64,000 nucleotides of DNA from an uncultured Eubacteriales bacterium. Its GTDB lineage: Bacteria > Bacillota > Clostridia > Christensenellales > Borkfalkiaceae. A model generated the notes under the pieces. It saw only the letters and a program-made list of their open reading frames with translations, was not told where the DNA came from and did no database searches. The stretch is from positions 1 to 64,000 of the forward strand of contig CATKEF010000034.1 of assembly GCA_949747905.1 (NCBI GenBank), in the 5' to 3' direction. Positions 1-64,000 of this stretch are shown here, piece by piece. The stretch's first letter is position 1; every line of letters starts with the position of its first letter. Made by a program: the position numbers and the translations under genes.

Positions 1-1383
1 AGGCACTTTATATTCCATAAAGCTCAGGAAATGAGGGTCTATGAAATTGTCGCATTTAATTGCATTCAAACCTTCGTTTCTGAATAATTCGATATATTGC
101 GCCTGTTGTGATTCGTCGGAAACGTAATAAACGGTAGCAGGTTTCTTATCTTCCTTCTTTTCCGCGGAAGTTTCCTCTTCTGCAGGAATAAATTCGCTTA
201 TGCTGCTGAATTTATCGTCAAGATTTCTGTAAATAATTATATCTTTAACTTTATCGTAGAAATCAGATTCCTTAATGCAGCCGAATTTGATAAAATTCGA
301 AATATCTTCCCAACAGTTTTCGTATTTTTCTCTGTCGCTTTTATATAATTGATTCAGCTTGTCCGCGACTTTCTTTATAATATGCTTACTTATTTTTTTA
401 ACCTGACTGTCGTTCTGCAAAAAACTGCGCGATACGTTCAAAGGGATATCGGGACAATCAATTACACCGTTCAGCAACATTAAAAATTCGGGAATGACCT
501 CTTTTATATTATCGGCGATAAATACCTGATTACAATATAATTTTACTTTTCCGCGTTCAAGTTCGAGTTTATTTTTTACTTTGGGGAAATACAAAATGCC
601 TTTCAATTTGAAAGGATAATCCATATTCAGGTGAACCCAGAACATAGGCTCGTTATAGTCCATAAATGTATCGGTATAGAATTTTTTATAATCTTCGTCC
701 GTACATTCTTTAGGTTGTTTAAGATAAAGAGGTTCTTTTGAATTCAAAGGCTCGTCTTTTCCGTCGCCTTTGAAGTTGACAAATACGTCATAAGGCATAA
801 ACGAACAATATTTTCTCACCAAAGATTTAATATTGTTTTCGTCGAGAAATTCTTTTTCTTTGGGCTGAATATGCATTACGATTTTTGTTCCGCGTTCCGC
901 CTTATTGCAATTTTCGATTTCATACGTAGCATTCCCGTCGGAAACCCAGTGAACCGCTGCGGAATCTTTATATGATTTTGTAAAAATCTCCACACTGTCC
1001 GAAACCATATAGGCAGAATAGAATCCAAGTCCGAAATGACCGATTATTCCGTCACCGCCGGCTTTTTCGTATTTCTCCAAAAAATCGGAAGCTCCCGAAA
1101 AGGCAATCTGAGTTATATAGTTTTCAACTTCCTCCTCGGTCATGCCGATACCATTGTCCTCCACGGTAAGAGTTGCAGCCTTTTTATCCACTGTAATATT
1201 GACAAAAAAGTTTTTACCGTCGTCTTCTGCTTCGCCGAGTGAAATAAGTTTTCTGAATTTTGTTATTGCGTCTATGCCGTTTGCCACTATTTCCCTTAAA
1301 AAAATGTCTTTATCCGAATACAGCCATTTCTTTATAATGGGAAACATATTTTCGCTTGAAATTTTTATATTACCCTGCTTCAT
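1..1383 (-). CDS. htpG: Molecular chaperone HtpG (Hsp90), C-terminus runs off the window
   Basis: Reverse-strand reading frame open from ATG at 1383 to base 1; N-terminus MKQGNIKISSENMFPIIKKWLYSDKDIFLREIVANGIDAITKF and the GHKL motif TVEDNGIGM are typical of HtpG. Absent from the ORF track because it has no stop inside the window. Confidence 0.93.
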   Translation of the reverse strand, partial: MKQGNIKISSENMFPIIKKWLYSDKDIFLREIVANGIDAITKFRKLISLGEAEDDGKNFFVNITVDKKAATLTVEDNGIGMTEEEVENYITQIAFSGASDFLEKYEKAGGDGIIGHFGLGFYSAYMVSDSVEIFTKSYKDSAAVHWVSDGNATYEIENCNKAERGTKIVMHIQPKEKEFLDENNIKSLVRKYCSFMPYDVFVNFKGDGKDEPLNSKEPLYLKQPKECTDEDYKKFYTDTFMDYNEPMFWVHLNMDYPFKLKGILYFPKVKNKLELERGKVKLYCNQVFIADNIKEVIPEFLMLLNGVIDCPDIPLNVSRSFLQNDSQVKKISKHIIKKVADKLNQLYKSDREKYENCWEDISNFIKFGCIKESDFYDKVKDIIIYRNLDDKFSSISEFIPAEEETSAEKKEDKKPATVYYVSDESQQAQYIELFRNEGLNAIKCDNFIDPHFLSFMEYKVP

Positions 1384-1466
1384 TATCTTTGCCTCCGTTT
1401 TATTGACATATAAATTATAAACCGCAATCCGTGCATTGAAACCGTAAGAATCTTTTTATTACAAAA

Positions 1467-1491
1467 AAAGCTCCGCTTTTAGCGGAGCTTT
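1467..1491 (-). terminator. Intrinsic terminator downstream of ispH-rpsA
   Basis: Stem AAAGCTCCGCT / AGCGGAGCTTT followed by a T-tract on the minus strand. Confidence 0.8.
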
Positions 1492-1498
1492 AATAAAA

Positions 1499-3580
1499 TT
1501 ATTGTTTCTTGGCATTTGCAAGCAAATCACCGAGCGAAGTACCGGTAATACTTCCTTCACTCCAGGTAGAGAGCTCGTCTTCCTCTCTTCTGGGGGCACG
1601 GGTCTTACGAGGCGAACCTTCCTCGCTTTCCTCGGTATTGCGCTTTTTCTTTTCAACTTCGGGAAGCAACGCCTTAATGGAAAGATTCATCTTTCTCGCT
1701 TCGACGTCGATAGCTATGATTTTAGCATCGACTTCGTCGCCGACATTGAGACAAGTTGCGGGAGTTTCTATTCTCTCGTGGCTAATCTGAGATACATGAA
1801 CAAGTCCGTCGATACCTTTTTCAACTTCGACGAATGCGCCGAAAGGAACTATTCTGACGACTTTACCGTGAACCACGTCCCCTGCGTTGTATTTTCCTTC
1901 CGCAAGGTCCCAAGGCTGAGGCTGAAGTTGTTTATAACCTATTGAAACTTTTCTGTTTTCCTTATCGATTTTCAAAACAAGAAAATCGTATGTCTTGCCG
2001 ATTTCGAGTACGTCTGTTACCGCTTCGGCACCCGTCCAAGAAAGGTCGGAAATATGTGCGAGACAATCAAAACCGTTTACGGAAACAAAAGCACCGAAAC
2101 CTGTAGCGCGCTCAACCTTGCCGATTACAATATCGCCTACGGAAATACTTGCGAAAAATTCTTCCTCTCTTTCAAGTCTTGCGGCGTCTCTTGCCTGACG
2201 TTCCTCTTCGAGAATAACGCGCTGCGAAGCGATAATTTCCTTCTTGCCGCTTCTCTTTACTTCGAGGGCGCGCAGTCTCAATGTTTTACCGACGTATTTC
2301 GTCATATCTTTTACGAAACCGGGACGAATCTCTTTTGCGGGCACGAAGACCGAGAAAGTTCCCATCTGAGCTACCAGACCGCCTTTATTGGAGCCTGTAC
2401 AAACGACGGAAAACTCCTTGCCGCCTTCTATTTCGGCGCTCAGGACTTCTTCCTGCTGCAGAACCTTAATCATTTTCTGTGAAAGTTTAAGATTCGGCTT
2501 AAGCTCCACGACAAGCAAATCAATCGTTTCCCCGATTTTTTCGGCATAATCGGATGCCTTATATTCTTCGCAGTCCAACTCGTCCTTGCTCAGCGCTATT
2601 TCTTTTTTTGAGAAGGGCAAAAGAATTTGCAAGCCTTCGTCGTTTGCTTCCGAAATAGTAGCCTGAACGGTCTGACCTTTTCTGAACTTTGATTCGTTGT
2701 CGATTTTAGCAACCACATCATCCATTGTAGGATTAGTTGCCTTGACTTCTGTGTTTTCTGCCATCTTTAAGAGAACCTCCCGGGTTTGCTCGTCCGGTGT
2801 CGATGCACCCGAAACGATACCTGCACTTTTGAAATTATTTAGCCTGGAATAATCCAGGTCATCGGCATCGGAAAGTCTGAAAACATTGCCGCAGTGCTTT
2901 TTCGCAAGTTCGTACAACTTATTGGTATTACTGCTGTTCAGACCGCCGACTACCAAAATCGCATCGCAAGTCTTTGCAAGCTGTTCTACTTCCTTTTGCC
3001 GTTCTATAGTAGTATAACAAATAGTCTTAAAAACAGCAACTGTTTTTTCACAGACTTTTTTAATATTTTTTATAATTTTTTCAAATTTTTCAGCCGAAAA
3101 CGTGGTCTGACATACCACACACAGGTCTTTTTGCCTGAGTTTATCCGGAATTTCGTCACAATCGTTTAAAACTTCGGCGTTCGGACTGCACCACCCCAAT
3201 AGACCCGTCACCTCGGGATGTTCGGGCTCGCCCACGATAATCACATACTTTCCCAAAGAACACTGTTCTTTAACTATTTTTTGTGTTCTCCGAACAAAAC
3301 CGCATGTACAGTCAACGATTTTGATATTGCGTTTATTACATAACTCGTAATAATTTTCCGGCACTCCGTGCGAACGAAAAACAACCGTAGCACCGTCAGG
3401 GATATCTTCCAGGCGGTCGACAACCTTCAATCCCTTATCGTTAATGGCTTTAACCACAACGGCATTATGAATTATTTCACCCAAAATATAAGTATTTTCG
3501 GGAGCAAGACTCATCGCTGTATCCACAGCGGATTTGACGCCAACACAAAAACCACTGTTCTTTGCAAGAATTACTTTCAC
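1499..3580 (-). CDS. ispH-rpsA: Fusion of 4-hydroxy-3-methylbut-2-enyl diphosphate reductase (IspH) and ribosomal protein S1 (four S1 domains)
   Basis: N-terminus SGFCVGV...HPEVTGLLGWC...CYTTIERQ (IspH Fe-S cysteines), then four S1/OB repeats (e.g. GDVVHGKVVRIVPFGAFVEVEKGIDGLVHVSQIS). Confidence 0.95.
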   Translation of the reverse strand: MKVILAKNSGFCVGVKSAVDTAMSLAPENTYILGEIIHNAVVVKAINDKGLKVVDRLEDIPDGATVVFRSHGVPENYYELCNKRNIKIVDCTCGFVRRTQKIVKEQCSLGKYVIIVGEPEHPEVTGLLGWCSPNAEVLNDCDEIPDKLRQKDLCVVCQTTFSAEKFEKIIKNIKKVCEKTVAVFKTICYTTIERQKEVEQLAKTCDAILVVGGLNSSNTNKLYELAKKHCGNVFRLSDADDLDYSRLNNFKSAGIVSGASTPDEQTREVLLKMAENTEVKATNPTMDDVVAKIDNESKFRKGQTVQATISEANDEGLQILLPFSKKEIALSKDELDCEEYKASDYAEKIGETIDLLVVELKPNLKLSQKMIKVLQQEEVLSAEIEGGKEFSVVCTGSNKGGLVAQMGTFSVFVPAKEIRPGFVKDMTKYVGKTLRLRALEVKRSGKKEIIASQRVILEEERQARDAARLEREEEFFASISVGDIVIGKVERATGFGAFVSVNGFDCLAHISDLSWTGAEAVTDVLEIGKTYDFLVLKIDKENRKVSIGYKQLQPQPWDLAEGKYNAGDVVHGKVVRIVPFGAFVEVEKGIDGLVHVSQISHERIETPATCLNVGDEVDAKIIAIDVEARKMNLSIKALLPEVEKKKRNTEESEEGSPRKTRAPRREEDELSTWSEGSITGTSLGDLLANAKKQ

Positions 3581-3586
3581 TTTTAA

Positions 3587-4243
3587 TTATTTTTTCCTTT
3601 TATCGGTGACGGATTCGAGCTCTGCATATAATTCGTTAAACTTATTCAGCAAAATTCCGTCGCATTCCTCAATGTCTTCTGCCGTTACTTTTTTGTCGTA
3701 ATAATATGAAAATTCAAAAGGTTCGCCGTAAAAAACCTTTGCCTTTCTGAATGCCTTGATTTTCTTGATTTGCACAATCGGAATAATCGGGGTGTGCGTC
3801 TTTATAGACAACGCCGCCGCTCCGCTTTTAAATGGCAGAAATTTTGCCTCGGTTTTATTTCTCGTGCCTTCGGGGAAGACGACTATGTGCTCTCCGTTTT
3901 TCAAATATTTCATTGCGGTCATAAGCGCCCTTACGTCCGTACCGTCACGGGAAACCGGAATGCACTCGCATTTTGCCGTAAACCACTTGGAGACGCCCTT
4001 TTCGAACAGTTCTTTTTTTGCCATGAAATGTACCGGCTTATCGGTTGCCATCACGGGAAGAACGACGTCCATTATGCTTTTATGATTGCACACAAATATA
4101 TATGCGCGGTCGTTGAAACGTTCCTTATGTCCGTATTTTTTGTAGGGAAAAATCGGGTAAATCAAAAATTTATGCACCCGACGCATAAAAGCAAACCACT
4201 TTTCGAATTTATTCGGTTTTTTCTTTTCTTTTTTTTCTTTCAT
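3587..4243 (-). CDS. plsC: 1-acyl-sn-glycerol-3-phosphate acyltransferase (PlsC family)
   Basis: NHKSIMDVVLP (NHxxxxD variant) and FPEGTRNK motifs; adjacent to cmk and ispH as is common in Firmicutes. Confidence 0.9.
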   Translation of the reverse strand: MKEKKEKKKPNKFEKWFAFMRRVHKFLIYPIFPYKKYGHKERFNDRAYIFVCNHKSIMDVVLPVMATDKPVHFMAKKELFEKGVSKWFTAKCECIPVSRDGTDVRALMTAMKYLKNGEHIVVFPEGTRNKTEAKFLPFKSGAAALSIKTHTPIIPIVQIKKIKAFRKAKVFYGEPFEFSYYYDKKVTAEDIEECDGILLNKFNELYAELESVTDKRKK

Positions 4244-5250
4244 TAAATTTTTTCCTGAATTTTTCTTACTATAAACGCCGCGACTTCCTCTGCGTTCATA
4301 GCGGATGAATCAATAAATACCGCGTCGTCCGCCTGCCGAAGCGGCGCTATCTTACGCATTTTATCTTGTTCGTCACGCAGAATAATCTCTGTTTTCAGGC
4401 TTTCGAAATCGACTGTATGCCCTTTTTCTGTAAGTTCTTTAAATCGCCTTTGCGCCCTTACCTCGGCATCCGCCGTAAGAAAAAATTTGAATTCGGCATC
4501 GGGTAAAACATTAGTGCCAATATCTCTGCCGTCCAGAATACAGGATGTCTCTGCTGCTATTTTTCTTTGCAAACCCACCATTTTTTTACGTACGCAGTCG
4601 AGCGAAGAAACCGTTGACGCAGACATCGAAATTTGCGGTTTTCTGATTTCTTCCGAAACATCCTTTCCGTCGAGAAAAGTCCTTTGGCTGCCGTCAATAT
4701 ATTTTACCTCGATATTGATTTTATCAATAAGCGGTTTAACGGCAATCTCATTACCGCAATCAGCGTTTTCATACATACATTTCAGTGCGCAGGCACGATA
4801 CATAGCGCCAGTATCCAGACAAAGAATACCCAATGTTTCGGCTACGAGCTTCGATACCGTACTTTTACCCCCGCCGGCAGGACCGTCTAGCGCTATATTG
4901 ATAATTTTCGAATAGTCTCTGCGAAGAGATGCTGCCCCATGAAGATAAACGTGTTCGGGCTTACCGCATTTTTCGGTGAGAGCCAATACTCTTATACATT
5001 TTTCCAAGCCGCCGGACATATCCGGCTCTGCGGCTGAAAACAGCGAACAAAAAGAAAAACCCGCTTCTCTTGCCGCTTTTGCAGGATAATATGAACATAT
5101 ATCGTTCGTGTTGGAGAACAACAAAAAAACAATTTCATCGCGAGTAAGCGCATTTCTTTTTACAATTTCTTTCAACAACTCGCCCACGCGCGCTCTGACT
5201 TGCTCTATGCTGTCAAAATCGACGGTAGTAGCCCCTCTTATTGCTTTCAT
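4243..5250 (-). CDS. cmk: AroH-type chorismate mutase fused to cytidylate kinase
   Basis: Residues 1 to ~110 resemble B. subtilis AroH (MKAIRGATTV...DMSGGLEKCIRVL...HVYLHGAASLRRD); remainder is CMP kinase (IALDGPAGGGKSTVSKLVAE...LDTGAMYRA...DGRDIGT...RDEQDKMRKIAPL). Confidence 0.93.
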   Translation of the reverse strand: MKAIRGATTVDFDSIEQVRARVGELLKEIVKRNALTRDEIVFLLFSNTNDICSYYPAKAAREAGFSFCSLFSAAEPDMSGGLEKCIRVLALTEKCGKPEHVYLHGAASLRRDYSKIINIALDGPAGGGKSTVSKLVAETLGILCLDTGAMYRACALKCMYENADCGNEIAVKPLIDKINIEVKYIDGSQRTFLDGKDVSEEIRKPQISMSASTVSSLDCVRKKMVGLQRKIAAETSCILDGRDIGTNVLPDAEFKFFLTADAEVRAQRRFKELTEKGHTVDFESLKTEIILRDEQDKMRKIAPLRQADDAVFIDSSAMNAEEVAAFIVRKIQEKI

Positions 5251-5254
5251 TATA

Positions 5255-6481
5255 TTATTCCTTTATAGCGTTTCCGGCGGCAAAACCCGTAGAAAATGCT
5301 ATCTGTAAATTAAATCCGCCGGTAAATGCGTCCACATCAAGGACTTCTCCGGCAAAATACAGACCTTTGACAATCTTACTTTCCATTGTTTTCGGATTCA
5401 CTTCTTTTACGTCGACGCCGCCCGAAGTAATTACGGCTTCGGAAAAATCCCTCAACGATGCAACAAGCATATCAAAATTTTTGATGGTTGTCAACAGTCG
5501 CAATCTCTCGTTTCTGGTTACGGAATTGACCTTTTTTTCGCCGTCCAGGCAACTCCTTTTCAATATTTCATTAATCGTTGCCAAAGGCAAAAGTTCTCTC
5601 AAACAATTAAAAATACTCTTGTTTTTACCAACCTCGAAATCACGCAACAATCTCGAGTTAAGCTGCTCGGAAGTAAGCGCAGGTTTTAAATCAATAGTTA
5701 ATTTTACTGTCCCGGGTTCAAATCTGTTTATTATGCTTGATGCAGACAAAACAGTCGGACCCGAAATCCCGAAATGAGTAAAAAGCAGCTCACCGAAAAA
5801 ATCTCTTATTTTTTTACCGTTATGACAGACGCTGAGATTAACGTTTTTAAGAGAAAGTCCTTGTAGCGATTTAAAATAATCACCTTTTAAATTTATACCA
5901 CAAAGCCCCTGCTTTAAAGGAACGATTTTATGTCCGATTTCTTTTGCAAATTTATATCCGTCACCCGTAGAACCCGTAGACGGATAACTCAATCCGCCTG
6001 TACAAATTATGACGCAGTCAAACAAATACTCACCCTTATCTGTAATTATGCCTGACACAGTACTATTTAAAACTAAGATTTTTTTAACAGGCTCGTTATA
6101 TTTGAATGCCACGCCCGAAGAAATACAATATTTCAGCAAACATTTTGTGACATCGCTCGCTTTATCGGATACGGGAAAGTACCTTGCTCCGCGCTCAAGT
6201 TTTAAAGATAAACCGCCGTTTTCGAAAAATTCGACGCATTTGTCCGGAGGAAATGAATATATTGCGCTTGTGAGAAATCTGGAATTATTGACTACGTTAG
6301 TCAAAAATTCTTCGGGTGAACAATTGTGAGTGACATTACACCTGCCTTTACCCGTAATATAAATCTTCTTCCCGCATTTCTCGTTTTTCTCAAACAGGGT
6401 TACGTTATTTCCGTTCTGCGAAGCGGCATACGCCGCCATAAGCCCCGCAGCACCTCCGCCGATTATAGCTACATTCTTCAT
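5255..6481 (-). CDS. NAD(P)/FAD-dependent oxidoreductase (HI0933/BaiN-like flavoprotein)
   Basis: GGGAAGLMAAYAASQ N-terminus, GKGRCNVTH motif, C-terminal FAGEVLDVDAFTGGFNLQIAFSTGFAAG. Confidence 0.9.
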   Translation of the reverse strand: MKNVAIIGGGAAGLMAAYAASQNGNNVTLFEKNEKCGKKIYITGKGRCNVTHNCSPEEFLTNVVNNSRFLTSAIYSFPPDKCVEFFENGGLSLKLERGARYFPVSDKASDVTKCLLKYCISSGVAFKYNEPVKKILVLNSTVSGIITDKGEYLFDCVIICTGGLSYPSTGSTGDGYKFAKEIGHKIVPLKQGLCGINLKGDYFKSLQGLSLKNVNLSVCHNGKKIRDFFGELLFTHFGISGPTVLSASSIINRFEPGTVKLTIDLKPALTSEQLNSRLLRDFEVGKNKSIFNCLRELLPLATINEILKRSCLDGEKKVNSVTRNERLRLLTTIKNFDMLVASLRDFSEAVITSGGVDVKEVNPKTMESKIVKGLYFAGEVLDVDAFTGGFNLQIAFSTGFAAGNAIKE

Positions 6482-6492
6482 AATAACCTTAC

Positions 6493-6516
6493 GGCGTGAA
6501 CAAAAAAGTTCACGCC
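6493..6516 (-). terminator. Perfect 9-bp hairpin between the decarboxylase operon and the flavoprotein gene (terminator or processing hairpin)
   Basis: GGCGTGAAC / GTTCACGCC around a 6-nt homopolymer loop; no clear U-tract follows on the minus strand. Confidence 0.45.
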
Positions 6517-6538
6517 GCCAATATAATCAACATATTTT

Positions 6539-7966
6539 TTATACCGGATATACTTTATTCGGGTTCGCAGCCATAACGCCGTCTACGCCGATATTTTTTG
6601 CTTTTCTCCAATTGAAGAAATTAGTTGATACTTCGGGGAAAAGAGCATAGGACAGAACGTCTTCCTCCTGCATATAAAAACCGTCGTTTTTCACTTTCTC
6701 TTTAAGCGACTCGAATTCATTCTGAATAAGGTCTGCAGGACGACAGGTTATTATTTCCTCTCCGTCTTTTTGACACATTTTGACGACATCGGAATTTTTA
6801 TCTCCGAGAACAGCGCCGTATTTACCGAGTATCATATCCTTGAATTGTGCGGTTATGGTTTTATATCTCCCCAAAAGCACATTCCAAACAGCCTGAGTTC
6901 CTACAATCTGACTTGATGGCGTTACGAGCGGAGGATAACCGCTGTCCTCACGCACTTTCGGCACTTCGGCAAGACATTCAAGAAGTTTTTCTTCTTTTCC
7001 CGCCTGTTTTAACTGATTCATAAGATTGGAAAGCATTCCTCCGGGAACCTGATACAACAGCGTGTTTATATCAACTCGTCTTACCTTCGGATTAAGGTAG
7101 CCGTCTTTTTCCAATCTCTCAGCAACTTTATTGAAGTGAGTTACCGCAGGCAACAATTTTTCTATGTCTATGCCTGTGTCATACTGAGTCCCCTTTAAAG
7201 TTGCAATTAAAGGCTCAGTTGCCGGGTTGGAAGTTCCGTTTCCGAGCGGCGACAGCGCACAATCGACAATATCAACGCCAGCCTGAATTGCCATAAGATA
7301 AATCATATCGCCGGTACCCGTCGTATTGTGCGTATGGAGATGCACTTTGGTTTCGGGGCGCAATTCGGCTTTAAGTTCCTTAACAAGTTCGTATGCAGTA
7401 AAGGGCAAAAGTAAATTCGCCATATCCTTAATACAAATATTGTCCGCACCCATGCTTTCAAACTGCTTGGCAAGTTTTACAAAGTATTCAGTTGTGTGTA
7501 CCGGACTGGTTGTGTATGAAATAGCACATTCGCATACGCATTTACCGTCAGCACCGTATTTTTTTATCGCATTGACTGATGCTTCAAGGTTTCTCGGGTC
7601 ATTCAATGCGTCGAAAAGCCTGATTACACCAATCCCGTTTTCAATCGATTTATCTACGAATTTTTCTACGACGTCGTCGGCATAATGACGATATCCGAGC
7701 AGATTTTGTCCGCGCAGCAGCATCTGAATCGGAGTTTTTTTAAGGTATTTTTTAAGTTTACGCAATCTGTCCCAAGGGTCTTCGTTCAAAAACCTCAAAC
7801 AGCTGTCAAAAGTGGCGCCACCCCATGCCTCCAACGAATAGTACCCTATTTCGTCCAGAAGAGGCAACATGGGTTCCATTTCTTCAAAACGCATACGCGT
7901 AGCGGCATGAGACTGATGCGCGTCACGCAATATAGTATCTGTTATCAAAACTTTCTTTTTTTCCAT
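6539..7966 (-). CDS. oadA: Pyruvate carboxyltransferase / oxaloacetate decarboxylase alpha subunit (5S-type, no biotin domain)
   Basis: TDTILRDAHQSHAATRM, CIKDMANLL, HLHTHNTTGTGDM motifs; ends without a lipoyl/biotinyl domain. Confidence 0.92.
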   Translation of the reverse strand: MEKKKVLITDTILRDAHQSHAATRMRFEEMEPMLPLLDEIGYYSLEAWGGATFDSCLRFLNEDPWDRLRKLKKYLKKTPIQMLLRGQNLLGYRHYADDVVEKFVDKSIENGIGVIRLFDALNDPRNLEASVNAIKKYGADGKCVCECAISYTTSPVHTTEYFVKLAKQFESMGADNICIKDMANLLLPFTAYELVKELKAELRPETKVHLHTHNTTGTGDMIYLMAIQAGVDIVDCALSPLGNGTSNPATEPLIATLKGTQYDTGIDIEKLLPAVTHFNKVAERLEKDGYLNPKVRRVDINTLLYQVPGGMLSNLMNQLKQAGKEEKLLECLAEVPKVREDSGYPPLVTPSSQIVGTQAVWNVLLGRYKTITAQFKDMILGKYGAVLGDKNSDVVKMCQKDGEEIITCRPADLIQNEFESLKEKVKNDGFYMQEEDVLSYALFPEVSTNFFNWRKAKNIGVDGVMAANPNKVYPV

Positions 7967-7979
7967 AAAACAACCTCGA

Positions 7980-9233
7980 TTATGCGATTACCGAACTTAC
8001 CACACCGGCTACCGCCGTTCCGTCCACGTATCCTCCGAAACATGCCAACAAAATTCCCGCAGCTATTGCCGAACCGATTACGCCTGCAACATTGGGACCC
8101 ATAGCATGCATTAAAAGATGATTTTGCGGGTCATACTCTCGTCCTACATCCTCAGAAATTCTCGCCGCCATAGGAACCGCCGAAACCCCCGCAGAACCGA
8201 TTAACGGATTAATCTGACCTTTTGTAACTTTGCACATAACCTTTGCGACGAGCAAGCCGCCAATGGTTCCTATCATAAACGCCACAAGTCCGAGACCTAT
8301 AATCATAAGCGTGTCTACGCTAAGGAAAATTTCTCCCTTTGCCTTACTTCCTACGGCAATTCCGAGGAAAATCGTTATAGTATTCATAAGACCGTTCTGC
8401 GCCTGAGACGAAAGTCTGTCAACAACGCCCGACTCTTTGAAAAGATTTCCCAACATCAGCATACCCAGTAGTGCGATTGAATCGGGAAGAATTATACCGA
8501 CCACCAACGTTACAATTATGGGAAAAAGAATTTTTTCGAGTTTGCTTACCTGCCTGAGCGGCTTCATTCGTATCTGACGCTCTTTTTTTGTCGTCAAAAG
8601 CCTCATGAGCGGTTTCTGTATAATAGGAATCAAAGCCATATACGAATATGCCGCAATCGCTATTGTAGGTATATAATCGGAAGCAAGTTTGGAAGTTACA
8701 AGTATAGCCGTGGGGCCGTCGGCTCCGCCTATTATGGCAATGGCTGCCGCGGCGGCGACCGAAAAACCAAGCCAGGTCGCAAGAATAAACGCAACGAATA
8801 TTCCGAATTGCGCGCCTGCGCCGATGAGCATACTTTTGGGATTGGCAATCAAAGGACCGAAATCGGTCATCGCTCCTATTCCGAGGAATATCAGCGGCGG
8901 ATAGATAACTTTATCGACGCCGAAATACAAGTACCACAACAACCCTCTGTTCTGTACGTCGTCATAAGCAGTTGAAATAATTTCACCCGCCTCATTTGTC
9001 GGATACTTGCCCCAAAGAACGCTTTCGGCACCCGGAATATTTATCAAAAACATACCGAACGCTATGGGCAAAAGGAGCATAGGTTCGAATTTCTTGACTA
9101 CGGCAAGATACATCAAAATAAACGAAATCAATAACATTACATAGTTTTGCCAGTTCCCCTGCACAAAACCCATAGATTCGTATAACTTAGTAAATATCCC
9201 GCCAAAGTCTACCGCAAGTAAACTTTGCTGCAT
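7980..9233 (-). CDS. oadB: Sodium ion-translocating decarboxylase, beta subunit
   Basis: Polytopic membrane protein with IGGADGPTAI motif of OadB/MmdB/GcdB. Confidence 0.94.
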   Translation of the reverse strand: MQQSLLAVDFGGIFTKLYESMGFVQGNWQNYVMLLISFILMYLAVVKKFEPMLLLPIAFGMFLINIPGAESVLWGKYPTNEAGEIISTAYDDVQNRGLLWYLYFGVDKVIYPPLIFLGIGAMTDFGPLIANPKSMLIGAGAQFGIFVAFILATWLGFSVAAAAAIAIIGGADGPTAILVTSKLASDYIPTIAIAAYSYMALIPIIQKPLMRLLTTKKERQIRMKPLRQVSKLEKILFPIIVTLVVGIILPDSIALLGMLMLGNLFKESGVVDRLSSQAQNGLMNTITIFLGIAVGSKAKGEIFLSVDTLMIIGLGLVAFMIGTIGGLLVAKVMCKVTKGQINPLIGSAGVSAVPMAARISEDVGREYDPQNHLLMHAMGPNVAGVIGSAIAAGILLACFGGYVDGTAVAGVVSSVIA

Positions 9234-9246
9234 AAATCTCTACCTC

Positions 9247-9600
9247 TTAACCGATTACCGCAAGAAGCGCGTTCGTCTCGACGTTTGCGCCCTTAGCTAC
9301 GCTGATCGTAACTTTTCCGTCACAAGGCGCAGTTATTTCATTATCCATTTTCATCGCTTCGAGAACTATAATCGGTTGGTCTTTTTTAACGGAAGCGCCG
9401 TCGGATACGAGAATATTTTTTATAAGTCCGGGAAACGGCGACAATACTTTTTCACCGTCGGCAGGCGCGACAACTTTGGGTGCCGCCGCCTTAACTTCCG
9501 TCTTTACAGGCGCGATTTTTACTTCGCCGACACTTTCGCCGACCTCCTCGACTCCTACGGAATAAGTTTTTCCGTCTATTGTTACCATAAAGTTACGCAT
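9247..9600 (-). CDS. Biotin carboxyl carrier protein of the decarboxylase
   Basis: Biotinylation motif VLEAMKMDNEI plus Ala/Pro-rich linker. Confidence 0.93.
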   Translation of the reverse strand: MRNFMVTIDGKTYSVGVEEVGESVGEVKIAPVKTEVKAAAPKVVAPADGEKVLSPFPGLIKNILVSDGASVKKDQPIIVLEAMKMDNEITAPCDGKVTISVAKGANVETNALLAVIG

Positions 9601-9611
9601 ATATTTTCTCC

Positions 9612-9983
9612 TTATATTTTCCTGATTCTTTTGACTATAAATTCACATTGCGGCTTTTCGGCATCGTAATAAGCCATAATCGCCGCCATAATCGCCGCTT
9701 TTACTTCATCCGGAATTTCATCCGACTGAACTACGGCGTTATCCTGCGCACCGCTTTCCGCATTATCTTTTGCCTTATTTTTCTTCCCCGCCGTCAGAAA
9801 CGATAAATTATCGGTTTTACGCATTATAAGTCCTACAAGCCAGATAATTCCGATAATAAGAACTATACCGAGGAAGACTATCATAAACCCAATTAAAGCG
9901 TAAATGCAAGCCTCGCCGAAGCGATTGTCGAAATAATAATTCCCGTCGGGGTTGGCAACAATAGACAACAAATTATTTAACAT
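9612..9983 (-). CDS. OadG-family (gamma/delta) membrane subunit
   Basis: One N-terminal TM segment followed by a charged tail (IPDEVKAAIMAAIMAYY), operon context. Confidence 0.85.
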   Translation of the reverse strand: MLNNLLSIVANPDGNYYFDNRFGEACIYALIGFMIVFLGIVLIIGIIWLVGLIMRKTDNLSFLTAGKKNKAKDNAESGAQDNAVVQSDEIPDEVKAAIMAAIMAYYDAEKPQCEFIVKRIRKI

Positions 9984-9990
9984 TCCTTCC

Positions 9991-11367
9991 TCACTTTATA
10001 AGCATTTGCAAAGACGCCGTAAGATATTGTTTTGCGAATGCGGGCTGAATAATATTGTCGATGTACCCGCCTTTTGCCGCATTTACAGGGTCAGAATTTT
10101 CTTCGGAATATTTTTTCTCGAGTTTTGCTTTATCTGCTTTTTTACTAGCTTCAAACTCTATTTCCGCTCCGCGCACGCCGTCGAACAACGCGATTTCCGC
10201 AGTCGCAAAAGCATAAGAGTAATCGTATCCCATAGATTTTGCCGCAAATACCGTATACCCGAGCCCGATAGCCTTGCCGTAAACAACGGAAATTTTTGCC
10301 GTATCGATACAGTCGAGTATAGAAACGTATTCACCGAGTTCTTTGATGACCAGACTGTTATTTGTCTGTAAATCACATTTGATACCCAAAGTATTCACAA
10401 ATGTTACGTAAGGCAGATTATAGCAACATGCAAATTCGGCAAAATCCTTTATCTTTCTGACATTGCAAGCGTCAAGCTCGACACCGTTATCGCCGTCGAA
10501 GACAACCGCCGCAACGGCTATTCCGCCCACTCTTGCAAGCAGACATTTTGCTTCGGGAGCAAAATTTGCACCCAATTCGATAACGCTGCCTTTGTCGAAA
10601 ACCTGTATAATAGCTTTACCGTCTGCCTTTTTATCGAGAGAAGACAAGCTCTCGTTGAGTTCCTCTCCGTCAACTACGGGCAAAGACAAAAGCTCGTTTA
10701 TTTCCGTAACCGTTTTTCTGATTTCGGAAAATTCTTTTACGCCGAACGTCACAAGACCGGTCTTATCAATGCCTTTAACGCCGCCAACGTCATATTTTGA
10801 CAAATTTTTTCCGCCATTAGCAGATATAACAAGCGGGCTGTTCGTAGCCAACACGCTCTTTTTTTCGATAAAGAAATTAAAATCGCAAATTCCCGCAAGC
10901 AACGAAATCTGACCGTACACGTCTCCGTTGACGACAAGGTACTGCGGAATACTCCCTTTAAGTTGCGACGCTTTTAAAATCAGTTTAGCCAGTCCTTCTA
11001 GGACGTTAATTCCCTCGCCAATCTGCACGCCGCAAGAAGAAAGCAAATATATTACGGGCGTAGATGTTTTTTCCGCCTGCTCGAGACATTTGTCTATTTT
11101 GTTGCAGTTTGCAAGACTTACGCCGCCCGAGAGAACCGCCGCGTTTTGCGCGACAACATAAAAAGGATAGTCGCAGATTGTCGCAAATCCGGTAACCACA
11201 CCCTCGCCTTCGGCGTCTTCGCCGTAAAACTCGTTTCTCGAAAAACTGAAAGCGGAAAGTTCTACGAAACTATTTTCGTCAACAAGTTCAGAAATATCTC
11301 TTCTGATTTCCTTTCCTGCATCCAAAATCTGTTTTCTGCGTTTTTGCAATAAGCTCAATCGTTCCAT
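9991..11367 (-). CDS. Divergent 12S-type acyl-CoA carboxyltransferase (MmdA-like)
   Basis: Two crotonase-like halves: SSCGVQIGEGINVLEGLAKL aligns with SGGARxQEG, and GKAIGLGYTVFAAKSMGYDYSYAFATAEIALFDGVRGA aligns with the RKAYGGAYxVM...PTAEIAVMG region. Confidence 0.85.
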   Translation of the reverse strand: MERLSLLQKRRKQILDAGKEIRRDISELVDENSFVELSAFSFSRNEFYGEDAEGEGVVTGFATICDYPFYVVAQNAAVLSGGVSLANCNKIDKCLEQAEKTSTPVIYLLSSCGVQIGEGINVLEGLAKLILKASQLKGSIPQYLVVNGDVYGQISLLAGICDFNFFIEKKSVLATNSPLVISANGGKNLSKYDVGGVKGIDKTGLVTFGVKEFSEIRKTVTEINELLSLPVVDGEELNESLSSLDKKADGKAIIQVFDKGSVIELGANFAPEAKCLLARVGGIAVAAVVFDGDNGVELDACNVRKIKDFAEFACCYNLPYVTFVNTLGIKCDLQTNNSLVIKELGEYVSILDCIDTAKISVVYGKAIGLGYTVFAAKSMGYDYSYAFATAEIALFDGVRGAEIEFEASKKADKAKLEKKYSEENSDPVNAAKGGYIDNIIQPAFAKQYLTASLQMLIK

Positions 11368-11481
11368 TTATATCTCCTGAATGCCAAATTCGCACAAATA
11401 CATTTTATCAGAAAATCCGACAAATGAAAAGTAATTTGATAAAATAATATCTAAAAATTTTTGATGTTTGAAATAAACAAA

Positions 11482-11502
11482 AAAGGCGACTCAATCGCCT
11501 TT
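11482..11502 (-). terminator. Intrinsic terminator overlapping the end of the TVP38-family gene
   Basis: AAAGGCGA / TCGCCTTT stem followed on the minus strand by a T-rich run; includes the stop codon at 11491. Confidence 0.6.
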
Positions 11503-12399
11503 CTTTTTCAATTTGAATTTACTTTTGATAAACCCGTCGATTTGATCCGAGTACTTGCACACAATCCAGAACGAAGCGACAACCATAGCCGCAAGAACCG
11601 CCCAAATCATTAATCCCCACCACGTGGTGAACGGTATAAGTTCAAAAGAATACGCCGTCGAAAAAACCGAGATTGCCCGCGTCACGGTTATCATTACAAT
11701 ATAATAACCCCAGGTCATGGACGAAAGTCCCGCGACGAAACACAAAATATCGTCCGGAAACATAGGCAACAAAAACATCAGAGAAAGAATGAGATAATCT
11801 TTTCCCTTAAGTTTCAAAAGCCATTTATCCAAAGTTTCTTTGCCAACTATCCAGCAAACCGCTTTATAGCCTATAATTCGCCCGACGGTAAATGCAACTA
11901 TCGAGCCAGAAACAATTCCCGAAAAAGCGTACAACGCGCATTTCAGCGGACCGAACATCGCCACCCCTACGCCAACCGCAACGGAGCCGGGTACAGGCAA
12001 AAGCACAACCTGCAAAAAACAGAAAAAAGTAAACAGCAGCGCCGCAAGATTGCCCGCCTGACCGATGTATTCTCTAAGCGCGTCCACACTGTTTATCTTA
12101 CTTATAAGACCTGTTGCGCACAATGCAAAAAATACGATTGTACATATGTCCAGAAATACAAGTCCGCAAACGGTAAGACGGTACAAAGACTGTTTTCCGA
12201 ATATATAAAACAAGATTCCCGCTATCATAATGACGCTTACCGTAACTGCCGATATGCCTATAAGAAGATTGAAATGTATCTCGAAAAAACTTATGTTCTT
12301 ATAAAAAAAGCCGTATGCGGTAAACAGAAAAGCAACGGCGCTCAATAGAACGACCGTCAAAACGTTTACACAATGTTTCAGAAATTCGGTATGTTTCAT
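11491..12399 (-). CDS. TVP38/TMEM64 (DedA-like/VTT domain) membrane protein
   Basis: Multiple TM helices, VTT region PGSVAVGVGVAMFGPLKCALYAFSGIVSGSIVAFTVGRIIG and LPMFPDDILCFVAG. Confidence 0.85.
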   Translation of the reverse strand: MKHTEFLKHCVNVLTVVLLSAVAFLFTAYGFFYKNISFFEIHFNLLIGISAVTVSVIMIAGILFYIFGKQSLYRLTVCGLVFLDICTIVFFALCATGLISKINSVDALREYIGQAGNLAALLFTFFCFLQVVLLPVPGSVAVGVGVAMFGPLKCALYAFSGIVSGSIVAFTVGRIIGYKAVCWIVGKETLDKWLLKLKGKDYLILSLMFLLPMFPDDILCFVAGLSSMTWGYYIVMITVTRAISVFSTAYSFELIPFTTWWGLMIWAVLAAMVVASFWIVCKYSDQIDGFIKSKFKLKKKGD

Positions 12400-12438
12400 T
12401 TACATTATTAATATATACGTTTCGACGGTTTTTTATAA

Positions 12439-12879
12439 TCAGACCTTAAAATTTTTAACAGCATCGGTCGCCAGCTTGTCGCAAATATTATTATATTCGT
12501 TGTCCGCGTGACCTTTGACCTTTATGAAATCTACTTTGTGAATACGTGTAAGAGCAAGCAGTTCACCCCACAATTCGGCGTTCAGAACGGGCTTGTTATC
12601 AGCTTTTTTATATCCGTTCTTCTCCCAGCCGTATATCCAACCGTTGTTAAACGCGTTCACGGTATAAGCAGAATCGCTGTAAACCTGAACTTCGCAAGGC
12701 TCTTTCAGACATTTAAGCCCTTCAATAACCGCGGTTATCTCCATTCTGTTGTTGGTTGTGGACGGTTCGGCGCCGGAAATACGTTTTTCGGCTTTGCCGA
12801 ACATCAAAACCGCACCCCAGCCCCCGACCCCGGGGTTTCCCGAACACGCGCCGTCCGTATATAATTTTACTTTTTTCAT
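12439..12879 (-). CDS. rnhA: Ribonuclease HI
   Basis: MKKVKLYTDGACSGNPGVGGWGAVL...NNRMEITAVIEGL...YSDSAYTVNA...KVKGHADNEYNN. Start moved to the internal ATG at 12879 (ATGA overlap with proC); the longer ORF to 12999 runs through proC. Confidence 0.95.
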   Translation of the reverse strand: MKKVKLYTDGACSGNPGVGGWGAVLMFGKAEKRISGAEPSTTNNRMEITAVIEGLKCLKEPCEVQVYSDSAYTVNAFNNGWIYGWEKNGYKKADNKPVLNAELWGELLALTRIHKVDFIKVKGHADNEYNNICDKLATDAVKNFKV

Positions 12880-13688
12880 TTCGACGACAACTCTTTTGCT
12901 CGGTTTATGCAAGCGTCGACCGCATCGCTTATTGTTTTTCTGAAATTGCCTTGTTCGAGAACTTTTACAGCCTCTACAGTGGTTCCACCCTTGCTGCAAA
13001 CACTCATAATCAATTCTTCTACCGACTGTTCTTCCCGCATAACCATCTCGGCACTGCCAAGAACAGTCTGAACGGCAAGTATTTTTGCTTCATCCTTTGT
13101 AAGTCCCTGTCTGACACCCGCGTCAATCAGACTGTCAATAAACATAAACGCATAAGCGGGACCGCTACCGCTTATTCCTGTAACTGCATCCATTTTACTT
13201 TCTTCCAAACTGACTACCGTACCGAGACACGAAAAAACATTGCTGATAAAATCGGTATCATCAGTCGATTTGTTAAAATCGGTCATATCAATTCCAATTG
13301 CCCCGCTGCCTATAGAACAGGGAAGATTGGGCATACAACGCGCAACTTTTATAACTCCCACACCCAAAGCATTTTTTACGGTGTTCTTTTTTACTCCCGC
13401 CATTATGGAAATTACTTTTTCGGGGCGGTAGCCTTCAAGACTCTTTATCACATCGCCGAAGTGCTGAGGTTTTACCGCAAACATGAGAAATTCGCTGTTT
13501 TCCGCAACATACCTGTTGTCGCAAACCGTACGCACGCCAAGATAATTTACTTTTTCGAAATCTTCTTCCGAAGACGAACTTACTATTATTTTTTTCTCGC
13601 GTAAAAAATCGGACAACACAACGCCTTTAAGTATCGAGGATGCCATAAAACCGCACCCGATTACACCGAGTTTAAATTGTTTTTTCAT
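12876..13688 (-). CDS. proC: Pyrroline-5-carboxylate reductase
   Basis: GVIGCGFMASSILKGV, VISIMAGV, CMPNLPCSIGSG, GISGSGPAYAFMFIDSLIDAGVRQGL. Confidence 0.95.
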   Translation of the reverse strand: MKKQFKLGVIGCGFMASSILKGVVLSDFLREKKIIVSSSSEEDFEKVNYLGVRTVCDNRYVAENSEFLMFAVKPQHFGDVIKSLEGYRPEKVISIMAGVKKNTVKNALGVGVIKVARCMPNLPCSIGSGAIGIDMTDFNKSTDDTDFISNVFSCLGTVVSLEESKMDAVTGISGSGPAYAFMFIDSLIDAGVRQGLTKDEAKILAVQTVLGSAEMVMREEQSVEELIMSVCSKGGTTVEAVKVLEQGNFRKTISDAVDACINRAKELSSK

Positions 13689-13709
13689 AAATTAATCTCC
13701 GAAAAACAG

Positions 13710-13738
13710 TTGACTAAAATAAACCGATAATATATAAT
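13710..13738 (+). promoter_or_regulatory. Sigma-A-type promoter for tRNA-Trp
   Basis: TTGACT - 17 nt - TATAAT, about 22 nt upstream of the tRNA. Confidence 0.8.
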
Positions 13739-13759
13739 TTATCTTGCTTGAAGCACTTT

Positions 13760-13834
13760 AGGAGAGTAGCTCAACGGTAGAGTCGCGGTCTCCAAAACCG
13801 TCGGTTGCATGTTCGAATCGTGTCTCTCCTGCCA
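13760..13834 (+). tRNA. tRNA-Trp (anticodon CCA)
   Basis: Acceptor AGGAGAG/CTCTCCT, anticodon arm GCGGT-CTCCAAA-ACCGT, T arm GCATG-TTCGAAT-CGTGT, encoded 3' GCCA. Confidence 0.95.
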
Positions 13835-13863
13835 AGCCCGTTCTTACCGGAACGGGCTTTTTT
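13834..13863 (+). terminator. Intrinsic terminator after tRNA-Trp
   Basis: AAGCCCGTTC ... GAACGGGCTT followed by TTTTT. Confidence 0.9.
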
Positions 13864-13884
13864 ATATATCAATATTTTTTTGAT

Positions 13885-15333
13885 TTATATCTTCACGTCG
13901 CCTTTCCGTCCCAGATACTTCTTGTTTTCTCCAAGTATGGGACCGATTTCGTTTTCTAAAAATTCCACAGTCTGAGACGGCGCTCTGCCGATAAACCTTT
14001 TCGCATCGATTATATCTTCCAGCTTATTATGCACTGCCGCAAACGTTTTGTCCGCCTTAATCAATTCTATCAGGTTATTTTCCCGACCGTTTTCTTTGAC
14101 GTTTTTTCCCGCTTCCATTGACAAAACACGAATTCTTTCGTGAAGTTCCTGGCGGTTCCCCCCTGCCTTTACGCATTCCATCATAATATTTTCGGTTGCC
14201 ATGAACGGAAGTTCGGCGGCGATGTGTTTTTCTATAACTTTTTCATAAACAACAAGATTTTCCGATACGTTCATGTAAATGTTCAAAATTCCGTCAAGCG
14301 CAAGGAAAGCCTGTGCATTCACGATTCGCCTGTTCGCCGAATCGTCCAAAGTTCTTTCAAACCACTGCGTTCCTGCCGTAATCGCACTGTTGACAGGCAA
14401 AGAAATTACAAACCGCGCCAAAGAACCTATTCTTTCGCTGCGCATAGGATTGCGTTTATATGCCATTGCCGAAGAACCAATCTGCGTTTTTTCGAAAGGC
14501 TCCTCAATCTCTTTCATATTCTGCAAAATGCGTATATCGTTGGAAAATTTATATGCGCTCTGCGCAATCTGAGACAGTATGCAAAGAACATTATAATCGA
14601 ATTTACGAGGATAAGTCTGACCGGTAACTCCGTAAACTTTATCGTAACCGAGCTTTTTCACCACTTTTCTTTCAAGTTCTTTTACTTTTTTCTCGTCACC
14701 GCCGAAAAGCTCCATAAAACTCGCCTGCGTACCCGTCGTCCCTTTTACTCCGCGCAATCTGAACTGACTTTGAAGATTCACAAGATTTTCGTAGTCCATA
14801 CTCAAATCCTGCAACCATAGGGTCGCCCTTTTGCCTACGGTAGTAAGCTGTGCGGGTTGTAAATGGGTAAAGCCGAGCGTCGGAACGTCCTTATATTTCA
14901 ACGCAAACGCCGCGAGTTTATCCATAACGTTGACGAGCTTGATTTTTATTATCTCGAGCGCGTCAAACAAAATCATCAGCTCAGAGTTGCAATCGACATA
15001 ACAACTCGTAGCGCCCAAATGTATTATCGGCATCGCCGATTTTGCTTGGTCGCCGAATGCGTGCACGTGCGCCATTACGTCATGCCGTACCTGTCTCTCG
15101 TATTTTTCCGCCGTTTCGAAATTAATATCGTCGGCATACTTTTTCATTTCGTCAATCTGTTCTCTTGTGATATTCAAGCCGAGTTCCATTTCGGATTCAG
15201 CAAGCGCAATCCAGAGTTTTCTCCATAATCCGAAACGCTTCTTATCGGAAAAATTGCTTGCCATCTCTTTGCTTGCATATCTGGTAATCAATGGGTTCTG
15301 ATAAACATTATTGTCCGTCATAATTTTCTCCAA
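13885..15333 (-). CDS. purB: Adenylosuccinate lyase
   Basis: Fumarase/aspartase superfamily signature GSSAMAYKRNPMRSE; LGATSCYVDCN; TLGFTHLQPAQ. Confidence 0.95.
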   Translation of the reverse strand: MEKIMTDNNVYQNPLITRYASKEMASNFSDKKRFGLWRKLWIALAESEMELGLNITREQIDEMKKYADDINFETAEKYERQVRHDVMAHVHAFGDQAKSAMPIIHLGATSCYVDCNSELMILFDALEIIKIKLVNVMDKLAAFALKYKDVPTLGFTHLQPAQLTTVGKRATLWLQDLSMDYENLVNLQSQFRLRGVKGTTGTQASFMELFGGDEKKVKELERKVVKKLGYDKVYGVTGQTYPRKFDYNVLCILSQIAQSAYKFSNDIRILQNMKEIEEPFEKTQIGSSAMAYKRNPMRSERIGSLARFVISLPVNSAITAGTQWFERTLDDSANRRIVNAQAFLALDGILNIYMNVSENLVVYEKVIEKHIAAELPFMATENIMMECVKAGGNRQELHERIRVLSMEAGKNVKENGRENNLIELIKADKTFAAVHNKLEDIIDAKRFIGRAPSQTVEFLENEIGPILGENKKYLGRKGDVKI

Positions 15334-15855
15334 TCAGTATTTCAAAGGCGCGGGATAATTTTCACCGTAAGTTTCGACGGTAACCGTTTCCATTACCTGG
15401 GGAACAGCGGGTTTATCGCTCCAGTCCGTCTTTACCGAAGCAATTTTATCTACAACCTCCATTCCCTCAATCACTTTGCCGAATGCGGCATACTGGCCGT
15501 CAAGGTGCGAAGAGTTTTCATGCATAATGAAAAACTGCGAACCGGCAGAGTCCGGCGCCATCGCCCGAGCCATAGAGATAACCCCGCGTTTGTGCTTCAA
15601 ATCGTTATTCTTGAAGCCGTTTAAAGCAAACTCGCCTTTAATAGAGTATCCCGGTCCGCCCGTACCGTTACCGGTCGGGTCTCCGCCCTGTATCATAAAT
15701 CCGGAAATAATTCTATGAAACGTAAGTCCGTCATAAAAACCGCTCCCGACAAGAGAAATAAAATTATTAACGGTATTGGGCGCTTTTTCCGGCTCAAGTT
15801 CTATTTTAATTACTCCACCGCCGCGCATTTCAATTGTAACAACAGGTTTTTTCAT
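15334..15855 (-). CDS. Peptidyl-prolyl cis-trans isomerase (cyclophilin type)
   Basis: FHRIISGFMIQGGDPTGNGTGGPGYSI, GSQFFIMH, AAFGKVIEGMEVVDKI. Confidence 0.95.
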   Translation of the reverse strand: MKKPVVTIEMRGGGVIKIELEPEKAPNTVNNFISLVGSGFYDGLTFHRIISGFMIQGGDPTGNGTGGPGYSIKGEFALNGFKNNDLKHKRGVISMARAMAPDSAGSQFFIMHENSSHLDGQYAAFGKVIEGMEVVDKIASVKTDWSDKPAVPQVMETVTVETYGENYPAPLKY

Positions 15856-15866
15856 AATATTACTCC

Positions 15867-16319
15867 TTATAAATTTTCGTATTTATCCAATCTTACTCCC
15901 GCCTCTTCGAAAAGTTCGAGAGAAAATTTATCCGGATAACCGTCTTTGTAAACCACTCGCGCAATTCCCGAGTTTATAATTATTTTAGCGCAGATAACGC
16001 ACGGTTGATGGGTACAGTAAAGCGTACACCCTTCCACGCTGCACCCGACGCGCGCCGCCTGAATTATGGCGTTCTGCTCAGCATGCACGGCATAGCACAA
16101 TTCGTGCATCGTACCGCTTGCGATATTGCGTTCGTTTCTCATGCATGAACGCTTATCCACACAACTTTTTATTCCCTGCGGAGCACCGTTGTATCCCGTG
16201 GCAATCACACGCTTATCTCGAACGATTACAGCGCCCACATGCCGGTCCTCTTTAAAGCAACTTGACCATGAACCGACAAGTTCGGTCAGTTTCATAAATC
16301 TTTTATCCCATTTATCCAT
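15867..16319 (-). CDS. dCMP deaminase / ComEB family
   Basis: CYAVHAEQNAIIQAARVG and CTHQPCVICAKIIINSGI zinc deaminase motifs. Confidence 0.93.
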   Translation of the reverse strand: MDKWDKRFMKLTELVGSWSSCFKEDRHVGAVIVRDKRVIATGYNGAPQGIKSCVDKRSCMRNERNIASGTMHELCYAVHAEQNAIIQAARVGCSVEGCTLYCTHQPCVICAKIIINSGIARVVYKDGYPDKFSLELFEEAGVRLDKYENL

Positions 16320-16475
16320 AAATCACCACAATTTATCCACTGATAATCTTTGATTATTATCCTACCATATTTTTTAATAAATTGCAATTTTTTCCGTTCT
16401 TATGTTTAAGTTTATTTTGCCGAGTTTATAAAATATTTGTACCAAAAATGAATTTTAATATCGGAGGAAACAGCA

Positions 16476-16760
16476 ATGACAATCAAACCTTTATTCGATA
16501 AAGTAGTCGTTGAAGGTCTTAAAGCCGAAGAAAAGACGAAAAGCGGGCTTTATCTCACCGCGGCAGCTCAGGAAAAGCCCTCAACCTGCGTGGTTGTAGC
16601 CGTAGGTCCCGGAGGAATAATTGACGGCAAAGAAGTTAAAATGCAGGTCAAAGTCGGAGACAAAGTTCTGCTTACCAAATACAGCGGAACGGAAGTTAAA
16701 GTCGACGATAAAGAATACACGATTATCCGCCAGAGCGACATCCTGGCTGTAGTTGAATAA
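16476..16760 (+). CDS. groES: Co-chaperonin GroES
   Basis: IKPLFDKVVVEGLKAEEKTKSGLYL, KVGDKVLLTKYSGTEVKVDDKEY. Confidence 0.97.
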   Translation: MTIKPLFDKVVVEGLKAEEKTKSGLYLTAAAQEKPSTCVVVAVGPGGIIDGKEVKMQVKVGDKVLLTKYSGTEVKVDDKEYTIIRQSDILAVVE

Positions 16761-16764
16761 TTAA

Positions 16765-18408
<1,644 letters not shown>

Positions 18409-18426
18409 TAATTAAATCTCAACCAA

Positions 18427-18460
18427 AAAAAGCGCAGCTCATTGCTGCGCTTTTATTTTT
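18427..18460. terminator. Bidirectional terminator between groEL and the GNAT gene
   Basis: AAAAAGCGCAGC TCATT GCTGCGCTTTT with A-run before and T-run after. Confidence 0.85.
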
Positions 18461-18948
18461 GAGTATATTTTCATATCCTCCACGATTCCGTTTTTAACCG
18501 CGTTTGCCCGCAAAGTTCCCTCGCAAAGAAAGCCGGCTTTTTCCAGAACTCTGCATGAAGCCGAGTTTCTTGCAAACGGTTCTGCGAAAATACGAATAAT
18601 ATCCGAGTTTGCAAACACATAATCGCAAATGCTCTCCACCGCCGCAGTGGCTATTCCCTTATTCCAGTAAGGCTGTCCTATGTAATATCCGAGTTCTGCC
18701 GTATGCGAATGTATATTTTCCTTGCGAAAAACCCCTATGCTTCCTGCCAATTCACCGTCGTAAACGACCGCAAAGGCAAAAACCGAATTTTTATCAGAAG
18801 CAAGTACGGAATTTATATATTCTTCAGCGTCTTTTTCACCGTAAGGAAAGGGCAACCCGTCGCGAAGATTATTCAAAATATTCCGGTTATTTAAAATCGT
18901 AGCCAATTTCGCCGAATCTTCCATGCGCCACGCGCGTATTTCAACCAT
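18439..18948 (-). CDS. GNAT family N-acetyltransferase (RimJ-like)
   Basis: GYYIGQPYWNKGIATAAVESICDYVFANSDIIRIFAEPFARNSASCRVLEKAGFLCEG. Confidence 0.92.
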   Translation of the reverse strand: MVEIRAWRMEDSAKLATILNNRNILNNLRDGLPFPYGEKDAEEYINSVLASDKNSVFAFAVVYDGELAGSIGVFRKENIHSHTAELGYYIGQPYWNKGIATAAVESICDYVFANSDIIRIFAEPFARNSASCRVLEKAGFLCEGTLRANAVKNGIVEDMKIYSKIKAQQ

Positions 18949-18951
18949 TTA

Positions 18952-20172
18952 CTATCCCCTCAGCTTTTTAAGAATTTTTTCCAGGGCGTATTTTCCGTGT
19001 TCGTAGGTCAAGCCGCCTTGAAAATAGGCGATATAAGGAGAAGTTACCGGACCGTCGGCAGATAGCTCTATGGAAGCTCCCGAAACAAATGTGCCCGCCG
19101 CCATTATAATCTTATCGTCGTATCCCGGCATATCCCAAGGCTCGCAGGTAACAAAACCGTCTACGGGGGATGCATACTGAACTTCCTTAATAAAATCAAG
19201 CATAGCTTTTTCATCATCGAAACGAATAGCGCGCGTTATATCCGAAGGAATCTTATCAATCGAAGGATAATTAGTAAAACCGAGTTTGTCCATGGCGAGA
19301 CCAATCAGAAGCGATGTTTTCATCGACTGCAAAACGGTATGCGGCGCCATAAACAGCCCTTGGTAAAAATACCTGTAACCTTCGGCATAGGAACCGACTT
19401 CAAGACCTATGGAAGGAGCTGTGAGTCTTTTTCCTATCAAATCGATATATTCCGATTTACCGCAAATGTATCCGCCCGTCGGAGCAAGTCCTCCGCCGGC
19501 ATTTTTTATCAGCGAACCGACAATTATATCCGCTCCGTGCTGCGTAGGTTCGGTTTTTTCAACAAACTCCCCATAACAATTGTCAACGAAAATGCATCCC
19601 TTAAACCCGCATTTCCTGACAAAATCGCAGACACGCCCGATTTCTTCGCAAGAAAACGCGTCACGCAATTCATAACCGCGCGAACGTTGTATATAAACGA
19701 TTTTCGGACGTAAGTTTTCAATAAATTCCTCTATTCTCTTAAAATCGAATTTACCGTCATCGAGCGCACAATATTGAAAATTTATACCGAAATCTTTCAA
19801 AGAGCCGTTATTTTCACCGAAAATAACTCCACGCAAAGTGTCATAAGGCATTCCGCTTATACAAAAAAGCGTATCACCCGGACGCAAAAGCCCGAAAAGC
19901 GCGACAGACAGCGCATGCGTTCCCGATAAAAGGTGCGGAGAAACAATACCTTCTTCCGCGCCGAAACATTTCGCATACAGTTTTCCGAGCGTATCCCTAC
20001 CTTCGTCGCCGTATCCGTATCCGGTGGAACCGCCAAAATGCCTTACCGCTACACGATATTCCGAGAACGCATTCAGCACTTTAACCTGATTGAAATATGC
20101 GGTTTCCTCGATTATTTTAAATTTTCCCGCAAGCTCGCGCTCGCAACTTTCAATAAATTCTCTGTTTTTCAT
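18952..20172 (-). CDS. Methionine gamma-lyase-like PLP protein (aluminium resistance/YnbB family)
   Basis: AEEGIVSPHLLSGTHALSVALFGLLRPGDTL; SLIKNAGGGLAPTGGYICG (PLP lysine). ORF extends to 20217, but MKNREFIESCERELAGKF at 20172 is the likely start (reduces overlap with miaA). Confidence 0.88.
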   Translation of the reverse strand: MKNREFIESCERELAGKFKIIEETAYFNQVKVLNAFSEYRVAVRHFGGSTGYGYGDEGRDTLGKLYAKCFGAEEGIVSPHLLSGTHALSVALFGLLRPGDTLFCISGMPYDTLRGVIFGENNGSLKDFGINFQYCALDDGKFDFKRIEEFIENLRPKIVYIQRSRGYELRDAFSCEEIGRVCDFVRKCGFKGCIFVDNCYGEFVEKTEPTQHGADIIVGSLIKNAGGGLAPTGGYICGKSEYIDLIGKRLTAPSIGLEVGSYAEGYRYFYQGLFMAPHTVLQSMKTSLLIGLAMDKLGFTNYPSIDKIPSDITRAIRFDDEKAMLDFIKEVQYASPVDGFVTCEPWDMPGYDDKIIMAAGTFVSGASIELSADGPVTSPYIAYFQGGLTYEHGKYALEKILKKLRG

Positions 20173-21073
20173 AAAAAATATCGCAAATAGCCTCCGCAGT
20201 GGCATCTTGAGGCTCAAGCCAAATTATTTCAGGCAGCTTCTTAAAAAAAGTTATCTGTCTTTTTGCATAATGCCGCGTATTTTTCTTTATTATGTCTCGC
20301 ATAGTACTCTCGTTATTACCATTATTCAAACATTCAAGCACTTCTTTATATCCTATTGCCTGCATACACTGACAATCGCCGTTAACACCTGAAGCGACCA
20401 ACTTTCGCACTTCGTCGACAAGTCCGTTTTCGAACATTTCATCGACGCGTGCATTTATTCTGTCGTATAATTCTTCTCTGGAATAATTTACAGCAACCGC
20501 AACGTAATCGTGCAGACGGTCAAAACCGTCATTCTGTTCCGATTTGCGCCTTCCCGTAAGTTCGAATATCTCAATAGCACGCATTACCCGTTTAACATCG
20601 TTTTCGTGCAATTTTTCAGCGCTTTTCGGGTCAACTTCCATAAGTTTTTTATACAGAGCAGCACTTCCGTGACCAACAAGAAAATCTTCCAGCTTTTTGC
20701 GAACGGATAAATCACAACCGATTCCGCCGTAATTCATTCTGAATAGCAAAGAATTGATATAAAAACCCGTACCTCCGCAGATTACGGGAACTTTGCCCTC
20801 AGAAAGCAGCCCGTTCAAAATCGGCGCCGCCATATCGCGATAATCTCCGACACTGAAGTTGCCTTGAGGCTCGGAAACGTCTATCATATGATGAACGATT
20901 CCTCGCATTTCTTCCGTAGTCGGCTTTGCCGTACCTATATTCAACCCCTTATAGACGAGTTGGGAATCGGCGGAAACGATTTCGCCTTTGAGTTTTATTG
21001 CGCAATCGACAGCCAACGCGGTTTTTCCTGTTGCCGTAGCGCCGCATATTACGAGAACTTTATCCAAAATCAC
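20150..21073 (-). CDS. miaA: tRNA dimethylallyltransferase
   Basis: ICGATATGKTALAVDCA, SADSQLVYKGLNIGTAKPT, GGTGFYINSLL. Confidence 0.95.
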   Translation of the reverse strand: MILDKVLVICGATATGKTALAVDCAIKLKGEIVSADSQLVYKGLNIGTAKPTTEEMRGIVHHMIDVSEPQGNFSVGDYRDMAAPILNGLLSEGKVPVICGGTGFYINSLLFRMNYGGIGCDLSVRKKLEDFLVGHGSAALYKKLMEVDPKSAEKLHENDVKRVMRAIEIFELTGRRKSEQNDGFDRLHDYVAVAVNYSREELYDRINARVDEMFENGLVDEVRKLVASGVNGDCQCMQAIGYKEVLECLNNGNNESTMRDIIKKNTRHYAKRQITFFKKLPEIIWLEPQDATAEAICDIFYEKQRIY

Positions 21074-23025
21074 ACTATCCTTTTGAACATTTTCTCGATT
21101 TCACGCCTTGAAAGCGTTACACAGACAGGTCTTCCGTGCGGACATTTCAGTCCGGAGTTTCCGTCGAGCATTTCGAATAAAGCTGAAATTTCCTGCTCGG
21201 AAAGCGCCATTCCGCCTTTGATTGCATGTTTACAAGCAGTCATAGCAATTTTATCTTTCAGCAATTCCTCCAGCTTAATATCTTTTAGCCCGTCCAAATC
21301 GGACAAAATTTCGTCGAAAAATTCTTTTATATTTATATTTTGTAAATCAACTGGCACTTCGTCCACCCTGAAAGAATCGATGCCGAATTCCGAAATACCG
21401 AACCCCATTGAACGCAGCAACCTGAGTTTATCGCTCATGAACCGAGTTTCTTCGGGATTCGTCTCAAATATATAGGGACACAAAAGCATCTGCCCCGGCA
21501 CCTGTCTTTGGGCGAGTTTCTCCATGAGGGAATCGTAAATCAGTCTTTCATGTGCTGCGTGCTGGTCTATTAAATAAACAATATCGCCGGATTCGTAAAT
21601 GAGATAAGTGTTGAATAATCTGCCCTTATATTCACCCGACCGCAAATCGAATTTCTGTTGACGCGCAATTTCGGAAGGCATTTCACGTATTGGATGAGCT
21701 GCGTTTTTAAAAAAGTCGGGATAAACGGTATCATCCGAAACGCTCATATAGCTTTTTTCGATTTTAGGCATAAACTCATGCAAAGGCAAATCGCTCGAAG
21801 GGTCAAAATAATCTTTTTTCGCCTGTTCGGGCTCGTCGGACCGAACATTCCGCTCATCGCCAATCCGTTTCGGAGTTTCATTTTCGGCATCGGCATTCAA
21901 GTCGTATAACAACGTATCCGAATAAATATCTTTGTTTTTCGAAATATTTTTGGAACTGAGACCAAGAAATAAACCGCCGTCGCATTTTCTGTTATTTGTT
22001 TCAGAAGGTTTTTCGTCGGTAATTACATATTGAGCAGCTTTAGCCGTTCCGTCAAGAACAGAAGATACAATCTTATAAACAACCCCGAAAATAAATTTAT
22101 TGTCAACAAATCTTACATCGGCTTTATTCGGATGAACGTTGACGTCTACAATGTCGGTCGGCACATCGATATTAAGAACGTAAAAAGGAAACTGTCTTTT
22201 CATCATATAGCTTGCATAGGCGTTATTAATCGCAGTCGCTATCGTATTATTGACAATATACCTCCCGTTAAGAAACACGCTCTGATAACTTTTGTTCGCC
22301 TTGAAAAAATTCTGATTACCAATATAACCGTACAACCTGATTCCGTCGCGCTCCGCGTCGATTTTAATACATTCAGAAAGTATTTTTGCGCCGTAAACTT
22401 GCGCCATCGCCTCGTCCGAACCTCCGCCGAACGATTGCAACACACATTTTCCGTCTGCAAAGTATTTGAACGATACGGCAGGATTGCCGAGAATATAGCG
22501 AGTCACAAAACCGGTAATATCCGTTTCCTCTTTTTTATCCGATTTCAAAAATTTGGCGCGAACCGGAGTATTATAAAATAAATCGCGCACGGAAACCGTC
22601 GTTCCCTTCTCCAATGCCGCGGGAATCACGTCTCCTATCTTACCATCCTCGCAAACAATCTTATATGCAGGGTTGCCTGCCGTAACCGATACGATTTCCG
22701 TCCCGGAAATTGCCGAAATGCTTGCCAGCGCCTCACCCCTAAAACCGAGCGTCGTTATACTGTCCAAATCTTCGGCACATGAAATTTTACTTGTCGCATG
22801 CGGCAAAAACGCCGCCCGCATATCGTCGCGGTCTATTCCCGAACCGTTGTCGACAACTTTAATAAGCTGCTTGCCGCCTTTTTCGATATATATTTCTATT
22901 TCGCTTGCCTTTGCGTCCAGACTGTTTTCAATCAGCTCTTTGACTGCGGAATACGGTCTGTCAACAACCTCGCCGGCTGCTATTCTGTTGTAGACCTGTT
23001 TTGTAAGGATATTAATTTTTTTCAT
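21070..23025 (-). CDS. mutL: DNA mismatch repair protein MutL
   Basis: IAAGEVVDRPYSAVKELIENSLDA, GFRGEALASISA, C-terminal DQHAAHERLIYD and CPHGRPVCVTLSRREIEKMF. Confidence 0.96.
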   Translation of the reverse strand: MKKINILTKQVYNRIAAGEVVDRPYSAVKELIENSLDAKASEIEIYIEKGGKQLIKVVDNGSGIDRDDMRAAFLPHATSKISCAEDLDSITTLGFRGEALASISAISGTEIVSVTAGNPAYKIVCEDGKIGDVIPAALEKGTTVSVRDLFYNTPVRAKFLKSDKKEETDITGFVTRYILGNPAVSFKYFADGKCVLQSFGGGSDEAMAQVYGAKILSECIKIDAERDGIRLYGYIGNQNFFKANKSYQSVFLNGRYIVNNTIATAINNAYASYMMKRQFPFYVLNIDVPTDIVDVNVHPNKADVRFVDNKFIFGVVYKIVSSVLDGTAKAAQYVITDEKPSETNNRKCDGGLFLGLSSKNISKNKDIYSDTLLYDLNADAENETPKRIGDERNVRSDEPEQAKKDYFDPSSDLPLHEFMPKIEKSYMSVSDDTVYPDFFKNAAHPIREMPSEIARQQKFDLRSGEYKGRLFNTYLIYESGDIVYLIDQHAAHERLIYDSLMEKLAQRQVPGQMLLCPYIFETNPEETRFMSDKLRLLRSMGFGISEFGIDSFRVDEVPVDLQNINIKEFFDEILSDLDGLKDIKLEELLKDKIAMTACKHAIKGGMALSEQEISALFEMLDGNSGLKCPHGRPVCVTLSRREIEKMFKRIV

Positions 23026-25594
23026 TCTTCACCTTTTCGACAAGGTCACTCACCAAAAGAAAAGCCTGCATTGGCGAGAGATTGTTCAAATCGACGTCGG
23101 CAAGAATTCTTTCCGCTTCGGAACGGTTATCCGTTGTATTCTCTTCGCCTGATTCAATGTGAGATTTTTCGCCATTTTCAACAAGTCTGAGAATTTCTTT
23201 CGCCCTGTCAGTAACTCTCGCAGGAATTCCCGCAAGCGAAGCAACCTCTATTCCGAAACTGCGGTTTGCACCGCCGCGCATTATTTTACGCAAAAAGACC
23301 ACGCTACCGTTCAATTCCCGTACGGCAACCTTATAGTTTTTTATTCCGTCAAGTTTTGTTTCCAATTCCGTCAGTTCGTGATAATGAGTGGCAAACATCG
23401 TTTTTGCACCTATAGAACCGGTCAGATATTCGATTACAGCCCAAGCAATGCTCAAACCGTCGTATGTAGAAGTCCCCCTGCCCACTTCGTCCAGAATAAG
23501 CAGACTGTTTTTTGTCGCATTCTGAATTATCGTGGCAACCTCAATCATTTCAACCATAAATGTGCTCTGGTCCGAAATCAGATTATCGCTCGCCCCGACC
23601 CTCGTAAATATTCTGTCGACAAGAGGTATGCTCGCAGATTTTGCAGGAACAAAGCATCCAAGATGAGCCATAAGAACTATTACCGCAGTCTGCCTCATGT
23701 ATGTACTCTTACCCGCCATATTCGGACCGGTGATAATCATCGTCCTGTTTTCCCCCTCGTCAAGCAAGGTGTCGTTGGAAATAAACTGAGATTTGGAAAT
23801 AGCTTCCACAACCGGATGTCGTCCCTCTTTTATAATAAGCGGCTTATCGGAGGAAGTAATTTCAGGACGAACGTATTTATTCGTTTTAGCAATCTCCGCA
23901 AACGAGACAAGCACGTCCAAAAGCGCAACGGCAACCGAAATAGCCTTGAATTTGTCAAGGTTTTCGGCGAGGATGCTTTTCAGATTTTCATAAAGCTGAA
24001 CTTCGAGTTTAAGTGCAAGCTCTTCGCTCGAAAGAATTTTTTCTTCGAGTTGTTTTAACTCGTCGGTCGTAAATCTCTCCGAATTGGCGAGAGTCTGACG
24101 ACGCTGATAACTTATAGGAACTTTATCGAGCGACGACTTTGTTATTTCTATATAATAACCGAACACCCTGTTGTAATTGATTCGCAGATTTTTTATGCCG
24201 GTAGCCTCGCGTTCGCGGGTCTCGATTTCATAAATAAGTTTGCTGCCGTTCTTTTTTATGTTTCTGAGTTCATTCAGTTCGGCGTTATACGAATCTTTTA
24301 AATAGCCGCCGTCTTTCATTGTGGGCGGAGGGTTTTCGACTATTGCGCTTTCAATCAGATTGACTAAATTACCGAGGTCATAGAGCCCCGCCGCGATGTC
24401 TTTGATAATTTTGGAACAGAATCCCGATAAATTAAATTTCAAATTTGGTATAACGGAAAGCGAACGGGCCAAAGCGTTGCAATCTTTCGGCAATACGGTG
24501 TTATTGCTTATTTTTCCCGCTATTCTTTCAACATCCTTAACTTCTTTCAGAAGCTCCGAAACGGCAAGACGCACAACGGTTGCGTCAAATAATTCGCCGA
24601 CACCGTCCAGCCTGTAATTTATATCCGAAACGTTACAGAGCGGATTCAATACCACCGAGTTCAGATACCTTGCGCCCATAGGCGTTCTCGTCTTATCCAA
24701 AAGCCATAAAAGCGTTCCGTAACCTTTATTCTCGCTCATATTTTTTACAAGCTCAAGGTTTTTAACGGCAGTCGTATCCAACTGCATAAATTTTTCGTTT
24801 ACAATATATTTTACGTTATCGATAATTCGGAGCGCATGCATCTGAGTTTCTTTAAGATACTCCAAAAGCGCGCCGGTTGCAGAAATAGCGTAGTCTTTTC
24901 CCGAAATCGGAAAAGCCGATAATGTATTTACATTGAATTGTTCCAAAAGCCGTCTTTCCGCTGCCGCATACCCGAAAGACCATTCCGGCAAATTTGAAAA
25001 CGGAGGAAGAACTCCCCGCCTCACTTCCGGACAATCCTTTACCGCAAACAGCATCGAATCGTTACAGATTATCTCTTTTACGTCGAGTTTGGACATCTGC
25101 ATAAAACATTTTTTTATCGACTGGTCGCCGTAATATTCGGTAGCCGACAGTTCCCCGGTAGTTATATCCGCCCATGCCAAAGCAACGCATTCTTCAGTTT
25201 TATAAACACAACAAATGAAATTGTTTTCTTTTTCATTAAGATTATCCGCGTTCAGCGTTCCGGGTGTTACAACCCGCACAACGTCGCGCTTGACTATTCC
25301 TTTTGCGGCAGACGCGCTTTCAAGCTGCTCGCAAATCGCAACTTTTTCGCCTAGTCCGACCAATTTTGTTATGTACTGTTCAACGGCGTGATACGGAACT
25401 CCGCACATCGGCGCGCGTGTTTCAAGCCCGCAATCTCTGCCCGTCAGCGTCAAATCAAGCATTTCCGAAGCCTTGACGGCGTCATCGAAAAACATTTCGT
25501 AAAAATCACCGAGCCTGTACAGTATTATGCAGTCTTTATATCTGTCTTTCACAGACAGATAATGTTGCATCATCAAAGAAAGCCCTTTAGCCAT
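23012..25594 (-). CDS. mutS: DNA mismatch repair protein MutS
   Basis: GDFYEMFFDDA, TGPNMAGKSTYMRQTA, DEVGRGTSTYDGLSIAWA, FATHYHELT. Confidence 0.97.
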   Translation of the reverse strand: MAKGLSLMMQHYLSVKDRYKDCIILYRLGDFYEMFFDDAVKASEMLDLTLTGRDCGLETRAPMCGVPYHAVEQYITKLVGLGEKVAICEQLESASAAKGIVKRDVVRVVTPGTLNADNLNEKENNFICCVYKTEECVALAWADITTGELSATEYYGDQSIKKCFMQMSKLDVKEIICNDSMLFAVKDCPEVRRGVLPPFSNLPEWSFGYAAAERRLLEQFNVNTLSAFPISGKDYAISATGALLEYLKETQMHALRIIDNVKYIVNEKFMQLDTTAVKNLELVKNMSENKGYGTLLWLLDKTRTPMGARYLNSVVLNPLCNVSDINYRLDGVGELFDATVVRLAVSELLKEVKDVERIAGKISNNTVLPKDCNALARSLSVIPNLKFNLSGFCSKIIKDIAAGLYDLGNLVNLIESAIVENPPPTMKDGGYLKDSYNAELNELRNIKKNGSKLIYEIETREREATGIKNLRINYNRVFGYYIEITKSSLDKVPISYQRRQTLANSERFTTDELKQLEEKILSSEELALKLEVQLYENLKSILAENLDKFKAISVAVALLDVLVSFAEIAKTNKYVRPEITSSDKPLIIKEGRHPVVEAISKSQFISNDTLLDEGENRTMIITGPNMAGKSTYMRQTAVIVLMAHLGCFVPAKSASIPLVDRIFTRVGASDNLISDQSTFMVEMIEVATIIQNATKNSLLILDEVGRGTSTYDGLSIAWAVIEYLTGSIGAKTMFATHYHELTELETKLDGIKNYKVAVRELNGSVVFLRKIMRGGANRSFGIEVASLAGIPARVTDRAKEILRLVENGEKSHIESGEENTTDNRSEAERILADVDLNNLSPMQAFLLVSDLVEKVKNEKN

Positions 25595-26942
25595 TTATCA
25601 CCTCACCGAAGAGAGACACGCCGTTTGCCAAGCCTATTTTAACGTTAACGAATTCCCCGAACATATCCGCGGTGCCCGAAAAATAAGCCATTTTCCCGGA
25701 CTCGTCTCTGCCGAAATACAGTTTTCTCTTTTCGTCATATCCCTCGCACAATATCTCAACGATTTTACCGACGTATTCAGACGACTGTCCGCGCGTCTGC
25801 GCATTGACGATTTCGATAAGTCTCATTATTCTGTCCTTGGAGACCTCTTCGGGTATTTGTCCCTCCATTTTCGAAGCCACCGTGCCGTCGCGCCTGGAAT
25901 AAACGAAAGTAAACGCCGAAGAGTATTCCGCGGTTTTTACGAGTTCGCACGTTTGTAAGAAATCTTCCTCTGTTTCGCCGGGGAATCCCACAATTATATC
26001 GGTTGTAACAGCGCAGTCGGGAATATATTTTCTGAGCGTACCGATTTTATCCATATATTCGGAAACGGTATATTTTCTGTTCATCGCTTTAAGAATCTTG
26101 TCGGAACCGCTCTGAACAGGCAAATGCACGAGATTGCAAATTTTCCGTTCTTCCCCAATAACTTTTGCAAGTTCTTCGGAAAAATCTTTGGGATGGCTTG
26201 TCATAAATCTTATTCGGAATTTCCCGTCTATTGCCGCAATCTTTTTTAAAAGTTCGGGGAAAGAAATATCGTCGGTACCATTAGCGTAAGAATTCACGTT
26301 CTGCCCGAGCAGTGTAATCTCTTTATACCCAAGTGACACAAGATATTTCGCTTCTTTAATTATATCTTCCGAACGTCTGCTGCGCTCCCTGCCGCGAACG
26401 TAAGGCACAATGCAGTACGTACAGAAATTATTGCATCCGTAAGTTATATTCAACCAGGCGTTCGGGTAGCTTGTCCTTAAAGGCTCTATCCCTTCACACA
26501 CCGCTCCGCAATCTTCCTCGATTTCTATAACAGCTTTTTTACGGGTTTGCTTTTTTAATATATAATCTTTCAGCTTGCCGAGATTGTGCGTCCCGAAAAT
26601 TATATCAACGTACGGGAATTTTGAATGCAACACGTCGGCTTTACCTATTTGCTGTGTCAGACATCCGCCGACTGCAATAATCATATCTTTTTTACGTGCT
26701 TTGAGCTTTTTGAGCATACCGATATTGCCGAAGGCATGATTTTCCGCGTTTTCGCGTATACAGCATGTGTTAAAAACCACGATATCGGCGTCTTCGGCGT
26801 TTTCGCAACTCTCGTATCCGAGCCCGGAAAGAATTCCCGCAATTTTCTCAGATTCGTGCACATTCATCTGACAACCGTATGTAGTTATGTGATAATACTT
26901 AGACATATAAACAATTATACAATTTTTACGATTTTTTTTCAA
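25587..26942 (-). CDS. miaB: tRNA-2-methylthio-N6-dimethylallyladenosine synthase
   Basis: TTYGCQMNVHESEKI, radical SAM CNNFCTYCIVPYVRGRERSR, TRAM-like C-terminus; start may be MSKYYHITTYGCQ (26906). Confidence 0.95.
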   Translation of the reverse strand: MKKNRKNCIIVYMSKYYHITTYGCQMNVHESEKIAGILSGLGYESCENAEDADIVVFNTCCIRENAENHAFGNIGMLKKLKARKKDMIIAVGGCLTQQIGKADVLHSKFPYVDIIFGTHNLGKLKDYILKKQTRKKAVIEIEEDCGAVCEGIEPLRTSYPNAWLNITYGCNNFCTYCIVPYVRGRERSRRSEDIIKEAKYLVSLGYKEITLLGQNVNSYANGTDDISFPELLKKIAAIDGKFRIRFMTSHPKDFSEELAKVIGEERKICNLVHLPVQSGSDKILKAMNRKYTVSEYMDKIGTLRKYIPDCAVTTDIIVGFPGETEEDFLQTCELVKTAEYSSAFTFVYSRRDGTVASKMEGQIPEEVSKDRIMRLIEIVNAQTRGQSSEYVGKIVEILCEGYDEKRKLYFGRDESGKMAYFSGTADMFGEFVNVKIGLANGVSLFGEVING

Positions 26943-26984
26943 ATGTTTTGCAACAATAATTTAATTTTATAAATACTATTTATA

Positions 26985-29207
26985 ATGACTAAATTTTTAA
27001 AGATATCGCTGATAATTTTTTTAAGCATGCTCACCGTGTTTTGCGCGCTGTTTTTTACTTATTTAATAATTACAAAGGATGCTCATCTCGACGTAAATAA
27101 ACTGGTTAATCCCGACCAAAGCATCATTATCTATGACGACGAAGGAAATAAAATAATAGACGCTTCTGTACAGAATAAGCATAAAAGCGTAAAAATCGAG
27201 GAGCTTTCCAACCACACGATAAACGCTTTCATAGCTTCGGAAGACAGAAATTTTTATTCTCACAATGGTTTGAACTACAAAAGAATGTTCAAAGCGCTCT
27301 ATAAAAATATTATTTCGGGCTCGTTCAAAGAAGGCGCCTCCACAATAAGTCAGCAGCTAATCAAAAATACACATCTGTCCAACGACAAAACCATAACGAG
27401 AAAACTGAAAGAAATAAAACTTACAAAAAAACTTGAAAAACGGTACGCTAAAGACGAAATTCTGGAAATGTACCTTAACACTATTTATTTCGGTCACCAC
27501 TGCTACGGACTTCAAAGCGCTTCCGAGTTTTATTTCGATAAGAAAGCGGAAGAACTGTCCTTAACCGAAAGCGCAACTTTAGTCGGATTACTGACCTCTC
27601 CGAACAACTTCTCTCCCTTTAAAAATCCCGAAAAAAGCCTTAAACGGAGAAATACCGTCTTAAACGCGATGCACGAATGCGGATATATTGATGAAAAAAC
27701 ACTCGAAACATCAAAAAACAAACCGCTGGAAGCAGTGCCCAACGGTAGCGGCGACAAAAATTCAGATTATCTGAGTGCCGTTTTCGACGAAATCGAAGAA
27801 ACGAATATCGATTTTTACGCGCTCACCGACGGCTGCAAAATTATGACGTATCTGGACACAGATTTGCAAAATTATATCGAGAGCATGAATTTCAACTGCG
27901 ACAACGCAGTAATCGTGACAACTGCGGCGGGCGGAGTTTCGGCATTCAAGTCAACCATCCAAGGAGCAAGAAGGCAACCCGGCTCCACCATCAAACCTTT
28001 AGCCGTCTACGCTCCGGCAATCGAAGAAAAGTTAATAAATACTTACACCTGGATTCTTGACGAGAAAACCGATTTCGGGGGCTATAAACCCGAAAACCAC
28101 GACAAAAAAGAACACGGATACGTAACAGTCACCGAAAGCGTAAAAAACAGTTACAATATTCCGGCAGTAAAAACATTGAACACTCTTACAATACCGAAAT
28201 CGGAAAAATACCTGACAAAAATGAATATAAAATTAGACGACGAGGAAAAAAACCTTTCTCTTGCGCTCGGCGGCATGAAATACGGTCTGAGCCTCAAAGA
28301 ATTATCCGACCGATACGGAATTTTCAGAAACTGCGGTAACTATTCGCCGACGCGATTCATTAAAGAGATTGTCTCTAAAGACGGAAAAACTCTTTACAGA
28401 CGCGAAAACGTCTATGGAAGAGTATTTTCCGAAGGAACCGCCTCGCTTATCAACGGTATGCTGATTGAAACGGCAAAAACGGGCACTGCAAAGAAACTTT
28501 CAGGGCTCGGATACGACGTAGCGGCAAAAACAGGCACGTGCGGGAATTCATCCGGCAATACAGATGCCTATGCAATGTGTTATACTTCGGAACACAATAT
28601 CGGAGTATGGTTGGGAGACAAAAACAATAAACGCCTTAAAATCACCGGCGGCGGAGACGGGTGCGAAGCCGCTAAAAGCATATTAAAGAAACTGTATGAC
28701 GGCAGAAAGCCCGCAAATCTCGACACTGTAAGCGGCACGAGCAGCATAGAAATAGATGCCGAAGATTATTATTCAAACAGAAAAGCCGTTATAGCGGACA
28801 ATCTTTCCCCAACACTCAACAAATTGCAATGCAGAACCCTGAAAGGAAATGAACCGAAAGAAATTTCAACCAAATTTTCATCCCCATCGATATGCGACCC
28901 TAAAATCTTTATAAAAAATGAGACCGTTAACATAGAACTATGTCAAACAAAGTACTATTCATATGTGGTAAAAAGAGCATCCGGGTCACAAATTTCAGTT
29001 ATATATGATGGAAAATGGAAAAAAATAATCAGCGATATACCGCCTGAAGGCGAATATATCTATTCTGTTACACCCTATTTTTTAAACGGCGAAAATAAAA
29101 TTTACGGAAAGGAAATCACCCTTCCCGCAATAAGTTTAACAAAAAACGGAAATTCTCCGCAAATAAAAATACCCGACCTTGTAAACAAGGACTGGTACAA
29201 CTTATAA
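26985..29207 (+). CDS. Class A penicillin-binding protein (PBP1A-like transglycosylase/transpeptidase)
   Basis: FIASEDRNFYSHNGLNYKRM, GASTISQQLIKN (GT51); QPGSTIKPLAVY, NSYN, AAKTGT (transpeptidase SxxK, SxN, KTG). Confidence 0.94.
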   Translation: MTKFLKISLIIFLSMLTVFCALFFTYLIITKDAHLDVNKLVNPDQSIIIYDDEGNKIIDASVQNKHKSVKIEELSNHTINAFIASEDRNFYSHNGLNYKRMFKALYKNIISGSFKEGASTISQQLIKNTHLSNDKTITRKLKEIKLTKKLEKRYAKDEILEMYLNTIYFGHHCYGLQSASEFYFDKKAEELSLTESATLVGLLTSPNNFSPFKNPEKSLKRRNTVLNAMHECGYIDEKTLETSKNKPLEAVPNGSGDKNSDYLSAVFDEIEETNIDFYALTDGCKIMTYLDTDLQNYIESMNFNCDNAVIVTTAAGGVSAFKSTIQGARRQPGSTIKPLAVYAPAIEEKLINTYTWILDEKTDFGGYKPENHDKKEHGYVTVTESVKNSYNIPAVKTLNTLTIPKSEKYLTKMNIKLDDEEKNLSLALGGMKYGLSLKELSDRYGIFRNCGNYSPTRFIKEIVSKDGKTLYRRENVYGRVFSEGTASLINGMLIETAKTGTAKKLSGLGYDVAAKTGTCGNSSGNTDAYAMCYTSEHNIGVWLGDKNNKRLKITGGGDGCEAAKSILKKLYDGRKPANLDTVSGTSSIEIDAEDYYSNRKAVIADNLSPTLNKLQCRTLKGNEPKEISTKFSSPSICDPKIFIKNETVNIELCQTKYYSYVVKRASGSQISVIYDGKWKKIISDIPPEGEYIYSVTPYFLNGENKIYGKEITLPAISLTKNGNSPQIKIPDLVNKDWYNL

Positions 29208-29234
29208 TAAGAGCGCCGAGAGGCGCTCTTATTA
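29205..29234. terminator. Shared bidirectional terminator between the PBP and thiI (contains both stop codons)
   Basis: TAATAAGAGCGCC GAG AGGCGCTCTTATTA inverted repeat between convergent genes. Confidence 0.75.
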
Positions 29235-30386
29235 TAATGAAACAATCTCCAAAGTCGACAAACTCTCGCTTATCAGTGTCTGTACGTCAAGTTTTGCCTC
29301 TTCTTCGAGAATACTTTTCATAGTCGGTTTAATAACGGGATGTCTCGGTAAAAACACGGTACAGCAATCTTCATAAGGCTGAATCGATATCTCAAAAGCC
29401 CCCATACTTCTGCTACGTTCTATTATTTCTTCTTTATCGAATCCGCATAAAGGGCGAAGCACGGGTAAAGAATTTACTACGCTGTTAGAAGAAGTTATTC
29501 CCTCAATAGTCTGACTGGCAACCTGTCCGAGACTTTCTCCCGTAATCAGACATTGCGCACCGCATCTTTCGGCAATTTTTTCCGCAATTGCAAACATAAA
29601 TCGCCTAAGAAGCGTTACCATATATTCGCCATTACATTTTTTATGAATTTCTTCCTGTATCCGCGTAACGGAAACTATATGCAATTTCGTCCCGCATGAA
29701 AATCCGGACAACACTTTTGCGAGAGATATAACCTTATCCCGCGCCTGAAGATTCGTATACGGATAGCTGTGAAAATGAATGCAATCTACCGACATGCCGC
29801 GCTTTGCGAGCATATGTCCGGCAACCGGACTGTCAATGCCGCCGGATATAAGCAAAAGCCCTTTTCCGGAAGTCCCAACAGGCATCCCTCCGGCGCCTTT
29901 TATAAACTCATTGAAAACCAACGTCGTACCGTTCTCTCGTACGTCTAAATTTATTTCGAACTGCGGAGAATGTACGTCAACCGACAGATTATTGTTATAA
30001 GCAAGCAATCTTCCACCGATTTGAGCGCTAATCTGCATAGAATTCAAATAAAATGTCTTATCTGCTCTATGCGTTACCACTTTAAAAGTTCCCGTTTTAT
30101 TGCAAACGTCTTTAGCCGCGACGAATATCGATTCCATATCCGAGTTTACTTTCAAAGCAACGCTCATAGAATGAATACCGAAAACTTTTTTCAGTCTCGA
30201 TAATATGTCGTCGATGCACTCTACATCGAAATTTTCAATCAGATAGCGCCCGCTCTGTCTTCTGATTTCGTGTTTTAACCCTTTCAGGGTTTTTTCCATA
30301 TTTATTCCGAAAACACGTTCGAAATATCCTCTGTTTTTACCTTTAAGATGTATTTCTGAGTATCTTACTATTATAACTTTTTCCAT
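29232..30386 (-). CDS. thiI: tRNA 4-thiouridine synthetase ThiI
   Basis: THUMP domain then LLLISGGIDSPVAGHMLAKRG PP-loop; adjacent to a cysteine desulfurase. Confidence 0.95.
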   Translation of the reverse strand: MEKVIIVRYSEIHLKGKNRGYFERVFGINMEKTLKGLKHEIRRQSGRYLIENFDVECIDDILSRLKKVFGIHSMSVALKVNSDMESIFVAAKDVCNKTGTFKVVTHRADKTFYLNSMQISAQIGGRLLAYNNNLSVDVHSPQFEINLDVRENGTTLVFNEFIKGAGGMPVGTSGKGLLLISGGIDSPVAGHMLAKRGMSVDCIHFHSYPYTNLQARDKVISLAKVLSGFSCGTKLHIVSVTRIQEEIHKKCNGEYMVTLLRRFMFAIAEKIAERCGAQCLITGESLGQVASQTIEGITSSNSVVNSLPVLRPLCGFDKEEIIERSRSMGAFEISIQPYEDCCTVFLPRHPVIKPTMKSILEEEAKLDVQTLISESLSTLEIVSL

Positions 30387-30387
30387 A

Positions 30388-31515
30388 TTATGCCATCATA
30401 TTTTTTCTGTTCCCGACTATCTCATTCAGCATCTCTGCCGCCGCGAGAACGTCCGACTGCTCCGTTTCGGGAGACAAGCTCAATCTCAGAACGCCGCCCG
30501 CCGCATTCTCGCTCAAGCCGCAGGCAAGTATCACCCTGGAATATCGCTTCTTTTCATTGGACGAGCAAGCAGAACCCGTTCCGATTATCAAGCCCCTGTC
30601 ATCCGCCTCATGAAGAATAGTTTCCCCGCGCACGCCTTCTGCGTATACCGAAAGAATATACGGAGAACTGTTTGCGCCGGAAATCTTCGTGAAAAGAGAT
30701 TTGTTCAGATTTTTTATCAATAAGTTGCGGTTAAACAGAACTTTTTCGTAATTGTCCGAAATATTATTGTAGCGTTTAATCGAAGCATATTCGAACAATT
30801 TTATTCCGAATACATTTTCCGTACCGCTTCTCAATCCACTCTCCTGCCCGCCGCCGTAAATATACGGTTTCAGAATCAGGTTCTTACGCTTTATTAATGC
30901 GCCGCACCCTTTCATTCCGCCGATTTTATGAGCGCTCACCGAGTACAAGTCGATGTCCCTTGTAAGTCTGAAAGGTATTTTCCCGAACGCCTGAACACCG
31001 TCCGAATGAAACAAGGTAAATTTATTTTTCGATTTTACAGATGCGGCAAGTTTCGCAACATCGTTGACCGCTCCCGTTTCATTGTTTACATGTATAACCG
31101 ATACCAAAGATGTTTTATCGTCAATCAGTTTCAACAAATTCTCTTCGTTTACGCTACCGTCCGAATTCAATGCCGCGAATCGCACTTCCGTTCCGCGTTG
31201 CCTCAATTCGTTTACAGCCGAAAATACAGCCGAATGCTCCCCGAACGTTGTAACGATATTGCCGCGCCGTCCGCCGCAAAATATCGCCTGATTATCGGCT
31301 TCCGTTCCGCAGGACGTGAAAATCAGGTCGAAATGTTGAGGAGATGCCAACAAAGAAACTATATTTTCGCGCGCGGAACTCAACTCTTTGCTAATTCTAT
31401 ATCCGTCACGATATAGAGCGGACGGATTATAAAATTCTTCGTTCAAATATTTTTCGGCTGCTTTCAGACACTCAGTATCAGGTTTTGTTGTCGCCGCATT
31501 ATCAAGATAAATCAT
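30388..31515 (-). CDS. Cysteine desulfurase (NifS/IscS family)
   Basis: YLDNAATTKPD, SAHKIGGMKGCGALI, IGTGSACSSNEKK. Confidence 0.94.
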   Translation of the reverse strand: MIYLDNAATTKPDTECLKAAEKYLNEEFYNPSALYRDGYRISKELSSARENIVSLLASPQHFDLIFTSCGTEADNQAIFCGGRRGNIVTTFGEHSAVFSAVNELRQRGTEVRFAALNSDGSVNEENLLKLIDDKTSLVSVIHVNNETGAVNDVAKLAASVKSKNKFTLFHSDGVQAFGKIPFRLTRDIDLYSVSAHKIGGMKGCGALIKRKNLILKPYIYGGGQESGLRSGTENVFGIKLFEYASIKRYNNISDNYEKVLFNRNLLIKNLNKSLFTKISGANSSPYILSVYAEGVRGETILHEADDRGLIIGTGSACSSNEKKRYSRVILACGLSENAAGGVLRLSLSPETEQSDVLAAAEMLNEIVGNRKNMMA

Positions 31516-34500
31516 TTATATTTCTATTGAACCCTCAAAAGAAAGTTTGACGGTACCGTCCACTTCGACGTTAGCGCCGCGCTCGTATTTCACAAACAGG
31601 TCCCCGCCTTTCAATTTTACCGTAACGTTCTCATCGTATCTGCAATCGCCTTTTCTTATTGCCGCTACAGCGGCAGCAGCCGCTGCAGTGCCGCAAGAGA
31701 ATGTTTCGCCGTTTCTCGGCACCCAAACGCGAGCCTTGATAGTAAGATTGTTTACAACTCTTACGCAAGCGACGTTAGCGTCGGGATAAATCTCCGCGAC
31801 CGCCTGCCCGAGCAATTCCAAGTCTATGCGATCTATATTATCCGTAAAGATTATGCAGTGTGAATTACCTACGTTTACACAATTTATGACGTAAGTTACC
31901 CCGTTAATGGTGACGCTTCCCGCATTAGCCGCAACTTTCGGCTTTCCGAGTTTTACAGAAACCGAACTCGCTTTGCCGTTAAAGGAATTGACCGTAAGCA
32001 ATTTAACTGTTCCGCAGCTTTCCACGGTAAGTTCGTCCGAATTGACAAATCCTTTATCGAACAGATATTTCGCCGCGCAGCGTATAGGATTCGCGGCAAG
32101 TCCGCCGTCGCTTCCGTCACTGTTGAATACCCTGACTTTTGCGTCCGCGACATCCGAATTTTCAAGAACGACTATTCCGTCAGCGCCGATAGCATAGTGT
32201 CTGTCCGAAAAATTGATTGCAAGCGATTCGGGACAGGTAATTTCCCCTTTCATATTATCGAAGAATATAAAATCGTTGCCGCAGCTATGCATTTTACAGA
32301 AATTAAGCCTGAGTTTTTCCGTTCGCAGATTATTTATATCCACAAGCTCGGTATTGAATTCATTATACCTTCCCGCAATTACGTCCGCAAGCGCATTGGT
32401 CGTATCGAGAGATGTCAGAACCGTTATACCTTTCAATATAGCATGATGATGCAAACTGATGTAGTTGGAGATTGATTCCATATCGGTTTTTCCGGTGTAT
32501 ACTATATAATCAACCTTGCCGTCGTCCATCAGTTTAATTATTTCTTCGTTGGAAGACAGTCTAGCAACATCTGTACACTCGAGCCCCAGACTTCTTATAA
32601 CTTTTGCAGTCCCCTTTGTCGCGTAAAGCGTAAGCCCGAGGTCGGCAAACTTTTTAACGATATTGACTATCTCGAACTTATCCTGGTCGTTTATTGTAAA
32701 GTATATCCCCGAAGGTCGCTTCTTGGTAGGATGCCGCATATTGAAACCCGCAGAAATAAGCCCCTTGAAAAGCGCCTCTTCAATAGTTTTTCCTATACCC
32801 AGAACTTCACCTGTCGATTTCATCTCGGGGCCGAGCTGAGAATTGACATCATTGAGTTTCTCGAAGGAAAACACGGGAACTTTAACCGCAACGTACGGAG
32901 AATTGGGATAAAGTCCCGTACCGTACCCGAGCGTCTTCAACTTCTCACCCGTCAAAATTCTCGTTGCAAGGTCTACCATGGGCACACCCGTTACTTTGGA
33001 AATATACGGAATGGTTCTCGATGCCCTCGGATTTACTTCTATAACATACAGTTCATTATGATAAATCAGGTATTGAATATTTATAAGTCCCTTTGTTTTA
33101 AGCGAAATTGCAAGTTTTTCCGATATATCGACAACTTTTTTGAGCATTGCATCGCTGAGATTGTAAGGCGGATAAACCGCTATCGAGTCTCCGCTATGCA
33201 CTCCTGCGCGCTCTATATGCTGCATAATCCCGGGTATCAACACATCTTCGCCGTCGGAAATAGCGTCCACTTCGAGCTCTGTTCCCATAAGATATTTATC
33301 GCATAATACAGGATTCTCTATCTTCTGAGCAAGTATTACATCCATATAACGCTCGATGTCGTTCTGAGTAAACGCAATAGTCATATTTTGTCCGCCTATG
33401 ACATACGACGGACGAAGCAATACGGGATAGCCGAGTTTTTCAGCAGCCGACACCGCTTCTTTTTTGCTCATTACAGTAAGTCCCTTGGGGCGCGCGATTC
33501 CGAATTTCTCCAAAAGTTCGTCAAACCGTTCTCTGTCCTCGGCAAGGTCAACACTGTCGGCAGGAGTTCCGAGAATTCTCACCCCGCATTTATCAAGATA
33601 TCCGCACAGTTTTATTGCCGTCTGACCTCCGAAAGTTATCACAACGCCATACGGCTTTTCGATATCAATTACGTTCTGAACATCTTCCGGAGTAAGCGCC
33701 TCGAAATACAACCTGTCCGCCGTATCAAAATCGGTGGAAACGGTCTCGGGGTTATTATTAATGATTATGACTTCATAGCCGAGCCGTTTAAGCGCCCACA
33801 CACAATGAACGGACGAATAGTCGAATTCTATACCCTGTCCTATTCGTATCGGTCCGGAACCTATAACTATAATTCTCTTCTTTTCGCTCTTTGCAACAAA
33901 AGGTTTTGCCTCGTCGTGTTTAAGCTCGTCGTATGTAGAATAAAAATACGGAGTCAGCGCGGAAAATTCGGCGCCGCAGGTATCAACCATTTTGAAAACA
34001 GCGTTTCTGTGCGTCGGCAATTTATTTCCCGAGAGCTTGACAAGTTCCGCATCGGGATACCCGAGTTTTTTGCCGCGGAGATACTGTTCCTCCGAAATTT
34101 TCTTTCCACCGATTTCTTTTTCGTAATCGGCAAGGTTTTTGAGTTTATTCAAAAACCATTCGTCTATTTTCGTAATCGAGTATATTTCGTCAATTGAAAA
34201 ACCGCGTTTAACCGCCTGATAAACAACAAAAAGTCTTTCGTCCGTTAACTCGTGCAGTTTTTCGTGAATTTGTTTATCGGACAATTCCGCCATTTTCGGC
34301 ATATTAAGCGTTCCGACAGAAATTTCCGCACCGCGGACGGCTTTCATAATAGCCATTTCGAAACTCGTGCCGATAGCCATAACTTCCCCGGTCGCCTTCA
34401 TTCTCGTACCGAGATTTCTTTTGGCATACAAAAATTTATCGAACGGCCACTTTGGCAGTTTTACTACAACGTAATCGAGCGTCGGTTCGAAACATGAATA

Positions 34501-35526
34501 AGTTTTTCCCGTTACGTCGTTTTTGATTTCATCCAAGGTATATCCGAGCGCTATTTTTGTCGCCACCTTTGCAATCGGGTACCCCGTCGCTTTTGAAGCA
34601 AGCGCCGATGAACGGGAAACTCTGGGATTGACCTCAATGACCGAGTATTCGAACGAATCGGGATTGAGAGCAAACTGACAGTTACAGCCGCCCTCGATTT
34701 TCAATTCGCTTATTATTTGCAAAGACGCCGTTCTGAGCATCTGATATTCTTTGTCCGAAAGGGTTACGGCAGGAGCAATTACTATAGAATCACCCGTATG
34801 AATTCCGACAGGGTCGAAATTTTCCATTGAACATACTGTAAGAACATTACCGGCACCGTCGCGAAGAACCTCAAACTCGATTTCTTTCCAACCGCCTATA
34901 TACTTTTCGATAAGCACCTGAGTTATCGGCGACAACATAAGACCGTTATGCGAAATCAGGCGCAGCTCTTCTTCGTTTTCCGCAACGCCGCCGCCAGCGC
35001 CGCCAAGCGTATATGCCGGACGTACAATAACAGGATAACCTATTTTCCCGGCTATTGAAACGCATTCTTCAACCGTATAAGCAATATCCGACGGAACGAC
35101 GGGCTGATTGATTTTTTGCATCGTCTCTTTGAACAATTCCCTGTCCTCCGCCCTGTCGATGGAATCGAGGTTGACGCCTATAAGTTTTACGCCGTATTCA
35201 TCAAGAAATCCCGATTTTGCCAAACAGCAACCGAGAGTAAGTCCCGTCTGCCCTCCGAGCGAAGCAAGGAGACTGTCGGGGCGCTCTTTAATTATAATTC
35301 TTTTTAATGTATCCTCGGTAAGAGGTTCAAGATATATTTCGTCGGCAAGCGCCTTATCGGTCATTATAGTTGCAGGATTTGAATTACAAAGAACAACGTT
35401 AATTCCGGCATCTTTAAGCACGCGACACGCCTGCGCTCCGGCATAGTCGAATTCCGCTGCCTGTCCGATAATTATGGGTCCGGAACCTATAACGAGTACC
35501 TTTTTTATATCTTCTCTCTTAGGCAT
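31516..35526 (-). CDS. carB: Carbamoyl-phosphate synthase large subunit fused to a C-terminal DapF (diaminopimelate epimerase)-like domain
   Basis: Residues 1 to ~1070 are CarB (VLVIGSGPIIIGQAAEFDYAGAQA ... IIVIGSGPIRIGQGIEFDYSSVHC). The last ~265 aa are DapF-like: FCKMHSCGNDFIFFDN, YAIGADGIVVLE, RVFNSDGSDGGLAANPIRCAAKYLF, PRNGETFSCGTAAAAAAVAA. Confidence 0.95.
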   Translation of the reverse strand: MPKREDIKKVLVIGSGPIIIGQAAEFDYAGAQACRVLKDAGINVVLCNSNPATIMTDKALADEIYLEPLTEDTLKRIIIKERPDSLLASLGGQTGLTLGCCLAKSGFLDEYGVKLIGVNLDSIDRAEDRELFKETMQKINQPVVPSDIAYTVEECVSIAGKIGYPVIVRPAYTLGGAGGGVAENEEELRLISHNGLMLSPITQVLIEKYIGGWKEIEFEVLRDGAGNVLTVCSMENFDPVGIHTGDSIVIAPAVTLSDKEYQMLRTASLQIISELKIEGGCNCQFALNPDSFEYSVIEVNPRVSRSSALASKATGYPIAKVATKIALGYTLDEIKNDVTGKTYSCFEPTLDYVVVKLPKWPFDKFLYAKRNLGTRMKATGEVMAIGTSFEMAIMKAVRGAEISVGTLNMPKMAELSDKQIHEKLHELTDERLFVVYQAVKRGFSIDEIYSITKIDEWFLNKLKNLADYEKEIGGKKISEEQYLRGKKLGYPDAELVKLSGNKLPTHRNAVFKMVDTCGAEFSALTPYFYSTYDELKHDEAKPFVAKSEKKRIIVIGSGPIRIGQGIEFDYSSVHCVWALKRLGYEVIIINNNPETVSTDFDTADRLYFEALTPEDVQNVIDIEKPYGVVITFGGQTAIKLCGYLDKCGVRILGTPADSVDLAEDRERFDELLEKFGIARPKGLTVMSKKEAVSAAEKLGYPVLLRPSYVIGGQNMTIAFTQNDIERYMDVILAQKIENPVLCDKYLMGTELEVDAISDGEDVLIPGIMQHIERAGVHSGDSIAVYPPYNLSDAMLKKVVDISEKLAISLKTKGLINIQYLIYHNELYVIEVNPRASRTIPYISKVTGVPMVDLATRILTGEKLKTLGYGTGLYPNSPYVAVKVPVFSFEKLNDVNSQLGPEMKSTGEVLGIGKTIEEALFKGLISAGFNMRHPTKKRPSGIYFTINDQDKFEIVNIVKKFADLGLTLYATKGTAKVIRSLGLECTDVARLSSNEEIIKLMDDGKVDYIVYTGKTDMESISNYISLHHHAILKGITVLTSLDTTNALADVIAGRYNEFNTELVDINNLRTEKLRLNFCKMHSCGNDFIFFDNMKGEITCPESLAINFSDRHYAIGADGIVVLENSDVADAKVRVFNSDGSDGGLAANPIRCAAKYLFDKGFVNSDELTVESCGTVKLLTVNSFNGKASSVSVKLGKPKVAANAGSVTINGVTYVINCVNVGNSHCIIFTDNIDRIDLELLGQAVAEIYPDANVACVRVVNNLTIKARVWVPRNGETFSCGTAAAAAAVAAIRKGDCRYDENVTVKLKGGDLFVKYERGANVEVDGTVKLSFEGSIEI

Positions 35527-36592
35527 TGAACTTTCCCCCTTTGATTATTCCGATAAATCTGTCGAACAGGAACGAAGTATCCTGCGGTCCGCCGCACGCT
35601 TCGGGATGAAACTGAACGGTAAAAGTGTTAAGAAACGGATAGTCGAACCCTTCACACGTACCGTCATTGGCATTTATATAACTCAGCGAACCAAACTTAA
35701 CGCTCGAAGACACAACTTCGTATCCGTGATTCTGGCTTGAAATATATACTCTGCCGGAATTCAGATTTTTAACGGGCTGATTTGCGCCTCTATGTCCGTA
35801 TTTCATTTTCTTCGTAATTCCGTTCATAGCCAGAGCGAAAAGCTGATGCCCGAGACATATTCCGAAAGTCGGATATTTACCCGCCAACTTCTTTATATTT
35901 TCGATTATTTCAACGTTTTCGGCAGGGTCGCCGGGACCGTTTGTAAGCATCAGTCCGTCGGGATTTAAAGAAGAAATCTGTTCGGCGGTATAAAATGCAG
36001 GAACTTTGATGCAATAACAACCGCGTTTTACAAGTTCGCGAACGATGTTGTCTTTTGCGCCGAAATCCCATACAACGACTTTCAGTCCGTTTTCATCGCC
36101 GTAAAATTCAGGCTCGGAACACGTTACGCTGCGTACAGCGTTCTTCACCGAATAGCCGTTCAATTCATCCGTGTTTTTTATGGGCTTATCCGTTATACCG
36201 GCATTCATAACGCCCGCTTCACGCACGATTTTCGTCAGTTCACGAGTATCTATTCCGTAAAGCCCCACTATCCCGTTATCTTTGAGGTAACCGTCCAATG
36301 TTCCCCCGCACCTGAAATTGGAGGGTGCGTCGCATTTTTCTCTGACAATATAAGCCGAAACCCAAGGCTTTTTACTCTCTTCGTCGGCAGCAATCATGCC
36401 GTAATTACCGATTAAAGGAAAAGTCTGTGTGACTATCTGTCCGAAATAACTGGGGTCCGTCAGTGTCTCGATGTATCCCGTCATGCCCGTAGTAAACACC
36501 AACTCGCCCGAAATTTCGCCCTCGGCACCGAAACGGTAGCCTTCAAACTGTTTACCGTTCTGCAAAGTTAAATAAGCTCTGCCGTCTTTCAT
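35519..36592 (-). CDS. carA: Carbamoyl-phosphate synthase small subunit
   Basis: TGMTGYIETLTDPSYFGQIV, FGICLGHQLFALA, FHPEACGGPQDTSFLFD. Confidence 0.96.
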   Translation of the reverse strand: MKDGRAYLTLQNGKQFEGYRFGAEGEISGELVFTTGMTGYIETLTDPSYFGQIVTQTFPLIGNYGMIAADEESKKPWVSAYIVREKCDAPSNFRCGGTLDGYLKDNGIVGLYGIDTRELTKIVREAGVMNAGITDKPIKNTDELNGYSVKNAVRSVTCSEPEFYGDENGLKVVVWDFGAKDNIVRELVKRGCYCIKVPAFYTAEQISSLNPDGLMLTNGPGDPAENVEIIENIKKLAGKYPTFGICLGHQLFALAMNGITKKMKYGHRGANQPVKNLNSGRVYISSQNHGYEVVSSSVKFGSLSYINANDGTCEGFDYPFLNTFTVQFHPEACGGPQDTSFLFDRFIGIIKGGKFNA

Positions 36593-36630
36593 TGTTTATC
36601 CGTCCTTAAAATAATCTGAAATAAAAGAAA

Positions 36631-36655
36631 GACTGATTTAAAAAATAAATCAGTC
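36631..36655 (-). terminator. Intrinsic terminator in the carA leader (putative attenuator)
   Basis: On the minus strand GACTGATTTA TTTTT TAAATCAGTC followed by TTTCTTTTATTT, 39 nt before the carA start codon. Confidence 0.75.
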
Positions 36656-36763
36656 AACAAAAGATAATTTTTGAAAAATATCAGTTTCGGCGGTAGAAAA
36701 CAAGCCGCCGTGAAGAAGAAAAAATTCACTTTCTATATAACCTGATAAATTAATCATTTGCAT
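36650..36763 (-). CDS. Putative carA leader peptide (37 aa, MQMINLSGYIESEFFLLHGGLFSTAETDIFQKLSFVD)
   Basis: ATG at 36763 preceded by GAGGAAGGGACTTATTCAA (SD-like); stop TGA lies inside the 5' arm of the terminator hairpin. Too short for the ORF track. Confidence 0.55.
   Translation of the reverse strand: MQMINLSGYIESEFFLLHGGLFSTAETDIFQKLSFVD
36688..36710 (-). promoter_or_regulatory. Putative pause hairpin in the carA leader
   Basis: CGGCGG / CCGCCG with an 11-nt loop, followed on the minus strand by U-rich sequence. Confidence 0.45.
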
Positions 36764-36793
36764 TTGAATAAGTCCCTTCCTCAAACCTTATAG

Positions 36794-36822
36794 ATTATAT
36801 AATAACCTTTCAGACAAGTCAA
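36794..36822 (-). promoter_or_regulatory. Sigma-A-type promoter for carA
   Basis: Minus strand TTGACT - 17 nt - TATAAT, about 30 nt upstream of the leader ATG. Confidence 0.8.
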
Positions 36823-36839
36823 GCAAATAAACCTATAAT

Positions 36840-37478
36840 TCAATAAAGCGTCATAAGAAAATCGTAATTTGAAAGCTCTTTTTTTAAAATTTTCCAATTC
36901 GGCAGAAAAGCAGATACCGTCTCCCGGAACGCCGCCGAATGATTAAAATGCTTTAAGTGACATAACTCGTGAATAATTATGTAATCCTGCAAATGTTCGG
37001 GAATCATGCTTAATCTGAAATCAAACGCAATATTGCCTTTGATATCGCAGCAACCCCAACGCCTTCTGAAACTCTTTACGGAAACGCCGACCGGTTTTAA
37101 ACCCGTAAAATTCGACAGTCTATCTACTTTTGCTTTAATTTCATCCGAAAAATATGCCTTAAATAATCCGGGAATATCCGATAAGCGTTTTACAAGTACA
37201 TAGTCTTCTGTTACTTTGATTTTATCCGAATATTTTAAAGGAACTTTTTTGCCGCATATAAAAATGAATTCATATTCCATAATGTCAGCATTTTTACAAA
37301 GATTTTCGGAATTCTTTTTAAAATGTTTTTCAATCCAATCTTGTTTGTAATTCAAAAATTTCTGTATCTGAAATGCAGTAGCCGTGCGTGGGCAACGGAC
37401 GCGGATAACATTATTAGCCGCAACGCCGACAGAAAAAGTTTCACGATTGGTGCGCACGACTTCGTAATCAAATTCCAT
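36840..37478 (-). CDS. M48-type metallopeptidase (YgjP/DUF45-like)
   Basis: IIIHELCHLKHFNHSAAF (HExxH-like zinc motif) and RRWGCCDIKGNIAFDFRL. Confidence 0.9.
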   Translation of the reverse strand: MEFDYEVVRTNRETFSVGVAANNVIRVRCPRTATAFQIQKFLNYKQDWIEKHFKKNSENLCKNADIMEYEFIFICGKKVPLKYSDKIKVTEDYVLVKRLSDIPGLFKAYFSDEIKAKVDRLSNFTGLKPVGVSVKSFRRRWGCCDIKGNIAFDFRLSMIPEHLQDYIIIHELCHLKHFNHSAAFRETVSAFLPNWKILKKELSNYDFLMTLY

Positions 37479-38226
37479 TCAATTCAACCCTGAACTGTAC
37501 ACGAAGTTCGCCGTCTACTCTGCCCTCGACAATATATACATCCCCGGAACACACCCTGAATAATTCGAGCTTCTCACCTATTTTACACTGTTTAACGTAT
37601 GTGACCTGTATTCTTTTGAAAAATTTACCTTTAATTTCTCCGACATTGAAAGTATCGAGAAGAAAATCCGCATATTTGGTATTGTTCACATGAAAATAAT
37701 GGTCATAATCGGAGAGATATATTTTTCTTACCGCATCGGGTTCATGACTGTCAACCAAAGGTATTTTCCAATTATTGAAAATCACCGAACGCTCGGTATT
37801 ATAATTCGTAAAATCGCTGTCGGAAAAGAATGCCGACGTCGGAAGAACCGCAAAAGTTTTTAAATCAACCATACACCAACGAGAAGTGCATACTCCGACT
37901 TTCTCATTACCGCAGTATAATTCGAAATCTCTGAAAAATATACCGAATTTCGGTTTCAGCGGCCACGTCGCTATGCGCAGATTCTCCCCGAGTTTCACGG
38001 GACGAAACAGCTCAGTATACCAGTTCAGAATTACAAAACCGATATTCTTCGGAGCAATTTCAACATAGCCGAATCCCAATTCATCCGCGGAATCGCAAGC
38101 CGATTCTTCCATATATGAAAGTAATGCCGAGTATTTAAGATTGTCGAAAGCATCGGTATCGGTATACTTAATTTTATATTCTTTGATATTTCTGTACATA
38201 AATTCACCTGTCATTGATTTTAGCAC
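37468..38226 (-). CDS. Acyl-ACP thioesterase family (double hotdog)
   Basis: YTDTDAFDNLKYSALLSYMEESA, YDHYFHVNNTKYADFLLD; start may be MYRNIKEYKIKYTDTD (38199). Confidence 0.82.
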   Translation of the reverse strand: MLKSMTGEFMYRNIKEYKIKYTDTDAFDNLKYSALLSYMEESACDSADELGFGYVEIAPKNIGFVILNWYTELFRPVKLGENLRIATWPLKPKFGIFFRDFELYCGNEKVGVCTSRWCMVDLKTFAVLPTSAFFSDSDFTNYNTERSVIFNNWKIPLVDSHEPDAVRKIYLSDYDHYFHVNNTKYADFLLDTFNVGEIKGKFFKRIQVTYVKQCKIGEKLELFRVCSGDVYIVEGRVDGELRVQFRVELNGI

Positions 38227-38305
38227 ATTTCAAATTAAAAAGTCCATATTTTAACAAAAAATTCCTCAATTATGTGTGGCATAGTACTTTTTATTTAACA
38301 AAATA

Positions 38306-38334
38306 TTGACATAATTTGGATAAAGTGATATAAT
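38306..38334 (+). promoter_or_regulatory. Consensus sigma-A promoter for the PadR gene
   Basis: TTGACA - 17 nt - TATAAT, exact consensus hexamers. Confidence 0.88.
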
Positions 38335-38362
38335 AAAGCCATAAATTACGGAGGAAATACCT

Positions 38363-39703
38363 TTGGACGAAGAAAACAGAAACGAAGAACAAAAAGAAGA
38401 GTCTGCAAACGGAATAAGCGCCGACCTTATCCGCGGTCATATTAACACTATAATCCTGCGCACATTATATGAACGCGATAAATACGGCTACGAAATAATA
38501 GAGGAAATTAACGAGAAGAGCCACGGACAGTATACGCTTAAACAACCGACACTTTACAGCGCCTTGAAGCGCCTTGAAAGTCAAGGTTACATCAACGCTT
38601 ACTGGAAGACGGACGAAGTATCTCAAGGCGGAAGAAGAAAATATTACACTCTGACCGAAAGCGGCAAAGAAATTACCGAAAAAAATCAGGCAGAATGGGA
38701 ATATTCGAGAACTGTAATCGACAATCTTATTTCCGATAAGAACTTCGATTTCACCCAACCCCCTCCCACACCCGTTGATTTCAAAATACTGAAAAGCACG
38801 ACGTCGCGCGTTCCCATAATAAAACACGAGGTCAGCGAAACTTCAGAAAATCAATTACAGTCGTCCGAAGAAAAAAAGGATGCGATTACGGATATTACGA
38901 CGGAGACCAAACAAAACCCCGAAGAAAAATCAGAAAACAATATAATTGCTCAACCCGAAACCTCTTCTGCGGACAGAGAACGGATACACAATAATTATCT
39001 TAAACTGATTTCCGAGCCCGTAACAAATACATCGGAACCCGCGAAAACAGCATATTCGGACAACCTTGATACCGATAAACTTATTTATAATAATAAGCCC
39101 GAACCCGAACGTGACTATAAAAACCTTGTCAACAGTTTATTCGACAGAACCATAGCACAACATACCGCAACAGTCCGAGAAGAAAAACGAGAAATTCGGT
39201 CACAGGAAAGAATATCGGTCAGATATGAAGAAGCCGCAGAAAAAGCCAGACAGGACGGACTCACGGTAAACACAGCGGATGCCCCCGCGCAGTCACGCAA
39301 CAAGAAATATAACCGCGGCAACGCAATGTTCAAATCGTCATTGATTATTGCAGTAATAATGCTTCTGGAATTCGTTATTGCTCTTGTTTTCCGCAACGAG
39401 CTCGGAATAGGTATTGCTTACCCGATAGTAATTCTTGCGCTTGGATGCGCCCAGGCTATGATTTTCGGAGTTTTATGTTTTACAGATTTAGGTAAATCGA
39501 TACGTAAACCAGCCACTTTAAATTATATATGGTCTGCAATAATTATTACCATAATATTAATTCTTATAATTCTTGTTACGTCTTTCCTGCTCGGAATCAA
39601 TTTCCTTGATGCAGGCGATGTTTTTGCAAAGTTTGTATTTCCCTCTCTTATATCTCTGAACATCCCGCTTTTCGCAGTTCTGTTCGCAATCTTCAGCAAG
39701 TAA
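38363..39703 (+). CDS. PadR-family regulator with long linker and C-terminal transmembrane domain
   Basis: IILRTLYERDKYGYEIIEEINEKSHGQYTLKQPTLYSALKRLESQGYI (PadR wHTH); ~185-residue low-complexity linker; C-terminal ~125 aa with about four TM segments. TTG start preceded by GGAGGAAAT. Confidence 0.9.
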   Translation: MDEENRNEEQKEESANGISADLIRGHINTIILRTLYERDKYGYEIIEEINEKSHGQYTLKQPTLYSALKRLESQGYINAYWKTDEVSQGGRRKYYTLTESGKEITEKNQAEWEYSRTVIDNLISDKNFDFTQPPPTPVDFKILKSTTSRVPIIKHEVSETSENQLQSSEEKKDAITDITTETKQNPEEKSENNIIAQPETSSADRERIHNNYLKLISEPVTNTSEPAKTAYSDNLDTDKLIYNNKPEPERDYKNLVNSLFDRTIAQHTATVREEKREIRSQERISVRYEEAAEKARQDGLTVNTADAPAQSRNKKYNRGNAMFKSSLIIAVIMLLEFVIALVFRNELGIGIAYPIVILALGCAQAMIFGVLCFTDLGKSIRKPATLNYIWSAIIITIILILIILVTSFLLGINFLDAGDVFAKFVFPSLISLNIPLFAVLFAIFSK

Positions 39704-39708
39704 AAATC

Positions 39709-39738
39709 AAAGCCGTTGCTTTCAAGCAACGGCTTTTT
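39709..39738. terminator. Bidirectional terminator between the PadR gene and rny
   Basis: AAAGCCGTTGCTT TC AAGCAACGGCTTTTT. Confidence 0.85.
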
Positions 39739-39748
39739 ATTATTTATT

Positions 39749-41362
39749 TTATTTAGCAAATTCGCTAGCTCGGAATTCTCTTATAACATTTACTTTTATC
39801 TGACCGGGATATTCAAGCTCGCTTTCGATTTTCTTCGCAATATCTTTTGCAAGGAATAATGTCTGCGCATCGTCAATCTGGTCAGGCTTGACAATTACGC
39901 GAACCTCTCTTCCCGCCTGAATTGCATAGCATTTGTCAACGCCGTTGAAATCGCTTGCAATCGCTTCGAGTTTTTCCAGTCTCTTAACGTAATTAGTTCC
40001 TGTTTCGCGTCTTGCGCCCGGTCTTGCGCCCGAAATAGCGTCCGCCGCAGCAACGAGTACAGCTTCAACGGTTTTCGGCTCCACGTCGCCGTGGTGCGCC
40101 GCTATCGCGTTTATCACATTATTACTTTCTCTGTATTTTTTTGCAAGGTCTGCACCCAGCTGAATATGAGTTCCTTCCTGTTCATGGTCTACGGCTTTGC
40201 CTATGTCATGCAACAGACCCGCACGTTTGGCAAGATTTACATCCAGCCCGAGTTCCTGAGCCATAAGTCCTGCAAGCTGCGCCACCTCTATAGAATGTTT
40301 ATATACGTTCTGACCGTAACTTGTCCTGTATTTCAATCTGCCGAGCAGCTTTATGAGCTCGGGATGAATACCGAAAATTCCCACATCGAACATAGCGGCT
40401 TCGCCAGCCTGTTTGATTTCCCGGTCCATTTCTTTTCTGACCTTTTCTACGGTCTCCTCTATTCTTGCGGGATGTATTCTTCCGTCCGTTATGAGTTTTT
40501 CAAGCGAAAGTCTCGCAATTTCACGCCTTACAGGGTCAAAACCGGAAAGAATTACAACTTCTGGAGTATCGTCGATTATAAGCTCGATACCCGTAGCGTT
40601 TTCAATCGCGCGGATATTTCTTCCCTCTCTGCCTATAAGCCTTGCCTTCATATCGTCGCTCGGAAGAGGCACGACTGACACCGTAATTTCGGACGCATGG
40701 TCCGCAGCGCAACGCTGAACGGCAAGAGCAATAATCTTTTTCGCAGCGTTATTCGCCTCGTCCTTTGCCGTCTGTTCTATATTTCTGACCTGTAAAGCCA
40801 CATCATGGCGAGTTTCGTCAAGAATTTCATTGGAAAGCAATTTCTTTGCTTCGTCTTTGGTGAGCTGCGCAACTTTCTCCAGCTCTTCAACCATCAGCTC
40901 GTGCTGATGATTTACTTTTTCCTGAGTCTTTTTAACTTCGTTTTCTTTGTTTAAAAGTTCGCGTTTCTGCTGTTCCAAAGAGTTTGACTGTTTTGAAAGC
41001 TGCTCCTCTCGCTTATCGAGATTCTCTTCTTTTTGCACAAGTCGCTGCTCTTGTCTCTGCAGTTCGCTTTTCTTCTCCCTGCATTCTTTTTCAAATTCGT
41101 TTCTTAGTTGCAGTTCCTGTTCCTTTGCCGCAAGTATTGCTTCTTTCTTTATGGTTTTACATTCAAGAGAAACCTCGTCAATCATCTTCTTGGTTCTCGT
41201 CTGAACGGTACCTAATTTATTGTCTATGCTTTTTTCCTTAAGTATTCCGCCAAGGAAAAACAAGCCGACAGCAACAATAACGGCTACGGAAAACAACACT
41301 ATAAAAGTAATCGTCAAACCGTCCGCCGCAAGAAACAGGCTGCCAAATGCTGATAAATTCAT
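39749..41362 (-). CDS. rny: Ribonuclease Y
   Basis: N-terminal TM and coiled coil, KH domain [27 protein letters not shown] domain [19 protein letters not shown]. Confidence 0.97.
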
Positions 41363-41532
41363 TTAAGCCTCCTGATAAAAATGTTTAATATATCGTTCCT
41401 CCCTCGCCTTTGTTCTCTTCTGAACACATAAAACGCGGGAGCAGGTTATATCTACTATATATTGTACACCCTGACAAGTGAAATGTCAATTTAATAGAAT
41501 AAATTGTTTTCACAATATACGGAATTATAGAA

Positions 41533-41556
41533 AAGAACTGCCGCGAAGCAGTTCTT
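41533..41556 (-). terminator. Intrinsic terminator downstream of nadE
   Basis: AAGAACTGC CGCGAA GCAGTTCTT followed by TTTT on the minus strand. Confidence 0.75.
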
Positions 41557-41560
41557 GAAA

Positions 41561-43474
41561 TTACAGATTATCAAGTTTTTTAAGCCATAAATCAGAGGTC
41601 GCGTCCGAAGGCATACGCCAATCTCCGCGCGGCGACAGCGATACCGAGCCGACCTTTACTCCGTCCGGCATACACGAGCGTTTGAATTGCTGAGCAAAAA
41701 ATCTTTTATAAAAGTTTTTAAGCCATTTTAAAATCGTTTTTTCGTCAAATTCCTCTTTAAACGCTTCCTTGGCAAGATAAAAAACTTTCTCGGGCTCAAA
41801 CGCATGACGAACAATATAATACAGGAAAAAATCGTGCAGGATATACGGTCCGACAATATCCTCAGTTTTCTGAGTAATTTCACCGTCTGTGGAAGGCGGC
41901 AAAAGTTCCGGACTGATTTCGGTGTTCAGAATATCTTCGAGCACTCTTCCGCATTTTCCTCCGATACGCTCAGCCTCATAAGCAATGAGATGCCTGACAA
42001 GCGTTTTCGGAACGGATGAATTAACTCCGTACATAGACATGTGGTCGCCGTTATAAGTCGCCCATCCGAGAGCAAGCTCGCTCAAATCACCCGTTCCGAT
42101 AACCAATCCGTTGTAATCGTTAGCCAAATCCATCAACACAAGCGTTCTCATACGTGCCTGTGCGTTTTCATACGTAACGTTTCTGTCGTCTTCACTATGA
42201 CCGATATCCTTGAAATGGCGTAAAACGCTGTTGTTTACGGGAATAACCTTTGCAGTCGCGCCAACAGAATCTATCAGTTTCAAAGAATTATTCTTTGTGC
42301 GTGAAGTAGTTCCGAAACACGGCATTGTAACGGCGACAATATCACTTAACGGCTTGCCGAGAGCTTTAAACGCACGAGCAGTTACTATCAACGCAAGCGC
42401 CGAATCGAGCCCTCCCGAAATACCGACTACCGCCGTTTTCACTCCCGTGTGCTTTAATCTTTTTTCAAGACCTGTCTGCTGTATTTTCAATATAAGTTCG
42501 CTTCGCTCATCGAGTCCGTTTTCGGGCACGAACGGAGTTTTTGAAAATTTTCTCGTAAATACGAAATTCTCCTCCGTAGTTTTAAAAGCTATACCGAAAT
42601 ATTCGACGTCATAGGAATAATAGCCGCTCGCCTTTCTCCTACGCTCGCCCGCAAGCATCTCCACATCGATTTCGCCATACAAAAGACCTTTATCGAACAG
42701 CTTGCTTTCGGCGAGAATCTTACCGTTTTCTCCTATAATATTATGTCCCGCAAAAGTCATGTCGGTCGAGCTTTCACCGTCGCCTGAATCACAGTAAACA
42801 TATCCGCAAATTAATTTTGCCGATTGAACCTTAACCAAATCTCTTCTGAATCCGGCCTTTCCGACGGTCTCGTCGCTGCACGAAAGGTTGACAATTATAT
42901 TTGCTCCGGCTTGGGTATGTTTTATCGACGGCGATAACGGCGCCCACATATCTTCGCAAATCTCCGCCGCAACCGTAAATTCGGGAAAATTTTCAGCCCT
43001 GAAAATACAGCTCTTGCCAAAATACACTTCACCAAAACCGCAAAGACTAATCACATTAAAACGGTCACCTGTCGGAGCGGGCGCAAAATACCGTTTTTCG
43101 TAAAATTCACAATAGTCGGGCAAATAAGTTTTAGGTATAACCGCAAGAATATTGCCGTCGTTAATCGCAACCGCGCAATTATACAATTTACCATCGACAG
43201 CTACGGGCGCTCCTACAAATACGAGAGCTTTCAAACATTCAGTTGCAGCAACAATTTTCCCCAAGCCGTCTTCGCAGGCTTTAATAAGCGCAGACTGACC
43301 AAACAAGTCGCCGCACGTATAGCCGCAGATGCAGAGCTCGGGGAATACGGTCAAAAGACTGCCGTTCTCCGCGCTTTTCTTTACGGCTTCGATAATTTTA
43401 TCAGTGTTGTATTCAACGTCGGCTACCCTCATATCGGGGGTAGCCGCGCAAACTTTAACAAAACCGTATTGCAT
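41561..43474 (-). CDS. nadE: Glutamine-dependent NAD+ synthetase
   Basis: N-terminal nitrilase domain (FPELCICGYTCGDL), C-terminal PP-loop VVGISGGLDSALALIV and GTGDLSELALGWATYNGDHMSMY. Confidence 0.95.
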   Translation of the reverse strand: MQYGFVKVCAATPDMRVADVEYNTDKIIEAVKKSAENGSLLTVFPELCICGYTCGDLFGQSALIKACEDGLGKIVAATECLKALVFVGAPVAVDGKLYNCAVAINDGNILAVIPKTYLPDYCEFYEKRYFAPAPTGDRFNVISLCGFGEVYFGKSCIFRAENFPEFTVAAEICEDMWAPLSPSIKHTQAGANIIVNLSCSDETVGKAGFRRDLVKVQSAKLICGYVYCDSGDGESSTDMTFAGHNIIGENGKILAESKLFDKGLLYGEIDVEMLAGERRRKASGYYSYDVEYFGIAFKTTEENFVFTRKFSKTPFVPENGLDERSELILKIQQTGLEKRLKHTGVKTAVVGISGGLDSALALIVTARAFKALGKPLSDIVAVTMPCFGTTSRTKNNSLKLIDSVGATAKVIPVNNSVLRHFKDIGHSEDDRNVTYENAQARMRTLVLMDLANDYNGLVIGTGDLSELALGWATYNGDHMSMYGVNSSVPKTLVRHLIAYEAERIGGKCGRVLEDILNTEISPELLPPSTDGEITQKTEDIVGPYILHDFFLYYIVRHAFEPEKVFYLAKEAFKEEFDEKTILKWLKNFYKRFFAQQFKRSCMPDGVKVGSVSLSPRGDWRMPSDATSDLWLKKLDNL

Positions 43475-44482
43475 TTAGTCCTTCTTTTCAAGCGACACCT
43501 TATGCGCTTCTCTGATTTTCTTTTCAACTTCCGCTTTGACTTCGGGGTTGTTTTTGAGATATTCTCTCAGCTTTTCTCTGCCCTGAGCTATCTTTTCGTC
43601 GTTATAACTGAACCAGGAACCGCTCTTGGCAAACACTCCGTATTCCACTCCGAGGTCGATAAGACAGCCTTCCTGGGATATGCCTTCACCGAAAATAATG
43701 TCGAATTCGGCTACTCTGAAAGGAGGAGCAACCTTATTCTTTACCACTTTGCACTTTACTCTGTTTCCGATTATGCCGCCGTCACCTTTGAGCGAATCGG
43801 CTTTTCTTATATCGAGACGTATAGTGGCAAAATACTTCAACGCCTTACCGCCGGGAGTTGTTTCGGGGTTACCGAACATAACGCCGACCTTCTCACGCAA
43901 CTGGTTAATGAAGATTACGCAAGTTTTGGAACGGTTTGTGATAGCAGTCAGTTTTCTCAAAGCCTGAGACATAAGTCTCGCAAGCAAACCGACGTGAGAA
44001 TCCCCCATATCCCCTTCTATTTCGGCTTTCGGCGTAAGAGCTGCAACAGAGTCGATAACAATCACATCCACCGCGCTCGAACGCACAAGTGATTCGCAGA
44101 TGTCTAGCGCCTGTTCTCCGGTATCGGGCTGAGAGAGATACAGCTCGTTCGTATCAACGCCGAGAGCATGCGCATATTGCGCGTCAAGAGCATGCTCCGC
44201 GTCTATAAACGCGGCGACGCCGCCCAGTCTCTGCGTTTCGGCTATAATATGAAGCGCTACGGTGGTTTTACCGGAAGACTCGGGACCGTAAACCTCGAGA
44301 ATTCTGCCACGTGGAACGCCGCCTATTCCGAGCGCCAAATCGAGAGACAAACAACCCGTAGGTATCGCCTCGATATCGGTTCCGACGCCAGTATCTCCGA
44401 GCTTCATTATCGCGCCCTTCCCGTACTGCTTTTCAATCATTGCAATGGTTGAGTTAAGTGCCTTTAATTTTTCTTCGTTCAT
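43475..44482 (-). CDS. recA: Recombinase RecA
   Basis: [69 protein letters not shown]. Confidence 0.98.
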
Positions 44483-44497
44483 ATGTTACTCCTACGA

Positions 44498-45589
44498 TTA
44501 TTTTATAGTTTTAAACGCCAGAAAAAGCGCCAAATTTATTGCCGTTTCCGTTATCTCCTCACGCGAACCGCCGAGATTGTATTTATAAACGGAAACACCT
44601 TCTGCCGTGGCGATGCCTATATAGAATAAACCTACGGGTTTATTCGTATTGTCCGATTTTGGTCCGGCTATTCCGGTCGTAGAAACCGCAACGTCGCAAT
44701 CACCGCCCGAAATCAAACCTTCCGCCATCTCTGCCGCAGTTTTATCGGAAACCGCCCCGTAGTGCTTTAGCGTAAGCTCGTCCACACCGAGCCTTAAAGC
44801 CTTTGACTTGTTCGAATAGGTATTCAGTCCTTCGAAAAACACTTCGCTGGCACCGGGAATTTCAACAAGCCTTTTACCGACCCCGCCGCCGGTAAACGAT
44901 TCGGCAACGGCGATTTTCATTCTTCGCAATTTCAGCAATTGAATCAGTCTTGCGGCAAGCGGGACATCTTCGATAGCATACGCGTACTCGTTCAGTTCAC
45001 TCAAAATTACACGGAACGCTTTGTCGAACGTGGATTTCGGTATTTCATCTTTGTAAACTATTTCGACTTTGCAATCTCCGAAATGCGAATTAACGTTGAA
45101 TTCCAAATCTCCGCAAACATTTTTCGCTTTTTCAAAAGCCGAATTCATCTTCTCGTAGGGCGCGCAAACAGTTCTCAGGCATACGCTTCCGAAACTTCTG
45201 CCGAGCTTTTTGTTGATTGCCGAACAAATATCTTCGCAAAGCAATTTATTTTCCGCATCGATAAACGTGATAAACACATCACCGACGTCGCTTTTTAAAA
45301 CATTCAATTCATTGAATTCGGCGCCGTATAGTTCCGAAATATAGCTTTTCAGAGTCGTCCCCATTACTTCGGGGCAGACAATAACCGTATTTACGTATTT
45401 TGATTTGCATTCGCGCAGAGTCTCGGTTATCTCGGTGGAATCTTCGAAATTTATATAAGAAACCTTATCGAAATATATTCCCGAATTTGCGAATTTATCG
45501 AGAAGCACGGACGTTACTTCGAATTTATTTATTTTTTTATTTCTTAAAACAAGAAATAAATTTTTATTTCGGTTACTTTGCGACGTCAT
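44498..45589 (-). CDS. cinA: CinA family protein with degenerate N-terminal domain
   Basis: C-terminal CinA amidase-like domain IAVAESFTGGGVGKRLVEIPGASEVFFEGLNTYSNKSKALRLGV...STTGIAGP; N-terminal half lacks the usual MoeA/MogA-like motifs. Confidence 0.85.
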   Translation of the reverse strand: MTSQSNRNKNLFLVLRNKKINKFEVTSVLLDKFANSGIYFDKVSYINFEDSTEITETLRECKSKYVNTVIVCPEVMGTTLKSYISELYGAEFNELNVLKSDVGDVFITFIDAENKLLCEDICSAINKKLGRSFGSVCLRTVCAPYEKMNSAFEKAKNVCGDLEFNVNSHFGDCKVEIVYKDEIPKSTFDKAFRVILSELNEYAYAIEDVPLAARLIQLLKLRRMKIAVAESFTGGGVGKRLVEIPGASEVFFEGLNTYSNKSKALRLGVDELTLKHYGAVSDKTAAEMAEGLISGGDCDVAVSTTGIAGPKSDNTNKPVGLFYIGIATAEGVSVYKYNLGGSREEITETAINLALFLAFKTIK

Positions 45590-46239
45590 TTTTTAAGAAC
45601 TTCCGAATTCTTGGCAATGTAATTAATACCCGAAACAACGGTAAGAATAACGGACAAAGCAAAGAACGCCAGTCCCGTGTAATTTACGATATCGCCTGCT
45701 ATATGGTCGGTAAGCTCTTTAACGCCCTCGCCGATAAGCAACACCACAATAGCGATATCTTGCGTAACGGTTTTATATTTGCCGAAAATATCTGCGGCAA
45801 TCACAGTACCCGAACTTGCGGCAACCATTCTGAAACCGCTTACTATTATTTCTCTCGCGAGTATCACGGCGACCCCGCAACCCGCAACGATTAATGTCCA
45901 CTCCCCGAGTCCGTCCGTAAATACAGACGGCACGGTCAGAAATACCACCAACGCCGACAACACAAGAACTTTGTCAGCAATAGGGTCAAGAAATTTCCCA
46001 AGGTTGGTTACAAGATTGTATTTTCTTGCAATTTTTCCGTCAAACAAATCGGTAAGACTTGCTATACCGAATATTGCAAGGGCAACAAAATAATGCGCCG
46101 TAAAATCGAGATAAAAGAAGAGCAGAAATACGGGTATCATAACCATACGACTTATTGTGAGTTTATTGGGCAAATTCATAACACCCTTACCCGCCGCGAT
46201 TTTATACGCCCTGCTGTTTCTGTCGAAATCTTCATTCAT
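45586..46239 (-). CDS. pgsA: CDP-diacylglycerol-glycerol-3-phosphate 3-phosphatidyltransferase
   Basis: NLPNKLTISRMVMIPVFL; CDP-alcohol phosphatidyltransferase region SLTDLFDGKIARKYNLVTNLGKFLDPIADKVL. Confidence 0.94.
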   Translation of the reverse strand: MNEDFDRNSRAYKIAAGKGVMNLPNKLTISRMVMIPVFLLFFYLDFTAHYFVALAIFGIASLTDLFDGKIARKYNLVTNLGKFLDPIADKVLVLSALVVFLTVPSVFTDGLGEWTLIVAGCGVAVILAREIIVSGFRMVAASSGTVIAADIFGKYKTVTQDIAIVVLLIGEGVKELTDHIAGDIVNYTGLAFFALSVILTVVSGINYIAKNSEVLKK

Positions 46240-47582
46240 AATTCATAATCTCCGCAACGACCGTACAAATCATAACTGTCGTAATTCTCTATCAAAACAT
46301 CGTAATATTCGCCCTGTTTGGCGGAATGTGCATTAAAATAAACTTTGCCGTCTATTTCCGGCGCCTGAAAATACGCCCTGCCGACAAAACAATTTCTGTC
46401 GTAATCTATTCCGTCACACAGAACACGCAATATTTTTCCCTTAAATTTAGCGAGTTTTTCGGCTGAAATTCGAGACTGAATTTTATACAGCTCGGAAACG
46501 CGTCCTTTTTTAACGCCCGACGGTATCTGCCCCTTCAATTTTGCCGCAGCGGTATCGGGCTCTTTTGAATAGCCGAAAAATCCACAATTATCAAGACTCA
46601 CAATACTCAGAAAATCGCATAGACCTTGAAACTCATACTCCGTCTCGCACGGGAAACCCGCAATAAAAGTCGAACGTAAAGCTATTCCCGGAATATTTTT
46701 CCTCAGTTTTTCGATTAAAGAAATATAATCTTCCCGCGTTCCTTTTCTGTTCATTAATCTGAGAATACGGTTTTCACTGTGCTGAAGAGGAATATCGAGA
46801 TATTTTAATATTTTTGAATTGTCCCGTATTTCTTCGATTATTTCGTCGTCAATCATATCGGGATAACAGTACAAAAGTCTGATGCTTCCGATATTATCAA
46901 GCGCGGATAGTTGTTTTAAAAGATTTTTCAGCTCCTTTCTGCCGTATAAATCGGTGCCATAGCGCGTTACGTCCTGCGCAACAAGAATCAGCTCCGAGAT
47001 TTCTCCGAGCTTTTCTGCCTCCTCGACAAGACTCTCAACGGAGTAACTTTCGTATTTTCCGCGAATTTTAGGAATAAGACAGTATGTGCATTTGTTATTG
47101 CACCCGTCCGCTATTTTCAGATATGCATAGTGCGAAGGAGTCGTGACAACCCTGTCGGTCTTTACCTGTCCGCACCCAGCACCTACGGCATTGACTTGCT
47201 CGCCACGATAAGCCGCTTCAAGCGAATCGAAAAACGAGTCGTAGTCTTTTGTGCCGAGAAACACGTCGACCTCCGGCAACTGTTCGTACAATTCGCTTAT
47301 AAACTTTTGCGGCAAACAGCCCGTAACAACGAGCTTTTCAAGGTTAGCGTTTTTTTGTGCGGCACAATCGAGAATGGTTTCTATCGCCTCGCTTCTCGCC
47401 GAATTCAAAAAGGCACAAGTATTCACCACAAGAATCCGAGCGACTGAAATATCGTCGGTCAGTTCACATCCTCTCTCTTTAATTATTGACAAAAGTTTCT
47501 CGGAATCTACCCTGTTTTTATCGCAGCCGAGCGAAATGACCCCGAATTTTTTCTTTGTAAAATCAATCATCAACGTCGTCAC
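46236..47582 (-). CDS. rimO: Ribosomal protein S12 methylthiotransferase RimO
   Basis: VISLGCDKNRVDSEKL, radical SAM CNNKCTYCLIPKIRGKYES. Confidence 0.95.
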   Translation of the reverse strand: MTTLMIDFTKKKFGVISLGCDKNRVDSEKLLSIIKERGCELTDDISVARILVVNTCAFLNSARSEAIETILDCAAQKNANLEKLVVTGCLPQKFISELYEQLPEVDVFLGTKDYDSFFDSLEAAYRGEQVNAVGAGCGQVKTDRVVTTPSHYAYLKIADGCNNKCTYCLIPKIRGKYESYSVESLVEEAEKLGEISELILVAQDVTRYGTDLYGRKELKNLLKQLSALDNIGSIRLLYCYPDMIDDEIIEEIRDNSKILKYLDIPLQHSENRILRLMNRKGTREDYISLIEKLRKNIPGIALRSTFIAGFPCETEYEFQGLCDFLSIVSLDNCGFFGYSKEPDTAAAKLKGQIPSGVKKGRVSELYKIQSRISAEKLAKFKGKILRVLCDGIDYDRNCFVGRAYFQAPEIDGKVYFNAHSAKQGEYYDVLIENYDSYDLYGRCGDYEL

Positions 47583-50500
47583 CGTAAATATTTACGAATT
47601 CTTCTTTGGTAAGTAAAACTTTTCTCGGTTTCGACCCTTCGGACTGGGTTACATAGTTCATGTTTTCCATCCAATCTATTATTTTACATGCCTTTATGTA
47701 TCCCACGGGGAAACGGCGCTGTATCATGGATACGGAAGCCTGATTGGACGTAACGCAATATTTCAGCGCTTTTATAAATGTATCGTCGATTTTGGTTTCC
47801 ACTCCGTCGCCGTCCAGACCTCCGCCGACAACGCCCTGAGGCTCCTCCTCTTCTACTTTGTTAATAAAATCGGATACGCTCTGGTCAAAGTACGTTTCAT
47901 TGTTTTCCTTTATATAATCGGTAACTCTCTGTACTTCGGGAGTATCGATAAAGCAGCCTTTAATACGCACAAGGTCTGGCTTATCGACGGAACGGAAATA
48001 CATATCGCCTTCGCCGAGCAATTTTTCTGCGCCGCCTATATCGAAAATAGTACGCGAATCGTCGAACGAATTCACCTTGAAACCTATTCGCGTGGGAAGG
48101 TTGGACTTGATAAGACCGGTAATACAGTCAACAGACGGACGTTGGGTTGCAAGAATCAGATGTATTCCGCAGGCGCGCGATTTCTGAGCAAGTTTTATTA
48201 TTCTGCCTTCTATATCCTTTTTTGCCTGCAACATCAAATCACCGAATTCATCCAGAATAATGACGATTTTAGGCAACTTATCGGCAGGGTCGGATATGTT
48301 CATATTATATTCGTCGAGATTTTTAGTCGCTTTTCCCGACTCAGTCATTTCCTTGAACAACGAATAACGCCGCTTCATCTCATCAATAGCCCAATTAAGA
48401 GCTTTTACGGCTTTATCTACCTCCGAAATAATTTCATTTACCATCAGGTGAGGAAGTTTATCGTACATAATAAACTCAACCTCTTTAGGGTCGACGAGAA
48501 TCAGCCTCAAATCTTCCGGACCGTATTTATACAGCAAACTGATTAAAAGCGTACTCAGACAGATACTCTTACCGCTGCCCGTAGTACCCGCAACGAGAAG
48601 GTGCGGCATCTTGGTAATATCGGGGCAAACCGCCTCTCCCTCCACGTTTTTACCGAGCGCAAACGTAAGCGAGGAAGGTTTGCAATTTATAAACTTCGGA
48701 CTTGCAAGCATACCTTTAAGCCCGACCGTGGTACGCCTCGAATTAGGCACGTCTATAGACAGCGCGCCTTTTGCATAGTTAAGATAAGCGGTAACGTTCT
48801 CTTTTTTCAACGCCATTGCAATTGCATCACGATAATTCAAAGAACGTTTGATATTAGTTTTATCTTCGATAATTACGTCGTAACGGGTTATCGCAGGTCC
48901 TATTGTCACATTTTCTATACTGCTGGATATCTTGAAGTTCTCCAAAGTCTCGACTATTATCCGCTTGCTGTCTTCAATCTCACCTGTATTGACGTTTGCA
49001 TTCTCGGGATAATCTTTAAGCAAATCAAGCGTAGGACGAACGTATTTCTTCCAGACGTGTTTGGGCTTTTCAGGTTCCTGAACAGGTTTTTCCACGGGAG
49101 GCGGAACAACGCGAGACGGCTGTCTCTGTACACTTTCGACAACAGGCGGCGTAATGCTTTCGTGGTTGACATCTTTGAAACCGACTTTTCTCTGCGATTC
49201 CTCAGACTGCGACCTTAATGAATTTATACCGAGAACGTCGTCCTCGTCTCCATCGTCAAAAAGCTCCGAATTGCTTCGCAACGAGCGCTCCGAGCGCCTC
49301 TCTCCGCGCAAGGACGAACCGAGCATATCTGATATATCTTCTTTTATCACGCTTTCCTCGGGTTCGGGCGAAGGTTGCCTTATATAACCGTCATAAGGTC
49401 TCGGCGGTTCGGGTTGACGGGTATCTTCCACAGGGTCGTTTTCGAAAATAGATTTCTGATAAATTTCCTGTTCCTTTTTCTTTTCGTTAAAGCTGTAATC
49501 GTCGGCGACGTCGTTTTCGCCCTCGCTGTAATAAGTCTGTTCGTAATCATGCTCGGGTTCCTCATGATAATAGTTCGACTGTTCGCGAACAGACTGCGCA
49601 TAATCGCGTTCGCCCGCGCCGTAACCGTTCAGATTTTCCACGGGCTTTTCGCCGTAAACATAATTCGACGGCGATGAAACGGCGGGTCTGTTCAGAACTT
49701 CATCCTGATATGTTTCGGAATAACTGTTTTGCGGTTTATCCGTAGGCTTTGATTTAGATGAAAAACTGCTGAGATAATCAGCTTCGCTCGCAAGCGGAGC
49801 CACCGGTCTATTAAAATACGAATTTTCATTGAAAATCATATTTCTGCGGTAACTTTCGGCGGCGAACTCTCCTTTTTCGAACAATATTTTTCTACCCAGA
49901 TTCTTCTGCGAATATTTATCGTCGTCATAGTTCTGCCCGGTAACGGGTTCCCTGTAAACGGGCGCCTGTTCGGTATAGACGGCATTTGTCTGCGCCGTCT
50001 CCGGAAACGATACGCCTACCGATTGATTTTCAACGGCAATCGGCTGCATATTCTGAACTTTTTCGGAAACAGAGCGCCCCGATTTACGTAAGCCGCCTTT
50101 AAATACTACATAAATCAGCGCGCCGCCAAAAACCGAAAGAACGCTGAAAATAATATATGCGCCCGTAAACGTAGTGAATTTCGCCACGGGATAAACAAGC
50201 AAAGCGGAAATTAGCCCGCCGAACGTATAACCCGACCAACCGTTCACCGCGCCCGTATAACACTCGGAAATATAACTGCCGTAGCTTTCAATATTAAGAT
50301 TTCTGCTTGTCGCCGCGTGAAAAAGAAAAAATAACATTACCGCCGTGAAAGCAATAGTAAATACCTTTTTAAGCGGAATTTTCATTTTCTTTTCGAATGT
50401 GAGCCATTCGCCGAGATATGCGATAAGGAAAACGACGAGCCACGAACCGTACCCGAATGTTCCGTACATAAATGTACATATCGCCGCGCCTATTCCCGCA

Positions 50501-50628
50501 AAAATCGCATCAAAGGAAACGAGCATCACAAAGACAATTGCGGAAAACAGAAGCAAAGTCATGCCTATCGTTTCTTTGGTAAGTATATATGAAATTTTAC
50601 CGTTTTTGTTATTTTTATTTTCGTCCAC
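47563..50628 (-). CDS. ftsK: DNA translocase FtsK/SpoIIIE
   Basis: N-terminal TM segments, long linker, HLLVAGTTGSGKSICLSTLL Walker A, C-terminal gamma winged helix SVSMIQRRFPVGYIKACKIIDWME. Confidence 0.96.
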   Translation of the reverse strand: MDENKNNKNGKISYILTKETIGMTLLLFSAIVFVMLVSFDAIFAGIGAAICTFMYGTFGYGSWLVVFLIAYLGEWLTFEKKMKIPLKKVFTIAFTAVMLFFLFHAATSRNLNIESYGSYISECYTGAVNGWSGYTFGGLISALLVYPVAKFTTFTGAYIIFSVLSVFGGALIYVVFKGGLRKSGRSVSEKVQNMQPIAVENQSVGVSFPETAQTNAVYTEQAPVYREPVTGQNYDDDKYSQKNLGRKILFEKGEFAAESYRRNMIFNENSYFNRPVAPLASEADYLSSFSSKSKPTDKPQNSYSETYQDEVLNRPAVSSPSNYVYGEKPVENLNGYGAGERDYAQSVREQSNYYHEEPEHDYEQTYYSEGENDVADDYSFNEKKKEQEIYQKSIFENDPVEDTRQPEPPRPYDGYIRQPSPEPEESVIKEDISDMLGSSLRGERRSERSLRSNSELFDDGDEDDVLGINSLRSQSEESQRKVGFKDVNHESITPPVVESVQRQPSRVVPPPVEKPVQEPEKPKHVWKKYVRPTLDLLKDYPENANVNTGEIEDSKRIIVETLENFKISSSIENVTIGPAITRYDVIIEDKTNIKRSLNYRDAIAMALKKENVTAYLNYAKGALSIDVPNSRRTTVGLKGMLASPKFINCKPSSLTFALGKNVEGEAVCPDITKMPHLLVAGTTGSGKSICLSTLLISLLYKYGPEDLRLILVDPKEVEFIMYDKLPHLMVNEIISEVDKAVKALNWAIDEMKRRYSLFKEMTESGKATKNLDEYNMNISDPADKLPKIVIILDEFGDLMLQAKKDIEGRIIKLAQKSRACGIHLILATQRPSVDCITGLIKSNLPTRIGFKVNSFDDSRTIFDIGGAEKLLGEGDMYFRSVDKPDLVRIKGCFIDTPEVQRVTDYIKENNETYFDQSVSDFINKVEEEEPQGVVGGGLDGDGVETKIDDTFIKALKYCVTSNQASVSMIQRRFPVGYIKACKIIDWMENMNYVTQSEGSKPRKVLLTKEEFVNIYGDDVDD

Positions 50629-50746
50629 TATTTTACTCCGTCACAATGTAACGCTCACGGCGCACTCCGAATCGAAAGTTTATCATTTTATATTATAACA
50701 TAGCGATGCAAAAAAAACAACGGTTTTATATATAAATATATAAAAA

Positions 50747-50766
50747 GAGCGTACCGAAGTACGCTC
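50747..50766 (-). terminator. Intrinsic terminator downstream of ilvC
   Basis: GAGCGTAC CGAA GTACGCTC followed on the minus strand by TTTTT. Confidence 0.75.
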
Positions 50767-50785
50767 CCGAATATCCTTGCAGTAA

Positions 50786-51847
<1,062 letters not shown>

Positions 51848-51930
51848 TTAAATAATTATACAATCAATGCCACTCAAATGTCAAATGTTTTGAATAAATT
51901 AAAAATTTTTTAGTAAATTTCAAGATATAC

Positions 51931-51968
51931 GCAAAAGCGCTTTTATATCACGATAAAAGCGCTTTTGC
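51931..51968 (-). repeat. 16-bp perfect inverted repeat overlapping the murC 3' end (probable terminator)
   Basis: GCAAAAGCGCTTTTAT - ATCACG - ATAAAAGCGCTTTTGC; the murC stop codon at 51948 lies in the loop side. Confidence 0.8.
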
Positions 51969-53264
51969 TATTTCATAAATATCTCCCGCACCGAGAAACA
52001 AAATCGCATCACCCTCCCCGGCACAAGACAAAAACTCGCGTATATCTTCGGGACAATCGCCGTACCTCGCGTTCTCAACATTTTGATATAATGTCAGCGC
52101 GCTTCCTGAATCGTCAAAGTACTCCCGCGCCGCGAAAGTTTTATATATGAGCAGATTCTCAATCGTAAGCAACACCGAAACAAACTGCGAAAAAAGATTT
52201 TTTGTGCGCGAATACGTGTGCGGCTGAAACACTACATACAATTTTTTCCCCGCTATATTTCCAGCGGTTTTCAGCGTGGCCTCGATTTCATCGGGGTGGT
52301 GCGCATAGTCGGCTATACATTTAGCACCGTTGAAATCACCAATTTCCTCAAAACGTCTTTCGACACCTGAAAACCGTTCTATCCCTCTTTTTATATCCGA
52401 AAACTCCAAACCCGCAGCGCAGGCGGCGGAAACGGCGGCAAGAGCATTCCAGATATTATGCAAACCGAAGACATTTAATTTGATTTCTCCAAGGATTTTG
52501 CCGTTACGACAAATCTCGAAACTGTATTTTCCTCCGTTGCAAGTTATATTTCGGGCATAAAAATCAGCTTTGTCATCTGTACCGAATTTTATCCCCCCTA
52601 CGGCAAATTCGCCCGAGCGCGATATACATTCTTCTGCGCCGCTCATAAAATCGATATAAGCCGCCCTGAGATTTTCCGCACTTCCGTAACACTCGAGATG
52701 GTCCGCCCCGTAATTGAGAACAACTGCTATATCGGGCTTTAAATACAGAAAATTCTTTTTAAATTCGCACGCCTCGGTTATAAAATAGTCATTGCCTCCG
52801 AAATACGCATTTTTGAAAGTCAAGTCCCGCCCGCCTATATGCGCGGCAAACGGTTTTCCCGAAGCAAAAAATATGTGCGTGAGCATAGAAGCACAAGTTG
52901 TTTTGCCGTGGCAACCAGAAACCGCAATGACTTTTTTGAATTTTCTTGAAATCAGGTATAGAAATTCGCCTCTTGAGACAATAATCTTTTTAAGGCTTTC
53001 AGCCTCTTTGAGTTGAACGTCGTTTTGCAAAATCGCGTCGGTATAAACTATAACGTCGTATTTATCAATACTGCCGCGTTTTTCACCAAACTCCACCGCG
53101 GCGCCCATTGCTTCGAGCTCCCTCGTATAGACGCTCTGCACCCTGTCACTGCCGCCGACGCGTTTACCGACAGACAGCATAAATTTTGCAAGCGCACTCA
53201 TACTTACGCCACCTATACCAATGAAATAAAAACTGCCGAAATTTTCCGGAATATCGTTTTGCAT
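51948..53264 (-). CDS. murC: UDP-N-acetylmuramate-L-alanine ligase
   Basis: FYFIGIGGVSMSALAKFMLSVGKRVGGSD, AVSGCHGKTTCASMLTHI, YAHHPDEIEATL. Confidence 0.95.
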   Translation of the reverse strand: MQNDIPENFGSFYFIGIGGVSMSALAKFMLSVGKRVGGSDRVQSVYTRELEAMGAAVEFGEKRGSIDKYDVIVYTDAILQNDVQLKEAESLKKIIVSRGEFLYLISRKFKKVIAVSGCHGKTTCASMLTHIFFASGKPFAAHIGGRDLTFKNAYFGGNDYFITEACEFKKNFLYLKPDIAVVLNYGADHLECYGSAENLRAAYIDFMSGAEECISRSGEFAVGGIKFGTDDKADFYARNITCNGGKYSFEICRNGKILGEIKLNVFGLHNIWNALAAVSAACAAGLEFSDIKRGIERFSGVERRFEEIGDFNGAKCIADYAHHPDEIEATLKTAGNIAGKKLYVVFQPHTYSRTKNLFSQFVSVLLTIENLLIYKTFAAREYFDDSGSALTLYQNVENARYGDCPEDIREFLSCAGEGDAILFLGAGDIYEIAKALLS

Positions 53265-53348
53265 ATTAAATTTTATTAAAAAATATTTACTTTTAGCACG
53301 AATTTTAAAGAATTTTATTATTTTAACAAAAAATTTTATATATAAGTG

Positions 53349-53377
53349 TTGAAATTCTTTTTCTTTTATTGTAAAAT
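53349..53377 (+). promoter_or_regulatory. Putative sigma-A-type promoter for spoVG
   Basis: TTGAAA - 17 nt - TAAAAT upstream of spoVG. Confidence 0.55.
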
Positions 53378-53412
53378 GAATTCAATGAAAGTATAATCTG
53401 GCAGGTGAAGTT

Positions 53413-53676
53413 ATGAAAATCTCAGATGTACGAATCAGGTTAGTTAACAAGGAGGACAATAAACTCAAGGCTGTCGCCTCGATTACCATCGAGAACTGTT
53501 TTGTGGTTCACGATATCAAAATTATCGAATCGAACGACGGCGCGTTTATTGCGATGCCCAGCAGAAAAACTAATGACGGCGAATATAAGGATATTGCACA
53601 TCCGCTGAACACCGAGACCCGAGAATTATTAAAACAAGCAATCCTTACGGCTTACTACGATGAACTTAACAAATAA
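53413..53676 (+). CDS. spoVG: Septation/RNA-binding regulator SpoVG
   Basis: [66 protein letters not shown]. Confidence 0.96.
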
Positions 53677-53717
53677 GTCATTTAATTCTGACAGTTAAAT
53701 TAAACTGAATTTGTAGG

Positions 53718-53754
53718 ACGAAAAACCGCACGCATTGAGCGTGCGGTTTTTCGT
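53718..53754. terminator. Bidirectional terminator between spoVG and ftsZ
   Basis: ACGAAAAACCGCACGC ATTGA GCGTGCGGTTTTTCGT. Confidence 0.88.
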
Positions 53755-53769
53755 AATATTATTTTAAAA

Positions 53770-55056
53770 TCAGTCGTCTCCGCGCTTACGCCCCAAATCT
53801 CTGAGTCGTTGAACGAATTTCGGAACGGTCTTCTCGACCGGACGCTCTATAGGAGGCTCGACAACATCGCTACGCACCTGAGGCATTACCGGCTGAATAG
53901 GCTGTACAGGAGGTACAGGCGGCAATTCACGAATCGGGTCCATGCGAGTAGGTTGCAACGGCTGCTGCGGAACGGACTTATAATATGGTTCGTTGACTGA
54001 CATCCTTCTTATTCCGCCGCCGGCGTAACTCCCGGAATCGTAAAGCATTCCGCTGTTATATGCTCTTTGCTGCTCTTCTTCACGTTTATTATCGAAACCG
54101 GGAAATCCAGTAGCTATAACGGTAATTTCAACTTCGTCCTGCACATTGGGGTCTATTCTCGCCCCGAATATTATGTTCGCCGAAGCATCAACGACGCTCT
54201 TAACAAGCTCGGCAGCATCCGCAACCTCGTCAAAAGTCAAATCCTGACCACCGACGACGTTCAAAATAACGCCGCGCGCACCTTCAATCGTCGTTTCCAA
54301 CAGCGGACTGTTTACCGCGACTCTGACAGCCTCGATTATTCTGTTGTCGCCCTTTGCGACACCGACGCCCAGGTGAGCAATGCCCTTGTCTTTAAGTATA
54401 GTCTTGACGTCCGCGAAGTCGAGATTTATTAAAGCCGGATTGACGATAAGCTCGGAAAGACCTTTAATGCCCTGTTTAAGAATTTCATCCGCAATTTTAA
54501 GCGCTTCCGTCATCGGCGTATTCTTCGCAACAACGGTTCTTATCTTGTCATTGGGGATTACTATAAGAGTATCCACGTATTTTTTGAGATTGTCGAGACC
54601 CTTGACCGTATTTTCCATACGTTTCTTACCTTCGAAACTGAAAGGCTCGGTAACAACTGCAACGGTAAGAATTTTCATATCCCTTGCAATCTTAGCTATA
54701 ACCGGCGCAGCTCCCGTGCCAGTTCCGCCGCCCATGCCGGCGGTAATAAACAAAAGGTCCGTACCTTTAACCGCGTCGGTAAGCAACTCTTTACTCTCTT
54801 CCGCAGCCGCTCTGCCCACGTCGGGGTCCGCACCGGCACCTAGACCTTTTGTAAGTCCGACGCCAATCTGAATTTTGTTTTCACAGGGAGAAAGCGCAAG
54901 AATCTGGCTGTCCGTGTTGACCACGTAATACTCTGCACTCGTAATTCTCGCTTCCAACATTCTGTTGACCGCGTTGTTGCCCGCGCCGCCCACGCCTATT
55001 ACCTTTATTTTAGCTTTGCCCGTCAAAGTCGGGCGTTCGACCATATCGTTAAACAT
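53770..55056 (-). CDS. ftsZ: Cell division protein FtsZ
   Basis: VGGAGNNAVNRM, GMGGGTGTGAAPVIAKIA; C-terminal VPKFVQRLRDLGRKR resembles the conserved FtsZ tail peptide. Confidence 0.97.
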   Translation of the reverse strand: MFNDMVERPTLTGKAKIKVIGVGGAGNNAVNRMLEARITSAEYYVVNTDSQILALSPCENKIQIGVGLTKGLGAGADPDVGRAAAEESKELLTDAVKGTDLLFITAGMGGGTGTGAAPVIAKIARDMKILTVAVVTEPFSFEGKKRMENTVKGLDNLKKYVDTLIVIPNDKIRTVVAKNTPMTEALKIADEILKQGIKGLSELIVNPALINLDFADVKTILKDKGIAHLGVGVAKGDNRIIEAVRVAVNSPLLETTIEGARGVILNVVGGQDLTFDEVADAAELVKSVVDASANIIFGARIDPNVQDEVEITVIATGFPGFDNKREEEQQRAYNSGMLYDSGSYAGGGIRRMSVNEPYYKSVPQQPLQPTRMDPIRELPPVPPVQPIQPVMPQVRSDVVEPPIERPVEKTVPKFVQRLRDLGRKRGDD

Positions 55057-55087
55057 TATAACCTCCGTTTAATGTGTTTCGGTAGTT

Positions 55088-56212
55088 TTATCTATTTTTT
55101 TCATCGTTAAGCGCCATATCAATAAGACTGAACAAGGAGCCGAACCGCGGTTTATCGTAATACGGAATTTTCGGTGCAACAGCCTCAACCGCCTTGACAA
55201 GCCTGCCGGAAATATGTTCGACTGCCCCACGAATTGTTTTAACACCTTCACCGGTGACCAAAAGCGGTTTGCCTTCTATGCTTTTTCCCGAATAATTCTG
55301 CCTGCACTCTTCCAACGTTTCGCATATACCGTCCAGAGCCTCGCGTATTTTATCCCGCAATTCGACGGTAGGGAAAGAATAAACTTTTCCTTCATATACG
55401 CACTCTTCTTTTGCCGACAGCCGCTCCTTCGCGTTCAGATTGACAGTTTTCAGAAACTCCGACGCAACTTCGTAAGGCATATCGAACTCACTCATAAGAT
55501 ACATTGCAATGTGTCCGACACCTACCGAAAACGCTTCGCTGTACAAAAGTCCGTTACCGCGAACAACGCTGTACGTCGAAGAAATATCCCCGAAATCGAA
55601 TAAGACGGCGCAATCGTCACGAATTTCCGGCTCAACGAGATACATCGCCTCCGCATAAGGAGCGGGAAGCAAATTCACCGTCGCGATTTCCCCGAAACGC
55701 TTAAACGCATCCATAAGACAGCCGATAAAAGCGTTATCGCATCTGAAAAAACAAAAACTGCCCTGCAAACCGTCGCTCACGCAACCGACGGGATTTACGG
55801 TTTTACGCTTGTCCGATAATGTGTAATAAAGACATGAACTGCGAATAAACCGCCATTTGCCGTCGCTTGCGGGCATTGCCGCAGCCGCAAGTTCCTCCAT
55901 ATCGTAAGAAGTAATTTTTTTTAAATTGTGAAAACTCAGAGTTCTGTCTACGTTTACAAGCGAAAGAAATTCTCCCGGAACGCCCACATAAAACGATTTG
56001 ATTCCACCGAGCGAAGTAAGCGTTTTCCCCACGACGTCGCATACGGCGGAAGAAAAACTGCCGACATCCAGAAATTCGCCCTCCGCAAAACCGTCGTAAC
56101 ATGCGGTATATTTACTTTTGATAATAAACGTATTGTTTACACCCTTTTCGGCGACAACCGCCGTCATTTCACGGGAGCGAACGTCAAGAACCGCAACGTA
56201 TTTTCCACGCAT
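55088..56212 (-). CDS. ftsA: Divergent FtsA-like cell division protein
   Basis: Position directly upstream of ftsZ; actin-like fold remnants VAVLDVRSREMTAVVAE, VLFDFGDISSTYSVVRG, LLVTGEGVKTIRG. Confidence 0.78.
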   Translation of the reverse strand: MRGKYVAVLDVRSREMTAVVAEKGVNNTFIIKSKYTACYDGFAEGEFLDVGSFSSAVCDVVGKTLTSLGGIKSFYVGVPGEFLSLVNVDRTLSFHNLKKITSYDMEELAAAAMPASDGKWRFIRSSCLYYTLSDKRKTVNPVGCVSDGLQGSFCFFRCDNAFIGCLMDAFKRFGEIATVNLLPAPYAEAMYLVEPEIRDDCAVLFDFGDISSTYSVVRGNGLLYSEAFSVGVGHIAMYLMSEFDMPYEVASEFLKTVNLNAKERLSAKEECVYEGKVYSFPTVELRDKIREALDGICETLEECRQNYSGKSIEGKPLLVTGEGVKTIRGAVEHISGRLVKAVEAVAPKIPYYDKPRFGSLFSLIDMALNDEKNR

Positions 56213-56287
56213 TCCGCTATTTTTCCTTCCGTCTGTTTATATATAAAATTATATAATAGTGATTATATAAAAGTCAAACGATTAAAC

Positions 56288-56319
56288 AAAAAAAGCGGTG
56301 CCTCGGCACCGCTTTTTTT
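56288..56319 (-). terminator. Intrinsic terminator between ftsQ and ftsA
   Basis: AAAAAAAGCGGTGCC TC GGCACCGCTTTTTTT. Confidence 0.85.
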
Positions 56320-56325
56320 GCATTT

Positions 56326-57090
56326 TTATCCGTTTTTATCGTAAGTTGCCGCAACCGAACCGTCGGCAATTGTATAGCCGTAAATTTTACCGCTGAGTTT
56401 CTGTTCGCCCGACAATCCGTCGTACAGCGTGTAAACTGCGGAAATCTTTTCTTTCGTCATATTTTTATAGTTCTGCAATTCTATTTCAACGCCGCACCGA
56501 AGTCTGAAAATTATACGGTCTTTGCCCGATAATGCGGACGAACCGGAAAGGGCTACACTTTCGACAACGGAACGCAGAGACATAAACTTTGTTCCGAAAG
56601 CCGCGCTTACGTTTGCAAGCGCCTCTATATCCTCGTCGCATTCTACTCCTTCCAGAAGCACATCGGGCGCATTATCGTGTCCGTTCAGATAATTTTCCGA
56701 CGATTTCATATATTTTCCATTCTCGTCGTAAATTCCGTACTCTTCTCCGCGCCTGACCGCAAACGTCTCTTTTCTCTCTCTGATTGTGACGTTTAAAGTG
56801 CAAGGATATATTTTTTCGATTTTGTCCAGCGAATACGTACCGTTATCGACCGCATCGCGGATTTTTTCTTCGCCAACCGAAAATAAAAGACCGCCTCCGC
56901 AATGAGAAATTATATTTTCCTTTATCTCTGAAATTTTAACGGCTGCAAGTTCATCGTATTCATCGTAAACATAACTAAGCAAAGTTACGTTAACGTTTTT
57001 AACCGAGAACATAACGCCGAAGCCAATCGCAACCGCCACCACGAACACAACGGCTATCAATACATAAACTATTTTTCTTAAGTGTTGCAT
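56326..57090 (-). CDS. ftsQ: FtsQ/DivIB-type cell division protein
   Basis: Single N-terminal TM, POTRA-like region, YPCTLNVTIRERKETFAVRRGEEYGIYDENGKYM; dcw context. Confidence 0.82.
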   Translation of the reverse strand: MQHLRKIVYVLIAVVFVVAVAIGFGVMFSVKNVNVTLLSYVYDEYDELAAVKISEIKENIISHCGGGLLFSVGEEKIRDAVDNGTYSLDKIEKIYPCTLNVTIRERKETFAVRRGEEYGIYDENGKYMKSSENYLNGHDNAPDVLLEGVECDEDIEALANVSAAFGTKFMSLRSVVESVALSGSSALSGKDRIIFRLRCGVEIELQNYKNMTKEKISAVYTLYDGLSGEQKLSGKIYGYTIADGSVAATYDKNG

Positions 57091-57095
57091 AAGTC

Positions 57096-58352
57096 CTATA
57101 CGGACACTCTTACGATATCGCCTCCGAGCCCGCGCAATTTGTATTCGAAAGAGCCGTATCCCCTGTCAATATGGGAAATGTCCAGTATTTCACTTCTGCC
57201 GTCTGCGGCAAGCGCCGCAAGAACCAAAGCCGCGCCACCGCGCAAATCATGCGCGACAACGGTTGCGCCCTTGAATTTTTCAACTCCGCGCACAAAGGCG
57301 TTCCTGTTTATCACGGTTACGTCCGCGCCCATCTTTCTGAGCTCGGGAACGTATTTGAAACGCGTTTCGAAAAGGTTTTCCGTAACTATGGACTGTCCGC
57401 GGCAAATACAGCAAAGAGCCGTAATCTGCGCCTGCAAGTCCGTAGGAAATCCCGGATAAGGCTGAGTTTCTATGCTTTTGACGGAAGTTAATCTTCTATG
57501 ACTTTCCAATTCTATTTTATCATCATTTATCCGTATTTTGCAACCGTTTTCCCGCAATTTATGTAAAAGCGAACTTATATTTTCCGCATTTGCCTGTCTT
57601 AGTTCCACTTCCCCGCCGCACATTGCCGCGGCTATAAGAAAAGTGCCAGCCTCGATACGGTCCGGTATGGGAATATAGTCGCAGCCGCCGAGCTGTTTAA
57701 CCCCTCTGACCACAATCGTTCCGCTGCCGGCACCTTTTACGTTTGCCCCTATTTTGTTGAGAAAACGTTGCAAATCCTCAATCTCGGGTTCGCGCGCCGC
57801 GTTTTTAATTATGGTCACACCTTCCGCTTTGACAGCGGCAAGCATTATATTTTCGGTTGCACCCACGCTCGGACAATCAAGCATTATTTCGTCCCCGCGC
57901 AAGCTGTCGCACCGACATATTATGTATCCGTTTTCCTCGGTAATCTCGACCCCGAGTTTTTTTAAACCCGTGAGATGCAGGTCGACGGGACGCAGCCCTA
58001 TATCGCACCCTCCGGGATAAGCTATTTTAGCGGTACGAAACCGTGAAATGACAGAACCGAGCAAAAAAACCGACGACCGCAATTCATGCGCGAGTTCGCT
58101 CGGAATTTCGAAACAGTCCGCAGTGGAACTATCTATTATCAAATCGTTGCCCGAAAAAACCGCCTTGCAACCCAAACGAGTAAGAATTTTTACCATATTC
58201 TTCACGTCCGTGATGCCGGGCACGTTCCGCAACGTCACTTCGCCGTCCGTCAGAACCGTAGCGGCAAGCAGCGGAAGGACGGAATTTTTCGCCGCCTGCA
58301 CCGTAACGCTGCCGTACAGTTTGCTTCCTCCGTTTATTACGTATTTATCCAT
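57096..58352 (-). CDS. murA: UDP-N-acetylglucosamine 1-carboxyvinyltransferase
   Basis: MDKYVINGGSKLYGSVTVQAAKNSVLPLLAATVL, YPGGCDIGLRPVDLHL, PYPGFPTDLQAQ. ORF extends to a GTG at 58439, but ATG at 58352 fits homologues. Confidence 0.95.
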   Translation of the reverse strand: MDKYVINGGSKLYGSVTVQAAKNSVLPLLAATVLTDGEVTLRNVPGITDVKNMVKILTRLGCKAVFSGNDLIIDSSTADCFEIPSELAHELRSSVFLLGSVISRFRTAKIAYPGGCDIGLRPVDLHLTGLKKLGVEITEENGYIICRCDSLRGDEIMLDCPSVGATENIMLAAVKAEGVTIIKNAAREPEIEDLQRFLNKIGANVKGAGSGTIVVRGVKQLGGCDYIPIPDRIEAGTFLIAAAMCGGEVELRQANAENISSLLHKLRENGCKIRINDDKIELESHRRLTSVKSIETQPYPGFPTDLQAQITALCCICRGQSIVTENLFETRFKYVPELRKMGADVTVINRNAFVRGVEKFKGATVVAHDLRGGAALVLAALAADGRSEILDISHIDRGYGSFEYKLRGLGGDIVRVSV

Positions 58353-58407
58353 ATTAACTCCGAGTAGTAAAATATACTCTATTATATGGCGGACGAAGCC
58401 GGTCTTG

Positions 58408-59541
58408 TTAATCGGAGCGGGACACGTTATAAAGTACACCCATAGAAGCCATAGTTATTATAAGCGATGTATTGCCGCTGCTAATCAGAGGCAAAGGCAA
58501 TCCCGTAGGAGGTATTGCACCGCTCACGACCAAGGCGTTTATCATCACTTGAATTCCGTATACAAGAGTAAATCCCGCCGAAAGCAGAAAACCGAAACGG
58601 TTGTTGCAATTCTTCGCTATTCTGAATCCCCTGTAAACAATGAACGCAGACACGAAAAAAAACAGCGCCAACCCCAGAAACCCCAGCTCTTCCCCCATAA
58701 TCGCAAGAATAAAATCGCTCTCGGCAAAAGGCAGGAACCTGTATTTTTGTGTGGAATTAAACAACCCTTTACCAAAAAACCCGCCGTTTCCGAGCGCATA
58801 AAGAGATTGAATAAGCTGATACCCTTCGTCTTTCGGCGACGCCCATGGGTCAATAAAGGCGCTCAATCTTTGTAAACGATAAGGTTCTAAAATTATGAGC
58901 AGAGGCACAGCCACGACAAACGGTATAAGAATAAACGCGAATGTTTTCAGATTTGTTCCGCTGAGAAAAATTACCGCAAGCATCAAAAGCCCAACGCACA
59001 TGGTTATAGACATATTGGGCTCTATAATTATAAGAACGCAAAACATCATTCCCACGCCGAGTACGGGCAACACCCCTTTGACTGTCTTGACCTTCTCGTA
59101 ATTTTTAGAGAAATAAGCGGCGGCAAACAATACAAAAGCATATTTGGCAATTTCGGAAGGCTGAATAGTCACCCCGCCGAAGCCAATCCAACGAGTAGCT
59201 CCGTAATTGGTTATACCAATCCCCGGTACAAATACCAAAGCAAGCAGTATTACTGCTACAATTACCCCGGGGATTTTCAGTTTAGACAGTTTACGGTACG
59301 GCAAAAAACACACTCCCGCCATAGCGGCAGTTCCGAGCACTACGCCGAGAATCTGTTTTTTGACAAAATACCAACTATCGCCGTATTGCACCTGAGCCGT
59401 ATAAGAGCTGGCGGAATAAATCATAAGGCAGCCGAAACACGCCATTAAAAATACGCAAACTAAAAGCGGGACGTCTCCCGCTTTAGTAATTTTTTTCGCA
59501 CCGTTACCGGTATCTTTCCGCTTACTTAACGGCAGTTTCAT
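58408..59541 (-). CDS. ftsW: FtsW/SpoVE peptidoglycan glycosyltransferase
   Basis: SEDS protein: YGATRWIGFGGVTIQPSEIAKYAFVLF, AIMGEELGFLG, PTGLPLPLISSGNTSLI. Confidence 0.94.
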   Translation of the reverse strand: MKLPLSKRKDTGNGAKKITKAGDVPLLVCVFLMACFGCLMIYSASSYTAQVQYGDSWYFVKKQILGVVLGTAAMAGVCFLPYRKLSKLKIPGVIVAVILLALVFVPGIGITNYGATRWIGFGGVTIQPSEIAKYAFVLFAAAYFSKNYEKVKTVKGVLPVLGVGMMFCVLIIIEPNMSITMCVGLLMLAVIFLSGTNLKTFAFILIPFVVAVPLLIILEPYRLQRLSAFIDPWASPKDEGYQLIQSLYALGNGGFFGKGLFNSTQKYRFLPFAESDFILAIMGEELGFLGLALFFFVSAFIVYRGFRIAKNCNNRFGFLLSAGFTLVYGIQVMINALVVSGAIPPTGLPLPLISSGNTSLIITMASMGVLYNVSRSD

Positions 59542-60880
59542 TTATCTTTTCCACCAATTTCCTGAACGCCTCGCCGCGCTCCTCGTAATTTGCAAAGCTG
59601 TCGAAACTCGCGCTTGCCGGACTGAGCAGAACGCACTGTCCCTCCTTAACGACATATTCTGCGAGAAAGACTGCCGTTTCGAATTCGGAACATAATGAAA
59701 AACCCGAGAAGCCCGCCTTAAGCGCAGCATTGAGCAATTTAAACCTGTTTTCCCCGTAAATAACGGCGTGAATTACGTTTGTCGAAACAAGACCTTCGAA
59801 CAGCGGAGCATAATCGTCCCCCTTGTCCTTTCCGCCGAGAAGAATTACGGTTGGAGCTGTCATACTCTGAGCGGCTTTTATCGTAGCGTCGACGTTTGTT
59901 CCCTTGCTGTCGTTTATATATGTAACCCCGTTTACTTCCCTTATCTTTTCAACGCGATGACTTACGCCTTTAAACGCGCAAAGCGCGCGGGAAGCCTTTA
60001 CTTTGTCTATCCCCAGTATACCCGCTACGGCAACTGCCGCCAATGCATTATAAACGTTATGTACTCCGCCGACGGTCATTTCGCTTATATCAAAATATTT
60101 TTCACCTTTGAAATATATACTTCCGTCGCTGAAATATGCTCCGTCCACTTGCGACTGAACGGAAAAATAAATGACTTTTGCCTTTGTATTTTTCGCAAAG
60201 CCCCTTACAACGGGGTCGTCGTAGTTCAGTATAGCATATTCGCTTTCCCTGAGATTACGGAGAATTTTCGATTTAAGAAAAACATAGTTTTCCATGTTGT
60301 AATGGCGATTCATGTGGTCTTCGGTAATATTCGTGACGACGGCAATGTGCGGACGGAGACTTGAAAGAGTTTCAAGTTGGAAAGATGAAATTTCGATAAC
60401 GGCAAAATCATTAAAAGAAAGCTCTTCTACTTCCTTTACGAGAGGATTTCCGCAATTACCGCAAGCAACGCTATGTTCTCCCGCAGAATTCAGCATCTCG
60501 TTAATCATAGTAACGGTAGTAGTCTTTCCGTTTGTTCCCGTTACAGCAACCGAAGCAGCGCGAAGAAACAGCGCTCCGAGCTCCTCTTCCCCTATAATTG
60601 TTTTCCCCTGGCGCCTGAATGTCACAGGCAGATGCGCGTCTATGGGAATTCCAGGACTCAACACGAGAATATCGCACTTATTCGCGGCGACATCGCAACC
60701 GTCCGCAGTAACTATATGCGCACCGATTGAAGCGAGTTCGGACATAACCGCCGAAATATTCTCGCTGACAACATCGTCGTAAATATAGACTTCGGCACCT
60801 CTTTCAAGCAAAAAGCGGGCGCTGCTTTCACCCGAAACAGACATACCCGCAACAAAAAACTTCTGACCTCTGAAAAACAT
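59522..60880 (-). CDS. murD: UDP-N-acetylmuramoyl-L-alanine-D-glutamate ligase
   Basis: AVTGTNGKTTTVTMINEML, ISSFQLETL, YINDSKGTNVDATIKA. Confidence 0.95.
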   Translation of the reverse strand: MFFRGQKFFVAGMSVSGESSARFLLERGAEVYIYDDVVSENISAVMSELASIGAHIVTADGCDVAANKCDILVLSPGIPIDAHLPVTFRRQGKTIIGEEELGALFLRAASVAVTGTNGKTTTVTMINEMLNSAGEHSVACGNCGNPLVKEVEELSFNDFAVIEISSFQLETLSSLRPHIAVVTNITEDHMNRHYNMENYVFLKSKILRNLRESEYAILNYDDPVVRGFAKNTKAKVIYFSVQSQVDGAYFSDGSIYFKGEKYFDISEMTVGGVHNVYNALAAVAVAGILGIDKVKASRALCAFKGVSHRVEKIREVNGVTYINDSKGTNVDATIKAAQSMTAPTVILLGGKDKGDDYAPLFEGLVSTNVIHAVIYGENRFKLLNAALKAGFSGFSLCSEFETAVFLAEYVVKEGQCVLLSPASASFDSFANYEERGEAFRKLVEKINETAVK

Positions 60881-60886
60881 TTTACC

Positions 60887-61831
60887 TCACACAAAAATCA
60901 AACAAAATATTCCGACTAAGGCGGTGAGCGCAAAATATGCATAAGATATTTTACATTCGGTGTATCCCTTCATCTGAAAATGATGATGTATGGGAGCCAT
61001 CAAAAACACTCTCTTCCTTGTACGTTTATAATATATGACTTGTACAATAACGGATATTCCCGAAATTACGAACATAATTCCGATTATCGGAATATACAAA
61101 GTATTTCCCGAAAAAACAGAAAGACAAGAAACAAGTCCGCCCAGAGCAAGCGACCCAGTATCCCCCATAAAAATAACGGCTTTATTTGTATTGAAAAACA
61201 GAAAAGCCCCCAAGGCGCCCAATGCGACAAAACACATTTCGGCGCAGTTTGCATTTTGCATAAACAGCATAAGTCCGAGCACAAACAGATATCCGCAGCC
61301 TGTCCCACCAGCGAGGCCGTCGAGCCCATCCGTAAGATTAACACAATTCACGGTTGCCGTAAAAACAAATATGACGAGCGGAATTATACCCCAACTTATA
61401 TCCGCAGAATACCCACCGCCGAAAGGAATAAACAATTTCGTTATGCCGTTAAGATAACAGTATACTCCCGCAACAGTTGCGATAGCTACCTGAAAAAGAA
61501 TTTTCTGATACGGTTTGAGCCCTTCGTTTTCCTTATGATAAATTTTCAGAAAATCATCGAGAAAGCCTACCACCGTAAAACCTGCCGTAACCGCAAAGGT
61601 AAGATTTGCCTCGCCGTTCCCGAAACCACAAACGCATAAACCGACTATTATGAACGCCGCAATAAAGGCAAGACCGCCCATTGTAGGCGTCCCGCCCTTG
61701 TCTTTATGCTCTTTCACATAACCTAAGATGTACTGTCCCGCTTTCATTCGCCGCAAAAGCGGCAACAACAGCAGGAGCAATAAAAACGACGCCGCAAAAG
61801 CGCAAAGCGTACCAATAAAAACAGTTTTCAT
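60887..61831 (-). CDS. mraY: Phospho-N-acetylmuramoyl-pentapeptide transferase
   Basis: KDKGGTPTMGGLAF, VGFLDDFLKI, NLTDGLDGLAGG, HHHFQMKGYTE. Confidence 0.96.
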   Translation of the reverse strand: MKTVFIGTLCAFAASFLLLLLLLPLLRRMKAGQYILGYVKEHKDKGGTPTMGGLAFIAAFIIVGLCVCGFGNGEANLTFAVTAGFTVVGFLDDFLKIYHKENEGLKPYQKILFQVAIATVAGVYCYLNGITKLFIPFGGGYSADISWGIIPLVIFVFTATVNCVNLTDGLDGLAGGTGCGYLFVLGLMLFMQNANCAEMCFVALGALGAFLFFNTNKAVIFMGDTGSLALGGLVSCLSVFSGNTLYIPIIGIMFVISGISVIVQVIYYKRTRKRVFLMAPIHHHFQMKGYTECKISYAYFALTALVGIFCLIFV

Positions 61832-63274
61832 TTAATCGCCGATTATTTTTTTTATTACTGTATTGTCGTTATAACTATGTTTTATACCGGCAATCTCCTG
61901 ATAATGCTCACCGCCTTTACCGGCGACGAGGAGAACGTCGTTATTTTCAAGGAGTCTTATTGCGTATTCGGTTGCAATTTCGCGTTCCGTTACCGTTACA
62001 TACTGTTTTCCGTATGGTTTAACGCCGACTTCGATTTCGCTTATAATATCGAATGGGTCCTCAAACCGCGGATTATCAGAAGTGATTATGCAAAAATCAG
62101 CCCACTTTGCCGCAACCGCCCCCATAACGGGGCGTTTTGTTCTGTCTCTGTTGCCTCCGCAACCGAAAAGACAATAAAGTCTGCCTTTGCAAAGTTTTTT
62201 CAAAGATTTAAGCGATTTTTCCAACCCGTCCGGCGTATGCGCAAAATCGACGAAAATTTCCGCCCCGTTATATCTGGCTACTCTTTCGAGTCTGCCTTCC
62301 ACCGTTTTCAGTGATTTCAAGCCCTTTGCGATAACCGATGTTTTGACGCCGAGCAGATTTGCACATGCGGCAGCCGCAAGAGCATTGTACACATTGTGTT
62401 CCGCAGGTATGCCAAGCTCGATTTCGTATAATTCGTCAAATAAATTCAAAACGAAAGTACTTCCGTTAAGACTTTCGCGAACATCCACCGCAAACACATC
62501 CGCAGGATTTTTCAGCCCGTAACTTACCGCATTTTCCGTAAGCGACAAAAGTTCTATACCGAGATTATCGTCGGAATTAATCACCGCACGACGGCATCTT
62601 CCCGGTAAAAACAATAACTTTTTGCATTCGGCATAATCTCTCATATTTCCGAAGAAATCGAGATGGTCCTGCGTGCAGTTGGTAAAAATGCCCGCCTCGA
62701 ATTCAAGCCCGACGATTTTCCCGAAATGGAGCGCATGCGCCGAAACTTCCATAAACACATATTCGACGCCCGCCGACACCATATCGGCAAATACCGAATG
62801 AAGAAAAACGGGGTCGGGCGTCGTAAGTTCGGGAGCAATGAATTTATCGCAGTAATTTATTCCCAAAGTTCCGATTATGGCGGTTTTTCTGCCATACGCG
62901 TGAAAAATCGAAGCCAACATGTATGTTGTGGTCGTCTTACCGTTTGTCCCCGTAACGGCAATCAATTTCAAATTTCTGTCCGAAAAACCGTAAAACGCCC
63001 GCGCCGCAAGCGCAACCTGGCTTCTGCCGTCCTTTACGATAATTTGCGGTATGGGCACACCTAGTTTTCGTTCGCATACGACCGCAGCCGCACCGTCTTT
63101 GACTACATCCTCGGCAAACTTATGCGAATCGGCGTTACCGCCTTCGTAACAAAAAAACAAATCGCCTTTTTTTATTCGTCGACTGTCCGTACACAGTCCG
63201 CCAATTTCCACATCGGTAGCCCCGACCACCTGTTCGTAGTTCATATTTTCAAGCAATTCGGAAAGCAACATCAT
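61832..63274 (-). CDS. murE: UDP-N-acetylmuramyl-tripeptide synthetase
   Basis: AVTGTNGKTTTTYMLASIF, VDFAHTPDGLEKSL, SDNPRFEDPFDIISEI (DNPR motif usually associated with meso-DAP specificity). Confidence 0.95.
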   Translation of the reverse strand: MMLLSELLENMNYEQVVGATDVEIGGLCTDSRRIKKGDLFFCYEGGNADSHKFAEDVVKDGAAAVVCERKLGVPIPQIIVKDGRSQVALAARAFYGFSDRNLKLIAVTGTNGKTTTTYMLASIFHAYGRKTAIIGTLGINYCDKFIAPELTTPDPVFLHSVFADMVSAGVEYVFMEVSAHALHFGKIVGLEFEAGIFTNCTQDHLDFFGNMRDYAECKKLLFLPGRCRRAVINSDDNLGIELLSLTENAVSYGLKNPADVFAVDVRESLNGSTFVLNLFDELYEIELGIPAEHNVYNALAAAACANLLGVKTSVIAKGLKSLKTVEGRLERVARYNGAEIFVDFAHTPDGLEKSLKSLKKLCKGRLYCLFGCGGNRDRTKRPVMGAVAAKWADFCIITSDNPRFEDPFDIISEIEVGVKPYGKQYVTVTEREIATEYAIRLLENNDVLLVAGKGGEHYQEIAGIKHSYNDNTVIKKIIGD

Positions 63275-64000
63275 TCATACCGTTCAATATTTTTTATTTT
63301 TATTATATTTTCGAAAATCTCTTTCGCGACCGGAGCCGCTACCGTACTTCCGTAATAGACTCCCTGCGGCTCGTCAACTATGATAAGCGCAAGATACTGA
63401 GGGTCGGTTGCGGGGAAAAAGCCCGTAAATGAGGAAACGTATTTTCCCTGCGCGACGTGACCGTCCTCGTATTTCTGCGCCGTTCCCGTCTTGCCCCCAA
63501 CCTTATAACCTTCAATATATGCGTGTTTACCGCTTCCCTCGCTGACAACGCCTTCAAGCATCTCTCTTAACAGAGCCGACGCTTTTTCGCTTATCGGTTT
63601 GTTCCTGAAAACAGTTTTGTTTTCGGAAACAGTTTTGCCGTCGGCAGATACTATACTTTTCAAAAGACGGGGAACATAATAATTGCCGCCGTTTACCGCG
63701 GAAGCTACCGCACAAGCAAGCTGTATACCTGTAACAGCAACCGTCTGCCCGAAACCGATACGCGCAAGGTCACAATCGCGGACAGCAGTCTGAGGCACGA
63801 GCATTCCGAGCGCTTCGCCCGTAAAATCCAGTCCCGTAACATTCCCGAACCCGAACGCCTGCAAATATTTATAGAACGTTTCGGTACCTAACGACAGAGC
63901 GATATCCGTAAAACAAGGGTTACAGCTGTTATTGAGCGCGTTTGCGAGCGTCTGATTCGAGTGCTTTCCGTTGGAATGATCTGACCAGCACTTGATTTTA
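63271..64000 (-). CDS. Class B penicillin-binding protein (SpoVD/FtsI type), N-terminal part beyond window
   Basis: NALNNSCNPCFTDIALSLGTETFYKYLQAFGFG, VGGKTGTAQKYEDGHVAQGKYVSSFTGFFPA; frame stays open to 64000 (the track begins only at an internal Met). Confidence 0.92.
   Translation of the reverse strand, partial: KIKCWSDHSNGKHSNQTLANALNNSCNPCFTDIALSLGTETFYKYLQAFGFGNVTGLDFTGEALGMLVPQTAVRDCDLARIGFGQTVAVTGIQLACAVASAVNGGNYYVPRLLKSIVSADGKTVSENKTVFRNKPISEKASALLREMLEGVVSEGSGKHAYIEGYKVGGKTGTAQKYEDGHVAQGKYVSSFTGFFPATDPQYLALIIVDEPQGVYYGSTVAAPVAKEIFENIIKIKNIERYE

Follow-up and report, generated by a model that had tools for sequence, protein, structure and literature searches.

A predicted transcription attenuator in the carA leader of uncultured Clostridia with an origin in a lost arginine operon

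The carA locus and its leader region

The window analysed here, 64 000 nt of contig CATKEF010000034.1 from the metagenome assembly of an uncultured Eubacteriales bacterium, contains carA and carB on the minus strand, downstream of a gene encoding a YgjP-like metallopeptidase. The region comprises the following features, listed in the direction of transcription.

36840..37478 (-): YgjP-like metallopeptidase, upstream neighbour (PF01863 and synteny)
36794..36822 (-): promoter TTGACT-17-TATAAT (11 of 12 consensus letters)
36774..36782 (-): Shine-Dalgarno-like sequence GAGGAAGGG of the leader ORF (from the sequence)
36650..36763 (-): leader ORF of 37 codons, MQMINLSGYIESEFFLLHGGLFSTAETDIFQKLSFVD followed by a stop (from the sequence, with the same phasing in 19 of 19 relatives)
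~36688..36710 (-): GC-rich hairpin within the leader ORF (-10.4 kcal/mol, z -2.8 against dinucleotide shuffles)
36656..36680 (-): U-rich tract adjoining the terminator on its upstream side (base composition)
36622..36655 (-): predicted intrinsic terminator (attenuator), a 10-bp stem at 36655-36631 and an interrupted U tract, TTTCTTTTA
35519..36592 (-): carA, carbamoyl-phosphate synthase small subunit, 357 aa (Pfam PF00988 and PF00117)
31516..35526 (-): carB fused to a DapF domain, 1336 aa (Pfam PF02786, PF02787, PF02142 and PF01678)

The initial annotation had placed a promoter, a Shine-Dalgarno-like sequence, a 37-codon ORF, a GC-rich hairpin and a terminator between positions 36593 and 36822. 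A check of the sequence located all of these, and every other part described for the leader, at the coordinates given above on the minus strand. The leader stop had been assigned to the 5' arm of the terminator, and the UGA at 36652-36650 (-) does lie inside this arm. The terminator stem (36655-36631) has a predicted stability of -12.1 kcal/mol (z -8.4), which was equalled by none of 200 dinucleotide shuffles, and its tail in the window reads UUUCUUUU. A PyrR site or a riboswitch might have explained the terminator, but an Rfam search of the leader region returned no family at threshold. In a 3-kb scan, promoter-like and terminator-like sites as a class showed no excess over shuffles; since such sites alone are no commoner than in shuffles, it is on conservation that the argument against chance depends.

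Two further observations concern the surroundings of the leader. The C-terminal diaminopimelate epimerase (DapF) fusion of carB was also detected by Pfam in a more distant genus (L216, 1351 aa). On the plus strand, a perfect sigma-70-type promoter (TTGACA-17-TATAAT at 38306-38334, 12 of 12 matches, with TG ahead of the -10 box) precedes a large ORF (38363-39703) with a PadR-like N-terminus, as judged by eye, and a membrane C-terminus.

Distribution and conservation of the terminator

Relatives were searched with the pattern GACTGATTTAT-N(0-8)-AAATCAGTC (150 genomes). The terminator, GACTGATTTA-loop-TAAATCAGTC-TTTNTTTT, was present in 52 of about 90 Candidatus Coproplasma-like (Clostridia) genomes, with one copy each, the copy of one genome being divided between two contig ends. 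It was found in none of 60 genomes from other genera of the order, and a reversed control of the pattern never matched among the 150 relatives. A scan of contigs from GTDB species identified 68 stretches, 64 of which were from uncultured Clostridia, including several named Candidatus Coproplasma. In these 64 contigs the element is located 56-119 nt upstream of carA (hereafter class A) or between argB and argD (class B); three of them (L195, L208 and L216) belong to the more distant genus, with carA 53-56% identical. Four matches, in Kaistella, Chryseobacterium, Aureibaculum and a Bacillales MAG (L168, L207, L213, L220), were not accompanied by a car or arg gene and were taken as chance. A search of a literature library turned up no description of this element.

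Across 68 distinct copies, the 3' arm contains two variant letters in total. The 5' arm shows G-U exchanges at two positions, and one pair is altered on both sides in a compensatory manner. The spacing of the 9-nt arms ranges from 2 to 8 nt and the pairing of the stem is kept as the loop changes in length, as would fit a hairpin in RNA rather than an operator in DNA. An ArgR operator was rejected on the same grounds, as it requires a palindrome of fixed spacing; most genomes of either class do encode ArgR. The 3' arm (36640-36631 in the window) is nearly invariant across a genus whose carA has diverged to about 72-84% identity. This degree of conservation exceeds what pairing calls for, and the ribosome-coupling model discussed below offers no explanation for it.

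Position 4 of the tail TTTNTTTT is occupied by a letter other than T in 62 of the 68 copies, and each of the five T positions of TTNTTT holds a T in 65-68 of them. In the window, the tail (36630-36622) fits the NusG pause motif TTNTTT, which we treat as a lead only. The same motif is present upstream of the terminator in 12 of 19 leaders, but as it is missing from the leader of the window it was dropped as an argument.

Gene context and descent from an arginine operon

Class B loci have the order thioesterase, YgjP-like gene, [promoter], argG-argC-argJ-argB-[T]-argD-argF-carA-carB, with T denoting the terminator. Class A loci, including the window, consist of the thioesterase, the YgjP-like gene, promoter, short leader, terminator, carA and carB, with argGCJB and argDF gone, and by synteny the YgjP-like gene marks one common site in both classes. 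In all 37 class B loci, argB stops between 2 nt inside the stem and 4 nt before it. No argB was found in the class A genomes searched, and argG was detected in none of 18 class A genomes against all six class B genomes; the genome of the window has neither gene. pyrB, on the other hand, was retained above the cut-off in 17 of the 18 class A genomes.

All class A promoters conform to TTGAC..TATAWT. The argG promoters of class B (TTGACTT..TATATAAT/TGTATAAT) are situated downstream of the same YgjP-like gene, and the window promoter agrees in both position and sequence with that of argG in relatives whose operon is intact. In the more distant genus, argJ has persisted on the upstream side of the block formed by promoter, leader, terminator and carA.

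A deep branch (G055, L241) retains argB-[T], and two class A leaders, those of G049 (E 5.3e-5) and G089 (E 1.3e-3), can still be matched to the argB C-terminus, compared with 0.027 for the best of 1000 shuffled leaders. These two observations mark class B as ancestral and class A as the scar left by deletion of six arg genes. Only 2 of 20 class A leaders still match argB. By its position, the leader ORF of the window descends from the argB 3' end. The element as a whole is a remnant of the arginine operon, with class A leaders re-purposed from an argB-coupled arrangement.

In the carA tree, class A requires about seven changes. Placing all class A rows in a single clade was rejected (AU test on carA, p 0.0008), which argues for repeated loss of the arg genes; monophyly of class A without G081 and the G072/G073/G075 group was not rejected (p 0.19). 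We take this to mean at least two or three losses among the same-genus genomes plus a further one in the more distant genus, a number that is rough because carA alone supports many forks weakly.

No carA match was obtained in the same-genus genomes G009, G034, G038, G048 and G052, some of which are >90% complete, and carbamoyl-phosphate synthesis may have been lost there in addition to the arginine genes. In G024 and G045 (L235, L064), GC-rich repeats fill intergenic regions upstream of carA or argD, and in G024 the terminator before argD was not seen within the 174 nt present on the contig.

The leader reading frame and its U-rich end

In each of 19 tested class A leaders, reading from the first ATG downstream of the -10 box gives a frame 29-61 codons long whose stop is the UGA of the terminator arm, and inclusion of G008, read by eye, brings this to 20 of 20. 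The stop lies at the edge of or inside the 5' arm, at GAC-UGA in 18 of the 19 leaders and at the UGA of UUGAC in one. Overlap of leader stop and terminator in relatives, which the initial annotation had named as a test of its proposal, is therefore conserved. Shuffled leaders give the same frame with a probability of 0.05-0.18 each; the product of the 19 probabilities is about 1e-19, a figure that counts kin as independent. Two of the 19 leaders come from the other genus (L195, L208). As the leader peptides are otherwise dissimilar, it is the frame and the stop position that have been kept, not the peptide.

Hairpins resembling the GC-rich one of the window (CGGCGG..CCGCCG) occur in several class A leaders, not in all; the hairpin at 36688..36710 is a candidate pause hairpin. 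A conserved antiterminator pairing was considered and rejected: the leader of the window contains a partial ACUGAU repeat that, by eye, is not conserved.

The last 25 nt before the stem have a U content of 0.52 in class A, compared with 0.32 in the rest of the same leaders and 0.29 in class B (paired Wilcoxon p 3.8e-6 against the rest of the leader and Mann-Whitney p 1.4e-9 against class B, kin being counted as independent in both). A content does not rise in these 25 nt (0.26). The increase in U affects all three codon positions (0.44/0.46/0.63 against 0.24/0.33/0.36), so that the nucleotide and not the amino acid seems to be selected. The tract is less pronounced in G073/G075, and in the other genus it is shifted upstream. 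U-richness before the terminator is confined to class A, that is, to loci from which the arg genes are gone.

The lack of a PyrR consensus in the leader, noted in the initial annotation, extends to the genus. PyrR protein above the NCBIfam cut-off was found in none of 55 same-genus genomes, whereas 21 of 36 genomes from other genera had it, and the PyrR RNA site RF00515 was likewise found in 0 of 55 against 12 of 36. The U tract of class A, the absence of both PyrR protein and RNA site, the retention of pyrB and the fact that carAB is left to serve pyrimidines together make UTP the likeliest signal, and on balance we think it the main one.

A second locus has comparable elements. Upstream of pyrB, examined in the window's own genome (L253, C59) and 21 relatives, a terminator GCGG..CCGC-TTTTTTT is present in about 17 of 22 cases. 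It is accompanied by a short ORF (MVFYF in the window's own genome), which often ends 2-11 nt before or inside the stem, and the pyrB leader is a candidate for a second attenuator of the same kind.

Proposed mechanism and alternative explanations

The sequence evidence presents the carA leader as a genuine, conserved and hitherto unannotated predicted attenuator, with an unusually clear origin in a lost operon. We consider it quite likely that attenuation at this leader is coupled to the ribosome. The fuller proposal, that a cis-acting and UTP-sensitive transcription attenuator controls carAB through translation of the leader ORF, we regard as reasonably probable. RNA polymerase would start at the old arg-operon promoter, copy the leader ORF, including its U-rich end, and meet a weak terminator. 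A leading ribosome close behind would halt at the UGA at or in the 5' arm and block the hairpin, so that carAB would be transcribed; with the polymerase far ahead of the ribosome, the hairpin would form and transcription would end. At low UTP, the polymerase would be slowed in the U-rich tract and read-through favoured, amounting to pyrimidine feedback without PyrR. Such a switch would probably let the cell make more carA mRNA when UTP is scarce. We infer both termination at this site and its prevention by leader translation. In Escherichia coli, termination fell from about 90% to <10% when a stop codon was shifted to a position 5 bp ahead of a terminator (PMC4824070), pyrL works through slow transcription at low UTP (PMC10135430), and in Bacillus subtilis vmlR provides a case of leader-ORF attenuation with polymerase pausing (PMC9226507).

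The weak point of ribosome coupling is the lineage in which it is proposed. Bacillota are classed at phylum level as runaway, their transcription being thought to outrun translation, and terminators close to stop codons are a pattern tied to such transcription (PMC13323073). In the genome of the window, 12 of 34 predicted operon-end terminators lie <=6 nt from a stop codon. Given these frequent stop-near terminators and the classification of the phylum, ribosome blocking may be weak in this lineage, and the closeness of stop and stem is in itself not special. The conserved frame supports translation of the leader, while the stop-to-stem distances of the genome are partly runaway-like. Those terminators may work because ribosomes usually trail far behind, which would make termination the default at the leader too and a slowed polymerase the only one that a ribosome reaches; otherwise coupling is too weak for the model to hold.

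The common occurrence of stop-near terminators in this genome, together with the nature of class A as a deletion scar, would also suit an unregulated partial terminator or mRNA 3'-end stabiliser of the old operon, the class A leaders being recent debris. This reading is rather improbable, as the element is the only thing retained between promoter and carA through repeated deletions, every frame has been kept although the leaders have diverged (2 of 20 match argB), and the U enrichment is new in class A. The extreme conservation of the 3' arm and tail over 68 distinct copies, beyond the need for pairing, points in another direction, as does the fact that one element serves arg-car and car operons alike. 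Both would suit a hairpin that serves as the site of an RNA-binding or other trans-acting regulator, with this factor, not the ribosome, switching the terminator. We nevertheless hold such a regulator to be unlikely: it predicts neither that 20 of 20 frames run into the arm nor that argB stops where the stem begins, no PyrR and no known RNA family was found, and the loop varies in length and sequence.

Conservation of TTNTTT in the tail TTTNTTTT, including the interruption seen in 62 of the 68 copies, raises a further reading, in which hairpin and motif are mainly a NusG-dependent pause, or a NusG-stimulated terminator, that gives the ribosome time to close the gap, as happens in leaders of B. 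subtilis. NusG-dependent pausing at TTNTTT is known, and NusG stimulates weak terminators with interruptions in the U tract (PMC9226507, PMC8060035, PMC12288461). The motif is, however, short, common and insufficient for pausing (PMC12288461), and the base of the stem is G-C, unlike that of typical NusG-dependent terminators; we find this reading decidedly improbable as the main explanation, and such pausing could belong to the ribosome-coupled model rather than oppose it. Finally, an ancestral operon for arginine and the existence of a translated leader bring to mind an amino-acid-sensing leader peptide of the trp/his kind, responding for example to arginine. This is very improbable, since the leader of the window has no arginine codon and class A shows no enrichment (9 of 171 end codons), the genome has neither argB nor argG, and the U enrichment extends to third codon positions.

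Returning to ribosome-coupled attenuation, its history may be put as follows. In one PyrR-less lineage of gut Clostridia, within the Bacillota, the arg genes would have been lost at least twice, with the promoter and the argB-coupled attenuator kept by selection. argB would have become a leader ORF constrained in frame and stop position alone, its end tuned to be U-rich, and an attenuator of an arginine operon would have turned into a pyrimidine sensor. For this scenario as a whole we see the case for and against as evenly balanced. If true, the origin of a leader-peptide attenuator could be traced stepwise: class B has the full gene, G049 and G089 a recognisable remnant, and the window a leader that looks unrelated. 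It would also mean that ribosome coupling provides UTP feedback in a phylum, the Bacillota, that is classed as runaway and usually expected to use PyrR, and the genomes offer a natural set of variants for testing how little coupling such a switch needs.

Comparison with known systems

PyrR-controlled pyr operons of Bacillota resemble the carA leader in that pyrimidine genes are controlled by a terminator, but neither PyrR above the cut-off nor RF00515 was found in the 55 same-genus genomes. B. subtilis vmlR likewise combines a leader ORF, transcription attenuation and TTNTTT pausing in Bacillota (PMC9226507). It differs in responding to antibiotics by way of an anti-antiterminator, and no such alternative structure was found at the carA leader.

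E. coli pyrBI, with pyrL as its leader, shares with the carA leader a short U-rich leader ORF, an intrinsic terminator and a pyrimidine gene downstream. pyrL reads on through the attenuator, whereas the carA leader ORF has its stop codon within the terminator's 5' arm. In addition, the gene (carA) and the phylum are different, the sequences are unrelated and the carA leader descends from argB. In pyrBI, a ribosome close behind the polymerase prevents termination at low UTP (PMC10135430, PMC5021804). Class A leaders have the corresponding parts, namely a leader ORF, a predicted terminator within reach of the leader ribosome and a U-rich stretch upstream of it.

In E. coli rph-pyrE, the ribosome is supplied by an upstream structural gene whose translation ends just before the attenuator. 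This is also the arrangement of class B argB-[T]-argD, where the upstream gene stops at the attenuator in 37 of 37 loci; here, however, the site is internal to an operon for arginine. All that class A has left of the structural gene is a leader ORF, and the comparison of upstream-gene translation does not apply since the gene is gone. The initial annotation had read the leader as following pyrBI-type logic. Its attenuator layout is conserved, but as translation in the arginine operon reaches this terminator from the end of argB, the layout is nearer to rph-pyrE than to pyrBI, and the leader is better described as a remnant of that operon.
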